Assembly: GCF_029910535.1 (NCBI RefSeq)
Contig: NZ_CP069362.1
Coordinates: forward strand, 1,488,001-1,552,000
DNA length: 64,000 nucleotides
Direction of reading: 5' to 3'
Source: Marinitoga aeolica
Lineage (GTDB): Bacteria > Thermotogota > Thermotogae > Petrotogales > Petrotogaceae
The translations under genes and the position numbers were made by a program. The notes below the pieces were generated by a model that was given only the letters and a program-made list of their open reading frames with translations, searched no databases and was not told the DNA's origin. Shown piece after piece: positions 1 through 64,000 of the stretch (positions are counted from its first letter, which is position 1; the number at the start of each line of letters is the position of its first letter).

Positions 1-129
1 TTGGATTCAGAAATAAAAGAAGATTTAATAGGTGGAATGCAGTTACAATTAGAAGATAAAGTATTTGACTATTCTATAAAAGGTATGCTGGAAAAAATCG
101 GACGCGAGTACGCTTCCAAGCGGGGGTGA
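1..129 (+). CDS. atpH: ATP synthase F1 delta subunit, C-terminal part
   Basis: Only the last 42 codons lie in the window, open from base 1 to a TGA at 127-129. The motif [19 protein letters not shown] matches the conserved C-terminal end of the F1 delta subunit, which links the catalytic head to the peripheral stalk. It lies directly upstream of atpA, and its stop codon sits inside the GGGGGTGA stretch that serves as the atpA ribosome binding site, so the two genes are probably translationally coupled. The 5' part lies outside the window. Confidence 0.85.
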
Positions 130-134
130 TTTGT

Positions 135-1652
135 TTGAGAATAAATCCTGATGAACTCGAAAAAGTTATTGAGGAACGTATAAAATCATATGAATCAGGT
201 GAAATAAAGGAAGTTGGATGGATAATTCAGGTTGGTGATGGTATTGCCAGAGCATATGGTTTAAAAGATGCTATGGCAAGTGAATTAGTTGAAATCCATA
301 CCGATACTGGTGATGTTGTAAATGGTATGGCATTAAACCTTGAAGAAGATAATGTTGGTATAATAATTTTAGGTGATTATAGGCTTATAAAAGAAGGGAA
401 TAAAGTTGTTAGAACAGGTAAAATTGCAGAAGTTCCTGTTGGTGAAGAGCTATTAGGAAGAGTTGTTAATCCACTTGGAGAACCATTGGATGGTAAAGGG
501 CCAATAAATGCAAAACACACAAGACCAATTGAATTTAAAGCCCCAGGTGTTGTTTTAAGAAAACCTGTCGATACACCATTACAAACAGGTTTAAAAGCTA
601 TTGATACAATGATTCCTATTGGAAGAGGACAAAGAGAATTAATTATTGGCGATAGGCAAACAGGTAAAACAGCTATAGCCATTGATACAATAATAAATCA
701 AAAAGGTAAAGGTGTTCACTGTATTTATGTTGCTATTGGGCAAAAAGCTTCAGCGGTTGCAAGAACAGTAGCAAAATTAGAAGAATATGGTGCTATGGAA
801 TATACAACGGTTGTTGTGGCTAGTGCAAGTGATCCAGCATCATTATTATATTTAGCTCCTTATGCTGGTGCTGCAATGGGAGAATATTTTATGTTTAATG
901 GTAAAGATGCATTAGCAGTTTATGATGATTTGTCAAAACATGCTGCAGCATATAGGGAATTATCTCTTCTTTTAAGAAGACCACCAGGACGTGAAGCTTA
1001 TCCTGGAGATGTTTTCTATTTGCATTCAAGATTGTTGGAAAGGGCTGCTAGATTGCATGAAAATTATGGTGGTGGATCATTAACAGCTTTACCAATAATT
1101 GAAACTCAAGCAAACGACGTTTCTGCATATATTCCAACAAACGTTATTTCTATTACAGATGGACAGATTTATCTCGAACCATCATTGTTCTATGCAGGCC
1201 AAAGACCTGCTGTAAATGTTGGTTTATCCGTTTCAAGGGTTGGTGGAGCTGCTCAAATTAAGGCTATGAAACAGGTAGCTGGTAGTTTGAGGCTTGACTT
1301 GGCTCAATACAGAGAATTAGAAGCATTCGCTCAATTTGCAACTGAATTAGATGAATCTACAAGAAAGCAATTAATCAGAGGTGAAAAACTTTCTGAGTTA
1401 TTAAAACAGGGTCAATATGTTCCAATGGAAGTTGAAGATCAAGTAGCAGTTGTTTTTGCAGGTGTAAATGGATATCTTGATGATATACCAACACAAAGCA
1501 TTAGTAAATTTGAGAAAGAATTCTTACAATTCTTAAAATCAAATAGACCATCAATTTTAGAATCAATAAAGACAAAGAAGAAAATTGATGATGACTTAGA
1601 TAAGGAGCTTAGAAAAGCTATTGAAGACTTTAAAGCAGCTTTTCAAGCTTAA
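135..1652 (+). CDS. atpA: ATP synthase F1 alpha subunit
   Basis: Non-catalytic nucleotide-binding subunit of the F1 head of the membrane ATP synthase. The protein shows the P-loop GDRQTGKT near residue 170, the conserved PIGRGQREL stretch just before it and the alpha-type [10 protein letters not shown] motif. The length of 505 residues is normal. An upstream GTG at 126 is in frame, but the TTG at 135 gives the usual N-terminus ([10 protein letters not shown]) and is properly spaced from GGGGGTGA at 122-129, so I chose it. Second gene visible in the atp operon; 14 bases separate it from atpG. Confidence 0.95.
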
Positions 1653-1666
1653 GGTGGTGACATCTT

Positions 1667-2503
1667 ATGAGTCGTGGAAAATTAAGGATTCTTAAACAAC
1701 GCCGTGCATCTACACAATCCACAATGAAAATCACAAAAGCTATGGAAATGGTAGCTGCTGCAAAAGCTAATAAAATAGTTAAAGAAATTACGGCGTTAAA
1801 GGATTATGCTCATTATGCAGAGAAAATAATAAAAAAAATATCTCCTGTTGAGGATAGTATATATACGTCAAATAATAAAGGAACTTTAATAGTAGTAATA
1901 ACTCCTGATATGGGATTATGTGGAGCTTTTCCTATTGAGTTGTCCAAAATGGCTATTGATTTATCAAATAAAACAAAAGATTTTGTTGGATTTTATAATA
2001 TAGGTTCTAAAGGAGAAATAGAGTTAAAACAAACAGGCAATTTGTTACTATCCAGAACTAAATTATATGATGTTCCAAAGCAAGAGGATGCGGAATATAT
2101 TTTGGATGATATTATAGATATTATAGAAAGTAAAAATATAGGAAAAGTTAAGGTAGTATATGGAGCATTTAAAAATGCTTTGGTTCAAAAACCAGAAGTT
2201 GTGGATTTATTACCAATAAGTTTTGAAGGTGCTATGGATCCAAGGGTTGAATATGAACCAGATTCTAAAGAATTGTTCGAAGAAGCTGCATATTTATATC
2301 TATTATCAAAAATGTATTTAATTATATATGAAAATAAGATTAGTGAACTGTATGCCAGAAAAAATGCTATGCATAATGCTACAGATAATGCAAAGAATTT
2401 AATTGAAAAGCTTACTCTTGCATATAATAAAGCAAGGCAGGCGTCAATTACACAAGAATTAATAGAAATAGTAAACGGTGCTCAGGCATTGCAGGAAGAA
2501 TAA
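1667..2503 (+). CDS. atpG: ATP synthase F1 gamma subunit
   Basis: Central rotor stalk of F1. The 278-residue protein has the typical N-terminal helix containing the conserved KITKAMEMVAAAK motif and a matching C-terminal helix with NAMHNATDNA and a helix ending in QALQEE, which together form the coiled-coil shaft. The ATG start is preceded by GGTGGTGA. It lies between atpA and atpD as in most bacterial atp operons. Confidence 0.95.
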   Translation: MSRGKLRILKQRRASTQSTMKITKAMEMVAAAKANKIVKEITALKDYAHYAEKIIKKISPVEDSIYTSNNKGTLIVVITPDMGLCGAFPIELSKMAIDLSNKTKDFVGFYNIGSKGEIELKQTGNLLLSRTKLYDVPKQEDAEYILDDIIDIIESKNIGKVKVVYGAFKNALVQKPEVVDLLPISFEGAMDPRVEYEPDSKELFEEAAYLYLLSKMYLIIYENKISELYARKNAMHNATDNAKNLIEKLTLAYNKARQASITQELIEIVNGAQALQEE

Positions 2504-2520
2504 TATTGGGGGTGTAATAA

Positions 2521-3930
<1,410 letters not shown>

Positions 3931-3941
3931 GGAGGGGGAAA

Positions 3942-4337
3942 ATGTTTGATTTAAAAATTGTAACCCCCAGAGGAATCAAAGCAGAAATGAAAGCAAATTA
4001 TGTCGAATTTACTACAGTAGAAGGTGGAATGGGTGTTTTAACGAATAGATTGCCCATAGTTGCTAAGCTTAAGGTTTCACCTTTAAAGGTAAAAACAGAA
4101 GATGAAAAAGAGGAATTGTTTGCCATTCATGGTGGTATAATGGAAATGGATGGAAAGGAAATGGTGATTTTAACGACAGCTGCTGAAAAGCCAGAGGAGA
4201 TAGATGTAGAAACAGCTATGAAATCAATAGAAGCTGCTAAAGCTAAATTGAGTCATGCGGCAAATACAGCAGAAAAAGCAAAAGCTCAGGCAGAAATAGA
4301 GAAAAATATGGTAAGAATTTCAATAGTAAAAAAATAA
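3942..4337 (+). CDS. atpC: ATP synthase F1 epsilon subunit
   Basis: Rotor-associated subunit that couples F1 to the c-ring and can inhibit ATP hydrolysis. The 131-residue protein has the N-terminal beta-sandwich (MFDLKIVTPRG start, EGGMGVL motif) and a C-terminal helical hairpin rich in Ala, Glu and Lys (about residues 85-131). A strong GGAGGGGG ribosome binding site precedes the ATG. It is the last gene of the atp operon and its stop overlaps the base of the terminator hairpin. Confidence 0.94.
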   Translation: MFDLKIVTPRGIKAEMKANYVEFTTVEGGMGVLTNRLPIVAKLKVSPLKVKTEDEKEELFAIHGGIMEMDGKEMVILTTAAEKPEEIDVETAMKSIEAAKAKLSHAANTAEKAKAQAEIEKNMVRISIVKK

Positions 4338-4363
4338 GGGACCGAAAGGTTCCTTATTTTTTT
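4336..4363 (+). terminator. Intrinsic terminator of the atp operon
   Basis: An 8-bp stem, AAGGGACC/GGTTCCTT with one G-U pair and a GAAA loop, is followed by ATTTTTTT. It lies immediately at the atpC stop and separates the atp operon from the accessory island. Confidence 0.85.
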
Positions 4364-4742
4364 ATATAATCTTAAAAATAAACCTAAAAATTAACAATAA
4401 AAATATATCATTGATATAATAAATGTGTAAATTTATTAAATTTAAGAAAAGAAAAATTTACCATAAATTTACGTTAATGTTGTTGATTTTTTTTTTTTTT
4501 TGATAAAATTATCGTGAATTGAATAAGTGAAAAAAATCTTTATTTATATTTTAATATTAAAAATATTATTCATCAAAAATTTGTGAACTATAAAGTTATA
4601 AATTTCACAATATATTTATTGATAATAATAGAATTAAAATTTTTAGTTTATAAAATTTGTTGTATCTACGTAGATATAATTCTAAACCTTAAATATTTAG
4701 CCGGCTGATACCTTAATATTGATAAAAGGGGATGGTAATATT
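4364..4742 (+). other. A+T-rich intergenic region upstream of the peptide-maturation locus
   Basis: About 380 bases without a credible gene. It holds a long T-run near 4487-4501, an imperfect dyad with arms TTGTGAA (4581-4587) and TTCACAA (4604-4610) separated by 16 bases, a perfect 14-base palindrome next to a TATAAT hexamer (own entry), and a GCCGGC palindrome near 4701. The density of dyads suggests a regulated promoter, but no regulator gene is adjacent. Confidence 0.6.
4663..4680 (+). promoter_or_regulatory. Candidate operator-promoter of the RiPP-like locus
   Basis: The perfect palindrome TATCTACGTAGATA (4663-4676) runs directly into the hexamer TATAAT (4675-4680), a plausible -10 box 63 bases before the chosen start of the radical SAM gene. 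No good -35 box is seen at 17 bases, as would fit a promoter that depends on an activator. A protein bound at the palindrome would cover the -10 box. Sequence seen; function inferred. Confidence 0.4.
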
Positions 4743-6038
4743 ATGAATTATAAAGATTTTCACATTTTTGAAAAATTAAATGAAAAAATTATTTTTTTCC
4801 CGGAAAGTTTATCCTGTTATAAGTTAGATGAAAATTCATATAATATTTTAAAAAATTATAAAAAAAGGAATATTGATTTACCAACAGAATTAAAAGAATT
4901 TATTGAAAATAACAGAATAAAAAATAGTGAATCTATTAATAAAGAAAAAATTTTTTATGATAATATTAATTTTAATACTTTGGTGTTAAATGTAGTACAA
5001 GAATGTAATATGAAATGTATTTACTGTTTTGCTGATAATGGTACATATGGAAATACATCTATAATGAAATTTGAAACTGTAAAATTAGCATTAGAAAAAT
5101 TATACAATAATAAATTTGATCAATTATCCATCTCTTTTTTTGGCGGAGAGCCATTATTAAATTTTAAACTTATAAAAGAAGTTGTCGAATATATAGAAAA
5201 AAATTTTGATCAAAAGCCTTCTTATAATATAACAACAAACGGAACGTTGTTAAACGAAGAGACAGCAAAATTTTTAAAAAAATATAATTTTAAAGTAATG
5301 ATAAGTATTGATGGAAATGAAGAGGAAAATAACCTATTAAGACCATTAAAAAATAACGAAAATTCATTTAGAAAAATTGTAAATGGAATAAAATTGTTAG
5401 AAAAATTTGAGATTGACTATTATACAAGAATAACAGTTACAAAATTTAATCAAGAATTTGATGATTTTTGGAAAGTATATAAATTTAAAAATGTGGTTCG
5501 TGCATTTGTAGCTCCAGAAGATTATACATTATTACCTGATTTAAAAAAATACAATAAAAAAATAGAATCATATGTTTCTGGAAAAGATAATACAATTTCA
5601 GAAATAATATTATCTTCAATAATAGTTAGAAAAAATAGAATTAAAAACAAGAATCAATTGAAGATAAACTGTTTAGGAGGCGTAAGAGAAATTTCGCTCT
5701 CCGCTGATGGAAATTTGTATATGTGTCATCGCGCAACAGGAATTGAAAAATACTATATAGGTAATATATTTAAAAATACACATGATGAAATAATAAAATC
5801 AGCATACAACTTATTTAATAAAATAATGATAGGAATTGAAAATGAAAGATGTAAAAAATGTTGGGCAAAAAATTTGTGTGGTGGGGGTTGCCATTTAAAA
5901 AATGATCTACAAAAAGGATATCCAAAAGAAATTAAAAATTATTTTTGTGAACTTATAAAATTAGAATATGAATGGGCAATGGTTTTATTATCAAAAGAAA
6001 TAGCCAATAAAGAAACAAGCAACAAAGTTATCATTTGA
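4743..6038 (+). CDS. Radical SAM/SPASM peptide maturase
   Basis: A 431-residue radical SAM enzyme that probably modifies the small peptides encoded next to it. Residues 1-80 resemble the precursor-binding N-terminal region of peptide maturases (hydrophobic, with an ENSYNILKNY helix). The radical SAM motif CNMKCIYC places the cluster-binding cysteines at C88, C92 and C95, followed by FFGGEP and a TTNGTLL motif. The C-terminal SPASM region has cysteines at about 310, 328, 370, 373, 379, 383 and 402, enough for two auxiliary Fe-S clusters. A TTG at 4719 is in frame, but ATG 4743 is well spaced from AAAAGGGGATGG. Its 3' end is duplicated twice downstream as scars. Bond chemistry (thioether, C-C or other) cannot be told from sequence. 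Confidence 0.88.
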   Translation: MNYKDFHIFEKLNEKIIFFPESLSCYKLDENSYNILKNYKKRNIDLPTELKEFIENNRIKNSESINKEKIFYDNINFNTLVLNVVQECNMKCIYCFADNGTYGNTSIMKFETVKLALEKLYNNKFDQLSISFFGGEPLLNFKLIKEVVEYIEKNFDQKPSYNITTNGTLLNEETAKFLKKYNFKVMISIDGNEEENNLLRPLKNNENSFRKIVNGIKLLEKFEIDYYTRITVTKFNQEFDDFWKVYKFKNVVRAFVAPEDYTLLPDLKKYNKKIESYVSGKDNTISEIILSSIIVRKNRIKNKNQLKINCLGGVREISLSADGNLYMCHRATGIEKYYIGNIFKNTHDEIIKSAYNLFNKIMIGIENERCKKCWAKNLCGGGCHLKNDLQKGYPKEIKNYFCELIKLEYEWAMVLLSKEIANKETSNKVII

Positions 6039-6077
6039 GGTGGCTTTATTGTAATAATTCTAAAAGGGGGTATTGAT

Positions 6078-6242
6078 ATGTCATTCAAAATTATTAGTTT
6101 AAATGAACCAGAGATTTTATCAGATTCATCAGATTTAACACCGTGTGATAGTGATCCCGGTGCCGGAGATGGTGGAATGTCCTGTTTATTTATTTGTGCT
6201 CCAGGTAGTTGGGATAGAGTTTTAGAAGAAATTATGGTATGA
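6078..6242 (+). CDS. Putative RiPP precursor peptide, copy 1 (C-terminally altered)
   Basis: A 54-residue peptide beginning MSFKIISLNEPEILSDSSDL and sharing almost all of residues 1-49 with copies 2 and 3, including C23, C36 and C40 and the Gly-rich DPGAGDGG stretch. It starts at an ATG behind AAAAGGGGG. After Glu50 the reading runs into EIMV and stops: the DNA there has joined a fragment of the maturase 3' end, so the normal tail with its final Cys is missing. It could be a shortened but working precursor or a duplication by-product. It lies 39 bases downstream of the maturase. Confidence 0.75.
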   Translation: MSFKIISLNEPEILSDSSDLTPCDSDPGAGDGGMSCLFICAPGSWDRVLEEIMV

Positions 6243-6307
6243 ATGGGCAATATTTTATTATCAAAAGAAATAGCTAATAAAAAAACAGCAATAGAGTTGC
6301 TATTTGA
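6238..6307 (+). pseudogene. Remnant of the radical SAM gene 3' end (scar 1)
   Basis: From the bases TATGAATGGGCAAT onward the sequence repeats the last codons of the maturase gene (about 5967-6038) and then the spacer and ribosome binding site leading into the next precursor. One base is missing relative to the original, so the frame is broken. It marks a tandem duplication whose left end fell inside the maturase gene. Confidence 0.8.
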
Positions 6308-6345
6308 GGTGACTTTATTGTAATAATTCTAAAGGGGGTATTGAT

Positions 6346-6546
6346 ATGTCATTCAAAATTATTGGTTTGAATGAGCCAGGGATTTTATCAGATTCATCAG
6401 ATTTAACACCATGTGATAGTGATCCCGGTGCCGGAGATGGTGGAATGTCCTGTTTATTTACTTGTGCTCCAGGTAGTTGGGATAGAGTTTTAGAAACTGG
6501 AAATCCAGGTGGAGATATATACGCACCATCAAGCGGAGATTGCTAA
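6346..6546 (+). CDS. Putative RiPP precursor peptide, copy 2
   Basis: A 66-residue peptide with the conserved segment (residues 1-47; C23, C36, C40; SCLFTCAPGSWDR at 35-47) and its own tail, residues 48-66, ending PSSGDC. The ATG follows AAAGGGGG. There is no secretion signal or membrane helix, as expected for a cytoplasmic peptide that is modified and then exported. The leader/core border is unclear: the conserved part contains most of the Cys residues, whereas the tail is the variable part. A 14-bp hairpin follows, then the first peptidase-propeller gene. Confidence 0.85.
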   Translation: MSFKIIGLNEPGILSDSSDLTPCDSDPGAGDGGMSCLFTCAPGSWDRVLETGNPGGDIYAPSSGDC

Positions 6547-6570
6547 AATAATTTTTTAATTAAACTCACC

Positions 6571-6604
6571 TGACACACCTGCATTTATTGATGCAGGTGT
6601 GTCA
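6571..6604 (+). promoter_or_regulatory. Strong hairpin between precursor 2 and its downstream gene
   Basis: A perfect 14-bp stem (arms TGACACACCTGCAT and ATGCAGGTGTGTCA) with loop TTATTG. No U-run follows, so it is unlikely to be a complete terminator. It could protect the 3' end of a short precursor mRNA or give partial read-through, which would keep precursor levels above those of the peptidase. Confidence 0.65.
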
Positions 6605-6631
6605 AGTATTAAAAAGGGAGGAAGTATTTTT

Positions 6632-9151
6632 ATGATAAAAAAAAATATATTATTATTAATGTTTATTTTTCTTATAAGTTTAAGCTTTTCCATTAAACTG
6701 GATGAAAAAAAAATAAATTCAGCATATGAATATGCTATAAAAAATTATGCAAAATATAATACTAAAAATTTAGAAATATATTTTGAAAAAAATGCTAATT
6801 TTTCTCCATATATAGTTAAAATAGCATTATATTACCAAAATGAAATAAATAATTTAATAAAAATTTTTAAAATAAAAATATTCAATAAAAAAATTCCTGT
6901 AATTTTATTTGATACTAGAAAAGAAATAGTAGGATTATCAGAATATCAAGTTGGTGGTTTCTGGAATAATAAAGTAGTTTTTGGAACGCCTGTTAATTTA
7001 AAACATGAAATTGTACACGCTATTGATTTTTATACCTTTAAAGGAGAAAATCCATTTTTTAAAGAAGGACTAGCAAATTGGTTCAAATATATTAATGATG
7101 GTCTTGATCTAGGTTCAAAATATCATTTTTATGTTAAATATATGATTAAGTATTCTCAAGAATATAGGAATCTTAATTATGAAGAATTATATAAAAAAAT
7201 ATTTTTAAACTGGAAAAATGGATATACATTTGGAGCATCTTTTATAGGTTTTTTTATTGAAGAATATGGAATAAATAGATTTAAAAATTTTTATATAAAT
7301 TTAAATAGTTGGAATAAACGTCAATTAAAAGAAAATATAATACCTTATATGATAAATTGGATTAAATGGTTAAAAGACGAAAATAACACTTTCAATTATT
7401 CAGAAAATTTTATTAAATTATGTAATAAAGAAGAAAATAAAAATATAAATTTAAAAAAATTTACATCAATAAAAAACATATATTATAATGATTTTTATTA
7501 TACATCAAATAATAGAATAATATTAAATAAGAATATAAATGGAAATTTATATTCTTATACTGCTGTATATGATTTAGATTATAAAAAAGTGAAATTATAC
7601 AAAGGAACTTTTGTAACAGACTCAAAAAATTATTTATTAACAATAAATAACATAGTTAATATAAATTTTTATAATATACAAAAAAAATCTATATTATATA
7701 AAATCAATACTGATTTAGAAAATATAAGTAAAGCTTATATCTCTGAAAGTGAAAGAAAAATCTTTTTAGTAAATGGGAAAAAAATTAAAGAATATAAAAT
7801 AGAAAATGGCGAATACATAAAAACGATAGATTATGACAAATATATATCTACAATAAACGAAATAGATGGAAATATAATATATGGAACAACAGATGGAAAT
7901 ATAATAATGGAAAATAAAATTACAAAAATATCAAATGAGCCTATCAGAAAAATTGTTGAAACGGAAAAATACATAATAATACTTTCTGGAATGGATGAAT
8001 TAAGTATATTGGAAAAAAATACTTTAAAAATTATAAAAAATATTAATAATAATGAATATATACATGATATATCAATAAACAAGAAAATACAGGCATTATA
8101 TATATTATATGAAAAAGGAATAATTCAAAAAATAAATTTAAAAGATTTTAAAATAGAATATGAAAAGAATGCAGGATTTGATCCTTTAAAAAATAAGGTA
8201 ATATTAACAGATAAATACTTCATAAAAAGTGATGAAGATTATATAAACTTTTATCTTTTGGAAGAAGGAAAAAAAGAGAATGAAATAAAATATGAGCAAA
8301 TAAAATTGAAAAAATATAAAGAATGTGAAGAAAATATAATGTATTATGAATATCAAAATGGATATGAAATAATAGAAAATGAATATGCAGAATTAACAAT
8401 AAAAAAAGAAGATCAAACAATTTTAAAAAAAGAATTAGAAGATTATTTATCAAAAGTAAAAATAGTAAAAGATAAGTTATTTATCTCATGTGAAAATGGA
8501 GTAATTGAAATCTATGATCTAAAAACTGGAGAATTATTATATAAAGATAAAAAAATACAAAAAATAGCTGATTTTGATGGAAAATATATATATTATGGGA
8601 ATAAAAATAATGAAATAGTAAAATATGATTATAAAAATAAAAAAGAATTAAAAAAGTATAAAGGACATTATGGAATAATACAGGCAATAAATTTAACCAA
8701 AGATAACAAATACATAATATCGTATAATGGGTTAAGTGGAAGTATAAACTCAAATCCTGGAAATAGAATATTGATACATACTTTAGGAAAAGAGGCATAT
8801 ATAAGATCAATAACAATATTAAATCCTATCAAAAAAACAATCATTTTAAAAGATGGTTATCAACTATTAATTGAAGATACAAAATCAAATATATTTATAT
8901 ACAATATTTTAAATGGTAAATTAGAAAATATAATAATGCATCCATTAAAAAATATAAAAGCATTAGATATAAATGAAAATAAATTGATAATAACAGATGG
9001 AGAAAAAATAATGATATATAATATAACAACTGGTGAAATAGAAAAAGCATTAATTACAAAAGAATTTATAAACAACATGAAATATATAGAAGATAATAAA
9101 ATAGCAATTATTGTAGATAATATAATTTACATTAATGAGGGAAATAAATGA
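6632..9151 (+). CDS. Exported gluzincin-type peptidase with C-terminal beta-propeller, copy 1
   Basis: An 839-residue protein. Residues 1-20 form a signal peptide (MIKKNILLLMFIFLISLSFS). Residues about 30-270 form a peptidase-MA-like zinc domain with HEIVH at 125-129 and a downstream FKEGLANW glutamate about 16 residues later, the gluzincin pattern. The rest shows repeated short beta-strand units such as NGVIEIYDLKTGELLY, as in WD40/PQQ-like propellers. A GTG at 6599 is in frame, but ATG 6632 has AAGGGAGGAAG at the right spacing and exposes the signal peptide, so I chose it. The last 437 residues equal those of copy 2. A plausible role is trimming, binding or sensing of the exported peptide. 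Codons are strongly biased to ATA, TTA and AAA. Confidence 0.75.
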   Translation: MIKKNILLLMFIFLISLSFSIKLDEKKINSAYEYAIKNYAKYNTKNLEIYFEKNANFSPYIVKIALYYQNEINNLIKIFKIKIFNKKIPVILFDTRKEIVGLSEYQVGGFWNNKVVFGTPVNLKHEIVHAIDFYTFKGENPFFKEGLANWFKYINDGLDLGSKYHFYVKYMIKYSQEYRNLNYEELYKKIFLNWKNGYTFGASFIGFFIEEYGINRFKNFYINLNSWNKRQLKENIIPYMINWIKWLKDENNTFNYSENFIKLCNKEENKNINLKKFTSIKNIYYNDFYYTSNNRIILNKNINGNLYSYTAVYDLDYKKVKLYKGTFVTDSKNYLLTINNIVNINFYNIQKKSILYKINTDLENISKAYISESERKIFLVNGKKIKEYKIENGEYIKTIDYDKYISTINEIDGNIIYGTTDGNIIMENKITKISNEPIRKIVETEKYIIILSGMDELSILEKNTLKIIKNINNNEYIHDISINKKIQALYILYEKGIIQKINLKDFKIEYEKNAGFDPLKNKVILTDKYFIKSDEDYINFYLLEEGKKENEIKYEQIKLKKYKECEENIMYYEYQNGYEIIENEYAELTIKKEDQTILKKELEDYLSKVKIVKDKLFISCENGVIEIYDLKTGELLYKDKKIQKIADFDGKYIYYGNKNNEIVKYDYKNKKELKKYKGHYGIIQAINLTKDNKYIISYNGLSGSINSNPGNRILIHTLGKEAYIRSITILNPIKKTIILKDGYQLLIEDTKSNIFIYNILNGKLENIIMHPLKNIKALDINENKLIITDGEKIMIYNITTGEIEKALITKEFINNMKYIEDNKIAIIVDNIIYINEGNK
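7838..9151 (+). repeat. 1314-bp direct repeat, copy A
   Basis: From base 7838 to the stop codon the sequence matches 10826-12139 at a fixed offset of 2988 bases with no gap; the translations are identical and no base difference was noticed. Upstream of 7838 the two genes are clearly diverged. It encodes the propeller half of the two peptidase-propeller proteins. Confidence 0.92.
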
Positions 9152-9177
9152 TATAGGAAGAGCCCTTAGAATTTTGA

Positions 9178-9278
9178 ATTATTTTTGTGAACTTATAAAA
9201 TTAGAATATGAATGGACAATGGTTTTATTATCAAAAGAAATAGCCAATAATGAAACAAACAATAAAGTTGCTATTTGA
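9178..9278 (+). pseudogene. Remnant of the radical SAM gene 3' end (scar 2)
   Basis: The segment translates as NYFCELIKLEYEW followed by 20 further residues and a stop, closely matching the last 33 codons of the maturase (from about 5938) with a few substitutions. The same spacer and ribosome binding site as upstream of precursors 1 and 2 follow. It shows that the precursor 3 plus peptidase 2 block arose from a copy of the maturase-precursor-peptidase unit placed between peptidase 1 and the ABC genes. Confidence 0.85.
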
Positions 9279-9317
9279 GGTGGCTTTATTGTAATAATTC
9301 TAAAAGGGGGTATTGAT

Positions 9318-9527
9318 ATGTCATTCAAAATTATTAGTTTGAATGAACCAGGGATTTTATCAGATTCATCAGATTTAACACCATGTGATAGTGATCCAGG
9401 TGCTGGAGATGGTGGGATGTCCTGTTTATTTACTTGTGCTCCAGGTAGTTGGGATAGAATAGCCGAAACTGGAATTTGTGCTGAAGATATTATACCACCT
9501 ATATTAATTCCAGGTTCATGTAATTAA
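9318..9527 (+). CDS. Putative RiPP precursor peptide, copy 3
   Basis: A 69-residue peptide with the same residues 1-47 as copy 2 apart from a single substitution (C23, C36, C40 kept), then a different tail, residues 48-69, with extra cysteines at 54 and 68 and the ending PGSCN. Start ATG behind AAAAGGGGG. The tail shares only ETG and a near-terminal Cys with copy 2, so divergence is concentrated after residue 47. A hairpin and the second peptidase-propeller gene follow, repeating the layout of copy 2. Confidence 0.85.
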   Translation: MSFKIISLNEPGILSDSSDLTPCDSDPGAGDGGMSCLFTCAPGSWDRIAETGICAEDIIPPILIPGSCN

Positions 9528-9533
9528 TTCCAA

Positions 9534-9557
9534 GGGTGTTCATATAATCGAACACCC
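9534..9557 (+). promoter_or_regulatory. Hairpin between precursor 3 and its downstream gene
   Basis: An 8-bp stem, GGGTGTTC/GAACACCC, with an 8-base loop, followed by CTCTTCC rather than a U-run. It occupies the same place as the 14-bp hairpin after precursor 2 but has an unrelated sequence, so a structure, not a sequence, seems to be kept here. Confidence 0.6.
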
Positions 9558-9589
9558 CTCTTCCTATTAAAATAAAAGGAGTTGATATT

Positions 9590-12139
9590 TTGAAATACTT
9601 AAGAATTTTATTTTTATTGATTATAATCATATTTAGTAATATAATATATGGAATTGTAAAAATCGATAAAAATAAATTACATTCGTTATACGAATATGCA
9701 CAAAAATATTATGCAAAATATGAAACCAAGAATTTAGAGATTTATTTTGAAAAAAATTCTCCATTTAGAAAACATATTGTTATTTATGCAAAACTATTTC
9801 AGGATGAGGTGGATTATTTTATTAAAGCTTTTGAAGAAAAAGAAATCCCAGAAAAAATTATTATTGTCATCATTAATAGTGATTTAGACAAATTGGCATT
9901 TTCTAATGAGAATGCATCATTTACTACAGCAATAAAGGATAAAGATAAAATTAAAACCTTTATTTTTTCATCATGGTGGTCTATTCCACACGAAATAGTT
10001 CATGGTTTATGTGGTATATTATGGGGCAAAAGCGGAGTTCCCTTTGTAGATGAAGCTTTTGCAAGCTGGTTTAGATGGTATGATAATCCGTATATTATAA
10101 ATAGTTATAATAAAACAATAAAAAAAATAATAATAGATTCTGATGAATTTAAAGATTTGACATTTAATGAGAAGTTTAAAAGGATTTTCTTTAATTTTAG
10201 GAATGGTTATACTTTTGGTATTTCATTTTTTGATTTTATTAGAAAAAAATATGGTTATAGTGAACTAAAAAAATTATATCAGGGATCAGCAATTTTTTCA
10301 GAAAAAATGCTGGAGGAAAAATTAAAGGTATATGCTCAAAACTGGTTTAAATGGCTTGAAGAATCAGATTTTGAAGGTAATTATTACTATGTATTGATTT
10401 CTAAGTACTATAACCATAATTTAGTAAATAATCTGGAAAAAAATTTATATTCGATAAAAAATATTACAAATGATTTTTATTTTGACTCACAGCTTAATGC
10501 ATTAATTTTTAATTTTGATTATTCCACAAGAACTGGTTTCATATATTATTTAAATAATGAAAGCATAGAGGTTTATAATTCAATGCCTTTAGCTATTTCT
10601 AAAAATTATATAGTAAAATTTGAAGAGTATAATTCATTTTATATTTTAGATAAAAATAACACTAATAAAAAGATAAAATTAAATATAAATTATAAATATA
10701 TAATTCCATTTATATTTATATCAGAAAATGAAAAAAAATTAATAGTAGTAAACGGAGAAAAAGTAAATGAAATTAATGAATACAGTATTGATACCGGCAA
10801 GCACATAAAAACAATGAATTATAATAAATATATATCTACAATAAACGAAATAGATGGAAATATAATATATGGAACAACAGATGGAAATATAATAATGGAA
10901 AATAAAATTACAAAAATATCAAATGAGCCTATCAGAAAAATTGTTGAAACGGAAAAATACATAATAATACTTTCTGGAATGGATGAATTAAGTATATTGG
11001 AAAAAAATACTTTAAAAATTATAAAAAATATTAATAATAATGAATATATACATGATATATCAATAAACAAGAAAATACAGGCATTATATATATTATATGA
11101 AAAAGGAATAATTCAAAAAATAAATTTAAAAGATTTTAAAATAGAATATGAAAAGAATGCAGGATTTGATCCTTTAAAAAATAAGGTAATATTAACAGAT
11201 AAATACTTCATAAAAAGTGATGAAGATTATATAAACTTTTATCTTTTGGAAGAAGGAAAAAAAGAGAATGAAATAAAATATGAGCAAATAAAATTGAAAA
11301 AATATAAAGAATGTGAAGAAAATATAATGTATTATGAATATCAAAATGGATATGAAATAATAGAAAATGAATATGCAGAATTAACAATAAAAAAAGAAGA
11401 TCAAACAATTTTAAAAAAAGAATTAGAAGATTATTTATCAAAAGTAAAAATAGTAAAAGATAAGTTATTTATCTCATGTGAAAATGGAGTAATTGAAATC
11501 TATGATCTAAAAACTGGAGAATTATTATATAAAGATAAAAAAATACAAAAAATAGCTGATTTTGATGGAAAATATATATATTATGGGAATAAAAATAATG
11601 AAATAGTAAAATATGATTATAAAAATAAAAAAGAATTAAAAAAGTATAAAGGACATTATGGAATAATACAGGCAATAAATTTAACCAAAGATAACAAATA
11701 CATAATATCGTATAATGGGTTAAGTGGAAGTATAAACTCAAATCCTGGAAATAGAATATTGATACATACTTTAGGAAAAGAGGCATATATAAGATCAATA
11801 ACAATATTAAATCCTATCAAAAAAACAATCATTTTAAAAGATGGTTATCAACTATTAATTGAAGATACAAAATCAAATATATTTATATACAATATTTTAA
11901 ATGGTAAATTAGAAAATATAATAATGCATCCATTAAAAAATATAAAAGCATTAGATATAAATGAAAATAAATTGATAATAACAGATGGAGAAAAAATAAT
12001 GATATATAATATAACAACTGGTGAAATAGAAAAAGCATTAATTACAAAAGAATTTATAAACAACATGAAATATATAGAAGATAATAAAATAGCAATTATT
12101 GTAGATAATATAATTTACATTAATGAGGGAAATAAATGA
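9590..12139 (+). CDS. Exported gluzincin-type peptidase with C-terminal beta-propeller, copy 2
   Basis: An 849-residue paralogue of the gene at 6632. It begins at a TTG behind AAAAGGA, followed by a signal peptide (ILFLLIIIIFSNIIYG). HEIVH lies at residues 134-138, with the FVDEAFASWF glutamate 17 residues later. Residues 1-412 are homologous to copy 1 but strongly diverged, with a few different blocks; residues 413-849 are identical to copy 1. Codon use in the N-terminal half is less ATA-biased than in the shared half, so the gene looks like a mosaic. Its TGA overlaps the ATG of the ABC permease (ATGA), pointing to translational coupling to export. Confidence 0.75.
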   Translation: MKYLRILFLLIIIIFSNIIYGIVKIDKNKLHSLYEYAQKYYAKYETKNLEIYFEKNSPFRKHIVIYAKLFQDEVDYFIKAFEEKEIPEKIIIVIINSDLDKLAFSNENASFTTAIKDKDKIKTFIFSSWWSIPHEIVHGLCGILWGKSGVPFVDEAFASWFRWYDNPYIINSYNKTIKKIIIDSDEFKDLTFNEKFKRIFFNFRNGYTFGISFFDFIRKKYGYSELKKLYQGSAIFSEKMLEEKLKVYAQNWFKWLEESDFEGNYYYVLISKYYNHNLVNNLEKNLYSIKNITNDFYFDSQLNALIFNFDYSTRTGFIYYLNNESIEVYNSMPLAISKNYIVKFEEYNSFYILDKNNTNKKIKLNINYKYIIPFIFISENEKKLIVVNGEKVNEINEYSIDTGKHIKTMNYNKYISTINEIDGNIIYGTTDGNIIMENKITKISNEPIRKIVETEKYIIILSGMDELSILEKNTLKIIKNINNNEYIHDISINKKIQALYILYEKGIIQKINLKDFKIEYEKNAGFDPLKNKVILTDKYFIKSDEDYINFYLLEEGKKENEIKYEQIKLKKYKECEENIMYYEYQNGYEIIENEYAELTIKKEDQTILKKELEDYLSKVKIVKDKLFISCENGVIEIYDLKTGELLYKDKKIQKIADFDGKYIYYGNKNNEIVKYDYKNKKELKKYKGHYGIIQAINLTKDNKYIISYNGLSGSINSNPGNRILIHTLGKEAYIRSITILNPIKKTIILKDGYQLLIEDTKSNIFIYNILNGKLENIIMHPLKNIKALDINENKLIITDGEKIMIYNITTGEIEKALITKEFINNMKYIEDNKIAIIVDNIIYINEGNK
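10826..12139 (+). repeat. 1314-bp direct repeat, copy B
   Basis: Second copy of the propeller-encoding repeat (see 7838-9151). Identity ends exactly at the stop codon: afterwards copy A runs into scar 2 and copy B into the ABC permease gene. Confidence 0.92.
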
Positions 12140-12948
12140 AAAAAATAAAAAAATTTTTGTATTTTTTAGGTAGAGATATACTCATATGGAAAAGTTATAA
12201 AACACAAGCAGTACTGGGAATACTCAGTGGATTTTTAGGATTATTACAATTTGGATTCATGGGAAGGTTCATAGCTCAGGGTAATTACTTTCCAATGATT
12301 GAACAATATGGGGGAAATATTCTTGCATATTTCATATCTGGAAGCGTATTTATGAGTTATACTACTCTCTCTCTAACAACATTTAAAAGTGTAATAAGAC
12401 AGGAGCAGGTAATGGGAACAATAGAATACCTGCTTCTGTCTGAAACACCATTATGGGAAGTGTTTATATACACTATATTCTCAAAATTGATATTTACAAT
12501 ATTAAACACAGGAATTGTATTTGTATTTTTAATATATACATTTAATGTAGAAATAAAAATGAATATAATATCTTCAATAATATTATTAATAATAACAATG
12601 ATAAGTTTAAGTGGAATAGGATTATTAAGTGCAGGATTTATTGTAATAACAAAAAAAGGTGATCCTGTGAGCTGGGTATATTCATTCTTAACAGGAATGT
12701 TTTCTGGTATATATTATCCAGTAGAAATATTACCAAAATGGTTAAGAGGTATATCTTATATATTACCAACAACATATGCAATGGATGGATTGAGAAAAAC
12801 ATTAATAAATGGATATACTTTATACCAAATAAAAGAGGATATAATAATATTGATTATAATGACAATAATAATATTACCAATAGGAATGTACTGGTTTAAA
12901 AACAGTTTTGATAAAGCAAGAAAATATGGCACAATATCGCAATATTAG
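12136..12948 (+). CDS. ABC-2 type transporter permease
   Basis: A 270-residue membrane protein with about six hydrophobic segments and the layout of ABC-2 (drug/peptide exporter) permeases, including the MGTIEYLLLSETPLWEVF coupling-helix region and a YPVEILPKWLRGISYILP motif before the last helices. The ATG overlaps the stop of peptidase-propeller 2, and the ATPase gene follows after 11 bases. It probably exports the modified peptide; direct proof is lacking. In peptidase copy 1 the same ATGA is followed by ATA TAG, so only one permease start remains. Confidence 0.85.
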   Translation: MKKIKKFLYFLGRDILIWKSYKTQAVLGILSGFLGLLQFGFMGRFIAQGNYFPMIEQYGGNILAYFISGSVFMSYTTLSLTTFKSVIRQEQVMGTIEYLLLSETPLWEVFIYTIFSKLIFTILNTGIVFVFLIYTFNVEIKMNIISSIILLIITMISLSGIGLLSAGFIVITKKGDPVSWVYSFLTGMFSGIYYPVEILPKWLRGISYILPTTYAMDGLRKTLINGYTLYQIKEDIIILIIMTIIILPIGMYWFKNSFDKARKYGTISQY

Positions 12949-12959
12949 GATGTGAAAAA

Positions 12960-13682
12960 ATGGAAAAAATAATAGAAATAAAAAATCTGACAAAGATATA
13001 CAAAAATGGGATAAAAGCATTAAAAAACATAAATCTTACAATAAACAGAGGAGAAAAAGTAACAATATTCGGCTCAAATGGAGCAGGAAAAACAACATTA
13101 ATAAAAACAATAGGGATGTTTATAATACCAGATGACGGTGAAATAAAAATAAAAGAATATGACATAAAAAAAGAATCAAAACAAATAAAAAAATTAATAT
13201 CAATAGCAACATCAAATGAAAGGTCATTTTACTATAGATTGAATTTAGAAGAAAATTTAAATTTTTTTGGAATGTTAAATAATCTAACAGGAAAAGAATT
13301 AAAAAAGAAAGTAGAAAAGGGATTAAAAGAGATGGGGTTATATGAAAACAGAAAAATCAAATATATGGAAGCATCAACAGGAATGAAAAGAAGATTAAAT
13401 TTAGCAAGAGCATTAATAAAAGAAGCGGAAATATATTTATTAGATGAACCGACAAATGGAGTGGATATAGAAACAAAGATGAAAATATATGAAATAATGG
13501 AAGAATTATCCAAAAATGGAAAAACAATAATATTAGCAAGTCATGATGTAAGTGAAATAGAGAAAACCGATAGAATAGTGGTATTAAAAAAAGGAGAAAT
13601 AACAGCAGACATAAAAACAGAAGAATTACTGGAAAAAACAACGAGAAAAAATGAAGAACGGTTGTTGGAATTAATAAAATGA
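12960..13682 (+). CDS. ABC transporter ATP-binding protein
   Basis: A 240-residue ATPase with Walker A GSNGAGKTT near residue 38, a signature-like motif STGMKRRLNLARAL, Walker B EIYLLDEPTNGVD and the SHD switch histidine. It pairs with the permease just upstream and ends the accessory operon. The signature reads STGMKRR rather than LSGGQ, common in ABC-2 exporters. Very A-rich codon use resembles that of the peptidase-propeller genes. Confidence 0.9.
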   Translation: MEKIIEIKNLTKIYKNGIKALKNINLTINRGEKVTIFGSNGAGKTTLIKTIGMFIIPDDGEIKIKEYDIKKESKQIKKLISIATSNERSFYYRLNLEENLNFFGMLNNLTGKELKKKVEKGLKEMGLYENRKIKYMEASTGMKRRLNLARALIKEAEIYLLDEPTNGVDIETKMKIYEIMEELSKNGKTIILASHDVSEIEKTDRIVVLKKGEITADIKTEELLEKTTRKNEERLLELIK

Positions 13683-13791
13683 GACGAAAGATAACACATC
13701 ATCGGAATTTGACACTGTTTTTTTCAATAAAATTTGAAAAAGCAGAAATAATCTAAAAAATAGATATTGTTAATTTTTTATTAAATGCAAA

Positions 13792-13811
13792 AGTGTCATT
13801 ACACTCTTTTT
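13792..13811 (+). terminator. Weak terminator after the ABC genes
   Basis: Short stem AGTGT/ACACT with loop CATT, followed by CTTTTT; flanking A and T bases can extend the pairing with a bulge. It lies in the 162-base gap between the plus-strand ABC operon and the rpoC terminator; otherwise the gap holds nothing recognisable. Confidence 0.4.
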
Positions 13812-13844
13812 AAACCTTAAATTATAATTTATAAAATAAAACAA

Positions 13845-13866
13845 GGGACCTGTAAAGACAGGTCCC
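13845..13866 (-). terminator. Intrinsic terminator of the rpoBC operon
   Basis: An 8-bp stem, GGGACCTG/CAGGTCCC, with a 6-base loop. Read on the minus strand it is followed by TTGTTTTATTT. It lies 14 bases beyond the rpoC stop and may also stop the convergent plus-strand operon. Confidence 0.75.
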
Positions 13867-13879
13867 TTTGTATATTATA

Positions 13880-16800
13880 TTAAGATGCAGCACTTTCTTC
13901 TGATTGAGTTTCTTCTGTTGGGAATGTTGGTAATTCGAATACAGAAATTTCTGATTCTAAGAAAGCCTTTAATCCAGTACCAGCTGGAATTGGTTGTCCA
14001 ACAATTACATTTTCTTTTAGACCCATTAGATAATCTTCTCTTCCTTCTAAAGCAGCTTCTGTCAATACTTGAACTGTTTGTTGGAATGAGGCAGCGCCTA
14101 ACCAACCTTCTCTTTCCAGAGAGGATTTTGTAATTCTTAATAATTTTCTTTCAAATCTTGCAGGTTCTTTTGGGTTAATTAAATATGCTTTCTTTTCTCC
14201 AACTAACCTTATTTCTCCATCTTCTGTTTCTAATAATTGTGGTTCTGTTTTAAATACTTCAACTTCTTTTATACCGACTTCGATTATTTTGTTTAATAGT
14301 TCTTCTGTAACTTCATCTCCAACATCACCGATTATTTCATTTCCATCATCATTTTTTATAGAGATTTTTTCAGCCAATTTTTTACCAATAATGTCTTCTC
14401 TATTTTCTTCAATCTTTTTGTTTTCTTCATAAATCTTTTTATTCACCTTTTCTACAGCTTTAATGTTTACTAAGTCTTTAGGCATAAAGTCTGTATCTCC
14501 AGCATATGTTATTTCAACCTTATTGAACATTTGTTTAATGATAATTTCAAAATGTTTGTCGTGAATTTCAACACCTTGTTCTGCATAAATCTTTTTAATT
14601 TCTTTTAATAAGTAATCAAATGTAACTTCTGCACCTAATTCTTCTAATAACCTTCTTGGTTTTATATTACCAGAAGTTAACCTATAACCTGGTTCTACTT
14701 TGTCTCCTTCAGAAACTGTTGGTTTAACTTTTGGATCTGCTGTGTATGTGTATAATTCACCTTTTAAATCTTCAACAATAAATACAAGTCTTCCCTTTTC
14801 ATCTCTGTCGATCTTCCTAACTATACCTTTTACAGTTGAGAACTCTGCTTCAGGACCTTTTAAATTCTTTCTTGCTTCGAATAACTCTTCAGCTCTTGGA
14901 AGACCTTGTGTAATATCACCAGCTGTAGCAATACCACCAGTATGGAATGTTCTCATTGTTAACTGAGTACCTGGTTCTCCAATTGATTGTGCAGCTATAA
15001 TACCAACTGATTCACCAATATTTACTATCTTATGATTTGATAAGTCCATACCATAACATTTAGCACAAACACCATGCTCAGCTTCACAGGTTAATATAGA
15101 TCTTACATAAATTGAAGGTCTAACTTCGATTTCTGAAATATTATATCTTTCTAATTTTCTTGCTGTATCTTCATCAATTTTTTCTTGATAATTTGCCAAT
15201 GTAATTAGTTTTCCATTTTCATCTTCGACTTTTAGATTATCGCCTACAAATACAAAATTAACAGCTTTATATTCTTTGATATTAACGGTTTTTACATTGT
15301 GTTGCTTTAACGAAAGAATTACATCATTATCAATTTTTGTGCCTTTTGAGAATAACAATTCACCATCAACCAATACATCATTATTTAATATGTTATATAA
15401 GTATAGATTAATCTTATCAATTTCAATATTATCAATTGTTTTAACTACTGGAATTTTTGTTTTATAATTTGCTAAGAATTCAGCATCTTCTTCATCCAAC
15501 ATAACATCTTTGACATATTTTTTACCTGTTTCTGGATGTGATATTATTTCATCAGTTTGTGGGTCTAATACATCTTTAGCTAAAACCCTACCGAATAAAT
15601 AATCAGCAAGTTTTTCAATTCTTAATCCATCAGCTATTAATTCTCTTGCTTCAATACCTTTTTCTGTGCCACAATCTGGTTCAGTTACAGTAATTGATTG
15701 TGCAACATCAACTAATCTTCTTGTTAAATAACCAGCTGTAGATGTTCTTAGAGCTGTATCAGCAGAACCTTTCCTAGCTCCGTGTGTAGAAATAAAGAAT
15801 TCCAATTCTGATAAACCATTTCTGAAGTTAGATTTAATAGGTAATTCTATAACTTTACCTGATGGATCAGCCATAAGCCCCCTCATACCAGCAAGCTGTT
15901 TTAATTGGTCAATATTACCTCTGGCTCCAGAATCAACCATCATCCACACAGGATTAAAAGGATATTTTTTGAATTCTTTACTTGTTACTTCTGTAACTGC
16001 GGCAATTGTTTTTTCCCAAACTTTAACAACTTCTTTATATCTTTGCTCATCTGTTAGATAACCTTCTTCATAATATTTTTCAATTTCCATAACTGTTTCT
16101 TCTGATTTTTTGATAATTTCTAATCTTTCTTTTGATTCAACAATATCTCTTACAGAAATTGTTAATCCTGATACTGTTGCGTAATGGAAACCTAAGAATT
16201 TAATATCATCTAATAGGTCAGCTGTTCTGTCAATTCCATGATATTTAAATGTGTCAAATATAAGATTTTTAATTTCTTTCTTTTTATAGATTTTATTGAA
16301 ATCAGGTTTAAATCTTCCAATTGGTTCAGGAAGTATTTCTTTGAATATTAATCTTCCTACAGTGGTTTTAATAATCTCGCCATTATTATATAAACCAATA
16401 GGTTCATGTAGTACGAGAGTTGGTTTTGACCATTTTAATTTTCCATTTTCTACGACTACCTCATGATTTGTTATTTTTTCATATTCATGTACATAAAATG
16501 CCTGGAATTCATCTCCAAATATATATTTAATTTTGTTGTTATTTTCTATTAAATCATTTGGATTTTCAGGTAATTTTTTAGAATCAAAATATTTTTGATC
16601 AACAGTAGTTAAATAATAAGCACCTGCAATCATATCTTTACCAGGCATGGATATTGGTTTACCATTAGCTGGTGATATGATGTTATATCTTGATAGCATC
16701 AAGAATTTAGCTTCAGCTTGGGCTATATTTGATAATGGAACATGAACAGCCATCTGGTCTCCATCAAAATCAGCATTAAATGGAGGACCTACCAATGGAT

Positions 16801-18613
16801 GTAATTGAATAGAATTGCCTTCGATTAGTCTTGGAATAAATGCTTGAATAGAAATTCTATGTAATGTAGGAGCTCTGTTTAACATTACAGGATGCCCTTT
16901 AATTACTTCTTCAAGCATTTCCCATGCTTCTGGCATTTCTTTTTCTATAATAGTTTTCTTTAATTTTCTTGCATTTTTGCTTGATGCATTGGAATCTTTT
17001 AATAATTTATTTAATACAAATGGCTTGAATAATTCCATAGCCATTTTCTTTGGAAGACCACATTCATGTATTTTTAATTCAGGACCAACAACAATAACGG
17101 CCCTTCCTGAATAATCAACACGTTTTCCAAGAAGATTTCTTCTAAATCTTCCTTTTTTACCTTTGATTAAATCTGTTAATGACCTTAAAGGTCTTCCACT
17201 TCTATCGGTCATAGCTTTACCTACACGACCATTATATATTAAGGAGTCTACAGCTTGTTGTAGAATTCTTTTTTCATTTCTTATAATTATTTCAGGTGCT
17301 TCAATTTCAAATAACTTTTGAAGTCTATTATTCCTGTTTATAACTCTTCTATATAGATCATTTAAATCAGTAGCTGCAAACCTACCACCATCGATTTGAA
17401 TCAAAGGTCTTATGTCTGGTGGAACTACTGGTAATGCTTCTATTATCATCCATTCTGGTTTGTTACCGGATTTAAGAAAATCTTTTACTACTTTTAATCT
17501 TTTAATTAGTTTTAAAGCTTTTGCACTCTTTTTATCTAATTTTGCTAATTCAGCTTCTAATTGTATTTTTAATTCATGTAAATCAATATTTTTAAGTAAT
17601 TTTTTAATAGCTTCTCCACCATAATCAGCAGTTATTTTATCACCATAAAGTTCATAATATGCTTCATATTCTTCTTGTAATAACGTGCTTCCTATGCCCT
17701 TACCAATTTCCTTTTCAACTTCAGGATCTATAGCAGTTATAACTAATATAGGAGTATCTCTTTCAATATCCCTTTCGATTTCTATTGCGGAAGGATAGAA
17801 CTGTTCAAAAATTAAATATTCACTGGCTGTTAAAATTTCTTCTTCATATAAGAATGTATCAGCTAACTGAGTACCCTCTTCTATTTCATCACCATCTTCA
17901 ACGAATAATGTGGATCCTTCAAAGATAGGCCATTTTTCTTCTACACCATTTTCGTCTGTAATTTTTACCCATGTAATTTCATGTTTTGCTTGAGTCATTT
18001 CTGTTTCTATGCTTACAACACCACTTCTTTTAGCAATTGGTTTATTTTTTACATGTAAAACTTTTACTGCCTGTTCTACTTCGAAATTCATTTTTTCTTT
18101 AAAAATTTCATATTCGGTGTTATGGAGCATATCTCCATAATCAAACATATCAGAATCTTTTGGGTCTGTAATTAACCAAATTTTTTCAACTACCCTTTTT
18201 GATCCGTAATAAATAATATTTTCTAGTTCTTTTACTGGTATATTTAATAGTATAGATAAAATGGAAGGTGAAGATTTTAAGAACCAGATGTGTACAACGG
18301 GAGCGGCTAACTCTATATGTCCCATTTTTCTTCTTCTGGCTTCTTTAGATTCAACTTTAACTCCACATCTTTCACATACTGTACCTTCATACTTTTTACC
18401 TTTGTATCTGCCACAAGTACACTCATAATCTTTTACAGGACCAAAAATCTTTTCACAGAACAAACCATCTCTTTCTGGTTTAAAGGTTCTGTGATTAATA
18501 GTTTCAGGCTTTTTTACTTCTCCACTTGACCATTCTCTTATCCTTTCTGGAGAAGCGATTCCCACTTTGATTTTTGCGATTTTCCTTTTAAATGATGATG
18601 TCATTTTACCCAT
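13880..18613 (-). CDS. rpoC: RNA polymerase beta' subunit
   Basis: Subunit of RNA polymerase that carries the catalytic magnesium. The 1577-residue protein has the N-terminal zinc finger ([19 protein letters not shown], about residues 60-80), the active-site motif NADFDGDQ near residue 612, and the second zinc site ending in [11 protein letters not shown] near residue 1175, with a fourth Cys in [10 protein letters not shown]. It is longer than the E. coli protein, with lineage-specific inserted segments. The ATG follows GGAGGG, 23 bases after rpoB. Confidence 0.97.
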
Positions 18614-18636
18614 GCTTTACCCTCCTTGAGGGGATT

Positions 18637-21600
18637 TTATAATTTATCTACATCTAATTCATTACCGTCTTCATCAAACAAACGAACATCTAACATTAAT
18701 CCCTGTAATTCTTTTACTAAAACCTTGAAACTTTCTGGGATACCAGGATCTGGCAAATTCTTTCCATTTAATATAGCTTTATAAACTTCATTTCTACCCT
18801 TAATATCATCTGATTTATATGTCAACATTTCTGTTAATGTATGTGCAGCACCATAAGCTTCTAATGCCCAAACTTCCATTTCACCAAATCTTTGACCACC
18901 AAAATGAGCTTTACCCCCAAGTGGCTGTTGGTGAATTAATGAATAAGGCCCAGTAGAACGTGCATGCATTTTATCTTTAGCAATATGAACTAATCTTAGC
19001 ATGTACATGTATCCAATAGCAATTGGATAATCAAAAGGTTCACCTGTTCTACCATCTCTTAATACAATTTTTCCGCTTTCTAATTCAGGTGAATCACCTA
19101 AGTCTAAACCATATTCTTTACGAACTTTATCTAATTCATCCATTCTATTATTTTTTCTGGCTTCATATAATGCTTTCATTATTTCTTTTTCTTTTGCACC
19201 ATCAAATATAGGAGTAGCAAAATGTTTTCCGGTTAATTTAGCTAACCAACCAAGATGCATTTCCAATACCTGTCCAAGGTTCATACGTGAAGGAACACCT
19301 AAAGGACTAAGTATCATTTCAATTGGCTTTCCATTTGGTAAGAAAGGCATATCTTCTTTTCTCAAAATATTTGAAACAACACCTTTATTACCATGCCTAC
19401 CAGCTAATTTATCTCCAACATTTAATGTTTTCTTTGAAGCAATATATACTTTAACATATTGATTTACACCAGTTTCAAGATCTGGAATATCTTTTCTTGT
19501 ATATACTTTTACATCAATAACTCTACCTTCAATACCATGAGGAACAGTTAATGAGGTATCTTTAACGTCTTTTCCTCTATCGCCAAAAACTGACCTAATT
19601 AATTTCTCTTCTGGCGATGTTTCAGATTCACCTCTTGGAGTTACTTTACCAACTAAAATATCTCCTGAAGTTACATAAGCACCAACTCTAACAATACCAT
19701 GTTCATCAAGGTTTCTTAATGATTCTTTTTTAACATTTGGAATATCTGCTGTTATTTCTTCAGGACCCAATTGAGTATCCATTGCTTTTGTTTCGTATAC
19801 TTCTATGTGTAATGAAGTAAATGTGTCCCTTTCAAGTAATTCCTCGTTAACAAGTATAGCATCTTCAAAGTTATAACCTTCCCATGGCATAAATGCAACA
19901 AGAACATTTTTACCTAATGCTAATTCTCCCATATCAATAGCAGGGCCATCAGCAATTGGAGCGTTCTTTTCAACAATTTCTCCCATATCAACAATAGGTC
20001 TTTGATTTATAGTTGTATCCTGGTTTGATCTAATAAATTTCCATAATGTATATTTATCTTGAACAGGATTTCCATAGTTATCTAATATTTCTTTTCCACT
20101 TTCATCTATTCTATTTATTATAATTGTTTTAGCGTCAACATAGGATACTTTACCTCTATGTTTAGCTTTAATAACGTATCCAGAATCTCTTGCTGCTAAC
20201 CACTCAACACCAGTTCCAACAAAAGGAGCTTCTGTAATCATTAAAGGAACAGCCTGTCTCTGCATATTTGAACCCATTAAGGCACGGTTAGCGTCATCAT
20301 GTTCAAGGAATGGAATTAATGAAGTAGAAACACTAACAATTTGTTTTGGTGTAACAGCAATAAATTCAACATCTTCTCTGTGAACATACGTAACTTTACC
20401 AGCATGCCTAATTTCAACGTATTCTGCTTTGATCATACCATTTTCATCTATTTCAACAGAAGCAGGAGCAATAATTTTTTCTTCTTCTTGATCAGCAGTT
20501 AGCCAATAGGCTCCCTTTTCATATAAAACTTTCCCATTTTTAACTCTATAATATGGTGTTTCTAAGAAACCAAATTCATCAACTCTGGCCAAGATGGCTA
20601 GAGAAGTAATCAATCCAATATTTGCACCTTCAGGTGTTTCAATTGGACACATTCTACCATAATGTGAATGGTGAACATCACGAACTTCAAATTTAGCATG
20701 CTCTCTTTTTAACCCACCAGGACCAATGGCAGATAATCTTCTTTTATGAGTCAATTCAGATAATGGATTAACTTGATCCATAAATTGTGATAATTGACTG
20801 GTTGCAAAGAATTGATTGATTGTTGTCATTATCGCTCTTGAATTAATTAGTGAATTTGGATTTAATTTTTGAATATTTGGTATGATACTCAACTTTTCAC
20901 TTAAAATAGGTAGCATTTTTGAGAAAGAGCGTTCGAATTCTATTTGCATCAATTCTCCAACGGATCTAACACGTTTGTTTCCTAAATGATCTCTTGTATC
21001 AAGTAATTCAGGATTTTCTTTCATTTCTAATAAATGTCTTGACGCTAAAATAAGGTCAAGTTTGGTCAATATTCTTTCTTCTTTGTGAGGATATTCTATA
21101 TCTTCACCTTTTTCAATGATTTTCCCTTCAACTTCAATTAAATATTTTTTATAAACATCTTCCATTCTATTAACTATTTTTTTTCTACCAATCATTGAGA
21201 AGTCGAAAGTATTTGGATTAAAATATAAATTATTAATGTAATCAGTTGCAATATTTACTCTAGGAATTTCACCAGGTCTTAACTTTTTAAATAATTCTTT
21301 ATAAGCTTCTTCAGGAGTTAATACAGAATCTTCTGATTCATAGCTTTTTTTAAACAGGTCTAAAGTATTTTGTGCGACAATATGTGCAACAGTTATTTCT
21401 GATACACCCAAATCCAATAATTCTTCAACGATTTTTTCTGTTAATCTAACTCCTCTATATGTTTTTGTATCTTTGTATAAATCTGAACTTTCTGGAACTG
21501 ATATATCTGAAAGTATTGTTATATTTTTTTCCAGATATTCAGTTAGGTCATAGTTTAAGTTGATTTTATGAGGGTATAAATCTAAAATAGCAAGGTCAGA

Positions 21601-22245
21601 ATCATATCCTAAAGCCCTTAAGAATAAGAAATAATTAAATTTTCTTTTTCTATCTATTCTGATTTGTAAAAAGTCTTTTCCAGGATTTGGATTATATATT
21701 ATCTCTAACCAAGCTCCTTTAACTGGTAAAAAGTGAGCTACAAAATATGGTCTTGTCTGTTTAACGCTTTTTTGTTCTTCACTAACAAAATATACACCTG
21801 GAGACCTTACCAATTGATTAACAACAACTCTTTCTGCTCCATTGATAATAAATGTACTTCTATCCGTTATTTTTGGAATATTGCCAAAAAATAACGAATC
21901 ACTGGGTTCAATAATTTCCCCAGTACTGTGATCAGTAATTCTTATTTTAGCTTTTAATGGAACTGTATAAGATAACCCTTTTTCCTTACATTCCATCTCT
22001 TCAAATATTGGATCTTCAGTCCAAACTTCTGTAAATTCTAAAGAGATTTTAGCTTTTCTTTTTCCTTTTAATTCAACCGTAATAGGTGAATATTTGTCTA
22101 AAACCTCTTTAACACCTTCTTTTACAAACCAATCAAAAGAATCAAGTTGAATTTCCAATAAATCATGGAAAAGCGAAATATCCTCTTTAACCTTACCAAA
22201 AAAATGCCTTTCTCTTTTTCCCACCTTTAACACTCGGGTGTTCAC
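18637..22245 (-). CDS. rpoB: RNA polymerase beta subunit
   Basis: A 1202-residue catalytic subunit of RNA polymerase. Characteristic segments are present: the rifampicin-pocket region with [21 protein letters not shown] and the GLKREHA stretch, the RHGNKGVVS motif, and the C-terminal [15 protein letters not shown] that contacts beta'. Start codon ATG with an upstream AGGTGA. It follows a palindrome that probably acts as an attenuator after rplL and is co-transcribed with rpoC. Confidence 0.97.
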
Positions 22246-22290
22246 AAAGAATCACCTCGTCTTCCTAATTTTTTTATTAGCAAAACAATA

Positions 22291-22316
22291 CCGCATCAGA
22301 CTATAGTCTGATGCGG
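22291..22316 (-). terminator. rplL-rpoB intergenic attenuator-type hairpin
   Basis: A perfect 26-base palindrome (arm CCGCATCAGACTA and its complement) in the 111-base gap between rplL and rpoB. On the minus strand it is followed by TATTGTTTTG, a poor U-run, which suits partial termination. A partial terminator at this position is known in other bacteria and lowers rpoBC relative to L7/L12. Structure seen; read-through inferred. Confidence 0.7.
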
Positions 22317-22356
22317 ATAAATTATATCATATAAAAGTTTATATTTCTTTAAGAAA

Positions 22357-22737
22357 TTACTTCAATTCTACTTCTGCGCCAGCTTCTTCTAATTTCTTTT
22401 TAAGTTCTTCTGCTTCATCTTTTGAAGCTCCTTCTTTAACAACTGCATCTGGAGTTCCAGCTTTTTCTACTAAATCTTTAGCTTCTTTTAATCCTAAACC
22501 TGTAATTTCTCTAACAACTTTAATTACATTTATTTTTTTAGCACCGAAGCTTTTTAATACAACGTCAAATGAATCTTTTTCTTCTGCTGCTGGAGCTGCT
22601 GCTGCTGCTGGAGCTGCTGCTACTGCTACTGGAGCTGCTGCTGATACTCCGAATTCATCTTCTAAAGCTTTTACTAATTCTGCTAATTCTGCTACTGTCA
22701 TTTCTTTAATTGCTTGGATTAATTCTTCTCTTGTCAT
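22357..22737 (-). CDS. rplL: 50S ribosomal protein L7/L12
   Basis: A 126-residue stalk protein that recruits translation factors. It has the N-terminal dimerisation helices ([16 protein letters not shown]), an Ala/Pro-rich hinge at about residues 34-52, and the conserved C-terminal domain ([22 protein letters not shown]). Its ATG lies 30 bases after rplJ, behind GGAGGTGT. Confidence 0.97.
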
Positions 22738-22767
22738 TCCAATACACCTCCTGAAAATATTTAAGTA

Positions 22768-23316
22768 TTATTGTTTTTCTTTTTCTTCTCTTATAGCATT
22801 TAAAGCATATAAGAATTTTCTTAAAATTCCACCTAATGCGCCAACCAAACCTGAGATAGGAGCATTTAAGCCACCAACCAACATAGCAAGTAACTGTTCT
22901 TTGGAAGGCAATTTAGCCAATTCTTCTGCTTCTTCAGCAGTGAATGTTTTGCCTTCTAATATTCCAGCTTTTATAACCGGAACTTCTAATTTATTTTTCT
23001 TTTTAAATTCCACCAAAGTTTTTAAAGCTTCGATAGGATCTGCATCTTTAGTATATAAAAGAGCAGTGTTACCTTCTAAATATTTTTCATATTCTTCTAA
23101 ATTCAAACCTGCATTTTTTATTGCAGTTTTAATCAATGCATTTCTTGTGATTTTAAAATTAACTTTGTTTTCAAAATTTTTATATAATTCACTTCTGAAT
23201 GCATTTGATTGAGCAACTGTCATTCCTTTAAAATCAACAAAAACAACTATTGAAGAATCTTTAAAAACACTTTCTAATTCTTTCAACAACTCAGCTTTTT
23301 GAGCTCTTGTTAACAC
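22768..23316 (-). CDS. rplJ: 50S ribosomal protein L10
   Basis: A 182-residue ribosomal stalk base protein that binds 23S rRNA and the L7/L12 dimers through its C-terminal helix. Start GTG (MLTRAQKAELLKE) behind AGAGGAGGTGTG; conserved VVFVDFKGMTVAQ and TRNALIKTAI. It is preceded by an L10 leader, through which the L10-L12 complex is known to repress its own operon in many bacteria. Confidence 0.96.
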   Translation of the reverse strand: MLTRAQKAELLKELESVFKDSSIVVFVDFKGMTVAQSNAFRSELYKNFENKVNFKITRNALIKTAIKNAGLNLEEYEKYLEGNTALLYTKDADPIEALKTLVEFKKKNKLEVPVIKAGILEGKTFTAEEAEELAKLPSKEQLLAMLVGGLNAPISGLVGALGGILRKFLYALNAIREEKEKQ

Positions 23317-23333
23317 CGACTCACACCTCCTCT

Positions 23334-23474
23334 AAAAAAATCTGCGGCCCCGAGGGCCGCAGAAGCACTAAAACATTATTGTTTTATTCTTCAGCGTACC
23401 TCGGCAGGCGGGTTTTCACCACATTATATAATTACCTGCTGTCTTCAGTACATATTTTTTACGTGAGTATTATA
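23334..23474 (-). ncRNA. L10 leader with attenuator terminator and internal promoter
   Basis: The minus strand upstream of rplJ carries hallmarks of the L10 leader: AGACAGCAGG, then CCGCCTGCCGAGGT, which can pair across a kink-turn-like region holding GTGAAAACC. A very stable GC-rich hairpin (TCTGCGGCCC/GGGCCGCAGA, 23341-23363) is followed by seven U (23334-23340) and then at once by the rplJ ribosome binding site. This suits feedback by termination or by masking the site. An extended -10 box TGTTATAAT lies at 23469-23477, giving rplJ its own promoter after rplA. Confidence 0.8.
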
Positions 23475-23486
23475 ACACAACATTTA

Positions 23487-24188
23487 TTACTTTTCAGTTA
23501 AAAATTCAGAAACGTTTAATTTCAATCCAGGACCCATTGTTGGAGCTAATGAAACTTTTCTTATAAATTTACCTTTTGCTCCAGAAGGTCTCATTTTTTC
23601 TATTTGTTGTAAAGCTTCTACAATATTTTCTTTTAATTTATCTGTTTCGAATGATTTTTTCCCGACTGCAATATGTAAATTCCCTGTTTTATCATTTCTT
23701 ACTTCTATTTTTCCAGCTTTGAAATCTTTTACAGCATCAGCAACATCATTTGTAACTGTTCCTGATTTTGGAGAAGGCATTAATCCTCTAGGTCCTAAGA
23801 TTTTACCTAATCTACCGATTTCCCTCATCATATCTGGTGTTGCAATAGCAACATCAAAGTCTGTCCAACCACCTTGTACTTTTTGAATATATTCATCAGA
23901 ACCAGCATAATCTGCCCCGGCATCTAAAGCTTCCTTTACTTTATCGCCCTTAGCAAAAACCAAAACTCTAACTTTTTTACCGGTTCCATGTGGTAAAGAG
24001 ATATTACCTCTTACCTGCTGGTCGTTTTTTCTTGGGTCAATACCTAAAACCATATGTAATTCTATACTTTCATCAAATTTTGCAGTAGCTAATTTAGGTA
24101 TTATTTCTAAAGCTTCATCCAATGTATAAAATTTTTCTCTATCAATTAATTTTCTAGCTTCTAAGTATCTTTTACCATGTCTCGACAT
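23487..24188 (-). CDS. rplA: 50S ribosomal protein L1
   Basis: A 233-residue protein of the ribosomal L1 stalk, also a known translational repressor of the rplK-rplA mRNA. Conserved features: [16 protein letters not shown] start, LPHGTGK, and [14 protein letters not shown] in the RNA-binding domain. The ATG is preceded by GGGGGTGT, 14 bases after rplK. Confidence 0.97.
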
Positions 24189-24202
24189 TCACATACACCC
24201 CC

Positions 24203-24631
24203 TTAACCTTCTACTACTTCAATGCCCATATTTCTTGCAGTACCTTTTATAATTTCCATAGCTGCTTCAATTGTTCTTGCATTTAAATCGGGCATTTTGA
24301 TTTCTGCAATTTCTTTTACCTGAGACATTGTGATCTTTCCTACAATTTCCCTACCAGGATTTGAAGCACCTTTTTTAAGTCCAGCTGCTTGCAAAATTAA
24401 GAAAGAAGCTGGGGGGGTTTTTAAAGTAAATGTAAATGATCTGTCTTCAAAAACTGTAATTTCAACAGGGATAATCATTCCTGCTTTATCAGCAGTTGCA
24501 GCGTTAAACTTTTTACAAAATTCCATCAAATTAACACCATGTTGACCTAAAGCAGGACCAACTGGTGGGGCAGGTGTTGCTTTACCTGCTGGCAATTGTA
24601 ATTTAACCATTCTAGCAATCTTTTTTGCCAT
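24203..24631 (-). CDS. rplK: 50S ribosomal protein L11
   Basis: A 142-residue protein that binds the GTPase-associated centre of 23S rRNA. Signature features are the Pro-rich [20 protein letters not shown] and the C-terminal domain containing [18 protein letters not shown]. Start ATG behind GGAGGG, downstream of nusG in the conserved order. Confidence 0.97.
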
Positions 24632-24678
24632 AAATTTCCCTCCTTTGTGGTATTAGCGGAGTAATCCTCCCACTATTG

Positions 24679-25737
24679 TTAATCAATTTTCTCTATTTCT
24701 GTTAAACCTAATTCTACTTCTGTTTCCCTTCCGAACATATTAATTGTAACTTTTACTGTTTGTTTATGTATGTCAATATTGGTGATTTTCCCAGTAAAAA
24801 ATTCAAATGGACCACTAACAATCCTTACATGTTCTCCTACTTCATAATCTGCTCTTAATTTGCTTTCTTTCATTTCGTAGCTTTCTTCTCCAGTTAATCT
24901 TAATAATGCTTTTACTTCTTTTGTTTTTAATTGAACTGGAGTGCCACCTATATTAATAAAATTAATTACATAAGGGATGTTTTTCACCATTTCCTGAGTT
25001 TCTTTGTTTAAAATCATTTCTATAAACATATATCCAGGAAATAATCTTGAAATTCTTGTTTTTAAAATTATAATTTCTTTCCTACTTGCAAAATCTCTAA
25101 TTTCAACTTTTCCTGATGATCTAGCCTTATATTGTCTTTTATTACCTAAAATTTGTCCTTTTTCTACATATGTTCCTTTTTTAAAAGCTGCAGAATCAAA
25201 ATTATCTTTGAATATTAAATATACATCATTTGAATTTGATTCCGTATGAATAACAACTTTTTTCATTTTCTCAATAGAAATAATAATACCATCAAGATCA
25301 GCTTCGTATCCGTCAGCTTTAGCTAAAGGAATTCCGGCATGTATCCTTGAATTAACTTTCAAACCACCAATAATCTTAGCACTTTCCGGAATCAAAAAAG
25401 TTTTAGTAAACTTTTTATCTTTTGTCTCAACGATTATTTTTCTAAAATTCTTAACTTCGGCAATAGTTCCAGAATTTTTTACAATCACAGGTGGCTCTTC
25501 TGCTAGAATATCTCCTTTTTTTATATTTTCTCCATTTTTTACAAAAATATTAGCATCTTCAGAAACCACGAGTCTTTCGATCTTTTTATTGGTTAAGTCA
25601 ATCTCACTCTCTTCTGGTATTAATATTTTTCCAAACATATTTTCTTTTTCATATAATTTGGCTTTTTCTTCAATTAGTTCTTTAACTTTGTATTCCATTC
25701 CGGAAAAAGTTTGTAAAATATACCATTTTTTACGCAT
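24679..25737 (-). CDS. nusG: Transcription factor NusG with large internal insertion
   Basis: A 352-residue NusG; most bacterial NusG proteins have about 180 residues. The NGN domain starts with KKWYILQTFSGMEYKVKELI, is interrupted after about residue 43 by roughly 190 residues, and resumes with FPGYMFIEM. The KOW domain with VRIVSGPFEFFTGKI lies near the C-terminus. A long inserted domain of this kind is known from Thermotoga NusG. The insert contains barrel-like repeats (FVKNGENIKKGDILAEEP, YVEKGQILGN) resembling lipoyl/hammerhead folds. Role: elongation and Rho- or ribosome-coupled transcription control. Confidence 0.95.
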   Translation of the reverse strand: MRKKWYILQTFSGMEYKVKELIEEKAKLYEKENMFGKILIPEESEIDLTNKKIERLVVSEDANIFVKNGENIKKGDILAEEPPVIVKNSGTIAEVKNFRKIIVETKDKKFTKTFLIPESAKIIGGLKVNSRIHAGIPLAKADGYEADLDGIIISIEKMKKVVIHTESNSNDVYLIFKDNFDSAAFKKGTYVEKGQILGNKRQYKARSSGKVEIRDFASRKEIIILKTRISRLFPGYMFIEMILNKETQEMVKNIPYVINFINIGGTPVQLKTKEVKALLRLTGEESYEMKESKLRADYEVGEHVRIVSGPFEFFTGKITNIDIHKQTVKVTINMFGRETEVELGLTEIEKID

Positions 25738-25760
25738 GTCTATTCACCTGCTTTTCAACA

Positions 25761-25988
25761 TCATTGAGTAGCACCAGTACCTAAACCGCTTTTAATACCG
25801 ATTAAAGGATAAATAACTTTTGAAAAGAAATTTAATAATCCATAATCAGCGATGAATAAATATAAAGAAACAAATATGAGTATAGCTAATACTATCAACG
25901 TTGAATTTAGAGCTTCCTTTTTGTTTGGCCATTTAACTTTTTTAGATTCTTGCATAACAGAACTTAAAAATAACCAAAATTTCGACAT
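25761..25988 (-). CDS. secE: Preprotein translocase subunit SecE
   Basis: A 75-residue translocase subunit. It has the amphipathic cytoplasmic helix ESKKVKWPNKKEALNST and a single C-terminal membrane segment (TLIVLAILIFVSLYLFIA). An in-frame TTG lies one codon earlier, but the ATG at 25988 is the natural start behind GGGGGTGT. It lies between rpmG and nusG as in most bacteria. Confidence 0.93.
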   Translation of the reverse strand: MSKFWLFLSSVMQESKKVKWPNKKEALNSTLIVLAILIFVSLYLFIADYGLLNFFSKVIYPLIGIKSGLGTGATQ

Positions 25989-26014
25989 CAAAACACCCCC
26001 AAAATTTAATCATG

Positions 26015-26033
26015 ACCCCCTAAATTAGGGGGT
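26015..26033 (-). terminator. Hairpin between rpmG and secE
   Basis: Arms ACCCCCTAA and TTAGGGGGT, nearly touching. The downstream sequence on the minus strand has no clean U-run (CATGATTAAATTTT), whereas the plus-strand side reads GATTTTCTTTTTT. It may be a partial attenuator or RNA-processing site separating the tRNA-rpmG part from secE-nusG. Confidence 0.45.
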
Positions 26034-26063
26034 TGATTTTCTTTTTTAGAAAACTTTTACATT

Positions 26064-26228
26064 TTATATTTTTGATTCAACATGTAAAGTGTGTTTATTA
26101 CAATGAGGACAATATTTTCTAAATTCTAACTTTTTTTTAGAAGTTCTTTTTCTTTGTTTGTAATAATTTCTTCTATTGCATTCAGTACATTTTAGCGATA
26201 CGGTTAAAACAGGACTTTTTGCTGCCAT
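26064..26228 (-). CDS. rpmG: 50S ribosomal protein L33
   Basis: A 54-residue zinc-ribbon ribosomal protein. The translation begins MAAKSPVLTVSLKCTECNRR and carries a second Cys pair, CPHC, with the RKYC element, i.e. a four-Cys L33. ATG behind AGGTGAAAT. It lies between tRNA-Tyr and secE, its classical place. Confidence 0.95.
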   Translation of the reverse strand: MAAKSPVLTVSLKCTECNRRNYYKQRKRTSKKKLEFRKYCPHCNKHTLHVESKI

Positions 26229-26264
26229 TTTATTTCACCTCGCATAACATTATAATTAATGAAA

Positions 26265-26354
26265 TGGTGGTGAGGGAAGGATTCGAACCTTCGAAGGCAA
26301 TCCGCCAGCGGATTTACAGTCCGCCCCCTTTGGCCACTCGGGCACCTCACCACC
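26265..26354 (-). tRNA. tRNA-Tyr (anticodon GTA)
   Basis: A 90-base class II tRNA with a long variable arm. Acceptor arms GGTGGTG and CACCACC pair fully, anticodon loop ACTGTAAAT gives GTA, and the T arm GGTTCGAATCC is present. CCA is not encoded. Part of the tRNA-Thr/tRNA-Tyr/rpmG transcript. Confidence 0.95.
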
Positions 26355-26370
26355 GGTAAGTAAAAAAATA

Positions 26371-26446
26371 TGGAGCCGACGAAGGGACTTGAACCCCCAA
26401 CCTGCTGATTACAAGTCAGCCGCTCTGCCAATTGAGCTACGTCGGC
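26371..26446 (-). tRNA. tRNA-Thr (anticodon TGT)
   Basis: A 76-base tRNA with acceptor arms GCCGACG/CGTCGGC, D arm AGCTCAATTGGCAGAGC, anticodon loop CTTGTAA giving TGT, T arm GGTTCAAGTCC and an encoded CCA end. First gene after the consensus promoter. Confidence 0.95.
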
Positions 26447-26462
26447 AACTCATCCGTGGGTT

Positions 26463-26491
26463 ATTATACCAGATAAAAACCTCGCTGTCAA
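26463..26491 (-). promoter_or_regulatory. Consensus sigma-A promoter of the tRNA-rpmG-secE-nusG operon
   Basis: TTGACA, a 17-base spacer and TATAAT on the minus strand, a perfect match to the consensus. The start of transcription would lie about ten bases before tRNA-Thr. This suits a strong constitutive promoter for a translation operon. Confidence 0.88.
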
Positions 26492-26596
26492 TTACTTAAC
26501 GATTAAGAAGTTATTACTCATTTGCAACATTATATCACTAATAAATGAACAAGGACTTATTTTATATCAATGAAAAAAATTTCATTGTATATCCGA

Positions 26597-26636
26597 GCAT
26601 ACTGACGCATACTCATGCATACTCACGTATACTTAT
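26597..26636 (+). repeat. Four 10-bp tandem repeats upstream of arcA
   Basis: Within the gene-free stretch 26492-26764, the units GCATACTGAC, GCATACTCAT, GCATACTCAC and GTATACTTAT follow each other with a period of exactly 10 bases, about one helical turn. A TATAAT hexamer lies downstream at 26721-26726 without a good -35 box. The rest of the stretch is A+T-rich and holds a twice-repeated TTTCRTTGTAT. Phased repeats could bind a regulator of arcA; this is inference. Confidence 0.6.
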
Positions 26637-26764
26637 AATAATTTTATTTAACAGTGAAAAATTTATCATACTTAAAAAATTTCGTTGTATTTAAGGTTTT
26701 TCTTTTTTTGTTACATTAAGTATAATATTATGGGATTTAAAATTTATTTGTAGGAGGTTTTACA

Positions 26765-27967
26765 ATGAGTATTAATGTTTATTCAGAAGTTAAGGATTTA
26801 AAAAGAGTTTTATTGCATAGACCAGGTTTGGAATTAGAAAATATGGAGCCAGATTTGTTGGAAGAGCTATTATTTGAAGATATACCTTATTTAAAAAAAG
26901 CACAACAGGAACATGATTATTTTGCTGAAATTTTAAGAACAAATGGAGTTCATGTGGAATACGTAACAGATCTATTGGCTACAGCATTAAGTGAAGATGA
27001 AATAAAAAAACAATTTGTCAAAGAATATCTTGATTTAAGCGAAGTTAAAAATCAATATATATTAGAAGCATTGGAAGAATACTTGCTGAGTTTTGATACG
27101 AAAGGAATGATTAATAAAATAGTTAGCGGGGTTAGGATAAATGAATTTAAATTAAAAAAAGAAAATTTTTCAACAAAAGTAAGGATGAATAAACAGTTTT
27201 ATTTGTTGCCTTTACCAAATTTATATTTCCAGAGAGATCCTATAGCTTTTGTCGGTAAGGGCATAGTAATAAATAAAATGATGACAAAAGCAAGAAGAAG
27301 AGAGTCATTATTTATGAAATATGTTGTAAAATATAATAAAGATTTTGAAGGTACTCCAATATATTATGATATGAATAATCATTTCGCAATAGAAGGTGGA
27401 GATGTTCTTGTTTTAACGGATAAAGTTTTAGCAATTGGTATTTCTCAACGTACAGAACCGGAAGCTGTTGAAAAACTGGCAAAAAAGTTATTCTTTGAAA
27501 CAGATGAAACTTTTGATACAATACTTGCAATTAATATTCCTAAGAAAAGGGCATATATGCATTTAGATACTATTTTTACAATGGTTGATGATGATAAATT
27601 TTTAGCTCATTCTAAATTAGAATCCAGCTTATTGGTATATGTTATTAAAAAAGGTGAAAGAGATTTAGAAGTTATAGAAGAAAAAGCTTCTTTAGAAGAG
27701 ATATTACAAAAATATATGAATAATGGTAAAATAAAAATTTTAAAATGTGGTGGTGAGGATGAAATCGCCGCTAAAAGAGAACAATGGAATGATGGGTCAA
27801 ATGTTTTAGCTATAAAACCAGGTGTTGTAATAGCTTATGATAGGAATTATGTAACTAATACATTATTGAGGGAAAATGGTATTAATGTTATTGAAATTCC
27901 ATCAAGTGAATTATCTAGAGGCCGTGGAGGTCCAAGATGTATGTCTATGCCTATGAATAGAGGATAA
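26765..27967 (+). CDS. arcA: Arginine deiminase
   Basis: Converts L-arginine to citrulline and ammonia, the first step of the arginine deiminase pathway. The 400-residue protein has the family motifs FQRDP (about residue 157), EGGDVLVL, MHLDTIFTMVD with the catalytic His, and the C-terminal GGPRCMSMP with the nucleophilic Cys near residue 393. Strong RBS TAGGAGG. The next gene is an amino-acid antiporter; no ornithine carbamoyltransferase or carbamate kinase is seen here, so the rest of the pathway must be elsewhere or absent. Confidence 0.95.
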   Translation: MSINVYSEVKDLKRVLLHRPGLELENMEPDLLEELLFEDIPYLKKAQQEHDYFAEILRTNGVHVEYVTDLLATALSEDEIKKQFVKEYLDLSEVKNQYILEALEEYLLSFDTKGMINKIVSGVRINEFKLKKENFSTKVRMNKQFYLLPLPNLYFQRDPIAFVGKGIVINKMMTKARRRESLFMKYVVKYNKDFEGTPIYYDMNNHFAIEGGDVLVLTDKVLAIGISQRTEPEAVEKLAKKLFFETDETFDTILAINIPKKRAYMHLDTIFTMVDDDKFLAHSKLESSLLVYVIKKGERDLEVIEEKASLEEILQKYMNNGKIKILKCGGEDEIAAKREQWNDGSNVLAIKPGVVIAYDRNYVTNTLLRENGINVIEIPSSELSRGRGGPRCMSMPMNRG

Positions 27968-27997
27968 TATTGGTAATTTAAAATAGGAGGTGGTGGT

Positions 27998-29407
27998 GTG
28001 AGTAATAATAAAGTTTTGGGGTTGTTTGCATTGACCATGATTGTTATTGGTTCAATGATTGGGGCAGGAATATTTAATTCTCCTGCAGATTTAGGAAGTG
28101 TAGCAAATCCTGGTGCTATTTTAATAGGATGGTTAATTACAGGATTTGGAGTTTTTGCTCTTGCAATGGTTTTTCAATTCTTATCATATAAGAAACCAGA
28201 GCTTGAAGGTGGAATTTATTCTTACGCGAAAGAACAATTTGGTGAATTTGTTGGGTTTAATTCTGCATGGGGTTATTGGTGGTCTGCATTACTTGGAAAT
28301 ATAGCATTTTTTGCAGTTATAATGAAAATATTGAGTGGATATTTTCCTGTGTTAGAACAGAATAAATTTGTAGCATTAATATTTTCAAGCATTATTTTAT
28401 GGGTATATCATTTCTTAATTGTTAGTGGTATAAGAACTGCAGGATTTACAAATGCTATTTTAACAATTTTAAAATTAGTTCCTTTATTTTTAGTTGCAAT
28501 ACTTTCACTTTTTGCATTTAATCCTGAATTAGTAAAAGGAATTTTCTTTTCAACCAAATTAGCAGCAACAGGTGAGACATCCTCAATATTTAATCAAATT
28601 AATAATAGTTTTGGTACAATGTTATGGGCATTTATTGGTATAGAAGGTGCTGTAGTTTTATCCAATAAAGCAAAGTCTCAAAAAGATGTTGGAAAAGCAA
28701 CTGTAATAGGATTTCTTATTACTTTGGTAATATATATTGCTGTCTCAGTATTTACAATGGGAGTTGTTCCACCAAGTGAATTGGTTAATTCAACATCTCC
28801 TTTAGGAACGGTTTTAAGTAAAATAATGGGAAAACCAGGGCAATACATTTTAGATTTTGGATTTTTATTCTCAGTATTTGGAGCTTTGTTAAGCTGGCTA
28901 TTATTAACAGCGGAAATCCCATACATAGCAGCAGTTAAGGATAATGTTTTTCCAAAAAGATTTGCTGAACAAAATGAACATGCAACACCAGTGTTTTCAT
29001 TAACAGTAACTAATATAATAACTCAAATATTTTTATTAACACTTCTCTCAGACACTTTACAAAATGTATATAACACAATATTCTATATAGCGACAACAAC
29101 AATATTATTACCTTATTTCTTCTCAGCAGTATTTGGTGTAAGAGTAGCAAATGAAGAAAATAATGGGTTATACAAATTTTTTGGATGGATTGCGGTTATC
29201 TATACTGCATGGGTAATTTATGCAGTTGGTTGGATTTATATTATTACAGCATTAGTAATCTATTCATTTGGTATCTTTGCATACCCTATAGCAAAGAAAG
29301 AAAAAGGAGAAAGTTTAACAGGAACTCAGAAAACTATTTATGGTTTAATGTGGGTTGTATCAATAATTGTTATAATATTAGTTGCAACAGGAAAATTATC
29401 AGTATAA
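27998..29407 (+). CDS. APC-family amino-acid antiporter, probably arginine/ornithine(citrulline)
   Basis: A 469-residue protein with about twelve hydrophobic segments, typical of the APC basic amino-acid/polyamine antiporter family. The first helix carries GSMIGAGIFNSP, the substrate-binding glycine motif. GTG start behind AGGAGGTGGTG. Its place 30 bases after arcA strongly suggests arginine uptake in exchange for citrulline or ornithine (ArcD-like function). The exact substrate cannot be read from sequence. Confidence 0.85.
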   Translation: MSNNKVLGLFALTMIVIGSMIGAGIFNSPADLGSVANPGAILIGWLITGFGVFALAMVFQFLSYKKPELEGGIYSYAKEQFGEFVGFNSAWGYWWSALLGNIAFFAVIMKILSGYFPVLEQNKFVALIFSSIILWVYHFLIVSGIRTAGFTNAILTILKLVPLFLVAILSLFAFNPELVKGIFFSTKLAATGETSSIFNQINNSFGTMLWAFIGIEGAVVLSNKAKSQKDVGKATVIGFLITLVIYIAVSVFTMGVVPPSELVNSTSPLGTVLSKIMGKPGQYILDFGFLFSVFGALLSWLLLTAEIPYIAAVKDNVFPKRFAEQNEHATPVFSLTVTNIITQIFLLTLLSDTLQNVYNTIFYIATTTILLPYFFSAVFGVRVANEENNGLYKFFGWIAVIYTAWVIYAVGWIYIITALVIYSFGIFAYPIAKKEKGESLTGTQKTIYGLMWVVSIIVIILVATGKLSV

Positions 29408-29420
29408 TATTCTCAAATTA

Positions 29421-29446
29421 AACCTCCGGTCAATCCGGAGGTTTTT
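29421..29446 (+). terminator. Terminator of the arcA operon
   Basis: A 9-bp stem, AACCTCCGG/CCGGAGGTT, with loop TCAAT, followed by TTTG. It lies 13 bases after the antiporter stop. Confidence 0.82.
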
Positions 29447-29489
29447 GTGTTATAATATTATGTTATAGCCATTAAAAGAGGTGATCAAG

Positions 29490-31217
29490 GTGAAAAAATT
29501 TTTATTATTTTTATTATTTATAGTTATATCTTTACTAATTTTTTCATTTCCAAGTGATTTAATTTTATTATTTGGAAATCCACATTCTCATACCGCATTT
29601 TCTGATGGAGAACCCGGAACAACTCCTTCAGATGCATATAAACACGCTAGAGATTTAGCTAACTTAGATTTTATAGCTGTAACTGATCACGCTTATTATT
29701 TTGAAGCGGATTACAAAGGAAGAGATAAGTTTGAGGTTATGAAAGAGATGGCTAAACAAGAAACAACAGAAAAATTTTCTGCGATAGCTGGATTTGAATG
29801 GACTGCAGGAGTTGGTCATATTAATGTTTTTGAAGCATCAAAGTGGACTAGCAGAAATGTTAAAACTACTATTGAAGAATTTTATGATTGGTTAATAAAC
29901 GAAAAGGTTATTGCACAATTTAATCATCCTATATCAATGTTTGGTACATTTAAAGATTTTGAATACTATCCAGAAGTTGATAATTATATTAATATGATCG
30001 AAGTAGGAAATGGTAGTTGGAGTAAAAACGATACGATTAATGAAGAAATGTTTTCTAATTATATAATAGCCTTAAAAAAAGGATGGCATGTAGGGGCTAC
30101 AGTTGGACAAGATAATCATATTGCGAATTGGGGTACAGGTAATGATTCTAGAACAGCTGTTTGGGTTAAAGAAAAAAGTAAAAATGGAATATTAGAAGGT
30201 TTTAAAAATAAAAAAACCTATGGAACAGAAGATAAAAATGTAAAACTTTGGATAGAAACAGATCATGTTTCAATGGGGGATATATATTATTATGATTCTG
30301 TTCCAGAAAAAATTCAATTAAAAGTATATTATAATGATCCGGATAATGAAAAAATAAAAACATTAAGTATTTATACTCCCAATAATGTTTATAAATATAA
30401 TAATTTAAACAATAATTATGAACATGTATTTGAAATACCTGTAGATTCCACATATTCTTTTGTTTTTGTTAGAATAGATCAATATGATGGAAATAGTATA
30501 GTTTCATCACCTATTTGGTATGAGCCTAAAGATGGTATTAGATTATTTGAAAAACCAAAAGCAAAAATGTATTCTAATTCAGAAAACAATTTAAATTTTT
30601 ATATATATAATATTTATGATACCAACTCAAAAGCTAATATTAAAATATACGTTGATGATGAATTATCCTTTAATGATGCATTAGAATTAAGTAGTTATGA
30701 AAAAAAGATGGTAAACGCAATTATAAAAACCCATAATACTAAAAGTGCAAATATTAAAATATATATAAATAATATATTATGGAAACATTATGACATAAAT
30801 TTAGAAGAAAAAATAAAAGTAGGAATTATAAATGTTAATCCAGGATTTTTAAAAGGAAAGTATATATTATCAAATGATATATCAAAAGAAATAAATGCTT
30901 TAATAATACCTTCAAGTATTTTAAGAGAAAAATACGAAGAAATTATTGAATTATCGAAGAAAATGAAAGTAGGAATTGTTATAGATGAAATAAATGATCA
31001 ATTGATTAGTATAATTCCAAATAAATTTGAAATTACCAAAGAAGAAATTAATAATGTAGAATTAAACAAATTATATTATAATAAATGTTATAAAGTATTA
31101 TATAAAGGAAAAGAAAGAGGCTTTATAATAAATAAAAATGTTATTATATTTCCGGGGAACCCGTTTGTATCTAAAAATAATGAACCATTTATTAGGCGAT
31201 TACTAAATTTAAAATGA
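29490..31217 (+). CDS. Exported PHP-domain metallohydrolase, CehA/McbA-like
   Basis: A 575-residue protein. After a signal peptide (KKFLLFLLFIVISLLIFS) comes a PHP domain with the metal-binding motifs NPHSHTAFSDG, VTDHAYY, GFEWTAG, FNHP and GQDNH within about residues 25-215. This resembles the CehA/McbA group of phosphoester/carbamate hydrolases. The C-terminal 300 residues are beta-rich and not recognised. GTG 29481 belongs to the Shine-Dalgarno region (AAAGAGGTGATC), so GTG 29490 is the preferred start. Being exported, it may scavenge phosphate from extracellular phosphodiesters; the substrate is unknown. Single-gene unit between two terminators. Confidence 0.75.
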   Translation: MKKFLLFLLFIVISLLIFSFPSDLILLFGNPHSHTAFSDGEPGTTPSDAYKHARDLANLDFIAVTDHAYYFEADYKGRDKFEVMKEMAKQETTEKFSAIAGFEWTAGVGHINVFEASKWTSRNVKTTIEEFYDWLINEKVIAQFNHPISMFGTFKDFEYYPEVDNYINMIEVGNGSWSKNDTINEEMFSNYIIALKKGWHVGATVGQDNHIANWGTGNDSRTAVWVKEKSKNGILEGFKNKKTYGTEDKNVKLWIETDHVSMGDIYYYDSVPEKIQLKVYYNDPDNEKIKTLSIYTPNNVYKYNNLNNNYEHVFEIPVDSTYSFVFVRIDQYDGNSIVSSPIWYEPKDGIRLFEKPKAKMYSNSENNLNFYIYNIYDTNSKANIKIYVDDELSFNDALELSSYEKKMVNAIIKTHNTKSANIKIYINNILWKHYDINLEEKIKVGIINVNPGFLKGKYILSNDISKEINALIIPSSILREKYEEIIELSKKMKVGIVIDEINDQLISIIPNKFEITKEEINNVELNKLYYNKCYKVLYKGKERGFIINKNVIIFPGNPFVSKNNEPFIRRLLNLK

Positions 31218-31256
31218 ACTGCACTAGCGTTTTATTCAGTTTGGAGACAAAGTCAT

Positions 31257-31284
31257 AACCTCCAGCGTTTGCTGGAGGTTTTTT
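31257..31284 (+). terminator. Terminator after the PHP-domain gene
   Basis: A 10-bp stem, AACCTCCAGC/GCTGGAGGTT, with a GTTT loop, followed by TTTTA. Confidence 0.85.
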
Positions 31285-31337
31285 ATATAGAAAAGTGACG
31301 GGTTATTTAAAGAGTTTGACTGTTTATCGGGAATTTC

Positions 31338-31365
31338 TTGAATAAAAAAATAGAAGGGATATAAT
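31338..31365 (+). promoter_or_regulatory. Promoter of the envelope/sensor operon
   Basis: TTGAAT, a 16-base spacer and TATAAT, ending 21 bases before the first ATG. A second -35-like TTGACT lies just upstream (31317-31322) without a partner at the usual distance. Confidence 0.6.
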
Positions 31366-31386
31366 ATAAATTGTGGAGGTGATAAT

Positions 31387-32088
31387 ATGAGGGAGTATTG
31401 GTATTTTTTGCCATTAGTAGGTGTCATATTTATACTTATGGCATTTCAAATAAGTGACTATAGTATAAAAGAAAATACAGCTATTCCTGATAAAATAACA
31501 GATTTAAAAGGAATTACTGAAATAGAGCTTAACGGTTTAAATATTAATATTAAATTTGATCCAGAGTCTGATAGAATTTTTTATTCTAATATTTTAAAAA
31601 CAAGTATTATAAATGGAAAACTAAAGTTAGATAGTATGGGGAAAGATAAGAATATGGAAATTGTTATTGGTTCAAAAAATAAATTCAATAGGATAAAAAT
31701 AAATGGTTTAAATATTCAAATTAGCGGAAAACTAAATTCTGAAAATTTTAATGTTGATGGAGCTAATGTTATTTTTAAAGATAATACTTTTTTTCAAGGA
31801 AACAAAATAATAGTAAATGGGACAAATGTAATTATCAAAGGAGAATATGACATGAATATTGCTAATATAAGTGGTATTTCTACTAATATCGATATTCAAG
31901 TAATTAATTGTAAAGATATTAAGTTTGATGGAATATCAGTAAATGCAAAGATAGAATATAAAGATACATGGGAAGGAGTTAGAACTATTAATTATGATGG
32001 AGTTTCAAACAATGTTACTATAAGAATGAGAAAAGATAATAAGGGTGAATTAAAAAGCAATAAAAAGATAAAGATTATAAGGTTTTAA
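31387..32088 (+). CDS. Membrane-anchored beta-solenoid-like protein, function unknown
   Basis: A 233-residue protein with one N-terminal membrane segment (residues 5-21) and a repetitive beta-rich remainder. The motif [ND]-G-x-[SN]-x-[NI] recurs: NGLNINIK, NGLNIQIS, DGANVIFK, NGTNVIIK, SGISTNID, DGISVNAK and DGVSNNVT, spaced about 20 residues apart. This suits a short beta-helix, as in DUF4097-type adhesin/solenoid domains; no enzyme motif is seen. Strong RBS TGGAGGTGATA. First gene of an operon leading into a LytS/LytTR two-component system, so it may take part in envelope stress sensing. Confidence 0.65.
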   Translation: MREYWYFLPLVGVIFILMAFQISDYSIKENTAIPDKITDLKGITEIELNGLNINIKFDPESDRIFYSNILKTSIINGKLKLDSMGKDKNMEIVIGSKNKFNRIKINGLNIQISGKLNSENFNVDGANVIFKDNTFFQGNKIIVNGTNVIIKGEYDMNIANISGISTNIDIQVINCKDIKFDGISVNAKIEYKDTWEGVRTINYDGVSNNVTIRMRKDNKGELKSNKKIKIIRF

Positions 32089-32110
32089 AAAATTTAAGGG
32101 AGGTATTGGT

Positions 32111-32755
32111 ATGAAAAAGGTAATTTTAATGATTGTTTTGGTTTTATCGATAACGATGTTTTCGATTAATTTTGGTGGAGGAGGATATTTATTCAACTAC
32201 ATACCTAAAGATCAGGTTTCTCAGATTAACCCTTTAAAAAAATATATAAATTTTGATGAGATTATATTACATGGTGGAGGTGGAATGGGAATTATGCCAA
32301 ATGGCTCATATATGGGGGGAGAAGGTTATAGTGGAGAAGTAATAAATGGCGATTATAAACTGGTGGTCTCTCAAGGATATTTTACGTTTGGAAAACATAT
32401 AAATATATTCAAAGTACTTGGCCTTAATATTGGAATGGGAATTGGTGGCGGAGAAACAATTATTAGTAAAAAGGTAGAAGGGTCCAGAAGCAGTAAAAAA
32501 ATAGATGATTTTGTTAATAATGTAGATTCAGTTCCTTATGTGATACAATTAAAAAGAGATGAATTATCAGTTTCGCCTAAAGCAAGTCTTTATTTTAATA
32601 TTATGGATTTTGTTAGTCTTTTTGTAGAGGGACGATTTACCTATAATTATTCACCTGAGAATTGGAAAATAGAAGGAGAATATACTGTAACTGATAATAT
32701 ACCAAATTACGATTATTATTACTCATTTGGGGCAGGTATTATGTGGGGGTTCTAA
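32111..32755 (+). CDS. Exported beta-barrel-like protein, function unknown
   Basis: A 214-residue protein with a signal peptide (KKVILMIVLVLSITMFS) followed by Gly-rich, alternating hydrophobic segments (GGGGYLFNYIP, ILHGGGGMGIM, GLNIGMGIGGGE) and a C-terminus SFGAGIMWGF with the terminal aromatic residue common in outer-membrane barrels. Likely located in the toga (outer sheath). Twenty-two bases after the solenoid gene; its TAA overlaps the next ATG by one base (TAATG). Confidence 0.6.
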   Translation: MKKVILMIVLVLSITMFSINFGGGGYLFNYIPKDQVSQINPLKKYINFDEIILHGGGGMGIMPNGSYMGGEGYSGEVINGDYKLVVSQGYFTFGKHINIFKVLGLNIGMGIGGGETIISKKVEGSRSSKKIDDFVNNVDSVPYVIQLKRDELSVSPKASLYFNIMDFVSLFVEGRFTYNYSPENWKIEGEYTVTDNIPNYDYYYSFGAGIMWGF

Positions 32756-33315
32756 TGAGAAAATGGATTATAGTTATTGTTTTATTAATTTTATCAATAA
32801 GAATATTTCCGGATAATGTTAATATATTGAATGCATACCTAAAGAATTTTGATTCTTTCACTAAAAAAGAGTTGGATAATATTTTAAAGAATTTCAATAA
32901 TGCTAAAAATATGGATAATTTGTTGAAAATAGTTCATGGCAGTATATTGGTGAAAAAATCCATCTATGAGTGGTTTTTCCCATTAAAATATTATTATATT
33001 TATGCAGGTATGTTGGAAATGAAAGAGGTTGTTAAAAGCGATTTTGACAACCTCCTTTACCGTTATATACGTGGAAAAACAGCATATGAAATTATTAATT
33101 ATGATTTTTCTAAGGAAATATTTATAAATGATTTTGAATATATATATATTAGGGCTAATGAAAAATTTAAAGAAAAGTATGATTTTGGCGAGATATTATA
33201 TAAACTCTCAGAAATATATAAGCATAATAATCCAAAAAAAAGTAAAAAATTACTGGAAGAGTTAAAGGAATATAAAGGATCTTATTATTATAGGATGATT
33301 TACGATGAAGAATAA
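32755..33315 (+). CDS. Exported alpha-helical protein, function unknown
   Basis: A 186-residue protein beginning at an ATG that overlaps the previous stop. It has a signal peptide (RKWIIVIVLLILSIRIFP) followed by a helical, charged domain with Tyr-rich helices and tetratricopeptide-like spacing (KNFNNAKNMDNLLKIVHG...). An in-frame GTG at 32743 exists but lies within the upstream coding end. The last 11 bases overlap the start of the LytS-type kinase gene, so the genes are probably translated together. Confidence 0.6.
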   Translation: MRKWIIVIVLLILSIRIFPDNVNILNAYLKNFDSFTKKELDNILKNFNNAKNMDNLLKIVHGSILVKKSIYEWFFPLKYYYIYAGMLEMKEVVKSDFDNLLYRYIRGKTAYEIINYDFSKEIFINDFEYIYIRANEKFKEKYDFGEILYKLSEIYKHNNPKKSKKLLEELKEYKGSYYYRMIYDEE

Positions 33316-33467
33316 GAATTTATATAAAATATTATTAGAAAATCAAATAGGTGCCTTATTCGTGGTATTTCTAATATATATATTTTCTCCATATTTTAAT
33401 TTATGGTATGGTATTTTAATTGCAGAAATTTTTTCAAATTCCATAGGTATAATTTATTATATTCTTC

Positions 33468-35085
33468 GGTAGCATGTAAAATTTTGTGTAAATGCCTCTT
33501 CTTGGATGGTAATAAATTAATTAAATTGGATTATTATTCTTAAATTATTTTCATATGAATTATCGTCTATATTGTAATATGCTTTAGTAGTAATTTTCAG
33601 AAGTTTTTGATGTGATTTTTGGGAATAAACACTCTTTTGCAATTTTAACTGCAAGATTTAACATTATTAAATTGAGAATATATTTTTAGTGTTAGTTTTT
33701 AGCATTTAGTTTTATGTATTATTGATTATTTCAGGTTTTTGAATTTAGTTGTATTAAGAATTATAGACGTATTTTGTTATTCTTTCTTTAAAAAAGATGG
33801 ATAGTTCGTTTAGGACTTTACTCCAGTTTCTATATCGAGCTGTCCATCTTTTTGTTGCATCTATTGTTGCTAAATATAATATTTTTAATAATGCATCATC
33901 ATTTGGAAATGAAGTTTTATTTTTAGTCACTTTTCTATATTGTCTATTCAATGATTCTATTACATTTGTTGTGTACATTATTTTTCTTACATCATCACCA
34001 TAATCAAAATATGGCGATATTGTTTCCCAGTGTTTTTCCCAACTTTCTAATGCTAATTTGTATTTTGTCCATTTATTTTCTTTTAAATCCTGTAGATTTG
34101 AATAAGCTATATCTTTATTCGGTGCTTTATATACTTTTTTTAAATCATTTACAAGTTCCTTTCTATCTTTGTAATTAACATATTTTAATGTATTTCTTAT
34201 TTGATGTATTATACATCTTTGTACTACAGTATCAGGAAATGCAGCTTTAATTGCTTGTGGAAATCCAGTTAATCCATCTACTGAAGCTATTAATATATCC
34301 TTAACTCCTCTATTTTTTAAATCATTCAATACTCTTAACCAAAATTTTGATGATTCAATTTCCCCTATGTATATACCAAGGACTTCTTTAAATCCATCAA
34401 TATTTACTCCTATTACAACATATGCAGTCTTTTTAATTATTTCACCATCATCTTTTACTTTAAATACTATTCCATCCATGAAAACAAAAGTATATATCTC
34501 TTCTAATGGTCTGCTTTGCCACTCTCTAATTTCGGGTAATATCTTATTAGTTATTTTACTTATCATTTCAGCTGATAATTCTACTCCATATATATCTTCT
34601 ACATTCTTAGCTATATCTTTCGTACTTAATCCTAAACCATACATTCCTATTATTCTACCTTCAATATCTGAAATATCTCTTTTATATTTTGGTATTATTT
34701 TCGGTTCATATTCCCCTTTTCTATCTCTGGGTATTTTTAATTCCATCTCACCCATACTTGATCTTACCTTTTTTGAGCTGTATCCATTTCTAGAATTATC
34801 TGTTTCTTTATTTTCTTTATCGTATTTCTCATACCCTAACTCATCTTCTAATTCAGCTTCTAACATTTCTTGTATTATTGGTCCCATCAATTCTTTAATC
34901 TTATCATATACATCTTTCATTGTATTTACTTCAGGATCCCTTGCTATTAACTTTGCTAACTTTTCAATGTTACTTTCTTCTTTTTTCTTTCTCTTTGCCA
35001 TTTTAAAAACCCCCTTCTTGGTTTTATTTTACCATACCAAGAAGAGGGTTCTATTTTTTATTTACACAAAATTTTTTATGGTCTC
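33468..35085 (-). mobile_element. Insertion sequence, IS256 family (1618 bp)
   Basis: Bounded by imperfect 26-bp inverted repeats at 33468-33493 and 35060-35085 that share AAAATTTTGTGTAAAT, including the TGTGTAAA typical of IS256-family ends. The target duplication TATTCTTC lies at 33460-33467 and 35086-35093. A second inverted pair, CCTCTTCTTGG/CCAAGAAGAGG, lies just inside each end (33495-33505, 35037-35047). It holds one transposase gene and about 260 bases of A+T-rich DNA without a gene at its left side. Confidence 0.92.
33754..35001 (-). CDS. IS256-family (mutator-type) transposase
   Basis: A 415-residue DDE transposase. Seen: the charged N-terminal region (AKRKKKEESNIEK), DELGYEKYD, IPRDRKGEYEP, and the acidic residues in FVFMDGIVFKV, ASVDGLTGFP and NVIESLNRQYR that suit the D, D and E of the catalytic triad. 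ATG behind AAGGGGG. Length is normal and the frame is intact, so the element could still be active. It lies antisense to the kinase gene it interrupts. Confidence 0.95.
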   Translation of the reverse strand: MAKRKKKEESNIEKLAKLIARDPEVNTMKDVYDKIKELMGPIIQEMLEAELEDELGYEKYDKENKETDNSRNGYSSKKVRSSMGEMELKIPRDRKGEYEPKIIPKYKRDISDIEGRIIGMYGLGLSTKDIAKNVEDIYGVELSAEMISKITNKILPEIREWQSRPLEEIYTFVFMDGIVFKVKDDGEIIKKTAYVVIGVNIDGFKEVLGIYIGEIESSKFWLRVLNDLKNRGVKDILIASVDGLTGFPQAIKAAFPDTVVQRCIIHQIRNTLKYVNYKDRKELVNDLKKVYKAPNKDIAYSNLQDLKENKWTKYKLALESWEKHWETISPYFDYGDDVRKIMYTTNVIESLNRQYRKVTKNKTSFPNDDALLKILYLATIDATKRWTARYRNWSKVLNELSIFFKERITKYVYNS

Positions 35086-35936
35086 TATTCTTCAAAAATT
35101 TTTAAATTTATTTGTGAGAATAGAAATAAAATTTTTAAATAAAATAATTAACATTTTGATTTTGATTTTTAGTTTTTTTTCTGGTATAGTTATCTCAGAG
35201 TATATAATGTCAAATCTCCTTGCTTTTAATATTTTTCCATCTTATAAATATTTATTTTTAATAACCATTATTATTCTTTTATTTTTAATATTTTTAATTA
35301 TTATAATATATAAAAAGTTAAATGAAGAAATAAGAAAAAATGAACGACTGAAAAATGAAAAATTAAAAGCAGAATTGGTATCATTAAGATCAAAATTAAA
35401 TCCTCACTTTTTATTTAATACATTAAATACCCTACTGGAAATTGGGCAGGAAAATTCTGAACAAATGGAAAAAATTATAATAAATCTTTCAGATATATAT
35501 AGAAAAATATTATATTCTTCAGATAAAGATTTAGTATTTTTGGAAGAAGAAGTAAATCTAATAAAAGAATATCTTGAGATAGAAAAAATAAGATTGGGAA
35601 ATAGACTAGAGTGCGAATTTAGCATAGATAATAATTTAAATAAATTTCAAATACCCCCTTTAATATTGGAGCCTATTGTCGAAAATGCTATAATTCATGG
35701 AATCTCAAAGAAAAAAGAAGGCGGAAAAATAAGTGTTTCTGCTTTTAAAAAATCAAATGCAATAATATTTGAAATTATAGATAACGGAATAGGAAAAATT
35801 GAAGATATAAATTTAGGTTTTGGGCTTATAAGTATAAAGAATAGGTTGACACTAACATATGATAATGCGAAAATTGAGTTTGAACAAAATAATCCGTCAG
35901 GAATAAAGGTAATAATAAAAATCGGGGGATGAAATT

Positions 35937-36665
35937 ATGTTAATAAAAAGTATTATTATTGAAGATGAAGAACATTCCTTAAATAGATTAAAAAAACTTC
36001 TAACTAATTTTGATTATATTAAATTAGTTGGAGAAGCAAGATCAGGTAAAGAAGCTATTGACTTAATAGAAAAAAACAAACCAGATTTAATATTTCTTGA
36101 TATTAATTTGCCAGAAAAAGATGGATTTGACGTATTAAAGGAACTTTCTTATGAACCATTAGTGATTTTTGTCACCGCTTATCAGGAATATGCGATAAAA
36201 GCATTTGAAGAGAATGCTGTTGATTATTTATTAAAACCATTTGATTTAAAAAGATTAAAAATGTCTATTGAAAGAGTAATAGAAAGAAAACAAGTAATAA
36301 ATAAATCTTTATTAGAAAAAATTAGTCATAGTAATTATTTAAGAAAATTTTCAGTAAAAGATAGGAATATAATTTTAATTATCTCAGAAGAAGAAATATA
36401 TTATTTTAAGGCAGAAGATAAATATGTTTTTTTATGCACTAAAAGTGAAGAATATTATTATGATGAAACATTAAAAAAATTAGAAGAAGTTCTTGATCCG
36501 GAAAAATTTATTAGAATTCATAAGAGTTATATAGTTTCTATTGAGCATATAAAAAGGTTTAAAAAGTATTTTACACGTGATTATATTTTAGAATTAGATA
36601 ATGGTGTAGAACTGAAAATAGGTAGAAGCTATATACATCATATAAAAGAAAAATTTAAATTCTAA
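35937..36665 (+). CDS. LytTR-family response regulator
   Basis: A 242-residue protein with an N-terminal receiver domain (phospho-acceptor Asp55 in LIFLDINLPEKDG; acidic pair IIEDEE; Lys in YLLKPFD) and a C-terminal LytTR DNA-binding domain from about residue 140, with EIYYFKAEDKYVFL and FIRIHKSYIVSIEHI. It starts 5 bases after the kinase gene. Known relatives control envelope, competence or transporter genes; the ABC genes just downstream are the likely target. With the kinase gene broken by the IS, its phosphorylation may be lost or may depend on another kinase. Confidence 0.9.
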   Translation: MLIKSIIIEDEEHSLNRLKKLLTNFDYIKLVGEARSGKEAIDLIEKNKPDLIFLDINLPEKDGFDVLKELSYEPLVIFVTAYQEYAIKAFEENAVDYLLKPFDLKRLKMSIERVIERKQVINKSLLEKISHSNYLRKFSVKDRNIILIISEEEIYYFKAEDKYVFLCTKSEEYYYDETLKKLEEVLDPEKFIRIHKSYIVSIEHIKRFKKYFTRDYILELDNGVELKIGRSYIHHIKEKFKF

Positions 36666-36678
36666 CGGGGGTGTTTTT

Positions 36679-37431
36679 GTGATTAAAGCTAAAAATTTAG
36701 TAAGAAAGTTTGGTGACTTTGTAGCAGTAAATAATGTAAATCTTGATATTAAAAAAGGAGAAATATATGGATTTTTAGGCCCAAACGGCGCTGGTAAAAC
36801 AACAACTATAAGAATGCTTACAGGGACATTAAAACCCACATCAGGAGAAATAGAAATATTAGGGTTAAATATGAAAACTGATGAAATAAAAATAAAAGCG
36901 AACATAGGAGTAGTCCCCGATGAACCAAAGATGTATGAAAATCTAAAAGGTTCAGAATTTATTGAGTTTATTATGAACATATATGAGGTAGATAAAAAAG
37001 AAGCAAAAAATCGCCTTGATGAAATTTGTGAGGCATTTGAAATAGATTATCTTGATTCATTTATAGGTGATTATTCGCATGGTATGAAACAAAAATTAAT
37101 GGTTGCATCTGTTTTAATGAGAAAGCCGAAAGTTATATTTTTGGATGAGCCAACCGTTGGTCTTGACGCAAAATCAGCAAAAATATTAAAAATGTTATTA
37201 GAAAAGTATTCAAAAGAAGGTGCTACAATATTTTTAACTACTCATATACTGGAAATTGCTGAAAAAATGTGTGATAGAATAGGTATTATTTCGGGAGGTA
37301 AATTAATAGCAGAAGGTACATTAGAAGAATTAAAATCATTATCAAAAACGGATGAAAAACAATCACTTGAAGATTTATTCCTTGAGTTAACGGGTGCCGG
37401 GGAATTAGATGATATTATAAAAGAGCTTTAG
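36679..37431 (+). CDS. ABC transporter ATP-binding protein
   Basis: A 250-residue ATPase with Walker A GPNGAGKTTT, signature SHGMKQKLMVASVL, Walker B VIFLDEPTVGLD and the TTH switch His. GTG start behind AACGGGGGTG. It pairs with the large permease that follows and is in one operon with the LytTR regulator. Confidence 0.92.
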   Translation: MIKAKNLVRKFGDFVAVNNVNLDIKKGEIYGFLGPNGAGKTTTIRMLTGTLKPTSGEIEILGLNMKTDEIKIKANIGVVPDEPKMYENLKGSEFIEFIMNIYEVDKKEAKNRLDEICEAFEIDYLDSFIGDYSHGMKQKLMVASVLMRKPKVIFLDEPTVGLDAKSAKILKMLLEKYSKEGATIFLTTHILEIAEKMCDRIGIISGGKLIAEGTLEELKSLSKTDEKQSLEDLFLELTGAGELDDIIKEL

Positions 37432-37441
37432 GGGTGATTTA

Positions 37442-39046
37442 ATGAAAAGCAAAATATGGCTAATATTAAAATATTCTTATCAAAACAAAGTAAGACCTAA
37501 AAAACGAAAAGATGGAACATACAAAAAATCTAATCCTTTTAGTGCGTTAGCAGCATATTTGATTCCTGCAGTGGTTTTTGGAATATCGATTACTCCATTT
37601 ATGTATTTAATGTTTAAGGACTTAAATATACCATTATCACAATTAGGAATAGATTTACCATGGACAATTTTGGATATAGTGTTTTCAATGTGGTTCTTAA
37701 TTATGGGGTTTATGTTCTTTCTTAATTATTCACCAGCTATTGTTGCCAATTTATATGAGAGTGATATGACTAAAATATTATTAGCGATGCCGTTAAAACG
37801 TTCCGATATATATTTATCTAGTGCTGTAGATAGTTTGATAATGGCAGGATTACCTCTTGGAATGATGATACCTATTTTCTTCGTATATGGAATAATAGCT
37901 AAAACAAATATGTTATTAGCAACAATTTCAGGAATAGGTTATATATTATTTTTATTGTTAATATCCAATCTTGGAGGAGTATTATTTTCAAAATTTCTAA
38001 CTAAAACTTCTGCTAAAAGAATGACAATGATAATGTATTTTATAAGTATATTTATATATGTAGGAATAACAAATATAATCCCAAGAATAATGGAAAATAA
38101 TTCTATAAATCAAATAACAGAGTCATTAACTAAATTGTCTACATTGTTATTAAATTATGCATGGCCGCATACATGGATAATTTTAATAATGAAAGGTAAT
38201 ATTATAGCATTAACCATACTCCTGGTAACGATAATTATACTTGGTTATATTGTATATAATATCTCCAATTCTTTAGAATTAAGTGTTTCCAGAAAAAAAG
38301 GTAAAAAGAAAAATAACGAAATTAATTTCAAAACAACAAAATTCCCAACAATTAAAAAAGATTTTAAATTATTGTTTAGAGATTCTCAAACGTTTTTCCT
38401 TATACTATATCCCATATTTTTACCGCTTATTTTTATATTTACAAATTCAGATGCAAATATTATGAGTTTAGTTTTTATAATGATAGCTACAATATATTCT
38501 GCAATGTTAGCGATATATTCAATAGCTTATGAAGGGAAAATATGGCCAATGCCAAAATTATTACCTATTACAATGGGAAATATGATATTTTCAAAGATTA
38601 TTGTTCCGATTTTAATTTTTTCAGCTGAATATATAGGTATTTCATTTTTAGCCTTTTTTTTAGGAAAAGCAACGTGGGTAATCTTTGTAACTATAATTCC
38701 TGTAATTATTTTAATTGTATATGCTTCAATATTAGGAGTTAGCATATATTTAAAGAACCCTAAAAGAGATTTATCACAAAAAAACATAATAAAAGGAAAA
38801 GAAGTGATGTCGCTCGAAGGGATAGTTATGGGATTTAGCTTTGGTATATTTCTTCCGGGAAATTTATATATGCTTTCAATAAATAACGTTCAAATGAAAA
38901 ATAAGTTTATTGATTTTCTTTTTGATTCATCTATTTTATATCATTTAGTTGGCGGAGTTTTACCAATATCTTTATTAGTTTTAGCTATATATTTGACTAT
39001 TAAAGAAATAAATAAAGTAAAAGAAAGAATGTTGAAATGGGAGTGA
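37442..39046 (+). CDS. ABC exporter permease
   Basis: A 534-residue membrane protein with roughly twelve hydrophobic segments in two groups separated by a basic cytoplasmic loop (SRKKGKKKNNEINFKTTKFP). A basic N-terminus (KVRPKKRKDGTYKKSNP) precedes the first helix. The partner ATPase ends 10 bases upstream. Substrate unknown; LytTR-linked ABC-2 exporters often handle peptides or confer resistance to them, so self-protection is one possibility. Confidence 0.8.
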   Translation: MKSKIWLILKYSYQNKVRPKKRKDGTYKKSNPFSALAAYLIPAVVFGISITPFMYLMFKDLNIPLSQLGIDLPWTILDIVFSMWFLIMGFMFFLNYSPAIVANLYESDMTKILLAMPLKRSDIYLSSAVDSLIMAGLPLGMMIPIFFVYGIIAKTNMLLATISGIGYILFLLLISNLGGVLFSKFLTKTSAKRMTMIMYFISIFIYVGITNIIPRIMENNSINQITESLTKLSTLLLNYAWPHTWIILIMKGNIIALTILLVTIIILGYIVYNISNSLELSVSRKKGKKKNNEINFKTTKFPTIKKDFKLLFRDSQTFFLILYPIFLPLIFIFTNSDANIMSLVFIMIATIYSAMLAIYSIAYEGKIWPMPKLLPITMGNMIFSKIIVPILIFSAEYIGISFLAFFLGKATWVIFVTIIPVIILIVYASILGVSIYLKNPKRDLSQKNIIKGKEVMSLEGIVMGFSFGIFLPGNLYMLSINNVQMKNKFIDFLFDSSILYHLVGGVLPISLLVLAIYLTIKEINKVKERMLKWE

Positions 39047-39130
39047 AACAGTATTCTAAGCAATTTTTAAGGATATTAGGATATAATCTTATTACAACCC
39101 CTTAAAATAAATAATAAACAGGCAAATTTA

Positions 39131-39154
39131 GCTCCCGTAAGGGAGCGTTTTTTT
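39131..39154 (+). terminator. Terminator of the sensor/ABC operon
   Basis: Stem GCTCCC/GGGAGC with GTAA loop, followed by GTTTTTTT. It lies 85 bases after the permease stop. Confidence 0.85.
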
Positions 39155-39198
39155 ATGATATAATTTAAATGTAAAATTTTTTTGAAAGAAGGGAAGAA

Positions 39199-39741
39199 AT
39201 GAAAAAAATAAGAGAAAAGGTATTATATGAAGGAGAATGGTTTAAATTTAAAGAAACAATATGTATTAATAGTAGCGGAAAAGAAATAAGATGGGAGAAT
39301 TTTGAAAGAAAAAGTAAAATAAAAAAAGCAGTTATAATTATACCAAAATTAATCCCATCAAATAGATATGTATTAATAAAACAATATAGAGCAGCTATAA
39401 ATGATTACGTAATAGCATTTCCTGCAGGAATTTGTGATAATAATAATACTGAAGAAAATGTGCTAAGAGAATTAAAAGAAGAAACAGGATATAATGGAAA
39501 GGTTAAGAGATGTAGTCCGTCATTATATGCTTTTCCAGCAGTTATTGATAGTACTGTAAAAATATGTGAGGTTGAAATTGATGAAAGTTTAGGAGAAAAT
39601 AAAAATCCAGTGCAAAATTTAGAGCCAGAAGAAGATATTGAAGTTATGTTAAAAACAAAAGAAGAAATAATTAATATGTTTGATAATTGTAAATATAAAA
39701 TTAGTGCGGCATTATGGTATGCATTTGGAGTTAATTTATAA
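39199..39741 (+). CDS. NUDIX hydrolase, ADP-ribose pyrophosphatase-like
   Basis: A 180-residue protein with the NUDIX core RELKEETGY, preceded by FPAGICDNNNTEEN, where the spacing to the Gly is one residue shorter than in the standard box and the first Glu is Asn. The catalytic REUXEE part is kept. The motifs VLIKQYR and FPA before the box are typical of ADP-ribose/nucleoside-diphosphate-sugar pyrophosphatases. Single gene behind AAGAAGGGAAGAA. Confidence 0.85.
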   Translation: MKKIREKVLYEGEWFKFKETICINSSGKEIRWENFERKSKIKKAVIIIPKLIPSNRYVLIKQYRAAINDYVIAFPAGICDNNNTEENVLRELKEETGYNGKVKRCSPSLYAFPAVIDSTVKICEVEIDESLGENKNPVQNLEPEEDIEVMLKTKEEIINMFDNCKYKISAALWYAFGVNL

Positions 39742-39789
39742 AATCTATAATTTAATAAAATAAATTACAATAATAGGAAGGGGTGTATT

Positions 39790-40722
39790 ATGGTTACAGC
39801 GGAATTGTCTAAGAAGATTGTAGATAATGTGGGGATGGTTATTAAGGGGAAAGAAGAACAAATAAAAATGGTTTTAGCAGTTTTTTATTCCAATGGACAT
39901 GTTTTACTTGAAGATGTTCCAGGAACTGGTAAAACAATGCTAGCACGTGCTTTAGCAAAATCATTTGATTTAAGCTTTAAAAGGGTTCAATTTACCCCAG
40001 ATTTATTACCAAATGACTTAATAGGGTTATATATATTCGATAAAAATAAAAATGAATTTATATTGAAAAAAGGTCCAATATTCACCAATATATTATTGGG
40101 AGATGAAATAAATAGAGCTACTCCAAGAACACAATCTGCATTATTGGAATCATTAGCTGAAAACCAGGTATCTATTGATGGAATAACACATAAATTAGAG
40201 AATAATTTTTTTGTTATTGCAACGCAGAATCCTATAGAATACGAAGGAACATTTCCGCTACCAGAAGCACAATTGGATAGATTTATGATAAGACTTAGCC
40301 TTGGATATCCGGATCTTGAAAATGAGATCAATATGTTAATATCACAGGAAAAAGAACATCCAATAGATAAAATAAAAAGTGTTTCTAATAATGAAGAAAT
40401 AAGAAAAATAAAAACTGAAATAAAAAATGTACATGTTTCTGAAGAAATAAAAAAATATATAGTAGATATAATAAATCGAACAAGAAACCACAAAGATATA
40501 AAAGTAGGAGCCAGTCCAAGGGGTTCAATTGCATTAATGCAACTATCAAGAAGTATTGCTGCTATTGAAGGACGAGATTTTGTTATTCCAGATGATGTAA
40601 AAAAAATAGCGCCATATGTTTTAGCGCATAGAATAATTTTGAAAGCAGAAGCGAAAATAAAAAAAGTGTCTACATATAAATTAATAGATGAGATTCTTGA
40701 TGAAGTTAAAGTAATAAAGTAG
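39790..40722 (+). CDS. MoxR-family AAA ATPase
   Basis: A 310-residue AAA+ protein with Walker A PGTGKTMLA near residue 44, Walker B LLGDEINRA, sensor motif ATQNPIEYEGTFPLPEAQLDRF and the C-terminal lid. MoxR proteins act as chaperones or remodelling factors with VWA or DUF58 partners, which is the case here: the DUF58 gene follows after 8 bases and a DUF4129 gene ends the operon. Confidence 0.93.
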   Translation: MVTAELSKKIVDNVGMVIKGKEEQIKMVLAVFYSNGHVLLEDVPGTGKTMLARALAKSFDLSFKRVQFTPDLLPNDLIGLYIFDKNKNEFILKKGPIFTNILLGDEINRATPRTQSALLESLAENQVSIDGITHKLENNFFVIATQNPIEYEGTFPLPEAQLDRFMIRLSLGYPDLENEINMLISQEKEHPIDKIKSVSNNEEIRKIKTEIKNVHVSEEIKKYIVDIINRTRNHKDIKVGASPRGSIALMQLSRSIAAIEGRDFVIPDDVKKIAPYVLAHRIILKAEAKIKKVSTYKLIDEILDEVKVIK

Positions 40723-40730
40723 ATGATAGT

Positions 40731-41975
40731 ATGAAATACAAAATTAAGAATCTGGTATTAATGACAATAATATCAATATTATTTAATATATTTTATTTTA
40801 GCAATTATACAATATTGTTATTAGCTCTTGTTGGTTTTGGGTGGTTTGAATTTTTTCAAAAGAAAAAAATATTTGAAAATTTAGAAATAAATTATGATTT
40901 AGAATATGAAAAATGTTTTATTGAAGAAGAGGTGGAATATAGATTATATATAGAAAACAAATCAGATGAAGAAATTCTTATTACAGTTTCACCATCTAAT
41001 TTATTAAGCAGATTAAGACCGCCTTTTCAAAAAATCAAATTATCGGCTAATGAAAAAAAGAAATTAGTATTTATTACCTCTTTTGGAACTCGTGGAATAA
41101 AAGAAATAGGATATATAAGTGTTAATTATAATACTCCATTGGGATTTGAATTTTGGAAAACAAAAAAGGTGGAAAAAACTATAGAAGTATTGCCAGAATT
41201 TATTTATTCTGAATTTAACAAAGAAAGTTTAAAAAAATTATTACCGGGTCAAAAATCTAATATAAGGATATTAGAAGATGTAACATATGTAGAAAATATT
41301 GATGAATATAATAATGAACCTATGAACAGAATAAACTGGAAAATATCAGCGAAATATGATAAGTTAATGGTAAAAAAATATTCTCATACATCTACAGGTA
41401 AAATATATATGTTTTTAGATTTAAATTTACCAGATGGAATCCCTAAAAATAATCTATTTTGGAAAAGTGAGAGAAAAATATATGAAGAATATGCTTTAAA
41501 AGCAGCAGCAAGTATTATCAGATATCAAAAAATAAAACATGAAGATGTAAATCTGGTATTAATAGGAAAAGAAGTAAAAAGATATTCTTCAAAAGAATGG
41601 CTTGATTATTTTGATTTGTTGTCTGGTGCAAAAGGCACAAATGATCCAGAGTATAGATTAGATGAAATAATAAAAAAAGATATACCTTATTTTACTTATG
41701 AAGATACGGTTATAATAATATCTATTCATTTAACAGATGAGATAATTCCAGACTTAATAAGATTAAGAGCAAAAGTTTCAAAGGTTATAGTATTAATAAT
41801 GCCATATGGGTTCAGAATTGAAACTGAAGGGAAATTAGATATAAAAGAGCATGATATGTTTAGAGTTGAAGCAATAGATCTTGAAAAAAAAGCCATATTA
41901 TTAGAAGAAAACCATATAATAGTAAGATTAGTATCTCCAAATAGTTCCTTGACAGAAGTATTTGAAACAATATAA
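40731..41975 (+). CDS. DUF58-domain protein, partner of MoxR
   Basis: A 414-residue protein with two N-terminal membrane helices (residues 8-40), a beta-rich region and the DUF58 motif YNNEPMNRINWKISAKYDKLMVK near 195 (split here only by wording, residues contiguous from about 187), followed by a VWA-like segment. It is membrane-anchored and probably assembled by the MoxR ATPase. Middle gene of a MoxR-DUF58-DUF4129 operon, a common set whose exact role in the envelope is not settled. Confidence 0.85.
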   Translation: MKYKIKNLVLMTIISILFNIFYFSNYTILLLALVGFGWFEFFQKKKIFENLEINYDLEYEKCFIEEEVEYRLYIENKSDEEILITVSPSNLLSRLRPPFQKIKLSANEKKKLVFITSFGTRGIKEIGYISVNYNTPLGFEFWKTKKVEKTIEVLPEFIYSEFNKESLKKLLPGQKSNIRILEDVTYVENIDEYNNEPMNRINWKISAKYDKLMVKKYSHTSTGKIYMFLDLNLPDGIPKNNLFWKSERKIYEEYALKAAASIIRYQKIKHEDVNLVLIGKEVKRYSSKEWLDYFDLLSGAKGTNDPEYRLDEIIKKDIPYFTYEDTVIIISIHLTDEIIPDLIRLRAKVSKVIVLIMPYGFRIETEGKLDIKEHDMFRVEAIDLEKKAILLEENHIIVRLVSPNSSLTEVFETI

Positions 41976-41990
41976 ATGGAGGGGGTTTCA

Positions 41991-43358
41991 TTGAAAAAAC
42001 AAAGGGAATTATATTTATTATCGTTATTTTTAACCTTTGTACCTTTTAATTTACATTCTGGGATAGTAATTTTTTTACTGGGGATTTTATTTTCCTTTTT
42101 GTTTATAAGAATAAGAAAATTTGGAATGCCATATTATATAGCCTTTTTATCGTTAATAGGTATATATGCATTAGTATTTTTTCTTTTAAATGCGACAGGT
42201 TCAAAAAATTTATTTTATAGTTTTAATTTAATTGCTATTGTGGTATTGTCCTATTTTTTACCACTTAATTCAAGAGATATAATAAAATTTACATTTATAT
42301 TTTTAATATCTATTATATTATTAAGAGGTCTGATAAATCCAATATTTCCACTTATAGCATTTATTATTTCGCTTATTGAGTTATTTAAGGATCAAAAGAA
42401 TAAAAAATTAATCATTACTATTTTTTCAATATTTATAATTTTTAGTGTATGGAACTTTAATACATATTATAATCCATTTAAAGAGTTTCATTTATCATCT
42501 GATACCCAGTTATTGAATGAAAAGAAGATAGAAAACAAAAAAGTAACTAATCAAAATAAAACGTTAGAAAAAATTCCAAAAGAAATAGAAAAAAATAAAA
42601 GTAAATTTATAGGAAATATTACAGTAAAAGAAAAAAAGATGATTAAAAAAAATAACAATATTGTTGATACTATAGTTTTAATAAATATTATTATAGGAGG
42701 AATAATAGGTATTATTACAGCTGTAATCACATGGAGATTACTTACAAAAAAAGAAAAGAAAAAAATAATAATATCACTTGTAGTTTTCTTTTCTGCATGG
42801 GCGTTAATGGCAACAGGTGTTGCATATATGAATAGAGGAAGACCGCCTATGGTTGATAAAGGTACAATATCTATAAATGATAATATTTCAAATAAATCAA
42901 TAGATGCTTTATCCTCAGATAAAATATTAGAAACTTTTAGAGAAATAGCAAATTCACCAAGAACAGCTTATATTAAATTATATCAAGAAATAAAATGGAT
43001 CTTTTTTATAGTATCAAGTTTATTTGGAGTTACTGTTATAATATTCATCAGAAAGTTTTTTGCTAATCAAGAGAAAGATAAAGAAGAAGTAGAAAAATTT
43101 TCTATCGAGAAATTTGAACATGAAGATATTCCATATTTAATAGAAGAAGGTTATAAATATATAAGAAAAAGATTTTTCAAGATATTTTCTCATTTAACGC
43201 CATATGAATTATTAAAAGAAATAGATTATCCAAAGGAATTTGAACTTTTAACTAATTTATTTGTTTTAAAGGAATATGGGGAAAAAGACTATAAACATAC
43301 TAAGGAGGAAATAAAAGCCATAATAAATAAATGTATAGAGTTCTTTAAAAATAATTAA
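41991..43358 (+). CDS. Multi-pass membrane protein with C-terminal DUF4129-like domain
   Basis: A 455-residue protein with about five N-terminal helices, a Lys/Asn-rich periplasmic segment, further helices near residues 230-290 and 340-355, and a C-terminal cytoplasmic domain (YLIEEGYKYIRKRF...LTPYELLKEI) resembling DUF4129. Unlike many relatives there is no transglutaminase domain. ATG 41976 is in frame but overlaps the Shine-Dalgarno (GGAGGGGG), so TTG 41991 is the preferred start. Third gene of the MoxR operon. Confidence 0.7.
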   Translation: MKKQRELYLLSLFLTFVPFNLHSGIVIFLLGILFSFLFIRIRKFGMPYYIAFLSLIGIYALVFFLLNATGSKNLFYSFNLIAIVVLSYFLPLNSRDIIKFTFIFLISIILLRGLINPIFPLIAFIISLIELFKDQKNKKLIITIFSIFIIFSVWNFNTYYNPFKEFHLSSDTQLLNEKKIENKKVTNQNKTLEKIPKEIEKNKSKFIGNITVKEKKMIKKNNNIVDTIVLINIIIGGIIGIITAVITWRLLTKKEKKKIIISLVVFFSAWALMATGVAYMNRGRPPMVDKGTISINDNISNKSIDALSSDKILETFREIANSPRTAYIKLYQEIKWIFFIVSSLFGVTVIIFIRKFFANQEKDKEEVEKFSIEKFEHEDIPYLIEEGYKYIRKRFFKIFSHLTPYELLKEIDYPKEFELLTNLFVLKEYGEKDYKHTKEEIKAIINKCIEFFKNN

Positions 43359-43463
43359 GAACCAAGAAATATATTAAGCTAGAATTAAAAAGACATTTCC
43401 CTCCCGCTTTGATATTATTAAAGTTAATGAAAGAGAAAAAATAAATGTTAAATAACATAATAG

Positions 43464-43499
43464 TTCGGATACCGAATTGTATAAATTAAAAGTTATAAT
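43464..43499 (+). promoter_or_regulatory. Candidate promoter with dyad operator for the small ORF
   Basis: The dyad TTCGG-ATA-CCGAA (43464-43476) covers the expected -35 position of a TATAAT box at 43494-43499. It is 34 bases before the small ORF. No good -35 hexamer is visible, so regulation through the dyad is plausible. Confidence 0.45.
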
Positions 43500-43532
43500 A
43501 TAAATGAAATCATTATAAGGGGAGGGAGAAAA

Positions 43533-43670
43533 ATGAAAATAATAAGAAATTTTTTAAACAAGAAGTTAGGATATATGGAAAGTAAAGTTTCAGAAAATGA
43601 GATTGATAACTTAGTAGAGAATTTTAAAGAAGAAGCGTTAGAAATATATATGAGTAATAATATAATATAA
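43533..43670 (+). CDS. Small orphan peptide of 45 residues
   Basis: An ATG behind the very strong AAGGGGAGGGAGAA opens a 45-codon frame beginning MKIIRNFLNKKLGYMESKVS, with an acidic amphipathic second half (ENEIDNLVENFKEEALEIYM). No Cys, no signal peptide, no known family. It has its own candidate promoter and a strong terminator at its stop, which supports a real gene. It could be a regulator or anti-sigma-like peptide; function not recognised. Confidence 0.6.
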   Translation: MKIIRNFLNKKLGYMESKVSENEIDNLVENFKEEALEIYMSNNII

Positions 43671-43694
43671 GAAGCCCAAATTAAAGGGCTTCTT
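43669..43694 (+). terminator. Bidirectional terminator between the small ORF and the DUF190 gene
   Basis: A 9-bp stem, AAGAAGCCC/GGGCTTCTT, with an 8-base loop, followed by TTTCT on the plus strand. It serves the small ORF and, with its A/T-rich flanks, probably the minus-strand crcB-DUF190 unit, whose stop lies inside it. Confidence 0.8.
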
Positions 43695-44001
43695 TTTCTA
43701 TTCTAACAGTGCTTACATCCCAATAAACAGCAAGACCATCAAAATTACATTTTTTAATTTCTTCTATTAACTTTCTAATTTTCTCCTTTTCATCAATAAC
43801 TTCTATTATAATAGGTAAATCTTCACTTAAAGTAAAAAAATCAGCTCTATGAACATGATGTTTTTCTCCAAAACCCATAACACCTTTTAATACAGTAACT
43901 CCTTTTAGCCCATGATCATAACATAATTTTACTATATGTTTATATGCGGGTTCGTGCCCGCAGTGATCGCTTTCACCTAAATAAATTCTTAAAAAATTCA
44001 T
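43681..44001 (-). CDS. DUF190 family PII-like protein
   Basis: A 106-residue protein with family-typical LRIYLGESDH, GVTVLKGVMGFG and LPIIIEVIDE segments. DUF190 proteins have a PII-like fold and are often encoded with CrcB fluoride channels, as here: the gene overlaps the end of crcB by 4 bases. A regulatory or fluoride-related role is inferred. Confidence 0.85.
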   Translation of the reverse strand: MNFLRIYLGESDHCGHEPAYKHIVKLCYDHGLKGVTVLKGVMGFGEKHHVHRADFFTLSEDLPIIIEVIDEKEKIRKLIEEIKKCNFDGLAVYWDVSTVRIEKEAL

Positions 44002-44375
44002 GATCCCATCCTCCCCAACGAATATCCTAAAAATGCGAATAAAAGCCCTAAAATAATACTTAATGATAAATACAATAAAGAATATAAAGTAAAAGATTCT
44101 TCACTTAAAACGATAGTTTCATACATAAAAGTGGAAAAAGTGGTGAAAGAGCCAATAAAACCAGTTGCAAAAAATAACATGAAGCTTTTTGGAAACTCTA
44201 GTTTATATATACTTAAAGACATTAAAAAGCTTAAAACAAAAGCGCCTAAAATATTTACAAATAAGGTTCCATATGGCATATTACCAAGAGAAAGAAATGA
44301 GTTTATATATTTTGATACTAAATATCTTGAAATAGCGCCTAAAAAGCCTCCAAGACCTATATATATCAAAGTCAT
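43998..44375 (-). CDS. crcB: Fluoride channel CrcB/Fluc
   Basis: A 125-residue, four-helix membrane protein that lets fluoride leave the cell as a dual-topology dimer. Seen: GLGGFLGAISRYLVS, PYGTLFVNILGAF with the polar track Asn, and the GFIGSFTTFSTFMYE Phe-box/Ser-Thr motif. ATG 44375 with GGAGGTTTTGTT is preferred over an in-frame ATG at 44408 that lies within the upstream terminator. I see no fluoride riboswitch before it. Confidence 0.92.
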   Translation of the reverse strand: MTLIYIGLGGFLGAISRYLVSKYINSFLSLGNMPYGTLFVNILGAFVLSFLMSLSIYKLEFPKSFMLFFATGFIGSFTTFSTFMYETIVLSEESFTLYSLLYLSLSIILGLLFAFLGYSLGRMGS

Positions 44376-44396
44376 AACAAAACCTCCATTAAATTT

Positions 44397-44420
44397 AAAC
44401 GGAGCCATTTGGCTCCGTTT
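44397..44420 (-). terminator. Terminator/attenuator between HU and crcB
   Basis: A 10-bp stem, AAACGGAGCC/GGCTCCGTTT, with a 4-base loop, just after the HU stop. On the minus strand it runs into TTTAAATTT before the crcB ribosome binding site, so some read-through into crcB is possible. Confidence 0.7.
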
Positions 44421-44423
44421 AAA

Positions 44424-44696
44424 TTATTTTACTCTGGCTTTTAATTCTTTACCAGCTTTGAATTTAGGTACTTTTCCACCAGGGATTTCAATAGCTTCTT
44501 TTGTTTGTGGGTTAACACCTTTTCTTGGTTTTCTTTCTACAACTTCAAATGTTCCAAAACCAACGATTTTAACGCTCTCGCCTTTACCTAAAGTTTCAGA
44601 AACAACTTCAACAAAAGAATCAACAAATAAAGCAGCTTCTTTTTTTGTAACATTAACTTTTTCAGCTAATGCACTAACGAGTTCCTTTTTGTTCAT
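44424..44696 (-). CDS. hup: DNA-binding protein HU
   Basis: A 90-residue histone-like protein that bends and compacts DNA. The sequence starts MNKKELVSALAEKVNVTKKE and has the arm region GFGTFEVVERKPRKGVNPQT and PKFKAGKELK end. ATG 44696 is preceded by GGGGGTGCATGT; an earlier ATG at 44729 would precede that site and is not used. Confidence 0.96.
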   Translation of the reverse strand: MNKKELVSALAEKVNVTKKEAALFVDSFVEVVSETLGKGESVKIVGFGTFEVVERKPRKGVNPQTKEAIEIPGGKVPKFKAGKELKARVK

Positions 44697-44738
44697 ACAT
44701 GCACCCCCTATATATTGATATAAACGCATTTCAAAGGA

Positions 44739-44767
44739 ATTTTACCACATTTTTTGCTTAAAATCAA
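44739..44767 (-). promoter_or_regulatory. Promoter of the HU gene
   Basis: TTGATT, a 17-base spacer and TAAAAT on the minus strand, ending 43 bases before the HU start codon. Confidence 0.65.
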
Positions 44768-44927
44768 GCAGTAATGTAAATTTTAGAGATTTTTACTATG
44801 TAAAAATTCTTAATTCATGTTCAATTCTTTTGTTTTTTAAAATAATACTAAAAAACACGTCACTATTTAGAAACCACATAGGACTGGAAATGTAATATTT
44901 CTTTTGGTACAATATATTCGGTCGGTT

Positions 44928-45004
44928 GGGGACGTGGTGCAGTTGGTTAGCATGCCGGTCTGTCACACCGGTGGCCGCGGGTTCGAGTCCCGTCGTCCCC
45001 GCCA
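44928..45004 (+). tRNA. tRNA-Asp (anticodon GTC)
   Basis: A 77-base tRNA with acceptor arms GGGGACG/CGTCCCC, anticodon loop CTGTCAC giving GTC, T arm GGGTTCGAGTCCC and encoded CCA. A TACAAT box at 44908-44913 is a likely -10 element. Confidence 0.96.
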
Positions 45005-45010
45005 GAAAGA

Positions 45011-45041
45011 AACTCCTGGATAATTTTCCGGGAGTTTTTTT
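45011..45041 (+). terminator. Terminator after tRNA-Asp
   Basis: Stem AACTCCTGG/CCGGGAGTT (one G-U pair) with an 8-base loop, followed by TTTTT. Confidence 0.8.
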
Positions 45042-45134
45042 ATTAGTGTTTTGATTGTGCAATAAAATAAGAAAAAATAATATGATCGAATATTATTTTG
45101 ATTATTTTATGCTTTTTGTCTACAATATAAAAAC

Positions 45135-45151
45135 CCCGGCTTTTTGCCGGG
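45135..45151 (-). terminator. Terminator of the porin-like gene
   Basis: Stem CCCGGC/GCCGGG with a 5-base loop; the minus strand continues with GTTTTTA, the plus strand with ATTTTTTA, so it can work in both directions. Confidence 0.8.
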
Positions 45152-45172
45152 ATTTTTTATTTGTAATATTTA

Positions 45173-46735
45173 TTAGAAGTTCATTGAACCTTTTACATAT
45201 GCGTTCCAATAGAAAGCTTTTCCACCGAATGTAGCATTGCTTAAGTGTAATCCAGCTGTAATAACATCATTTGGTGTGTAAGTTACATCTGCTGAATATA
45301 AGAAATCAGCTGGTTCATTAAATGTTTCATCGAAGTAGTTTCCATCGCTATTAGTATCACCACTGAAATTCTTTAATGATAGATCTACAGCGACTTTATC
45401 CATAGGTTTAACGGATACTGAAGCCATATAACCTAAATTATTTGTAGCATCTTTTGTAGCTGCATGTAATTTATACCATGTATCAAATGATACTGAAACC
45501 ATGTCTGCTTCATAACCAGCATTTGCGTGAATATCTACAGCATATTCATCAGAAACTTTATCTAATGCAACTGAGCCTAAAGTAACATCATAGCCTGCTG
45601 AAACAGCATCCAATGTTGTAGAACCTGAAACTTTTGCTGATAATTCTAATGGAGATGCGATTTCACTTCCATCTGCTTTAGAAACTTTTACACTTTCGAT
45701 ATTAAATAAATCGTGAATTTTATTTGAATATTCAACTGCATATGTATATGTCATATCACCAGCTAATGGTAATGTAACTGTATCAGTTAATGTTAAGCTT
45801 CCAGCTATTCCAAAATCTGATGCTAAATCAGCACCAAATGTAACATCTGACGCATCTGAAACAGGTTTAATAAATTCTGGTAATGTAGCTGATACAGCAT
45901 AATCAAATGTCATATGAGGTGTTACAGTGAAAATACCTGATTCGAAATCTTTTGAATAGCTTGTAGATAATAAGTATGCTGATGAACCATCATAAGAACC
46001 AAAGAATAAATCAGCTGTTAAACCAGCAATAGCATCTTTACCTGTTGTTTCAGCGGAAACTGCAAATCCTGTTTTTGTTGCAGGACCAGCAACTGCTAAT
46101 CTTGTTGAATCAGCTGACCAAAATGCAGCTGTAACATTTGCGTCAATCATAGAAACAGATAATGATTTTTTAGCTGCTAATAAATCGCCATTTAACATTG
46201 TTGGGTTGTCTACGGATGTAGCATCAGCATTAACATCATAGCCAGATGTTAAGTCAACATATAATACTTCTGCATCTAAATTTTTTAAAGTAACTAATGC
46301 ATATCTGTCACCTACTGCAGGTAACTGTGCATTTCCGTCAGAATCATAAGTGTTGTATAAAATATATGTTGAATAATCTAACATGCCACCGTTATTAAAT
46401 AAAGCTTTTATCATGCTATCTTCGTATGTAATGCTATCTAAAGAAATGTTTAATGCGGTAGCACCAGGTGTTCCTAAATCTCCACTCAAAGCAACAGTTA
46501 GCATTCCTTCTGTTTTACCATTTACTGCAGCTGAGTATTTCCAATCAAATGTTGTTGTAACTGCTAAATCTTTTGTGAAGTTTAAATCCAAACCATTTTC
46601 ATCAAAACCTACTTCAAAACCAACGCTACCTTCAAAAACTGGGTTAGTAACTGATAATGTTGCTGGCACTTCTGTAGCTGCAAACGCAGATACCAATAAA
46701 GCCAATGCCATGACTAAAGCAAAAATCTTCTTCAT
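45173..46735 (-). CDS. Outer-envelope beta-barrel (porin-like) protein
   Basis: A 520-residue protein with a signal peptide (KKIFALVMALALLVSAFA, cut before ATEVPATL) followed by many alternating beta-strand segments and a final strand ending GKAFYWNAYVKGSMNF with a terminal Phe, typical of outer-membrane barrels. Acidic, with few Lys-rich stretches and richer in GC than nearby hypothetical genes, as for a highly expressed gene. It probably forms a pore in the toga. Strong promoter and RBS (AAGGAGG). Transcribed after, but separately from, the Omp-alpha gene. Confidence 0.75.
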   Translation of the reverse strand: MKKIFALVMALALLVSAFAATEVPATLSVTNPVFEGSVGFEVGFDENGLDLNFTKDLAVTTTFDWKYSAAVNGKTEGMLTVALSGDLGTPGATALNISLDSITYEDSMIKALFNNGGMLDYSTYILYNTYDSDGNAQLPAVGDRYALVTLKNLDAEVLYVDLTSGYDVNADATSVDNPTMLNGDLLAAKKSLSVSMIDANVTAAFWSADSTRLAVAGPATKTGFAVSAETTGKDAIAGLTADLFFGSYDGSSAYLLSTSYSKDFESGIFTVTPHMTFDYAVSATLPEFIKPVSDASDVTFGADLASDFGIAGSLTLTDTVTLPLAGDMTYTYAVEYSNKIHDLFNIESVKVSKADGSEIASPLELSAKVSGSTTLDAVSAGYDVTLGSVALDKVSDEYAVDIHANAGYEADMVSVSFDTWYKLHAATKDATNNLGYMASVSVKPMDKVAVDLSLKNFSGDTNSDGNYFDETFNEPADFLYSADVTYTPNDVITAGLHLSNATFGGKAFYWNAYVKGSMNF

Positions 46736-46782
46736 TCAAACAACCTCCTTAAATATAATTTAATTTGATATAAACTGTAATT

Positions 46783-46811
46783 ATTCTATCATATTCGTAA
46801 ATAAAAGTCAA
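46783..46811 (-). promoter_or_regulatory. Promoter of the porin-like gene
   Basis: TTGACT, a 17-base spacer and TAGAAT on the minus strand, in the 113-base gap between the Omp-alpha and porin-like genes. Confidence 0.75.
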
Positions 46812-46848
46812 GAGTTTTTAACGTTAAATTAATTAATCAAATGATAGA

Positions 46849-47853
46849 TTATTTTACTACAAAAGGAATAACCATTGCTACTCCTGCTAATGCAATTCCC
46901 ATAATTGCTAACATGTTAGCCTTGTTTACTTTTTCTTCATTAGCTGCAACTTTTCCTTCAACATTTGTTACTCTATCAGATAAGTCATTAGCTAAATATT
47001 GAACTTTTAACAAATCGCCAGGAACATTGGATAATTGTGAAGATAAATTATCTAACTGATCTTGAAGGTCTAACATATCTTCTGAAACCATATCAGCATT
47101 ATTATAAGCTTTATATGCAACTTTTTTAAGAGTAGCAAGTTCATCATTTGCTTTTTTTAAATCTTTTGATAAATTATCAACAGCAGCTGCATCAGCTTTC
47201 TTAGCAATTAATGCTTTTATTTCGTTATGTTCTTTAGCATTTTGGCCAGCAACATAATCTAAATCAGATTTTACTGTATCTAACTCTTCCCACAAACCAT
47301 CAATATTTTCGATATTAACAGAAACATCATCTTTTAATTTTGGTAATGAATTTAATTTATCAGATAAGTCTAATACAGTATATTTTAGTTCCAAATAATT
47401 TCTTGAGCTATTAGCTTTTAAAGTGCTTAAATCATTTTCTAATGCATTAACCTTTTTTGTTAAGCTGATTAATACATTTTGATTAGCTGTTACTGCAGAT
47501 TCAACAGCGCCCAATTTTACACTTAAAGCTTTATTATCTTCCATAGCTTTTGATTCTACGGAAGCTAATTTTTGTTCAAACATTTTCATAACTGTTTCTA
47601 CTCTTTTTATATCTTCTGCTTTTGCTAATACAGGATCATTTTCAACATAAGTTAATGTGTCTGATAATAATACAGCAATTTCTGCTTTTGTCAAAACAAC
47701 GTCAGGATTAAAATTATCTTCCATTGGAAGAATACCCCTATTTGCTAAATCCATAATGTACTCATATGCCCAATGATCTTCAGGAACATCTTTAAATGCA
47801 AAAGATAATACTCCAAAAAGAACTAATGCCAATACTAAAAGTGTTTTACGCAT
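46849..47853 (-). CDS. Omp-alpha-type coiled-coil envelope spacer protein
   Basis: A 334-residue protein in four parts: a signal peptide (RKTLLVLALVLFGVLSFA), an SLH domain (residues 20-65; FKDVPEDHWAYEYI, RGILP, LTKAEIAVLL) that binds cell-wall polymers, a long coiled coil (about 75-300, heptad-rich, for example LISLTKKVNALENDL), and a C-terminal hydrophobic segment (LAIMGIALAGVAMVIPFVVK) that can anchor in the outer sheath. This matches the known Thermotoga Omp-alpha plan, a rod bridging cell wall and toga. It lies next to the porin-like gene. Confidence 0.85.
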   Translation of the reverse strand: MRKTLLVLALVLFGVLSFAFKDVPEDHWAYEYIMDLANRGILPMEDNFNPDVVLTKAEIAVLLSDTLTYVENDPVLAKAEDIKRVETVMKMFEQKLASVESKAMEDNKALSVKLGAVESAVTANQNVLISLTKKVNALENDLSTLKANSSRNYLELKYTVLDLSDKLNSLPKLKDDVSVNIENIDGLWEELDTVKSDLDYVAGQNAKEHNEIKALIAKKADAAAVDNLSKDLKKANDELATLKKVAYKAYNNADMVSEDMLDLQDQLDNLSSQLSNVPGDLLKVQYLANDLSDRVTNVEGKVAANEEKVNKANMLAIMGIALAGVAMVIPFVVK

Positions 47854-47910
47854 ACGCTCTACCCCCTCTTTTAAATTTTGAATTTTTGGTTATTAAAACG
47901 CACTAATTAT

Positions 47911-47941
47911 ATTATACTATAAAATGCTAAAATTCTGTCAA
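47911..47941 (-). promoter_or_regulatory. Promoter of the Omp-alpha gene
   Basis: TTGACA (47936-47941) and TATAAT (47911-47916) on the minus strand with a 19-base spacer, slightly long. The -35 box overlaps the last codons of tyrS. Confidence 0.6.
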
Positions 47942-49128
47942 TAAGTATTTAGTTTAAAAAATCGCCTTTTCCCAATTCTTAAGACTTCATCGCCTTTAAT
48001 TTCTAATAATTGGAAAGGATCATTGATTTTAATATCATTTATTTTTACAGCACCTTGATTTATAAGTCTTTTTGCTTCACTTCTACTTGAAACGGATTGT
48101 GTTTTCATAACTAAATCGATTGCACTAATATTTTTTTCAACATTAATTTCTTTCATCTCATCTGGAATATTTTTTTTCTGAAAGACTTTTATAAATTCAT
48201 TTTGAGCATATTCCGCCTTTTCTTCACCGTGAAAGAATTTTACAATTTCATGAGCAAGAATCATTTTGATATCTCTTGGATTAATGGAATTATTTTTCAT
48301 TTTTTCTTCATATTCATTTATTGTATCTTCTGATATATTTGTAGCTAATCGCATATATTTTATTATTAGTGTATCAGGTATAGACATAACCTTACCGTAC
48401 ATGTCAAATGGTTCATCTTCAAAAGCAATATAATTATCATATGATTTACTCATTTTCAAATGTCCATCAGTGCCTTCAATAATAGGCATGGTTAAGACTA
48501 TCTGTGGTTGCTGTCCATAAGCCTCTTGTATTTTTCTTCCTACAAGAAGGTTGAACAGTTGATCGGTTCCTCCTATTTCAATATCAGCTTCAACCATAAC
48601 GGAATCATAAGCTTGAGCCAAAGGATACATGAATTCAGAAACACTTATAGGTTCATTATTTGCTAAACGTTTTGCAAAATCATCTCTTTCAAGCATTCTT
48701 GCAACAGTATAGTTAGATGATAACTTTATAACATCATAAAAGGTAAGTTTATCCAACCATTCGCTATTAAAACGGATTTCAGTTTTTTCTGGATCTAAAA
48801 TTTTAAATGCCTGTTTTTTATATGATTCAGCATTTTGTTCAACTTCTTCTTTTGTAAGCATTGGCCTGGTTTTTGAACGACCAGAGGGGTCACCAATTCT
48901 TGCAGTAAAATCTCCAATGATTAAAACTACCTGGTGACCTAAATCTTGAAATTCTCTTAATTTTTTCAATACAACAGCATGACCTAAATGTAAATCAGGT
49001 CTTGAAGGGTCAACTCCCAATTTAACTCTTAAACTTTTTTTGGATTTTAAACGCTCTTTTAAATCTTCTTCTGATATTAAATCAATTGTATTCCTTTTTA
49101 TGACATTAAATTGCTTTTCAAAATCCAC
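47938..49128 (-). CDS. tyrS: Tyrosyl-tRNA synthetase
   Basis: Class I synthetase that attaches tyrosine to tRNA-Tyr. The 396-residue protein has the HIGH-type motif HLGHAVVL near residue 48, the KMSKS loop (KMSKSYDNYI) near 229 and a C-terminal S4 RNA-binding domain (SSRSEAKRLINQGAVKIN). It starts 7 bases after secG and shares its promoter. Confidence 0.96.
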   Translation of the reverse strand: MDFEKQFNVIKRNTIDLISEEDLKERLKSKKSLRVKLGVDPSRPDLHLGHAVVLKKLREFQDLGHQVVLIIGDFTARIGDPSGRSKTRPMLTKEEVEQNAESYKKQAFKILDPEKTEIRFNSEWLDKLTFYDVIKLSSNYTVARMLERDDFAKRLANNEPISVSEFMYPLAQAYDSVMVEADIEIGGTDQLFNLLVGRKIQEAYGQQPQIVLTMPIIEGTDGHLKMSKSYDNYIAFEDEPFDMYGKVMSIPDTLIIKYMRLATNISEDTINEYEEKMKNNSINPRDIKMILAHEIVKFFHGEEKAEYAQNEFIKVFQKKNIPDEMKEINVEKNISAIDLVMKTQSVSSRSEAKRLINQGAVKINDIKINDPFQLLEIKGDEVLRIGKRRFFKLNTY

Positions 49129-49135
49129 TATTTAA

Positions 49136-49375
49136 TCACCTCGCAAGGAGCGCTGCTGTTACAAAACATGAAATCATGAATAAAACTCCGGTCCATAATG
49201 CCATTTTTGCTGCTGGATCAAACCCTTTTTCTCTACCAAACATTGTATGTGCAGCACCAGAACCGAAAGCACCACCTAATTCTGCGTTTTTTTGCATTCT
49301 TTGTAAAGCAAAATAAATTAAAGCAATAGATAACACTACATGAACTATAACGGCTAATATTGTTAAAATTGACAC
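49136..49375 (-). CDS. secG: Preprotein translocase subunit SecG
   Basis: A 79-residue protein with two membrane helices (residues 3-24 and 56-76) and the connecting loop GAFGSGAAHTMFGREKG, which matches the SecG signature. ATG behind AAGGAGGCAGATGA. First gene of a secG-tyrS unit. Confidence 0.93.
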   Translation of the reverse strand: MSILTILAVIVHVVLSIALIYFALQRMQKNAELGGAFGSGAAHTMFGREKGFDPAAKMALWTGVLFMISCFVTAALLAR

Positions 49376-49420
49376 TTCATCTGCCTCCTTTTCCCTTTTT
49401 CTGCATACATCTCAAAAAAT

Positions 49421-49449
49421 ATTATACACTAAAACTTTTGATAATTCAA
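49421..49449 (-). promoter_or_regulatory. Promoter of secG-tyrS
   Basis: TTGAAT, a 17-base spacer and TATAAT on the minus strand, 45 bases before the secG start. Confidence 0.8.
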
Positions 49450-49571
49450 GTAAAAAATGAATTTATTGAAAAAGTCATGATATTGTTTTTATGAAATTAA
49501 ATTATGTGAAATAGATTTTAAATATAATATTGTTAAAATTCATTAGAAATATATGGATGGGAGGTGTATTG

Positions 49572-49784
49572 ATGCCTATATACAGATATATTTGTGAAAA
49601 ATGTGGACATGAATTTACAGTAATGCATGGGATGAGTGAAACTCCTGAAGTTTTTTGTGAAAAATGTGGAAGTCCAGCAAGAAAAGGAATAGGAAGAATA
49701 GGTATTTCTTTTAAAGGAAGTGGCTTTTATATAAATGATTCAAAGAGTTCTGGTAAAACAGTATCATCAAGTGAAAAAAAATAA
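49572..49784 (+). CDS. FmdB-type zinc-ribbon regulatory protein
   Basis: A 70-residue protein with the FmdB/CxxC signature: MPIYRYICEKCGHEFTV and FCEKCGSPARK make one zinc ribbon, followed by SFKGSGFYINDSK. Many bacteria carry such small proteins; their role is not firmly known (putative regulators). ATG 49572 behind GGGAGGTGT is preferred over an in-frame start at 49530. Confidence 0.88.
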   Translation: MPIYRYICEKCGHEFTVMHGMSETPEVFCEKCGSPARKGIGRIGISFKGSGFYINDSKSSGKTVSSSEKK

Positions 49785-49802
49785 GGCGGTTTTAACCGCC
49801 TT
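49783..49802 (-). terminator. Terminator between the FmdB-type and S1-domain genes
   Basis: A 9-bp stem, AAGGCGGTT/AACCGCCTT, with a 2-base loop; the minus strand continues with ATTTTTTTTC. It serves the minus-strand rpmE-S1 unit and may also stop the FmdB-type gene. Confidence 0.78.
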
Positions 49803-49826
49803 ATATCCCCCACAAATTATTAGATA

Positions 49827-50192
49827 TTATCTCTTCCCCTTGCCACCTCTTTTCTTATCGAGTCTTTTTGAATACTCGGATAGCTTTCTGTCGCTGTCTC
49901 TTAAGAATCTTGTGAGCTTTTTTTCAAACTCATCATCTTTTTTTTCTTCCTGGACATCTTCAGTTTTCAAGGAGAGTTCTACTTTTCCGTCTTTTGTTTT
50001 TCCAATGATTTTTCCTTCGAGTTCTTGACCAACTTTTAAAAAGTCAGAAATGTTTTTTACATAGTCATTTGAAATCTTTGAAATGTGAATAAAACCCTCT
50101 TCACCAGATTCTAGTGTAACAAATGCTCCGAATTTTTTAATGTCTTTCACCGTTACTTTCACAGTTTCGCCAAATGCCATACTTTTAGCCAC
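49827..50192 (-). CDS. S1-domain RNA-binding protein
   Basis: A 121-residue protein with one S1 OB-fold (residues 8-78: GETVKVTVKDIKKFGAFVTL, GFIHISKIS, VGQELEGKIIG) and a charged helical tail ending KKRGGKGKR. It resembles the general stress protein 13/YugI group that associates with ribosomes. GTG at 50192 behind GGAGGTAGTATTT is the preferred start. Downstream of rpmE. Confidence 0.85.
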   Translation of the reverse strand: MAKSMAFGETVKVTVKDIKKFGAFVTLESGEEGFIHISKISNDYVKNISDFLKVGQELEGKIIGKTKDGKVELSLKTEDVQEEKKDDEFEKKLTRFLRDSDRKLSEYSKRLDKKRGGKGKR

Positions 50193-50230
50193 AAATACTA
50201 CCTCCATAAAATAATTTATATATAACAATA

Positions 50231-50248
50231 TGGGAGGTTATCCTCCCA
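50231..50248 (-). terminator. Weak terminator/attenuator after rpmE
   Basis: Stem TGGGAGG/CCTCCCA with a 4-base loop just past the rpmE stop. No clean U-run follows on the minus strand, so it probably lets through transcription of the S1 gene. Confidence 0.5.
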
Positions 50249-50249
50249 C

Positions 50250-50465
50250 TTATGAGTTGAGAAATTTTGCGTATTTGTTCTTGAATTTTTGAACTCTACC
50301 TTCTGTATCGATAATTTGAGAACTTGTTTCACCCAAATAGAATGGATGACATTTTGAACAAACATCAACACGGAAATTGTCTTCTGTGCTGTAAAGTTGG
50401 TGTTCAGCACCGCATGCGCACTTTACAGTGATAAGTTTCATTTCTGGGTGTATTCCTTTTTTCAT
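50250..50465 (-). CDS. rpmE: 50S ribosomal protein L31
   Basis: A 71-residue ribosomal protein, start MKKGIHPEM at ATG 50465 behind AGAGGTGAAT. Zinc-type L31: cysteines in CACG and CSKCH, then PFYLG. An earlier GTG at 50474 is in frame but would place the site inside the gene. Confidence 0.94.
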
Positions 50466-50503
50466 GTTATTCACCTCTATATTATAATATTTTTGTCTGA
50501 CAA

Positions 50504-50532
50504 ATTATAACATATTCTCTTTTCTTAGTCAA
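50504..50532 (-). promoter_or_regulatory. Promoter of rpmE and the S1-domain gene
   Basis: TTGACT, a 17-base spacer and TATAAT on the minus strand, 38 bases before the rpmE start. Confidence 0.78.
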
Positions 50533-50570
50533 GAAAGAATTTATATTTTAATAAACAATTATATTAAAAT

Positions 50571-51338
50571 TTAATTATTAGAAATGGTAATAACCAAAAT
50601 TTCAGGAGACGAAAAAAGACGAATATTAAACCATGCACCGAGTCCGCGGTTTATATACATCAATTTATTATTACTAAATTTTTTTTCTCCACGCAAATAA
50701 AATGCATATTTTTTTAAAAATAATTTGGTTATAAAAGGAATATAAACCTGACCACCATGAGTATGTCCTGCTAGAATAAGGTTTGCTTGATCAAAAGCTT
50801 CTTTGTTATAAAATATTGTATCAGGGATATGTTCCATTACTATTGTATAACTTGCGCTTGTTGTATCAGTATAAGATAATTTTTTATAAATTGGTAATCC
50901 AATGAGTTTTAATGTGAAATTACCATAATATAAACTTATAGAATTATCGTTTATTAAGTGTATATTGTTAGTATTGTATACATCATTTACCATGTTTAAA
51001 TTGTAATAGTCCCAATTTCCATAAACTGCGTATACTGGAGCAATTTCACTTAATTTTTTAAAAAACTTATTTAAACTGTTTTTATCAGTATTTTTTATAA
51101 TAGAATCTCCTGTATAAAGGATTAAATCGGGTTTTTCTTTTTTTATTTCATTTAATATTTTTTCATGAAAAAAAATATATTTATATATATGTAAATCAGT
51201 AATATCAATGATTTTTATTGGTGTTTTAATATCTTTCTTAATGTTTAAATAGCTTTTTTTTATCGAAAAAGGTTCGATAAAAAAAGCATAAATAGCAATT
51301 AAAAAAATTATAAATATAGTTCTTGTAAAAAATTTCAT
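50571..51338 (-). CDS. Membrane-anchored metallophosphoesterase (YaeI/YkoQ-like)
   Basis: A 255-residue protein with an N-terminal membrane anchor (residues 5-22) and a calcineurin-like phosphoesterase domain: DITDLHI, YTGDSI, VYGNWDYYN (Trp instead of the usual His in GNHD), and the metal-binding AGHTHGGQVYIPF. Relatives hydrolyse phosphodiesters, including lipid-linked substrates. Single gene, convergent with nothing; it diverges from the TPR gene across a 165-base A+T-rich gap. Confidence 0.85.
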   Translation of the reverse strand: MKFFTRTIFIIFLIAIYAFFIEPFSIKKSYLNIKKDIKTPIKIIDITDLHIYKYIFFHEKILNEIKKEKPDLILYTGDSIIKNTDKNSLNKFFKKLSEIAPVYAVYGNWDYYNLNMVNDVYNTNNIHLINDNSISLYYGNFTLKLIGLPIYKKLSYTDTTSASYTIVMEHIPDTIFYNKEAFDQANLILAGHTHGGQVYIPFITKLFLKKYAFYLRGEKKFSNNKLMYINRGLGAWFNIRLFSSPEILVITISNN

Positions 51339-51503
51339 ATAATCACCTTTCTAAACAGATGTTTAAATTTTTTAAAATAATTATGAATATTTAATTCTTA
51401 TTTCATATTATAACAGATTACTATAAGTTATAACATTTATTATTTTATGTTAAAAATGATAAAATGAAATTACGATCATATTAAAGATAGGGAGGAGATA
51501 CCC

Positions 51504-52577
51504 ATGGAGACAGTGGCCATTTTAAAATTAAAGGATGAAAAGATTGAGATAAATACAAATACAGTTTTTCCAGTAATTTTATCAGATGTTATGTATGAAG
51601 GTGACCTTGATTTGATGATGGCAGATTTAAAAAATAAGGCAAAACTGATAAGTGAAGCAAAAAAGATAAAAACTATTTCGGAACATATTTCTGGAATTTC
51701 TTCTAATTTTGTTACAAAACCTTTTATATTTTCCGAATTTCTTTCCTACTTAAGAGAGTTTGATTTAAAACCTTCCGATTTTAACCATGCCACATTAAAT
51801 GAATTATATGATATAATACTGGATTATGCCGATCATCATAATTTTGATGAATTAAAAGAAATAGTTAAATTTATGATAGAAATAGATCCAAATTATACGC
51901 CAGCATATGAAATACTTGGCTCTGTGTTGGTGGAAGAAGGAAATTTAGAGGTGGGGAAAAAGTATTTAGAATTAGCTGTTAAACAAGATCCATGGAATGT
52001 TGCAGCATTATCAGAATTGGGTGAAACATATTTTAATCTTGGTGAGTTTGAAAAAGCTGCAGAAATTTGGTTAAAAGAAGTTGAGCTGATGCCTGAAAAT
52101 ACGGTTACATACTTTATGATAGCCGATGCGTATAGGCAATCAAAGAACTTTGAAAAATCAGCAAGAATCCTAGAAAAGTTTTTAAATAAATATCCAAAGA
52201 GTATTTTAGCGAAATATGAATTAACAGAGATTTATAAAAAATTAGATAGAAACTTAGAAGCAGAAGAATTAAAAGAAGAGATAGCAAATTCACAACCTGA
52301 ATATGTAAGTGATGTTGAAATATGGGCAAAAATAATGTTTCAAAATAGGAAATATGAAAAGGTTGAAAAGTTCATAAGTAAATTTTTGGATAAAAATAAA
52401 GAGTATGAACATTTTAGGATATTATTGACAATTCCGCTTTTGAAATCTGGCAAAAAAGAAGAGGCAAGATTAATGATTAGAGAAGTTAAAGAAAAATTTC
52501 CATGGTATTATTACGGAATGAAAAATATTTTAGATGAAATATTAGATGAAGATGAAAAAGATACACTTATTGATTAA
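51504..52577 (+). CDS. TPR-repeat protein
   Basis: A 357-residue protein. Residues 1-110 are not recognised; residues 125-260 contain at least four tetratricopeptide repeats (for example PNYTPAYEILGSVLVEEGN, PWNVAALSELGETYFNLGE, PENTVTYFMIADAYRQSKN). No signal peptide, so cytoplasmic protein-protein scaffolding is likely. ATG behind AGGGAGGAGATACCC. Its 3' end overlaps the next gene. Confidence 0.8.
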   Translation: METVAILKLKDEKIEINTNTVFPVILSDVMYEGDLDLMMADLKNKAKLISEAKKIKTISEHISGISSNFVTKPFIFSEFLSYLREFDLKPSDFNHATLNELYDIILDYADHHNFDELKEIVKFMIEIDPNYTPAYEILGSVLVEEGNLEVGKKYLELAVKQDPWNVAALSELGETYFNLGEFEKAAEIWLKEVELMPENTVTYFMIADAYRQSKNFEKSARILEKFLNKYPKSILAKYELTEIYKKLDRNLEAEELKEEIANSQPEYVSDVEIWAKIMFQNRKYEKVEKFISKFLDKNKEYEHFRILLTIPLLKSGKKEEARLMIREVKEKFPWYYYGMKNILDEILDEDEKDTLID

Positions 52578-53055
52578 AGAAGATTTTGATTTAATAAGAA
52601 AAGCATTTATGAAAAATAAAAAAATTATGCTCCCGATATTTTCGGGAGTTATTTTTGCTATAATTATGGGTAAAGTGGATATTATTATAATATTATTAGC
52701 CTGCATAGCATTTGTTGATTTTAATACGTTATATATTCCAGATATTTTTAATTATTTAATTATATTGATTGGTTTAATGAAATTTAATAGTTATTTTATA
52801 CTTCTGGGGATATTTCTTATATCATTTTTATTTTACTATGCCAGGAGAGATGCATTAGGTTATGGTGATATAAAACTTATATTTGGATTATCATTGAATT
52901 ATGGTTTTAATGTATTTTTTATAATTATTTTTTCTGTTTTGATATCATACCTGTTTGAAAAAAAAGGTAAAATTGCATTTGGCTATTATTTATTCTGGGG
53001 AACGATTATTGAAAAGATTTGGTTTTTCAATTTCAATCCATTCACCTTCTTTTAG
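52546..53055 (+). CDS. Prepilin-peptidase (A24) catalytic domain protein
   Basis: A 169-residue membrane protein with the two catalytic Asp motifs of type IV prepilin peptidases: FVDFNTLYIPD and GYGDIKL, and about five hydrophobic helices. The N-terminal Cys-rich methyltransferase half of PilD is absent, so it resembles the short A24 peptidases. The start is uncertain: ATG 52546 overlaps the TPR gene by 32 bases; ATG 52609 is a later option. Its last 66 bases overlap the 3' end of the opposite-strand rsuA gene. Confidence 0.75.
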   Translation: MKMKKIHLLIKEDFDLIRKAFMKNKKIMLPIFSGVIFAIIMGKVDIIIILLACIAFVDFNTLYIPDIFNYLIILIGLMKFNSYFILLGIFLISFLFYYARRDALGYGDIKLIFGLSLNYGFNVFFIIIFSVLISYLFEKKGKIAFGYYLFWGTIIEKIWFFNFNPFTFF

Positions 53056-53688
53056 ATTGTCAGGAAGTTGAAGACTTCCTATGGCTATTCTTTTTAAATC
53101 AATAACTTCAAGGTTTACAGCTTTCATCATTCTTTTTATTTGATGAAATTTACCTTCCGAAATTTTTATTACAATAATATTCCCCTTTACTTTTTCTACA
53201 ATTGCAGGTTTTGTTTTAAAATCTTTTAACTGAATACCGATTTCTAATTTTTTAATCTTTTCTTTTGTAATGTTGCCATCCACTTTAACTTCATATGTTT
53301 TATATATATTTTTCTTTGGTGAAATGATTTTATGAATTAATTCTCCATCATTAGTTAAAAACAATAATCCATGAGCATCTTTATCTAATCTTCCAGCAAT
53401 ACTCAATTCATCTTTATATTTATGATCTATTAGTTGTAAAACATATTTATCTTTCGAATCATATGTGGAAGATAGGTACCCAACTGGTTTATTAATAATA
53501 ATATATATTAGTTTATGTCCTTCTATTTTTTTATCTTTAAATTCAACAATGTCATGTTTAGTAACTTTAAAATCGACTTTTTTTATAATATTACCATTTA
53601 CTTTTATTAATCCGTTTTTTATCAATTTTTTTACTTCGTTTCTTGAACCTATTTTTGCATTGGCTAAAAATTTATCCAATCTCTCCAT
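52990..53688 (-). CDS. RsuA/RluB-family rRNA pseudouridine synthase
   Basis: A 232-residue protein with an N-terminal S4 domain (MERLDKFLANAKIGSRNEVKK) and the catalytic motif GRLDKDAHGLLFLTNDGEL, whose Asp attacks the uridine; EGKFHQIKRM is also present. It modifies 16S or 23S rRNA. The ATG overlaps the stop of the ABC ATPase gene as TAATG, so translation is probably coupled. Confidence 0.9.
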   Translation of the reverse strand: MERLDKFLANAKIGSRNEVKKLIKNGLIKVNGNIIKKVDFKVTKHDIVEFKDKKIEGHKLIYIIINKPVGYLSSTYDSKDKYVLQLIDHKYKDELSIAGRLDKDAHGLLFLTNDGELIHKIISPKKNIYKTYEVKVDGNITKEKIKKLEIGIQLKDFKTKPAIVEKVKGNIIVIKISEGKFHQIKRMMKAVNLEVIDLKRIAIGSLQLPDNLKEGEWIEIEKPNLFNNRSPE

Positions 53689-54617
53689 TACAATCTTCCT
53701 TTTATTATATAGGAATAAACATCTTCCAAAGATATTTTCATATTTCTGTATGAGCATTTTATATTATATTTTTTTGTAAGTTCTTCAAAATGTTCAATTT
53801 TTAATTGAGTTTCTATTATGGCTGTTGTTGAAGAAATGATTTTTAGTCCTGATATTATTTTTTCATCTTTTAAAGCTTCTAAATTAGAAAGATATTCAGG
53901 ACTTTCTAATTCAACTTCTATTATAGACAACTCATTTTCAAATTTTTTCATAATATTTATCATTTTATCCTGAGCAATAATTTTTCCATCAACCAATATG
54001 GCGATTTCTGAAGCGATTTGTTCGACTTCCCACATATAATGCGAGGAAATAAGAATAGTTTTTTCATTTTTTAGATTTTGATCTAATATATATTCTCGTA
54101 TAAATCTGGATGTTTCTACATCTATGGCAATTGTTGGTTCATCTAATAATAGTAATTTAGGATTTTTTATAAGAGAACGTGCAATATTCAATTTTTGTTT
54201 ATTTCCTGAGGAAAGATTTTTAGTTAATCTATGTTTATATTGTGATAATCCAAAATCTTCTAAAAGACTTAGGGCTTTTGATTTTAAATCTTCTTTCACA
54301 TTACTAATTTTTCCAAATAATATTAAATTTTCGTATGGTGTTAATTCATCTTCTAAAACAGTATAATCTGATACCAAACTGATAAGATTTCTAACCTTGC
54401 TCTTTTCTTTTACCACATCAATTCCAAATGCTTTTACTTCACCTGCAGATGGTAGTATCAATGTAGAAATTATTTTCATTAAAGTTGACTTTCCAGCACC
54501 ATTAGGTCCTAATAATCCAACAATTTTTTTTGCCTCTATTTCAAAATCAATATTATTTAAAGCAATAACATTACCAAATTTTCTAGTAACATTTTTCATT
54601 TCAATAGCTTTATTCAT
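53688..54617 (-). CDS. ABC transporter ATP-binding protein
   Basis: A 309-residue ATPase with Walker A GPNGAGKST, signature LSSGNKQKLNIARSL, Walker B LLLLDEPTIAID and an SSH switch. A C-terminal extension of about 80 residues (ALKDEKIISGLKIISSTTAII...) follows, as in ABC-2 type export ATPases. No permease gene is adjacent, so its partner must be elsewhere. ATG 54617 follows GTGAGGTGC. Confidence 0.85.
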   Translation of the reverse strand: MNKAIEMKNVTRKFGNVIALNNIDFEIEAKKIVGLLGPNGAGKSTLMKIISTLILPSAGEVKAFGIDVVKEKSKVRNLISLVSDYTVLEDELTPYENLILFGKISNVKEDLKSKALSLLEDFGLSQYKHRLTKNLSSGNKQKLNIARSLIKNPKLLLLDEPTIAIDVETSRFIREYILDQNLKNEKTILISSHYMWEVEQIASEIAILVDGKIIAQDKMINIMKKFENELSIIEVELESPEYLSNLEALKDEKIISGLKIISSTTAIIETQLKIEHFEELTKKYNIKCSYRNMKISLEDVYSYIIKGRL

Positions 54618-54625
54618 AATGCACC

Positions 54626-55075
54626 TCACATATCATATTTAATACTTTTTCTTATTCTTCTTTCAATATCCCGTTTTGCAATGTCTTCCCTTTTATCATA
54701 TAGTTTTTTCCCTTTAACTAAAGCAATTTCTACTTTAACAAGACCTTTTTCGTTAAAATACATTTTTAATGGAACAATTGTTAATCCTTTTTCTTTCACT
54801 TTTTGATCTAATCTTAAAATTTCATATTTATGCATTAACAATCTTCTAGGTCTTTCTGGGTCGTGATTAAATAATGATGCATTTTTATATTGGCTAATAT
54901 GAGCATTATATAAATATATTTCACCTTTTTCTATTTTGCAAAATGCATCTTTTAAATTAACTCTACCTTCGCGTAAAGATTTTACTTCTGATCCTCTTAA
55001 TTCAATTCCAGCTTCGTATTTTTCTAAAATGTGATATTGATATGTAGCATGTTTATTATTAGTTATTATTTTCAT
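54626..55075 (-). CDS. smpB: SsrA-binding protein SmpB
   Basis: A 149-residue protein that delivers tmRNA to stalled ribosomes. Family motifs: [39 protein letters not shown], and the C-terminal tail [20 protein letters not shown]. Its ATG overlaps the disA stop by 4 bases (ATGA). Confidence 0.95.
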
Positions 55076-56163
55076 TCAAATTCCTCCATTTCAGAAGAGA
55101 GTTTTTCTGAAAATTCGCTCTTCCTTTTTATAGCTCTATTAATTCTTTCAGCACGTTTTTTACCTATTCCAGGAACATTAATTAATTCTTCCATGTTTGC
55201 TTTCATTAGGGTATCTAAATTTTTAAATGTTTCAACAACATTTCTTACGATAATTGATGGTATTCTTGTGGAATACAATAATCTAAATCCTCTAGGTGAA
55301 ACAAAAAATTCTTCTAAATCATTTTCCGTTTCAATTTCATAACCCAATTTTTGGGCGATTATTTTCATATTTAAAAAGTCTTCTGTTTTCAATCCATCGA
55401 ATAAACTTAACGAATCTTGCGGATATTGATAATCCAATAAATTTTTTGAATAATCCATAATTAAAGCGCCAAGGTATCTTGGAGTAATTCTATAAATTTC
55501 ATTTATTTCAAGTCGTGAGCTTTCTGCAGCTTCACCTAATTCCAATAAATATTTTTCAGCTTTTTCTGCAACTTTTAAAGTCATGAAACCTTTAGATATA
55601 GCTTCAACTACATTTGATAATATGACCCTATTTTCCATTTCAGCTATATTAATTTCTGACAATAATTCAAAAAAACTTTGTTTATAACGTTGAGCAACAG
55701 CAATTTCCTGATTTAATCTTGGTAGAATTATAATTTCTGGATATAGAACTCTGCTATTATTTCCTTGATATATTGAAACCTGGTTTCTTCTTTTAGATAC
55801 AGCTATAAGTATTTCATTAGTTTGTTTAGCCATTCTTTCAGCAGTTCTATGACGCATTCCTGTTTGAAAACTTGGAATGTTACTTGATGGGTTTAATTGG
55901 GCGTTTGCATATAAAATTTTAGTAGCATCTTTGTTTAAGACAATTGCACCGTCCATTTTGGCTAATTCATATAACCTTTCAGGTTCAAAATCTGTATCTA
56001 TAATAAAACCGAGTTGGATTAACCCTTTTTCTAAGTGTTCATCGGCATTATCGGTTAAGAATATCAATGCCCCGAGGTTTGCGGAAATTATTAAATCTAT
56101 GCCTGTTCGCAATTTTTTGCCCGGAGCCAACGAACTGAGTATTTCTGAGAATGTATCTTTCAT
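55072..56163 (-). CDS. disA: DNA integrity scanning protein DisA, diadenylate cyclase
   Basis: Makes cyclic di-AMP from two ATP and links this to DNA state. The 363-residue protein has the DAC-domain motifs KMDGAIVL and [11 protein letters not shown] (DGA and RHR), a helical linker and a C-terminal helix-hairpin-helix domain with [15 protein letters not shown]. It follows radA after 14 bases; the radA-disA pairing is widespread. Confidence 0.95.
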
Positions 56164-56177
56164 AATATCACCTCGTT

Positions 56178-57518
56178 CTATGAAAAGAATTTTTTAACTA
56201 AGCTGCTTAAGTTACTAATTTTTAAGGTGTTTGTTGCTGCAATTTTTGAAGTTGGAATAACAATGTTTTCTACACCTAGTTTTTTAGCAAAATCAATTCT
56301 TTTTTCCAGATCTCTTATATTTCTAATATTTCCGTCTAAACCGATTTCACCTAAAACAACTATAGATTCATTTGTTGTTATATCAAATAATGATGAAAGT
56401 AATGCATAAGCAATAGCAAGATCACTTGAAGTATCAGAAATTTTAAAACCACCAGATGTACTTAAAAAAATATCTTTCGATTCAATAGGTAATCTTAATC
56501 TTTTGCTTAAAACAGCTATTATCATGAGTAATCTATCAAGTGGGGCACCTGATGTTACCCGGCGTGGGTTACCATATACTGGTTTGCTCACTAAAGCCTG
56601 TATTTCTATAGGAATTAATTTACTTCCTTCTTTAACTATAGTTAAAACATTTCCTGATGCATTTTTATAATCTTTTAAAAAATAATGGGTATATTCAGAA
56701 ATAGGTTTAAGTCCTTTTTGAGTCATTTCAAACATTAAAATTTCATCTGTCGGCCCATATCTATTTTTTAAAATACGCATCATACGTAATCCAGATGTTT
56801 TTTCTAATTCAAATTGCAATACAGCATCCACCATATGTTCCAAAATTTTAGGTCCAGCTATAATACCACCTTTTGTTACATGACCAACTATTATTAAGGT
56901 AATTCCTCTTTTTTTACAATATTCTGAAAGATATCTTGTGACTTCTTTTACCTGTAAAACACTTCCAGCGTAAGAAGAAAAATTATCTGATTTAATTGTT
57001 TGTATAGAATCAATAATTAAAAAATCTGGTTTTTCTTCAAGATTTTCCAGTAAAGCGACTATTTTTTCCAAGGAATTCTCGAAAACCAACCCTATTTTAT
57101 TTTTATCCGATTTCACATTAAGTCTTTTAAATCTCTGAAACACCTGTTCTGCAGATTCTTCTCCAGAAACGTATATAACGAAATTTTTTTGACTTACATT
57201 TGAAGATATTTGGGTTAAAAAAGTGCTTTTTCCGATTCCCGGTTCTCCTGCTAATAAATATATAGCTCCTTCAACAAATCCTCCATACAAGATTTCATTA
57301 AGTTCTTTGAAACCAGTGTTAATCTTTTTTGGTTCTTTTATATTATCGGTTAAAAACAAAATTTCTGATGGGGTTGATTTTACTTTATTATCAAAAATAT
57401 CCGCGGTGAATTCCACCGCGGTATTCCATTCGTTACATGAAGGGCATTTTGCAAACCATTTGGTGCTTTCATACCCACATTCAGAACATACAAAATAGTT
57501 TTGTTTCTTTTTAGACAT
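56178..57518 (-). CDS. radA: DNA repair protein RadA
   Basis: A 446-residue RecA-like ATPase that helps branch migration and recombinational repair. Seen: the N-terminal zinc finger CSECGYESTKWFAKCPSC, Walker A GEPGIGKST, the RadA motif KNRYG, and the C-terminal Lon-like domain (DLAIAYALLSS). Its ATG overlaps the clpC stop (TAATG). Confidence 0.95.
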   Translation of the reverse strand: MSKKKQNYFVCSECGYESTKWFAKCPSCNEWNTAVEFTADIFDNKVKSTPSEILFLTDNIKEPKKINTGFKELNEILYGGFVEGAIYLLAGEPGIGKSTFLTQISSNVSQKNFVIYVSGEESAEQVFQRFKRLNVKSDKNKIGLVFENSLEKIVALLENLEEKPDFLIIDSIQTIKSDNFSSYAGSVLQVKEVTRYLSEYCKKRGITLIIVGHVTKGGIIAGPKILEHMVDAVLQFELEKTSGLRMMRILKNRYGPTDEILMFEMTQKGLKPISEYTHYFLKDYKNASGNVLTIVKEGSKLIPIEIQALVSKPVYGNPRRVTSGAPLDRLLMIIAVLSKRLRLPIESKDIFLSTSGGFKISDTSSDLAIAYALLSSLFDITTNESIVVLGEIGLDGNIRNIRDLEKRIDFAKKLGVENIVIPTSKIAATNTLKISNLSSLVKKFFS

Positions 57519-60016
57519 TATAACACCTTCTGCTTAGGTGAAGCTTTTCTGCCTTTTTTAAAGTGTATTTTATTATTTTTAACATCTATAATTATTTTAT
57601 CTCCCTCTTTAAATCTGCCTTTTAATATTTCTTCGGATAAAGGATCTTCTAAATGTCTTTGAATAGATCTTTTTAAAGGTCTAGCTCCGAATATAGGATC
57701 AAATCCTTTTTCAATGAGAAAATCAATAGCTTCTTCTTTAAATTTTAAATGCAAATCTTTTTCTTTTAACCGTTTTTCAAGATCTTTTAGCTGTATTTTT
57801 ATGATTTCTTTCATATCATTTTTGGTAAGTGGATGAAATACGACTGTTTCATCTAATCTGTTTAAAAATTCAGGTTTAAAAGCTTTTCTGACTTCTTCCA
57901 TAACGGATAATTTTATTTCTTTATATTTTTTTTCTTCAGACTCATCATCGACAAATCCCATAGAACGTTTAGTTTTATTTATAGTTTCACTACCTAAATT
58001 ACTTGTCATAATGATAATAGCATTTCTAAAGTCAACAATTCTTCCCTGTGAATCGGTTAGACGTCCATCGTCCATAATTTGTAATAATATGTTATAAACG
58101 TCTGGATGTGCTTTTTCTATTTCATCGAGTAATATAACAGAATATGGTCTTCTTCTAACAGCTTCAGTTAACTGGCCACCTTCTTCATAACCAACATAAC
58201 CTGGAGGTGCTCCAACCAATCTTGAGACATTAAATTTTTCCATATATTCAGACATGTCTATTCTAACTAATGCTTTTTCGTCACCAAATAAATATTCTGC
58301 AATAGTTTTAGCTAATTCTGTTTTTCCAACGCCTGTAGGTCCAAGGAATAAAAATACACCTGTTGGTCTTCTTGGATCTTTTATTCCACTCCTGGCACGT
58401 CTTATTGCTCTTGATACAGCTTTTATAGCATCATCTTGTCCAATAACTCTTTCGTGTAATACGGCTTCAAGATTTAGTAGTCTTTCCATTTCAGACATTT
58501 CTAATTTTTTCAATGGTACTCCTGTCCAATCAGAAACAACTTCTGAAATATGTTCTTCTGTAATTTCTATAATTTCTTTTTCAGCTTTTTTTCGCCATTC
58601 GCTATATTTTTTTGTATATTTTTTCTTCAAATCACTTATTTGTGATTTTATCTCATCGATTTCTTCATATTTGTTGTTTTGAATAAGATAATCCTTTTTA
58701 TTTTCTAATTCAGTTATTTTATTGAGTATTTTCTTTAAATTATTTGGTAGAGTAAGAGCGTTTAAACGAACTCTTGCGCCAGCTTCATCAATTAAATCAA
58801 CGGCTTTATCGGGTAAAAATCTATCTGTTATATATCGTAAAGATAAATTGACTGCTGCTTCCAGAGCAGAATATGTATATTTAACTTTATGATGCTCTTC
58901 ATATTTTGATTTTATACCTTTTAATATTTCCAAAGCTTCTTCATATGTTGGTTCATTAACATAAATCTTCTGGAACCTTCTTTCTAATGCAGGATCTTTT
59001 TCTATAAACTTTCTATATTCTGAAGGGGTTGTTGCTCCAATTACAGTAATATTTCCACTTGCTAATGCAGGTTTTAAAACATTTGCAGCATCCATAGAAG
59101 AACCTTCTGCAGCACCTGCTTCGACTATCATATGTAATTCGTCAATAAATAATATAATATCCTTATTTTTTTCCAGAATTTGCATTAATTTCTTCATTCT
59201 TTTTTCAAATTCACCACGATATTTTGTTCCGGCAACTAATGAGGTTAAATCTAGAGAAAAAATGCATTTATTTTTTAGTACTTCAGGGACATCGCCGTTG
59301 ATAATTTTTTCGGCTAAACCTTCAACAATAGCACTTTTTCCAACGCCAGCCTCACCTATAAGTACAGGGTTGTTCTTTTTTCTTCTGGCAAGTATTTCCA
59401 TTAATCTTCTGATTTCAACTTCTCTACCAATAACAGGATCTAATTCTTTTTTTGCAGCTTTATCAGTTAAATCCGTTCCATATCCTTCAAGCTGCTTTAT
59501 AGCATTTTGCCTTTGTCTAATCCTTTCTTCATCCTCTTCTGCAAATGAAGAGTGTTCCCCTTTTATGTTTTCGCTTTTATTTAACATGAGATCTGCAAGC
59601 TTTTTTCTCATTTCAACAAGATTTATTCCCAATCTTCTTAATACATGAGCCGCAATTCCTTCCCCTTCTCTACAGATTCCAAGAAGCAAATGTTCAGCAT
59701 CAATTTGTGAAGTACCAAGTATTTCAGATTCGTCATAAGCTAATTCTATTATCCTTTTAGCTCTTGGTGTTGGTTGTGGTGAGGAACCAACAATGTTATG
59801 TGAGGCATTAACGCCTACAATGTTTGTTATTTCAGATTTTATTTTTCCATATGTTAGATTATAGTATGAAAATATTTGAGATAAATATTTTCCATTTACC
59901 TTTAAAAGGCCTAACAATAAATGTTCTGTTCCCACATAAGGATGCCCCATAAACCGTGCTTCATTTTGTGCTTCGATGAAAACTTTCGCTGCTCTATCTG
60001 TAAAGTTATCAAACAT
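57518..60016 (-). CDS. clpC: ATP-dependent Clp protease ATP-binding subunit ClpC
   Basis: An 832-residue Hsp100 unfoldase. It has two Clp_N repeats (residues 1-150), AAA domain 1 with Walker A GEAGVGKSA near 214, a middle coiled-coil region, AAA domain 2 with GPTGVGKTE near 547, and the C-terminal D2-small domain. ATG 60016 with GGAGGTGATA gives the usual MFDNFTDRAAKVF start; an upstream in-frame start at 60043 is unlikely. First gene of the clpC-radA-disA-smpB-ABC-rsuA run. Confidence 0.95.
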   Translation of the reverse strand: MFDNFTDRAAKVFIEAQNEARFMGHPYVGTEHLLLGLLKVNGKYLSQIFSYYNLTYGKIKSEITNIVGVNASHNIVGSSPQPTPRAKRIIELAYDESEILGTSQIDAEHLLLGICREGEGIAAHVLRRLGINLVEMRKKLADLMLNKSENIKGEHSSFAEEDEERIRQRQNAIKQLEGYGTDLTDKAAKKELDPVIGREVEIRRLMEILARRKKNNPVLIGEAGVGKSAIVEGLAEKIINGDVPEVLKNKCIFSLDLTSLVAGTKYRGEFEKRMKKLMQILEKNKDIILFIDELHMIVEAGAAEGSSMDAANVLKPALASGNITVIGATTPSEYRKFIEKDPALERRFQKIYVNEPTYEEALEILKGIKSKYEEHHKVKYTYSALEAAVNLSLRYITDRFLPDKAVDLIDEAGARVRLNALTLPNNLKKILNKITELENKKDYLIQNNKYEEIDEIKSQISDLKKKYTKKYSEWRKKAEKEIIEITEEHISEVVSDWTGVPLKKLEMSEMERLLNLEAVLHERVIGQDDAIKAVSRAIRRARSGIKDPRRPTGVFLFLGPTGVGKTELAKTIAEYLFGDEKALVRIDMSEYMEKFNVSRLVGAPPGYVGYEEGGQLTEAVRRRPYSVILLDEIEKAHPDVYNILLQIMDDGRLTDSQGRIVDFRNAIIIMTSNLGSETINKTKRSMGFVDDESEEKKYKEIKLSVMEEVRKAFKPEFLNRLDETVVFHPLTKNDMKEIIKIQLKDLEKRLKEKDLHLKFKEEAIDFLIEKGFDPIFGARPLKRSIQRHLEDPLSEEILKGRFKEGDKIIIDVKNNKIHFKKGRKASPKQKVL

Positions 60017-60044
60017 ATTATCACCTCCACGAATACCTATCAAT

Positions 60045-60073
60045 ATTTTAACACATTTTCACTAAATTATGAA
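60045..60073 (-). promoter_or_regulatory. Candidate promoter of the clpC-radA-disA operon
   Basis: TTCATA, a 17-base spacer and TAAAAT on the minus strand, 28 bases before the clpC start. No CIRCE or CtsR-like repeat was noticed. Confidence 0.5.
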
Positions 60074-60100
60074 GAATGTAGTTTTAAAATTAAAAGAATA

Positions 60101-60295
60101 GGTTGTCCAAAAAGTTAAAATCATTCAGACAGCTCGATTGCAAATCTTTAAAAATTATTCATTCCCAGCCGCCGCTCAGATTTTGCATCCATGCAAAAGC
60201 TTCACTCAAAAAAACATCCTGTTTTTTTGACGGCTTTCATTCATAATTTTTAAAGGCAATCTTCGAGTCTTCACTTCTTTTAAACTTTTTGGACA
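60101..60295 (+). mobile_element. MITE-like inverted-repeat element
   Basis: A 195-base gene-free element. Ends TGTCCAAAAAGTT (60104-60116) and AACTTTTTGGACA (60283-60295) are exact inverted repeats, and GAATA flanks both sides (60096-60100, 60296-60300). A second inner inverted pair (about 60132-60158 and 60238-60266, sharing TTTAAAAATTAT and CTCGA) and two small hairpins (TTTTGCAT-CC-ATGCAAAA; AAAAACA-TCC-TGTTTTT) would fold the whole into one long structure. It is richer in GC than its flanks. No coding capacity. It fills most of the 388-base gap between clpC and the transporter gene. Confidence 0.6.
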
Positions 60296-60404
60296 GAATA
60301 ATTAAAAGAAAAACGTTTTTAAAAATTAAAATACTTTTCAAGATAACTTTAAAGAAAAAGAGTTTAATTAGTGTGTTAAAACTATCTAAATTGGAGGCGG
60401 TCTT

Positions 60405-61670
60405 ATGTCAGAGTTATTGGTTTTGGGTATAGCTATAGTGGCGTATTATTTTATTATTTTTGCGAGAAGGATTAAAAAGTCTATTATTACTTTCTTTTTT
60501 GGTATTTTGCTTTTTATTCTTAAACCTGTAGAGGGTCTGGAATTTGAAAATCTTGGTAGAATAGTTAGTTTTGAGACACTTGGTATTTTGCTTGGGATGA
60601 TGATAATTGTTGAAATACTTAAAGAAAGTGGTTTTTTTACATTTACTGCTGTTAATGCTATTAAATTAAGTCGTTATAAATTTTGGATAGTTTTAACTTT
60701 GCTTATGCTTATAGTAACATTATTTTCGGCATTTTTAGATAATTTGATTACAATAATGCTAATAGCTCCAATTATATTTTTGGTTGCAGATACACTTGAA
60801 GTGGATCCGGCACCTCTTTTGTTATTAACAATATATATTGATAATATTGGTGGAATGAGTACCCTAATAGGTAGTCCATTGAATATTGTTTTGGGATCTA
60901 TAGGTCATCTGGATTTTGCTAAATTTTTAACTGTAATGTTGCCAATTACGGTTTTATCTTTTATAGCGGTTCTTTTAATGTTTAAAATAAATAATAAAGT
61001 TGATACAAAAACTTTCAATGAAAAGCTTAGAAAATTATCGGATATGGATCCTGAAAAAGCTATTGAAAATAAATCATTGATGTATAAAGGAGTATCTGTG
61101 TTTGCAATAGTTTTAACCGGATTTATGTTTCATTCTGTTATAAAAATAGATTTGGCATTAATAGCTATCGCAGGTGCATTAATCTTAATGTTGTTAACAC
61201 AAAAAGATTTTGAAAGTATGTCAAAAGATCTGGACTGGGATACTATGTTTTTTTATGGTGGTTTATTTACAATAGCTTTTTCTTTAGAAGAAATTGGTGT
61301 AACTCAAGCGATAGCAAATCTTTTTAATCCACTATTACATACACCATTTTTATTAATGATTGTAATTATGTGGGTATCTGCATTTATTATTCCATTTTTG
61401 AGTGCTGTTCCTGGAACATTAATTTTGGCTCCTGTTATTAAACTTTTAGTATTGCATGGAGCACCATTTGAATTATGGTATGCTTATGCAATAGGAGCAA
61501 ATTTAGGAACAAATTTAACTCCACTCGGAGCTGTTCAAAATATCGTAGGAGTATCTTTACTTGAGAAAAACTACAATCAAACAATATCTTTTGGAGAATA
61601 TATGAAAAAATCATTTTTACCCGTATTAATTCCCATGGCGTTAGGAACAGTGTATCTTTTTTTCGTTTAA
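60405..61670 (+). CDS. ArsB/NhaD-family ion transporter
   Basis: A 421-residue protein with about eleven membrane helices. The FLDNLITIMLIAPI and GSPLNIVLGS motifs and the second-half TNLTPLGAVQNIVG are typical of the ArsB/NhaD (ion transporter) superfamily, which includes Na+/H+ antiporters and arsenite or anion carriers. Which ion is moved cannot be read from sequence; no arsR or arsC gene is adjacent. ATG behind TGGAGGCGG. Confidence 0.82.
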   Translation: MSELLVLGIAIVAYYFIIFARRIKKSIITFFFGILLFILKPVEGLEFENLGRIVSFETLGILLGMMIIVEILKESGFFTFTAVNAIKLSRYKFWIVLTLLMLIVTLFSAFLDNLITIMLIAPIIFLVADTLEVDPAPLLLLTIYIDNIGGMSTLIGSPLNIVLGSIGHLDFAKFLTVMLPITVLSFIAVLLMFKINNKVDTKTFNEKLRKLSDMDPEKAIENKSLMYKGVSVFAIVLTGFMFHSVIKIDLALIAIAGALILMLLTQKDFESMSKDLDWDTMFFYGGLFTIAFSLEEIGVTQAIANLFNPLLHTPFLLMIVIMWVSAFIIPFLSAVPGTLILAPVIKLLVLHGAPFELWYAYAIGANLGTNLTPLGAVQNIVGVSLLEKNYNQTISFGEYMKKSFLPVLIPMALGTVYLFFV

Positions 61671-61685
61671 AATTGAGGTGAAATC

Positions 61686-62231
61686 ATGAATAAAGTTATT
61701 TTTGAAAAAGAGATAAATAATATTATTTTGAAGATTGTGGTTGGTGATTTAACAAAAGAGAATGTAGATGCTATTGTAAATGCAGCAAATTCATATCTTG
61801 CACATGGTGGTGGGGTCGCGGCGGCTATCGTTAGAGCTGGTGGAAGAATTATTCAGGAAGAGAGTAATGAATATATTAAAAAAAATGGTATAATAAAGAC
61901 AGGCGAAATAGGGATTACTTCAGGAGGTCGTCTTAAAGCAAAATATGTAATTCATGCTGTAGGACCTGTATGGAATGGCGGAAATTCAAATGAAGAAAAA
62001 CATTTATACAGTGCAGTATATAAATCTCTTGAAAAGGCAGATGAAATGAAATTAAAAACGATCTCTTTACCAGCAATTAGTTCTGGGATTTTTGGTTATC
62101 CTTTTGAGAAAGCATGTGATGTTTATTCTAAAGCTATTAATGACTTTTCCAAAACCGCAAAATCTTTAAGAGAAATAAGATTCTGCTTTTTGGAAAAAAA
62201 GAAAGCTTTGGAATTCTCAAGAAAAGTTTAG
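61686..62231 (+). CDS. Macro-domain protein, probable ADP-ribosyl hydrolase
   Basis: A 181-residue single macro domain with GDLTKENVDAIVNAANS, the Gly-rich loop GGGVAAAIVRAGG and ISSGIFGYP, matching bacterial O-acetyl-ADP-ribose deacetylase/ADP-ribosyl-hydrolase proteins. It follows the transporter gene after 15 bases and precedes a membrane-protein gene by 9, so the three may be one operon. Confidence 0.9.
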   Translation: MNKVIFEKEINNIILKIVVGDLTKENVDAIVNAANSYLAHGGGVAAAIVRAGGRIIQEESNEYIKKNGIIKTGEIGITSGGRLKAKYVIHAVGPVWNGGNSNEEKHLYSAVYKSLEKADEMKLKTISLPAISSGIFGYPFEKACDVYSKAINDFSKTAKSLREIRFCFLEKKKALEFSRKV

Positions 62232-62240
62232 GAGGACAAA

Positions 62241-62837
62241 ATGGCAACATTAAAAATACATAATGAAAAGAAGAAGAAAATAGAAAAGAAACATCACTTA
62301 TCAGAAAAAGTTAATCCTGTAAGAATATATAATAAACCAGAATATGAAAAACAACAGGAAATAGCCGGAAAATTTTCTTCTGGTAATGCTGGAATAGGTT
62401 GGTTAAAAATTGTTTTTTCCAGTTTTAATTTTTTAATTTCATTAATATTAACTTTGATGGTAGGAATTGTATATTTTCAAAAACCATTAATTCAAAGTAT
62501 GCTTGGAAATCAATTTACTTTAGATGTAGTCAATATAATATTGCTCGGTATATTATATTTAAGTTATAGCATTTTTGAGCAATTTAACGCTATATATTAT
62601 TTAAAAGGTAATCTTAGGGCCACAAGGATTACGGCGTTTGTAAAATTTTTAATATCTATGATTATGATTTTTGCTATACTATATCTGATTTTTAAACATG
62701 GAATACAATGGTTTGGGGCGTCGTTATTTGGAAATACCAGTTTAGGAAAAAATCAAGTATTTTATATTCCGAGTATAGTTTATTTGACATATTCTGTATT
62801 TTTGTCATTGTTATCATATTACGATATTTTGAAATAG
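62241..62837 (+). CDS. Four-helix membrane protein, function unknown
   Basis: A 198-residue protein with a charged cytoplasmic N-terminus (about 50 residues, Lys/Glu-rich) and four hydrophobic segments near 57-77, 90-110, 125-145 and 170-190. No family recognised. ATG behind TTTAGGAGGA; a terminator follows at the stop codon. Confidence 0.65.
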   Translation: MATLKIHNEKKKKIEKKHHLSEKVNPVRIYNKPEYEKQQEIAGKFSSGNAGIGWLKIVFSSFNFLISLILTLMVGIVYFQKPLIQSMLGNQFTLDVVNIILLGILYLSYSIFEQFNAIYYLKGNLRATRITAFVKFLISMIMIFAILYLIFKHGIQWFGASLFGNTSLGKNQVFYIPSIVYLTYSVFLSLLSYYDILK

Positions 62838-62859
62838 GAGCAAAGCTCCTTTTATTTTT
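62836..62859 (+). terminator. Terminator of the transporter-macro operon
   Basis: Stem AGGAGC/GCTCCT with AAA loop, followed by TTTATTTTT; the stem begins at the stop codon. Confidence 0.75.
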
Positions 62860-62947
62860 GATAATAATGTTAATAATTACACCATTTGATTAATATAGAA
62901 TATCAATTAGAATATCAAAATTAAATAGAGTTTTTGGAGGTGTGAAA

Positions 62948-64000
62948 ATGGAAAAGATGGAATATGATGTGGTTATCCTTGGTGGGGTCGCGGCTGGTAC
63001 GAGTGCAGCAGCAAGTGCTAAAAGAATAAATAAAAATTTGAAAATTGCAATATTTCAAAAGGAACCATACATATCTTATGGTGGATGTGGATTACCATAT
63101 GTAATAAGTGGAGATGTTTCTTCACCAGAAGCGGTTATAGCATTAACACCAGATATCTTTAAAGAGAAAAAAGGTGCTGATGTTTTTGTTAAACACGAAG
63201 CATATGAAATAGATTTTTCAAATAAAATCGTTTATATTAAATCAGAAGAAGGTGAAAAGGAAGTTTCTTATAACAAATTGGTAATTTCAACAGGTGCTTC
63301 ACCCATTATTCCACCGTTCCAAGCATGGGGAGAAAAAGGGATTTTTAAATTGAGGAATCCAGATGATGCAAAGAATATTTTAAATTTTATAAAAGAAGAA
63401 AATCCTGAAAAAGCAATTATTATTGGAGGAGGATTTATTGGTATAGAAACTGCTGAAGCTTTAAAAAAACATGGAATAGAAATTACTATTATTGAAGGTA
63501 TGGATCATATACTTGGAAATATAGAACCGGAAATTCATGAAGAATTTATACATGGCATAAGAGAAAAAGGAGTCAATGTTGTATTTAATACATTTGCAAA
63601 AGATGTTATAAAAGAAAATGGGGTTTTTAAAGTAATTACAGAAGATAATGAATATACTGGGGATATGGTAATTATATCTATTGGGGTAAAACCAAATACA
63701 TTATTTTTAAAGGACAAAGGTTTAAATTTAGCAAAAAATGGAGCTATTATAGTTAACGAAAAAATGGAGACAAATATTAATAATGTATATGCAGCAGGAG
63801 ATTGCGCTACGGTAAATCATTTTATAACAGGTAAAAATGTATATATTCCTTTAGGGACAACTGCCAATAAGCAGGGAAGAATAGCTGGTAAAAACTTAGC
63901 AGGTGGGAATGATTCTTTTATAGGAGTTGTTGGATCATTAATTACAAAATTCGAAGATATAGAGTATGCTAAAACAGGATTAACTTTACAAGAAGCTATA
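62948..64000 (+). CDS. FAD-dependent CoA-disulfide reductase/NADH oxidase-like protein, partial
   Basis: The first 351 codons are in the window and the frame stays open at base 64000. Seen: N-terminal FAD-binding Rossmann motif VVILGGVAAGTSAA, the redox cysteine in SYGGCGLPYVISG near residue 45, the NAD(P)H-binding GGGFIGIETAEAL, and the FAD-binding VYAAGDCA. The GGCGLPY type is closest to CoA-disulfide/persulfide reductases rather than water-forming NADH oxidases. Likely role: thiol redox balance or oxygen/sulfur metabolism in an anaerobe. ATG behind TTTGGAGGTGTG. Confidence 0.88.
   Translation, partial: MEKMEYDVVILGGVAAGTSAAASAKRINKNLKIAIFQKEPYISYGGCGLPYVISGDVSSPEAVIALTPDIFKEKKGADVFVKHEAYEIDFSNKIVYIKSEEGEKEVSYNKLVISTGASPIIPPFQAWGEKGIFKLRNPDDAKNILNFIKEENPEKAIIIGGGFIGIETAEALKKHGIEITIIEGMDHILGNIEPEIHEEFIHGIREKGVNVVFNTFAKDVIKENGVFKVITEDNEYTGDMVIISIGVKPNTLFLKDKGLNLAKNGAIIVNEKMETNINNVYAAGDCATVNHFITGKNVYIPLGTTANKQGRIAGKNLAGGNDSFIGVVGSLITKFEDIEYAKTGLTLQEAI

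Follow-up and report, generated by a model that had tools for sequence, protein, structure and literature searches.

Between the atp and rpoBC operons of a heat-loving Marinitoga lies a genuine, apparently undescribed variant of the radical SAM RiPP locus, in which a PapB-like maturase and small Cys-containing precursors are accompanied by two exported proteins, each predicted to join a gluzincin-like zinc peptidase domain to a beta-propeller. The precursor tail and the peptidase domain of the two copies have diverged together, which points to cognate peptide-protease pairs, and we tentatively favour the reading that each exported protease processes its own peptide.

A radical SAM peptide island at the atp-rpoC junction

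The window, as we call the 64-kb stretch of DNA that was analysed (G000 C1:1488001-1552000; the G000 genome is one contig of 2.44 Mb), contains all the parts that a sequence-only reading had placed there, namely a radical SAM/SPASM protein, small peptides, two exported proteins and an ABC-2 exporter, and the position of the island between atp and rpoBC was confirmed at the atp-rpoC junction (Table 1). One detail had to be amended. The three peptide copies are all present, but copy 1 is truncated at its 3' end: its tail (...VLEEIMV) continues directly into a piece of the radical SAM 3' end, which marks a duplication junction. Precursors 2 and 3 are complete, and a protease gene follows directly after each of them. 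This precursor is found at one locus only in the G000 genome.

In a comparison with the congener G039 the genes showed no internal stops, and dN/dS came to 0.08 in the permease, 0.16 in the precursor, 0.20 in the radical SAM gene and 0.27 in each of the two parts of protease A. Since dN/dS is low and internal stops are absent, the peptide genes are under selection; chance ORFs were ruled out by the open frames, the conservation and these ratios.

Table 1. Features of the island (positions in the window)
Feature	Position	Strand	Remarks
Best promoter-like site	4391..4420	+	Between atpC and the radical SAM gene; TTAACA-18-TATAAT, extended -10; 11/12 positions fit the consensus; predicted from this fit only
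Radical SAM/SPASM peptide maturase, PapB-like, 431 aa	4743..6038	+	NF047865 profile match and Cys motifs
Precursor copy 1, 3'-truncated at duplication junction	6078..6242	+	
Duplicated radical SAM 3'-end fragment and intergenic region with RBS	6243..6345	+	
Precursor copy 2, type A tail, 66 aa	6346..6546	+	dN/dS 0.16 vs G039
Stable hairpin, precursor 2/protease A gap	6567..6608	.	z -5.6
Protease A, 839 aa: signal segment, gluzincin-like peptidase domain, C-terminal beta-propeller (probably two)	6632..9151	+	
Second duplicated radical SAM 3'-end fragment	9152..9278	+	
Precursor copy 3, type B tail, 69 aa	9318..9527	+	
Hairpin, precursor 3/protease B gap	9533..9558	.	z -4.1; sequence unrelated to the first hairpin
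Protease B: divergent peptidase domain; propeller with the same DNA sequence as in protease A	9590..12139	+	
ABC-2 permease	12136..12948	+	PF01061 E 6e-16; a second genomic copy is 99% identical in aa
ABC ATPase without peptidase domain	12960..13682	+	PF00005 E 5e-31

A PapB-like maturase beside a conserved precursor

The maturase matches the Pfam families Radical_SAM (E 1e-21) and SPASM (E 5e-6), and carries the CX3CX2C motif at residue 88 together with the full SPASM Cys set that marks a radical SAM/SPASM peptide maturase. Its best curated family is PapB (NF047865; 216 bits, E 8e-64, below the equivalog cut-off of 340), and beside it lies an encoded, conserved precursor, the arrangement by which a RiPP locus is recognised. 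The PapB/PapA (freyrasin-type) ranthipeptides, which provide this closest maturase family, likewise pair a SPASM enzyme with a small Cys precursor. They differ from the island, however, not only in the score of the maturase but also in the exported proteases, present here, and in the precursor: on inspection of the sequences, the repeated Cys-X3-Asp/Glu of PapB-type precursors is absent, the cysteines stand as C22-DSD and C36-LFT-C40, and the conserved part is without CX3D. Precursor homology across genera gave mixed results in shuffle tests; the likeness is suggestive, and we make no claim of homology.

The claim of an undescribed RiPP system is borne out in part. That this is a radical SAM RiPP locus is well supported by the PapB-like maturase, the conserved Cys precursor, the exporter and their co-occurrence in congeners, whereas partial precedents exist for the proteases (see below). 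The best reading of the sequences is a ranthipeptide-like RiPP, with the maturase predicted to act on the peptide.

The exported proteins carry a putative zinc peptidase domain and a propeller

Both proteases start with a strongly hydrophobic N-terminal signal segment and carry HEIVH at residue 125 (A) or 134 (B), followed about 20 residues on by a Glu motif (EGLANWF or EAFASWF, respectively). None of 20,000 shuffles gave this combined pattern of zinc motif and downstream Glu, and H125, E126 and H129 are invariant across all relatives. In a full-length AF2 model the propeller was good and the peptidase part poor, and Foldseek on the full model listed WD proteins; the peptidase domain was therefore modelled alone. 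The resulting model, of modest confidence (pTM 0.54), has helices at 123-135 and 141-154, so that HExxH is followed by a Glu in the next helix, as in gluzincins. Its top Foldseek matches were mainly gluzincins (M9 collagenases, M30 lugdulysin, LTA4 hydrolase, M60-like, aminopeptidase N/M1), all of them weak (E 0.03-9), and EryP, a lanthipeptide zinc peptidase, was among the weak matches. With the same domain, Pfam returned no matches and a sequence profile search of the PDB returned weak unrelated matches only. A predicted gluzincin fold is supported by the motif and by the consistency of the Foldseek matches, none of them individually significant. The C-terminal ~540 residues form a WD-like beta-propeller, whose best matches are tandem-propeller proteins. 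An isopeptidase of the lasso type (alpha/beta-hydrolase, Ser-His-Asp/Glu) was considered and rejected, as the proteins have the zinc motif instead and lack an S9 Pfam match.

Precursor tails and peptidase domains diverge together

We aligned the DNA of cassette A (precursor 2 and protease A) to that of cassette B (precursor 3 and protease B). Identity is 89% over the upstream radical SAM fragment and intergenic region and 95% over precursor codons 1-48, drops to 55% in the precursor tail, 43% in the hairpin region, 53% in the signal and peptidase domain and 56% in the linker, and is complete in the propeller (1311/1311 positions, 1.3 kb). In M. lauensis, the two propellers (A and B) agree to 98.1%, and each is ~87% identical to that of G000; the propeller has thus been homogenised in both species while the front parts stayed diverged. 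The type A tail accompanies the type A protease in G000, G039 and G041, and the type B tail is represented by one example. This coupled divergence of precursor tail and catalytic domain is what points to cognate peptide-protease pairs. Each precursor-protease gap also holds a stable hairpin, with unrelated sequences in A and B, whose stem plausibly limits read-through, so that the peptide would exceed the protease.

The protease A gene (pepA) shows a dS of 0.027 and a dN/dS of 0.59 between G000 and G041, genomes whose rpoBC are 88% identical, so it has moved between species recently. A bolder idea, which we regard as rather unlikely, is that precursor tail and catalytic domain form an exchangeable specificity cassette, set between conserved recombination flanks (the leader-coding region and the propeller) and moving among Marinitoga species, from which strains assemble private pairs. 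This would resemble the diversification of cognate signal-receptor or toxin-immunity systems, with a radical SAM peptide and an exported zinc protease as the partners.

The reading that we put first, at a probability slightly short of even, is that the locus makes a ranthipeptide-like RiPP and that, after export, the cognate exported protease processes the peptide to its active form. The PapB-like enzyme would recognise the precursor by its conserved first ~48 residues and cross-link it through Cys in the cytoplasm, and the ABC-2 pair would export the peptide with its leader. Because this exporter has no peptidase domain, a separate processing protease would be required: beyond the inner membrane, the peptide would be cut by its own cognate zinc protease, the product of the next gene downstream, which would be exported by its signal peptide and dock through its propeller. 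On this view, the two cassettes would be a diversified duplicate, sharing the docking propeller and the leader region and differing in product tail and cutting specificity.

The island in other Marinitoga genomes

Seven Marinitoga genomes were compared (G000, G039, G040, which is M. lauensis LG1, G041, G042, G043 and G044). The island is intact at the atp-rpoC junction in G000. In G044 the radical SAM gene follows atpC and the end of the propeller and the exporter precede rpoC, the middle having been lost at contig ends. G039 carries radical SAM, precursor, protease A, a 165-aa protein and exporter at another site, and its own atp-rpoC junction is empty. The 165-aa protein (L023 3842-4339; L088 1598-2092) is exported; it separates protease from exporter in G039, occurs next to another RiPP locus in G041 and is missing from the window island. 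In G042 and G043 there is no island.

The association of maturase, peptide and peptidase proposed from the window thus recurred in congeners when neighbourhoods were compared, and the condition named for its refutation, that homologous loci show no such association, does not hold. The protease family was not found outside the genus: 103 Thermotogota genomes gave nothing beyond weak propeller matches (the contig scan used two short peptide patterns).

Could the proteases have a role apart from making the peptide? In G041 the radical SAM gene is gone from the locus, the precursor carries C36Y and a frameshifted tail and the permease is truncated, yet the protease is intact, with 839 codons. M. 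lauensis keeps both proteases only, inverted and without radical SAM gene or precursor; they are frameshifted, which may reflect long-read assembly errors, as rpoC is broken there too. Such persistence where production is lost would suit a reading in which the exported proteases serve self-protection or turnover, destroying the mature peptide outside the cell, as lasso isopeptidases, also propeller plus peptidase and cognate-only, linearise their lasso peptide (PMC9266682). The transfer of a near-identical pepA between species also fits this. Against it, the loss of production may be recent, the raised pepA dN/dS between G000 and G041 being expected under relaxed constraint, and a role in immunity only would leave the locus without an enzyme for leader removal. 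We regard turnover or immunity as somewhat unlikely, though a serious competitor.

A further view, that the protease-propellers have an older envelope function and became neighbours of RiPP genes through recombination only, the peptide being processed by something else, appears improbable to us. It would account for an orphan relative (pepC) encoded away from precursors in G000, G040 and G042, and for an island that has been shuffled, duplicated and inverted, but not for the joint divergence of tail and peptidase domain, the adjacency of precursor and protease in three Marinitoga genomes, or the independent pattern in other genera described below.

S41 proteases take the place of the peptidase-propellers in other genera

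Loci with PapB-like radical SAM proteins (216 and 238 bits), permeases 56-59% identical and Cys precursors are present in G019, which we take to be Kosmotoga olearia, and G080, presumably Thermosipho melanesiensis. They encode exported Peptidase_S41 proteins (PF03572, E 9e-17 to 5e-27). Thus these clusters share with the island the maturase type, a Cys precursor, a related exporter permease and an exported protease, but the protease is S41 without a propeller and the precursor sequence is different. T. melanesiensis has two units of radical SAM, S41 and precursor genes, in that order, whose precursors share their first part and differ in the tail; G077 has a third such unit, and in G085 a precursor-like ORF is flanked on both sides by S41 genes (two). 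At a Kosmotoga-type locus (L080 1354-5654 and 17026-19999) there are four S41 genes, two of them near-identical except at the C-terminus. Tmel_0409, which may be the T. melanesiensis locus L084, has been listed as a sactipeptide cluster (PMC4289311).

Since S41 replaces the peptidase-propeller where maturase and exporter are of the same families as in the island, exported proteases are both recurrent and lineage-specific. Full-length S41 genes are kept in G081, G082 and G083 without cluster radical SAM gene or precursor. The exported protease is therefore a recurrent, often duplicated and lineage-swapped part of these loci that persists in apparent non-producers. Intact proteases without maturase or precursor in several relatives (G041, and G081-G083 with S41) count against maturation and fit clearance or immunity better; that no other leader protease is present at the locus favours maturation. 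Maturation by the cognate protease is still the reading that we prefer.

Comparison with known systems

The sequence-only reading could name no RiPP class with such proteins, but both halves have precedents. Lasso isopeptidases (AtxE2, SpI-IsoP) fuse a beta-propeller to a serine peptidase, act on cognate peptides only and are encoded within the RiPP cluster, but they are serine hydrolases, work without a radical SAM enzyme and linearise the product (PMC9266682). AplP-type M1 (AplP/EryP) and MfuP M61 peptidases are gluzincin-family HExxH zinc enzymes that act on RiPP leaders or core; unlike the window proteases they serve lanthipeptides and have no propeller (PMC10885120). For a C-terminal protease in a sactipeptide-like cluster, a role in immunity or leader cleavage has been suggested (PMC3132745). 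What stands is the combination: in a literature search of incomplete coverage we found no paper on, and no precedent for, an exported gluzincin/WD-like-propeller fusion with a radical SAM precursor.

A possible relation to the TM1316 locus had also been raised, and here only the export machinery agrees. In the TM1316-type region of T. maritima (G090, which we take to be strain MSB8), the ABC-2 exporter is of the same family (ABCm 54%, ABCa 49%) and radical SAM genes are present, but the peptidase-propeller is not shared, and the precursor gave no match in the G090 genome at E<=1. With the homologous small peptide and the peptidase-propeller absent, membership of the TM1316 system was rejected beyond exporter homology. 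TM1316 is reportedly, by the title of its study, induced by stationary phase and nutrient level. This induction and the related exporter and radical SAM genes at L092/L093 would suit a product that acts as a cell-density signal, functionally akin to that of TM1316, with the protease-propeller in its release or perception. We hold this to be very unlikely, as neither precursor nor protease is shared with T. maritima and the island has no sensor gene.

Other RiPP loci

A second copy of the ABC-2 exporter (L071 9482-11028; G000 C1 ~2385.5-2387.0 kb), 98.9% identical over 1547 bp, points to recent duplication or gene conversion; it belongs to a different RiPP locus, where two Clo7bot-like radical SAM genes lie with a small Cys peptide. 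At another PapB-like locus (262 bits; L071 15802-18594; L088 4974-6799), the precursor has many C-X3/4-D motifs, and an exported protein of 427 aa is perhaps a propeller; the suspicion that this protein is a protease was dropped, as it has no Pfam matches. A further RiPP locus (L069 8311-16301; G000 C1 538-546 kb) has two small Cys peptides, a broken radical SAM gene and an IS3-like transposase pair inserted within an ABC transporter gene. A family of ~480-570-aa TPR-like proteins, possibly peptide-responsive regulators, lies repeatedly divergent beside Thermotogota radical SAM peptide loci, including those of T. maritima (L071; L069 6031-7686; L074 5695-7149; L193 4208-5659; L092 7311-8918; L093 5044-6612), and is absent from the window island.

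Implications

For many radical SAM peptides, to our knowledge, processing and fate after export are unknown. The island, together with the S41 loci of Thermosipho and Kosmotoga, singles out particular exported proteases, and because one genome holds two matched pairs (A and B), cognate specificity is directly testable. If the reading is true, the exported gluzincin-propeller would join the RiPP proteases and would provide heat-stable peptide-processing enzymes.
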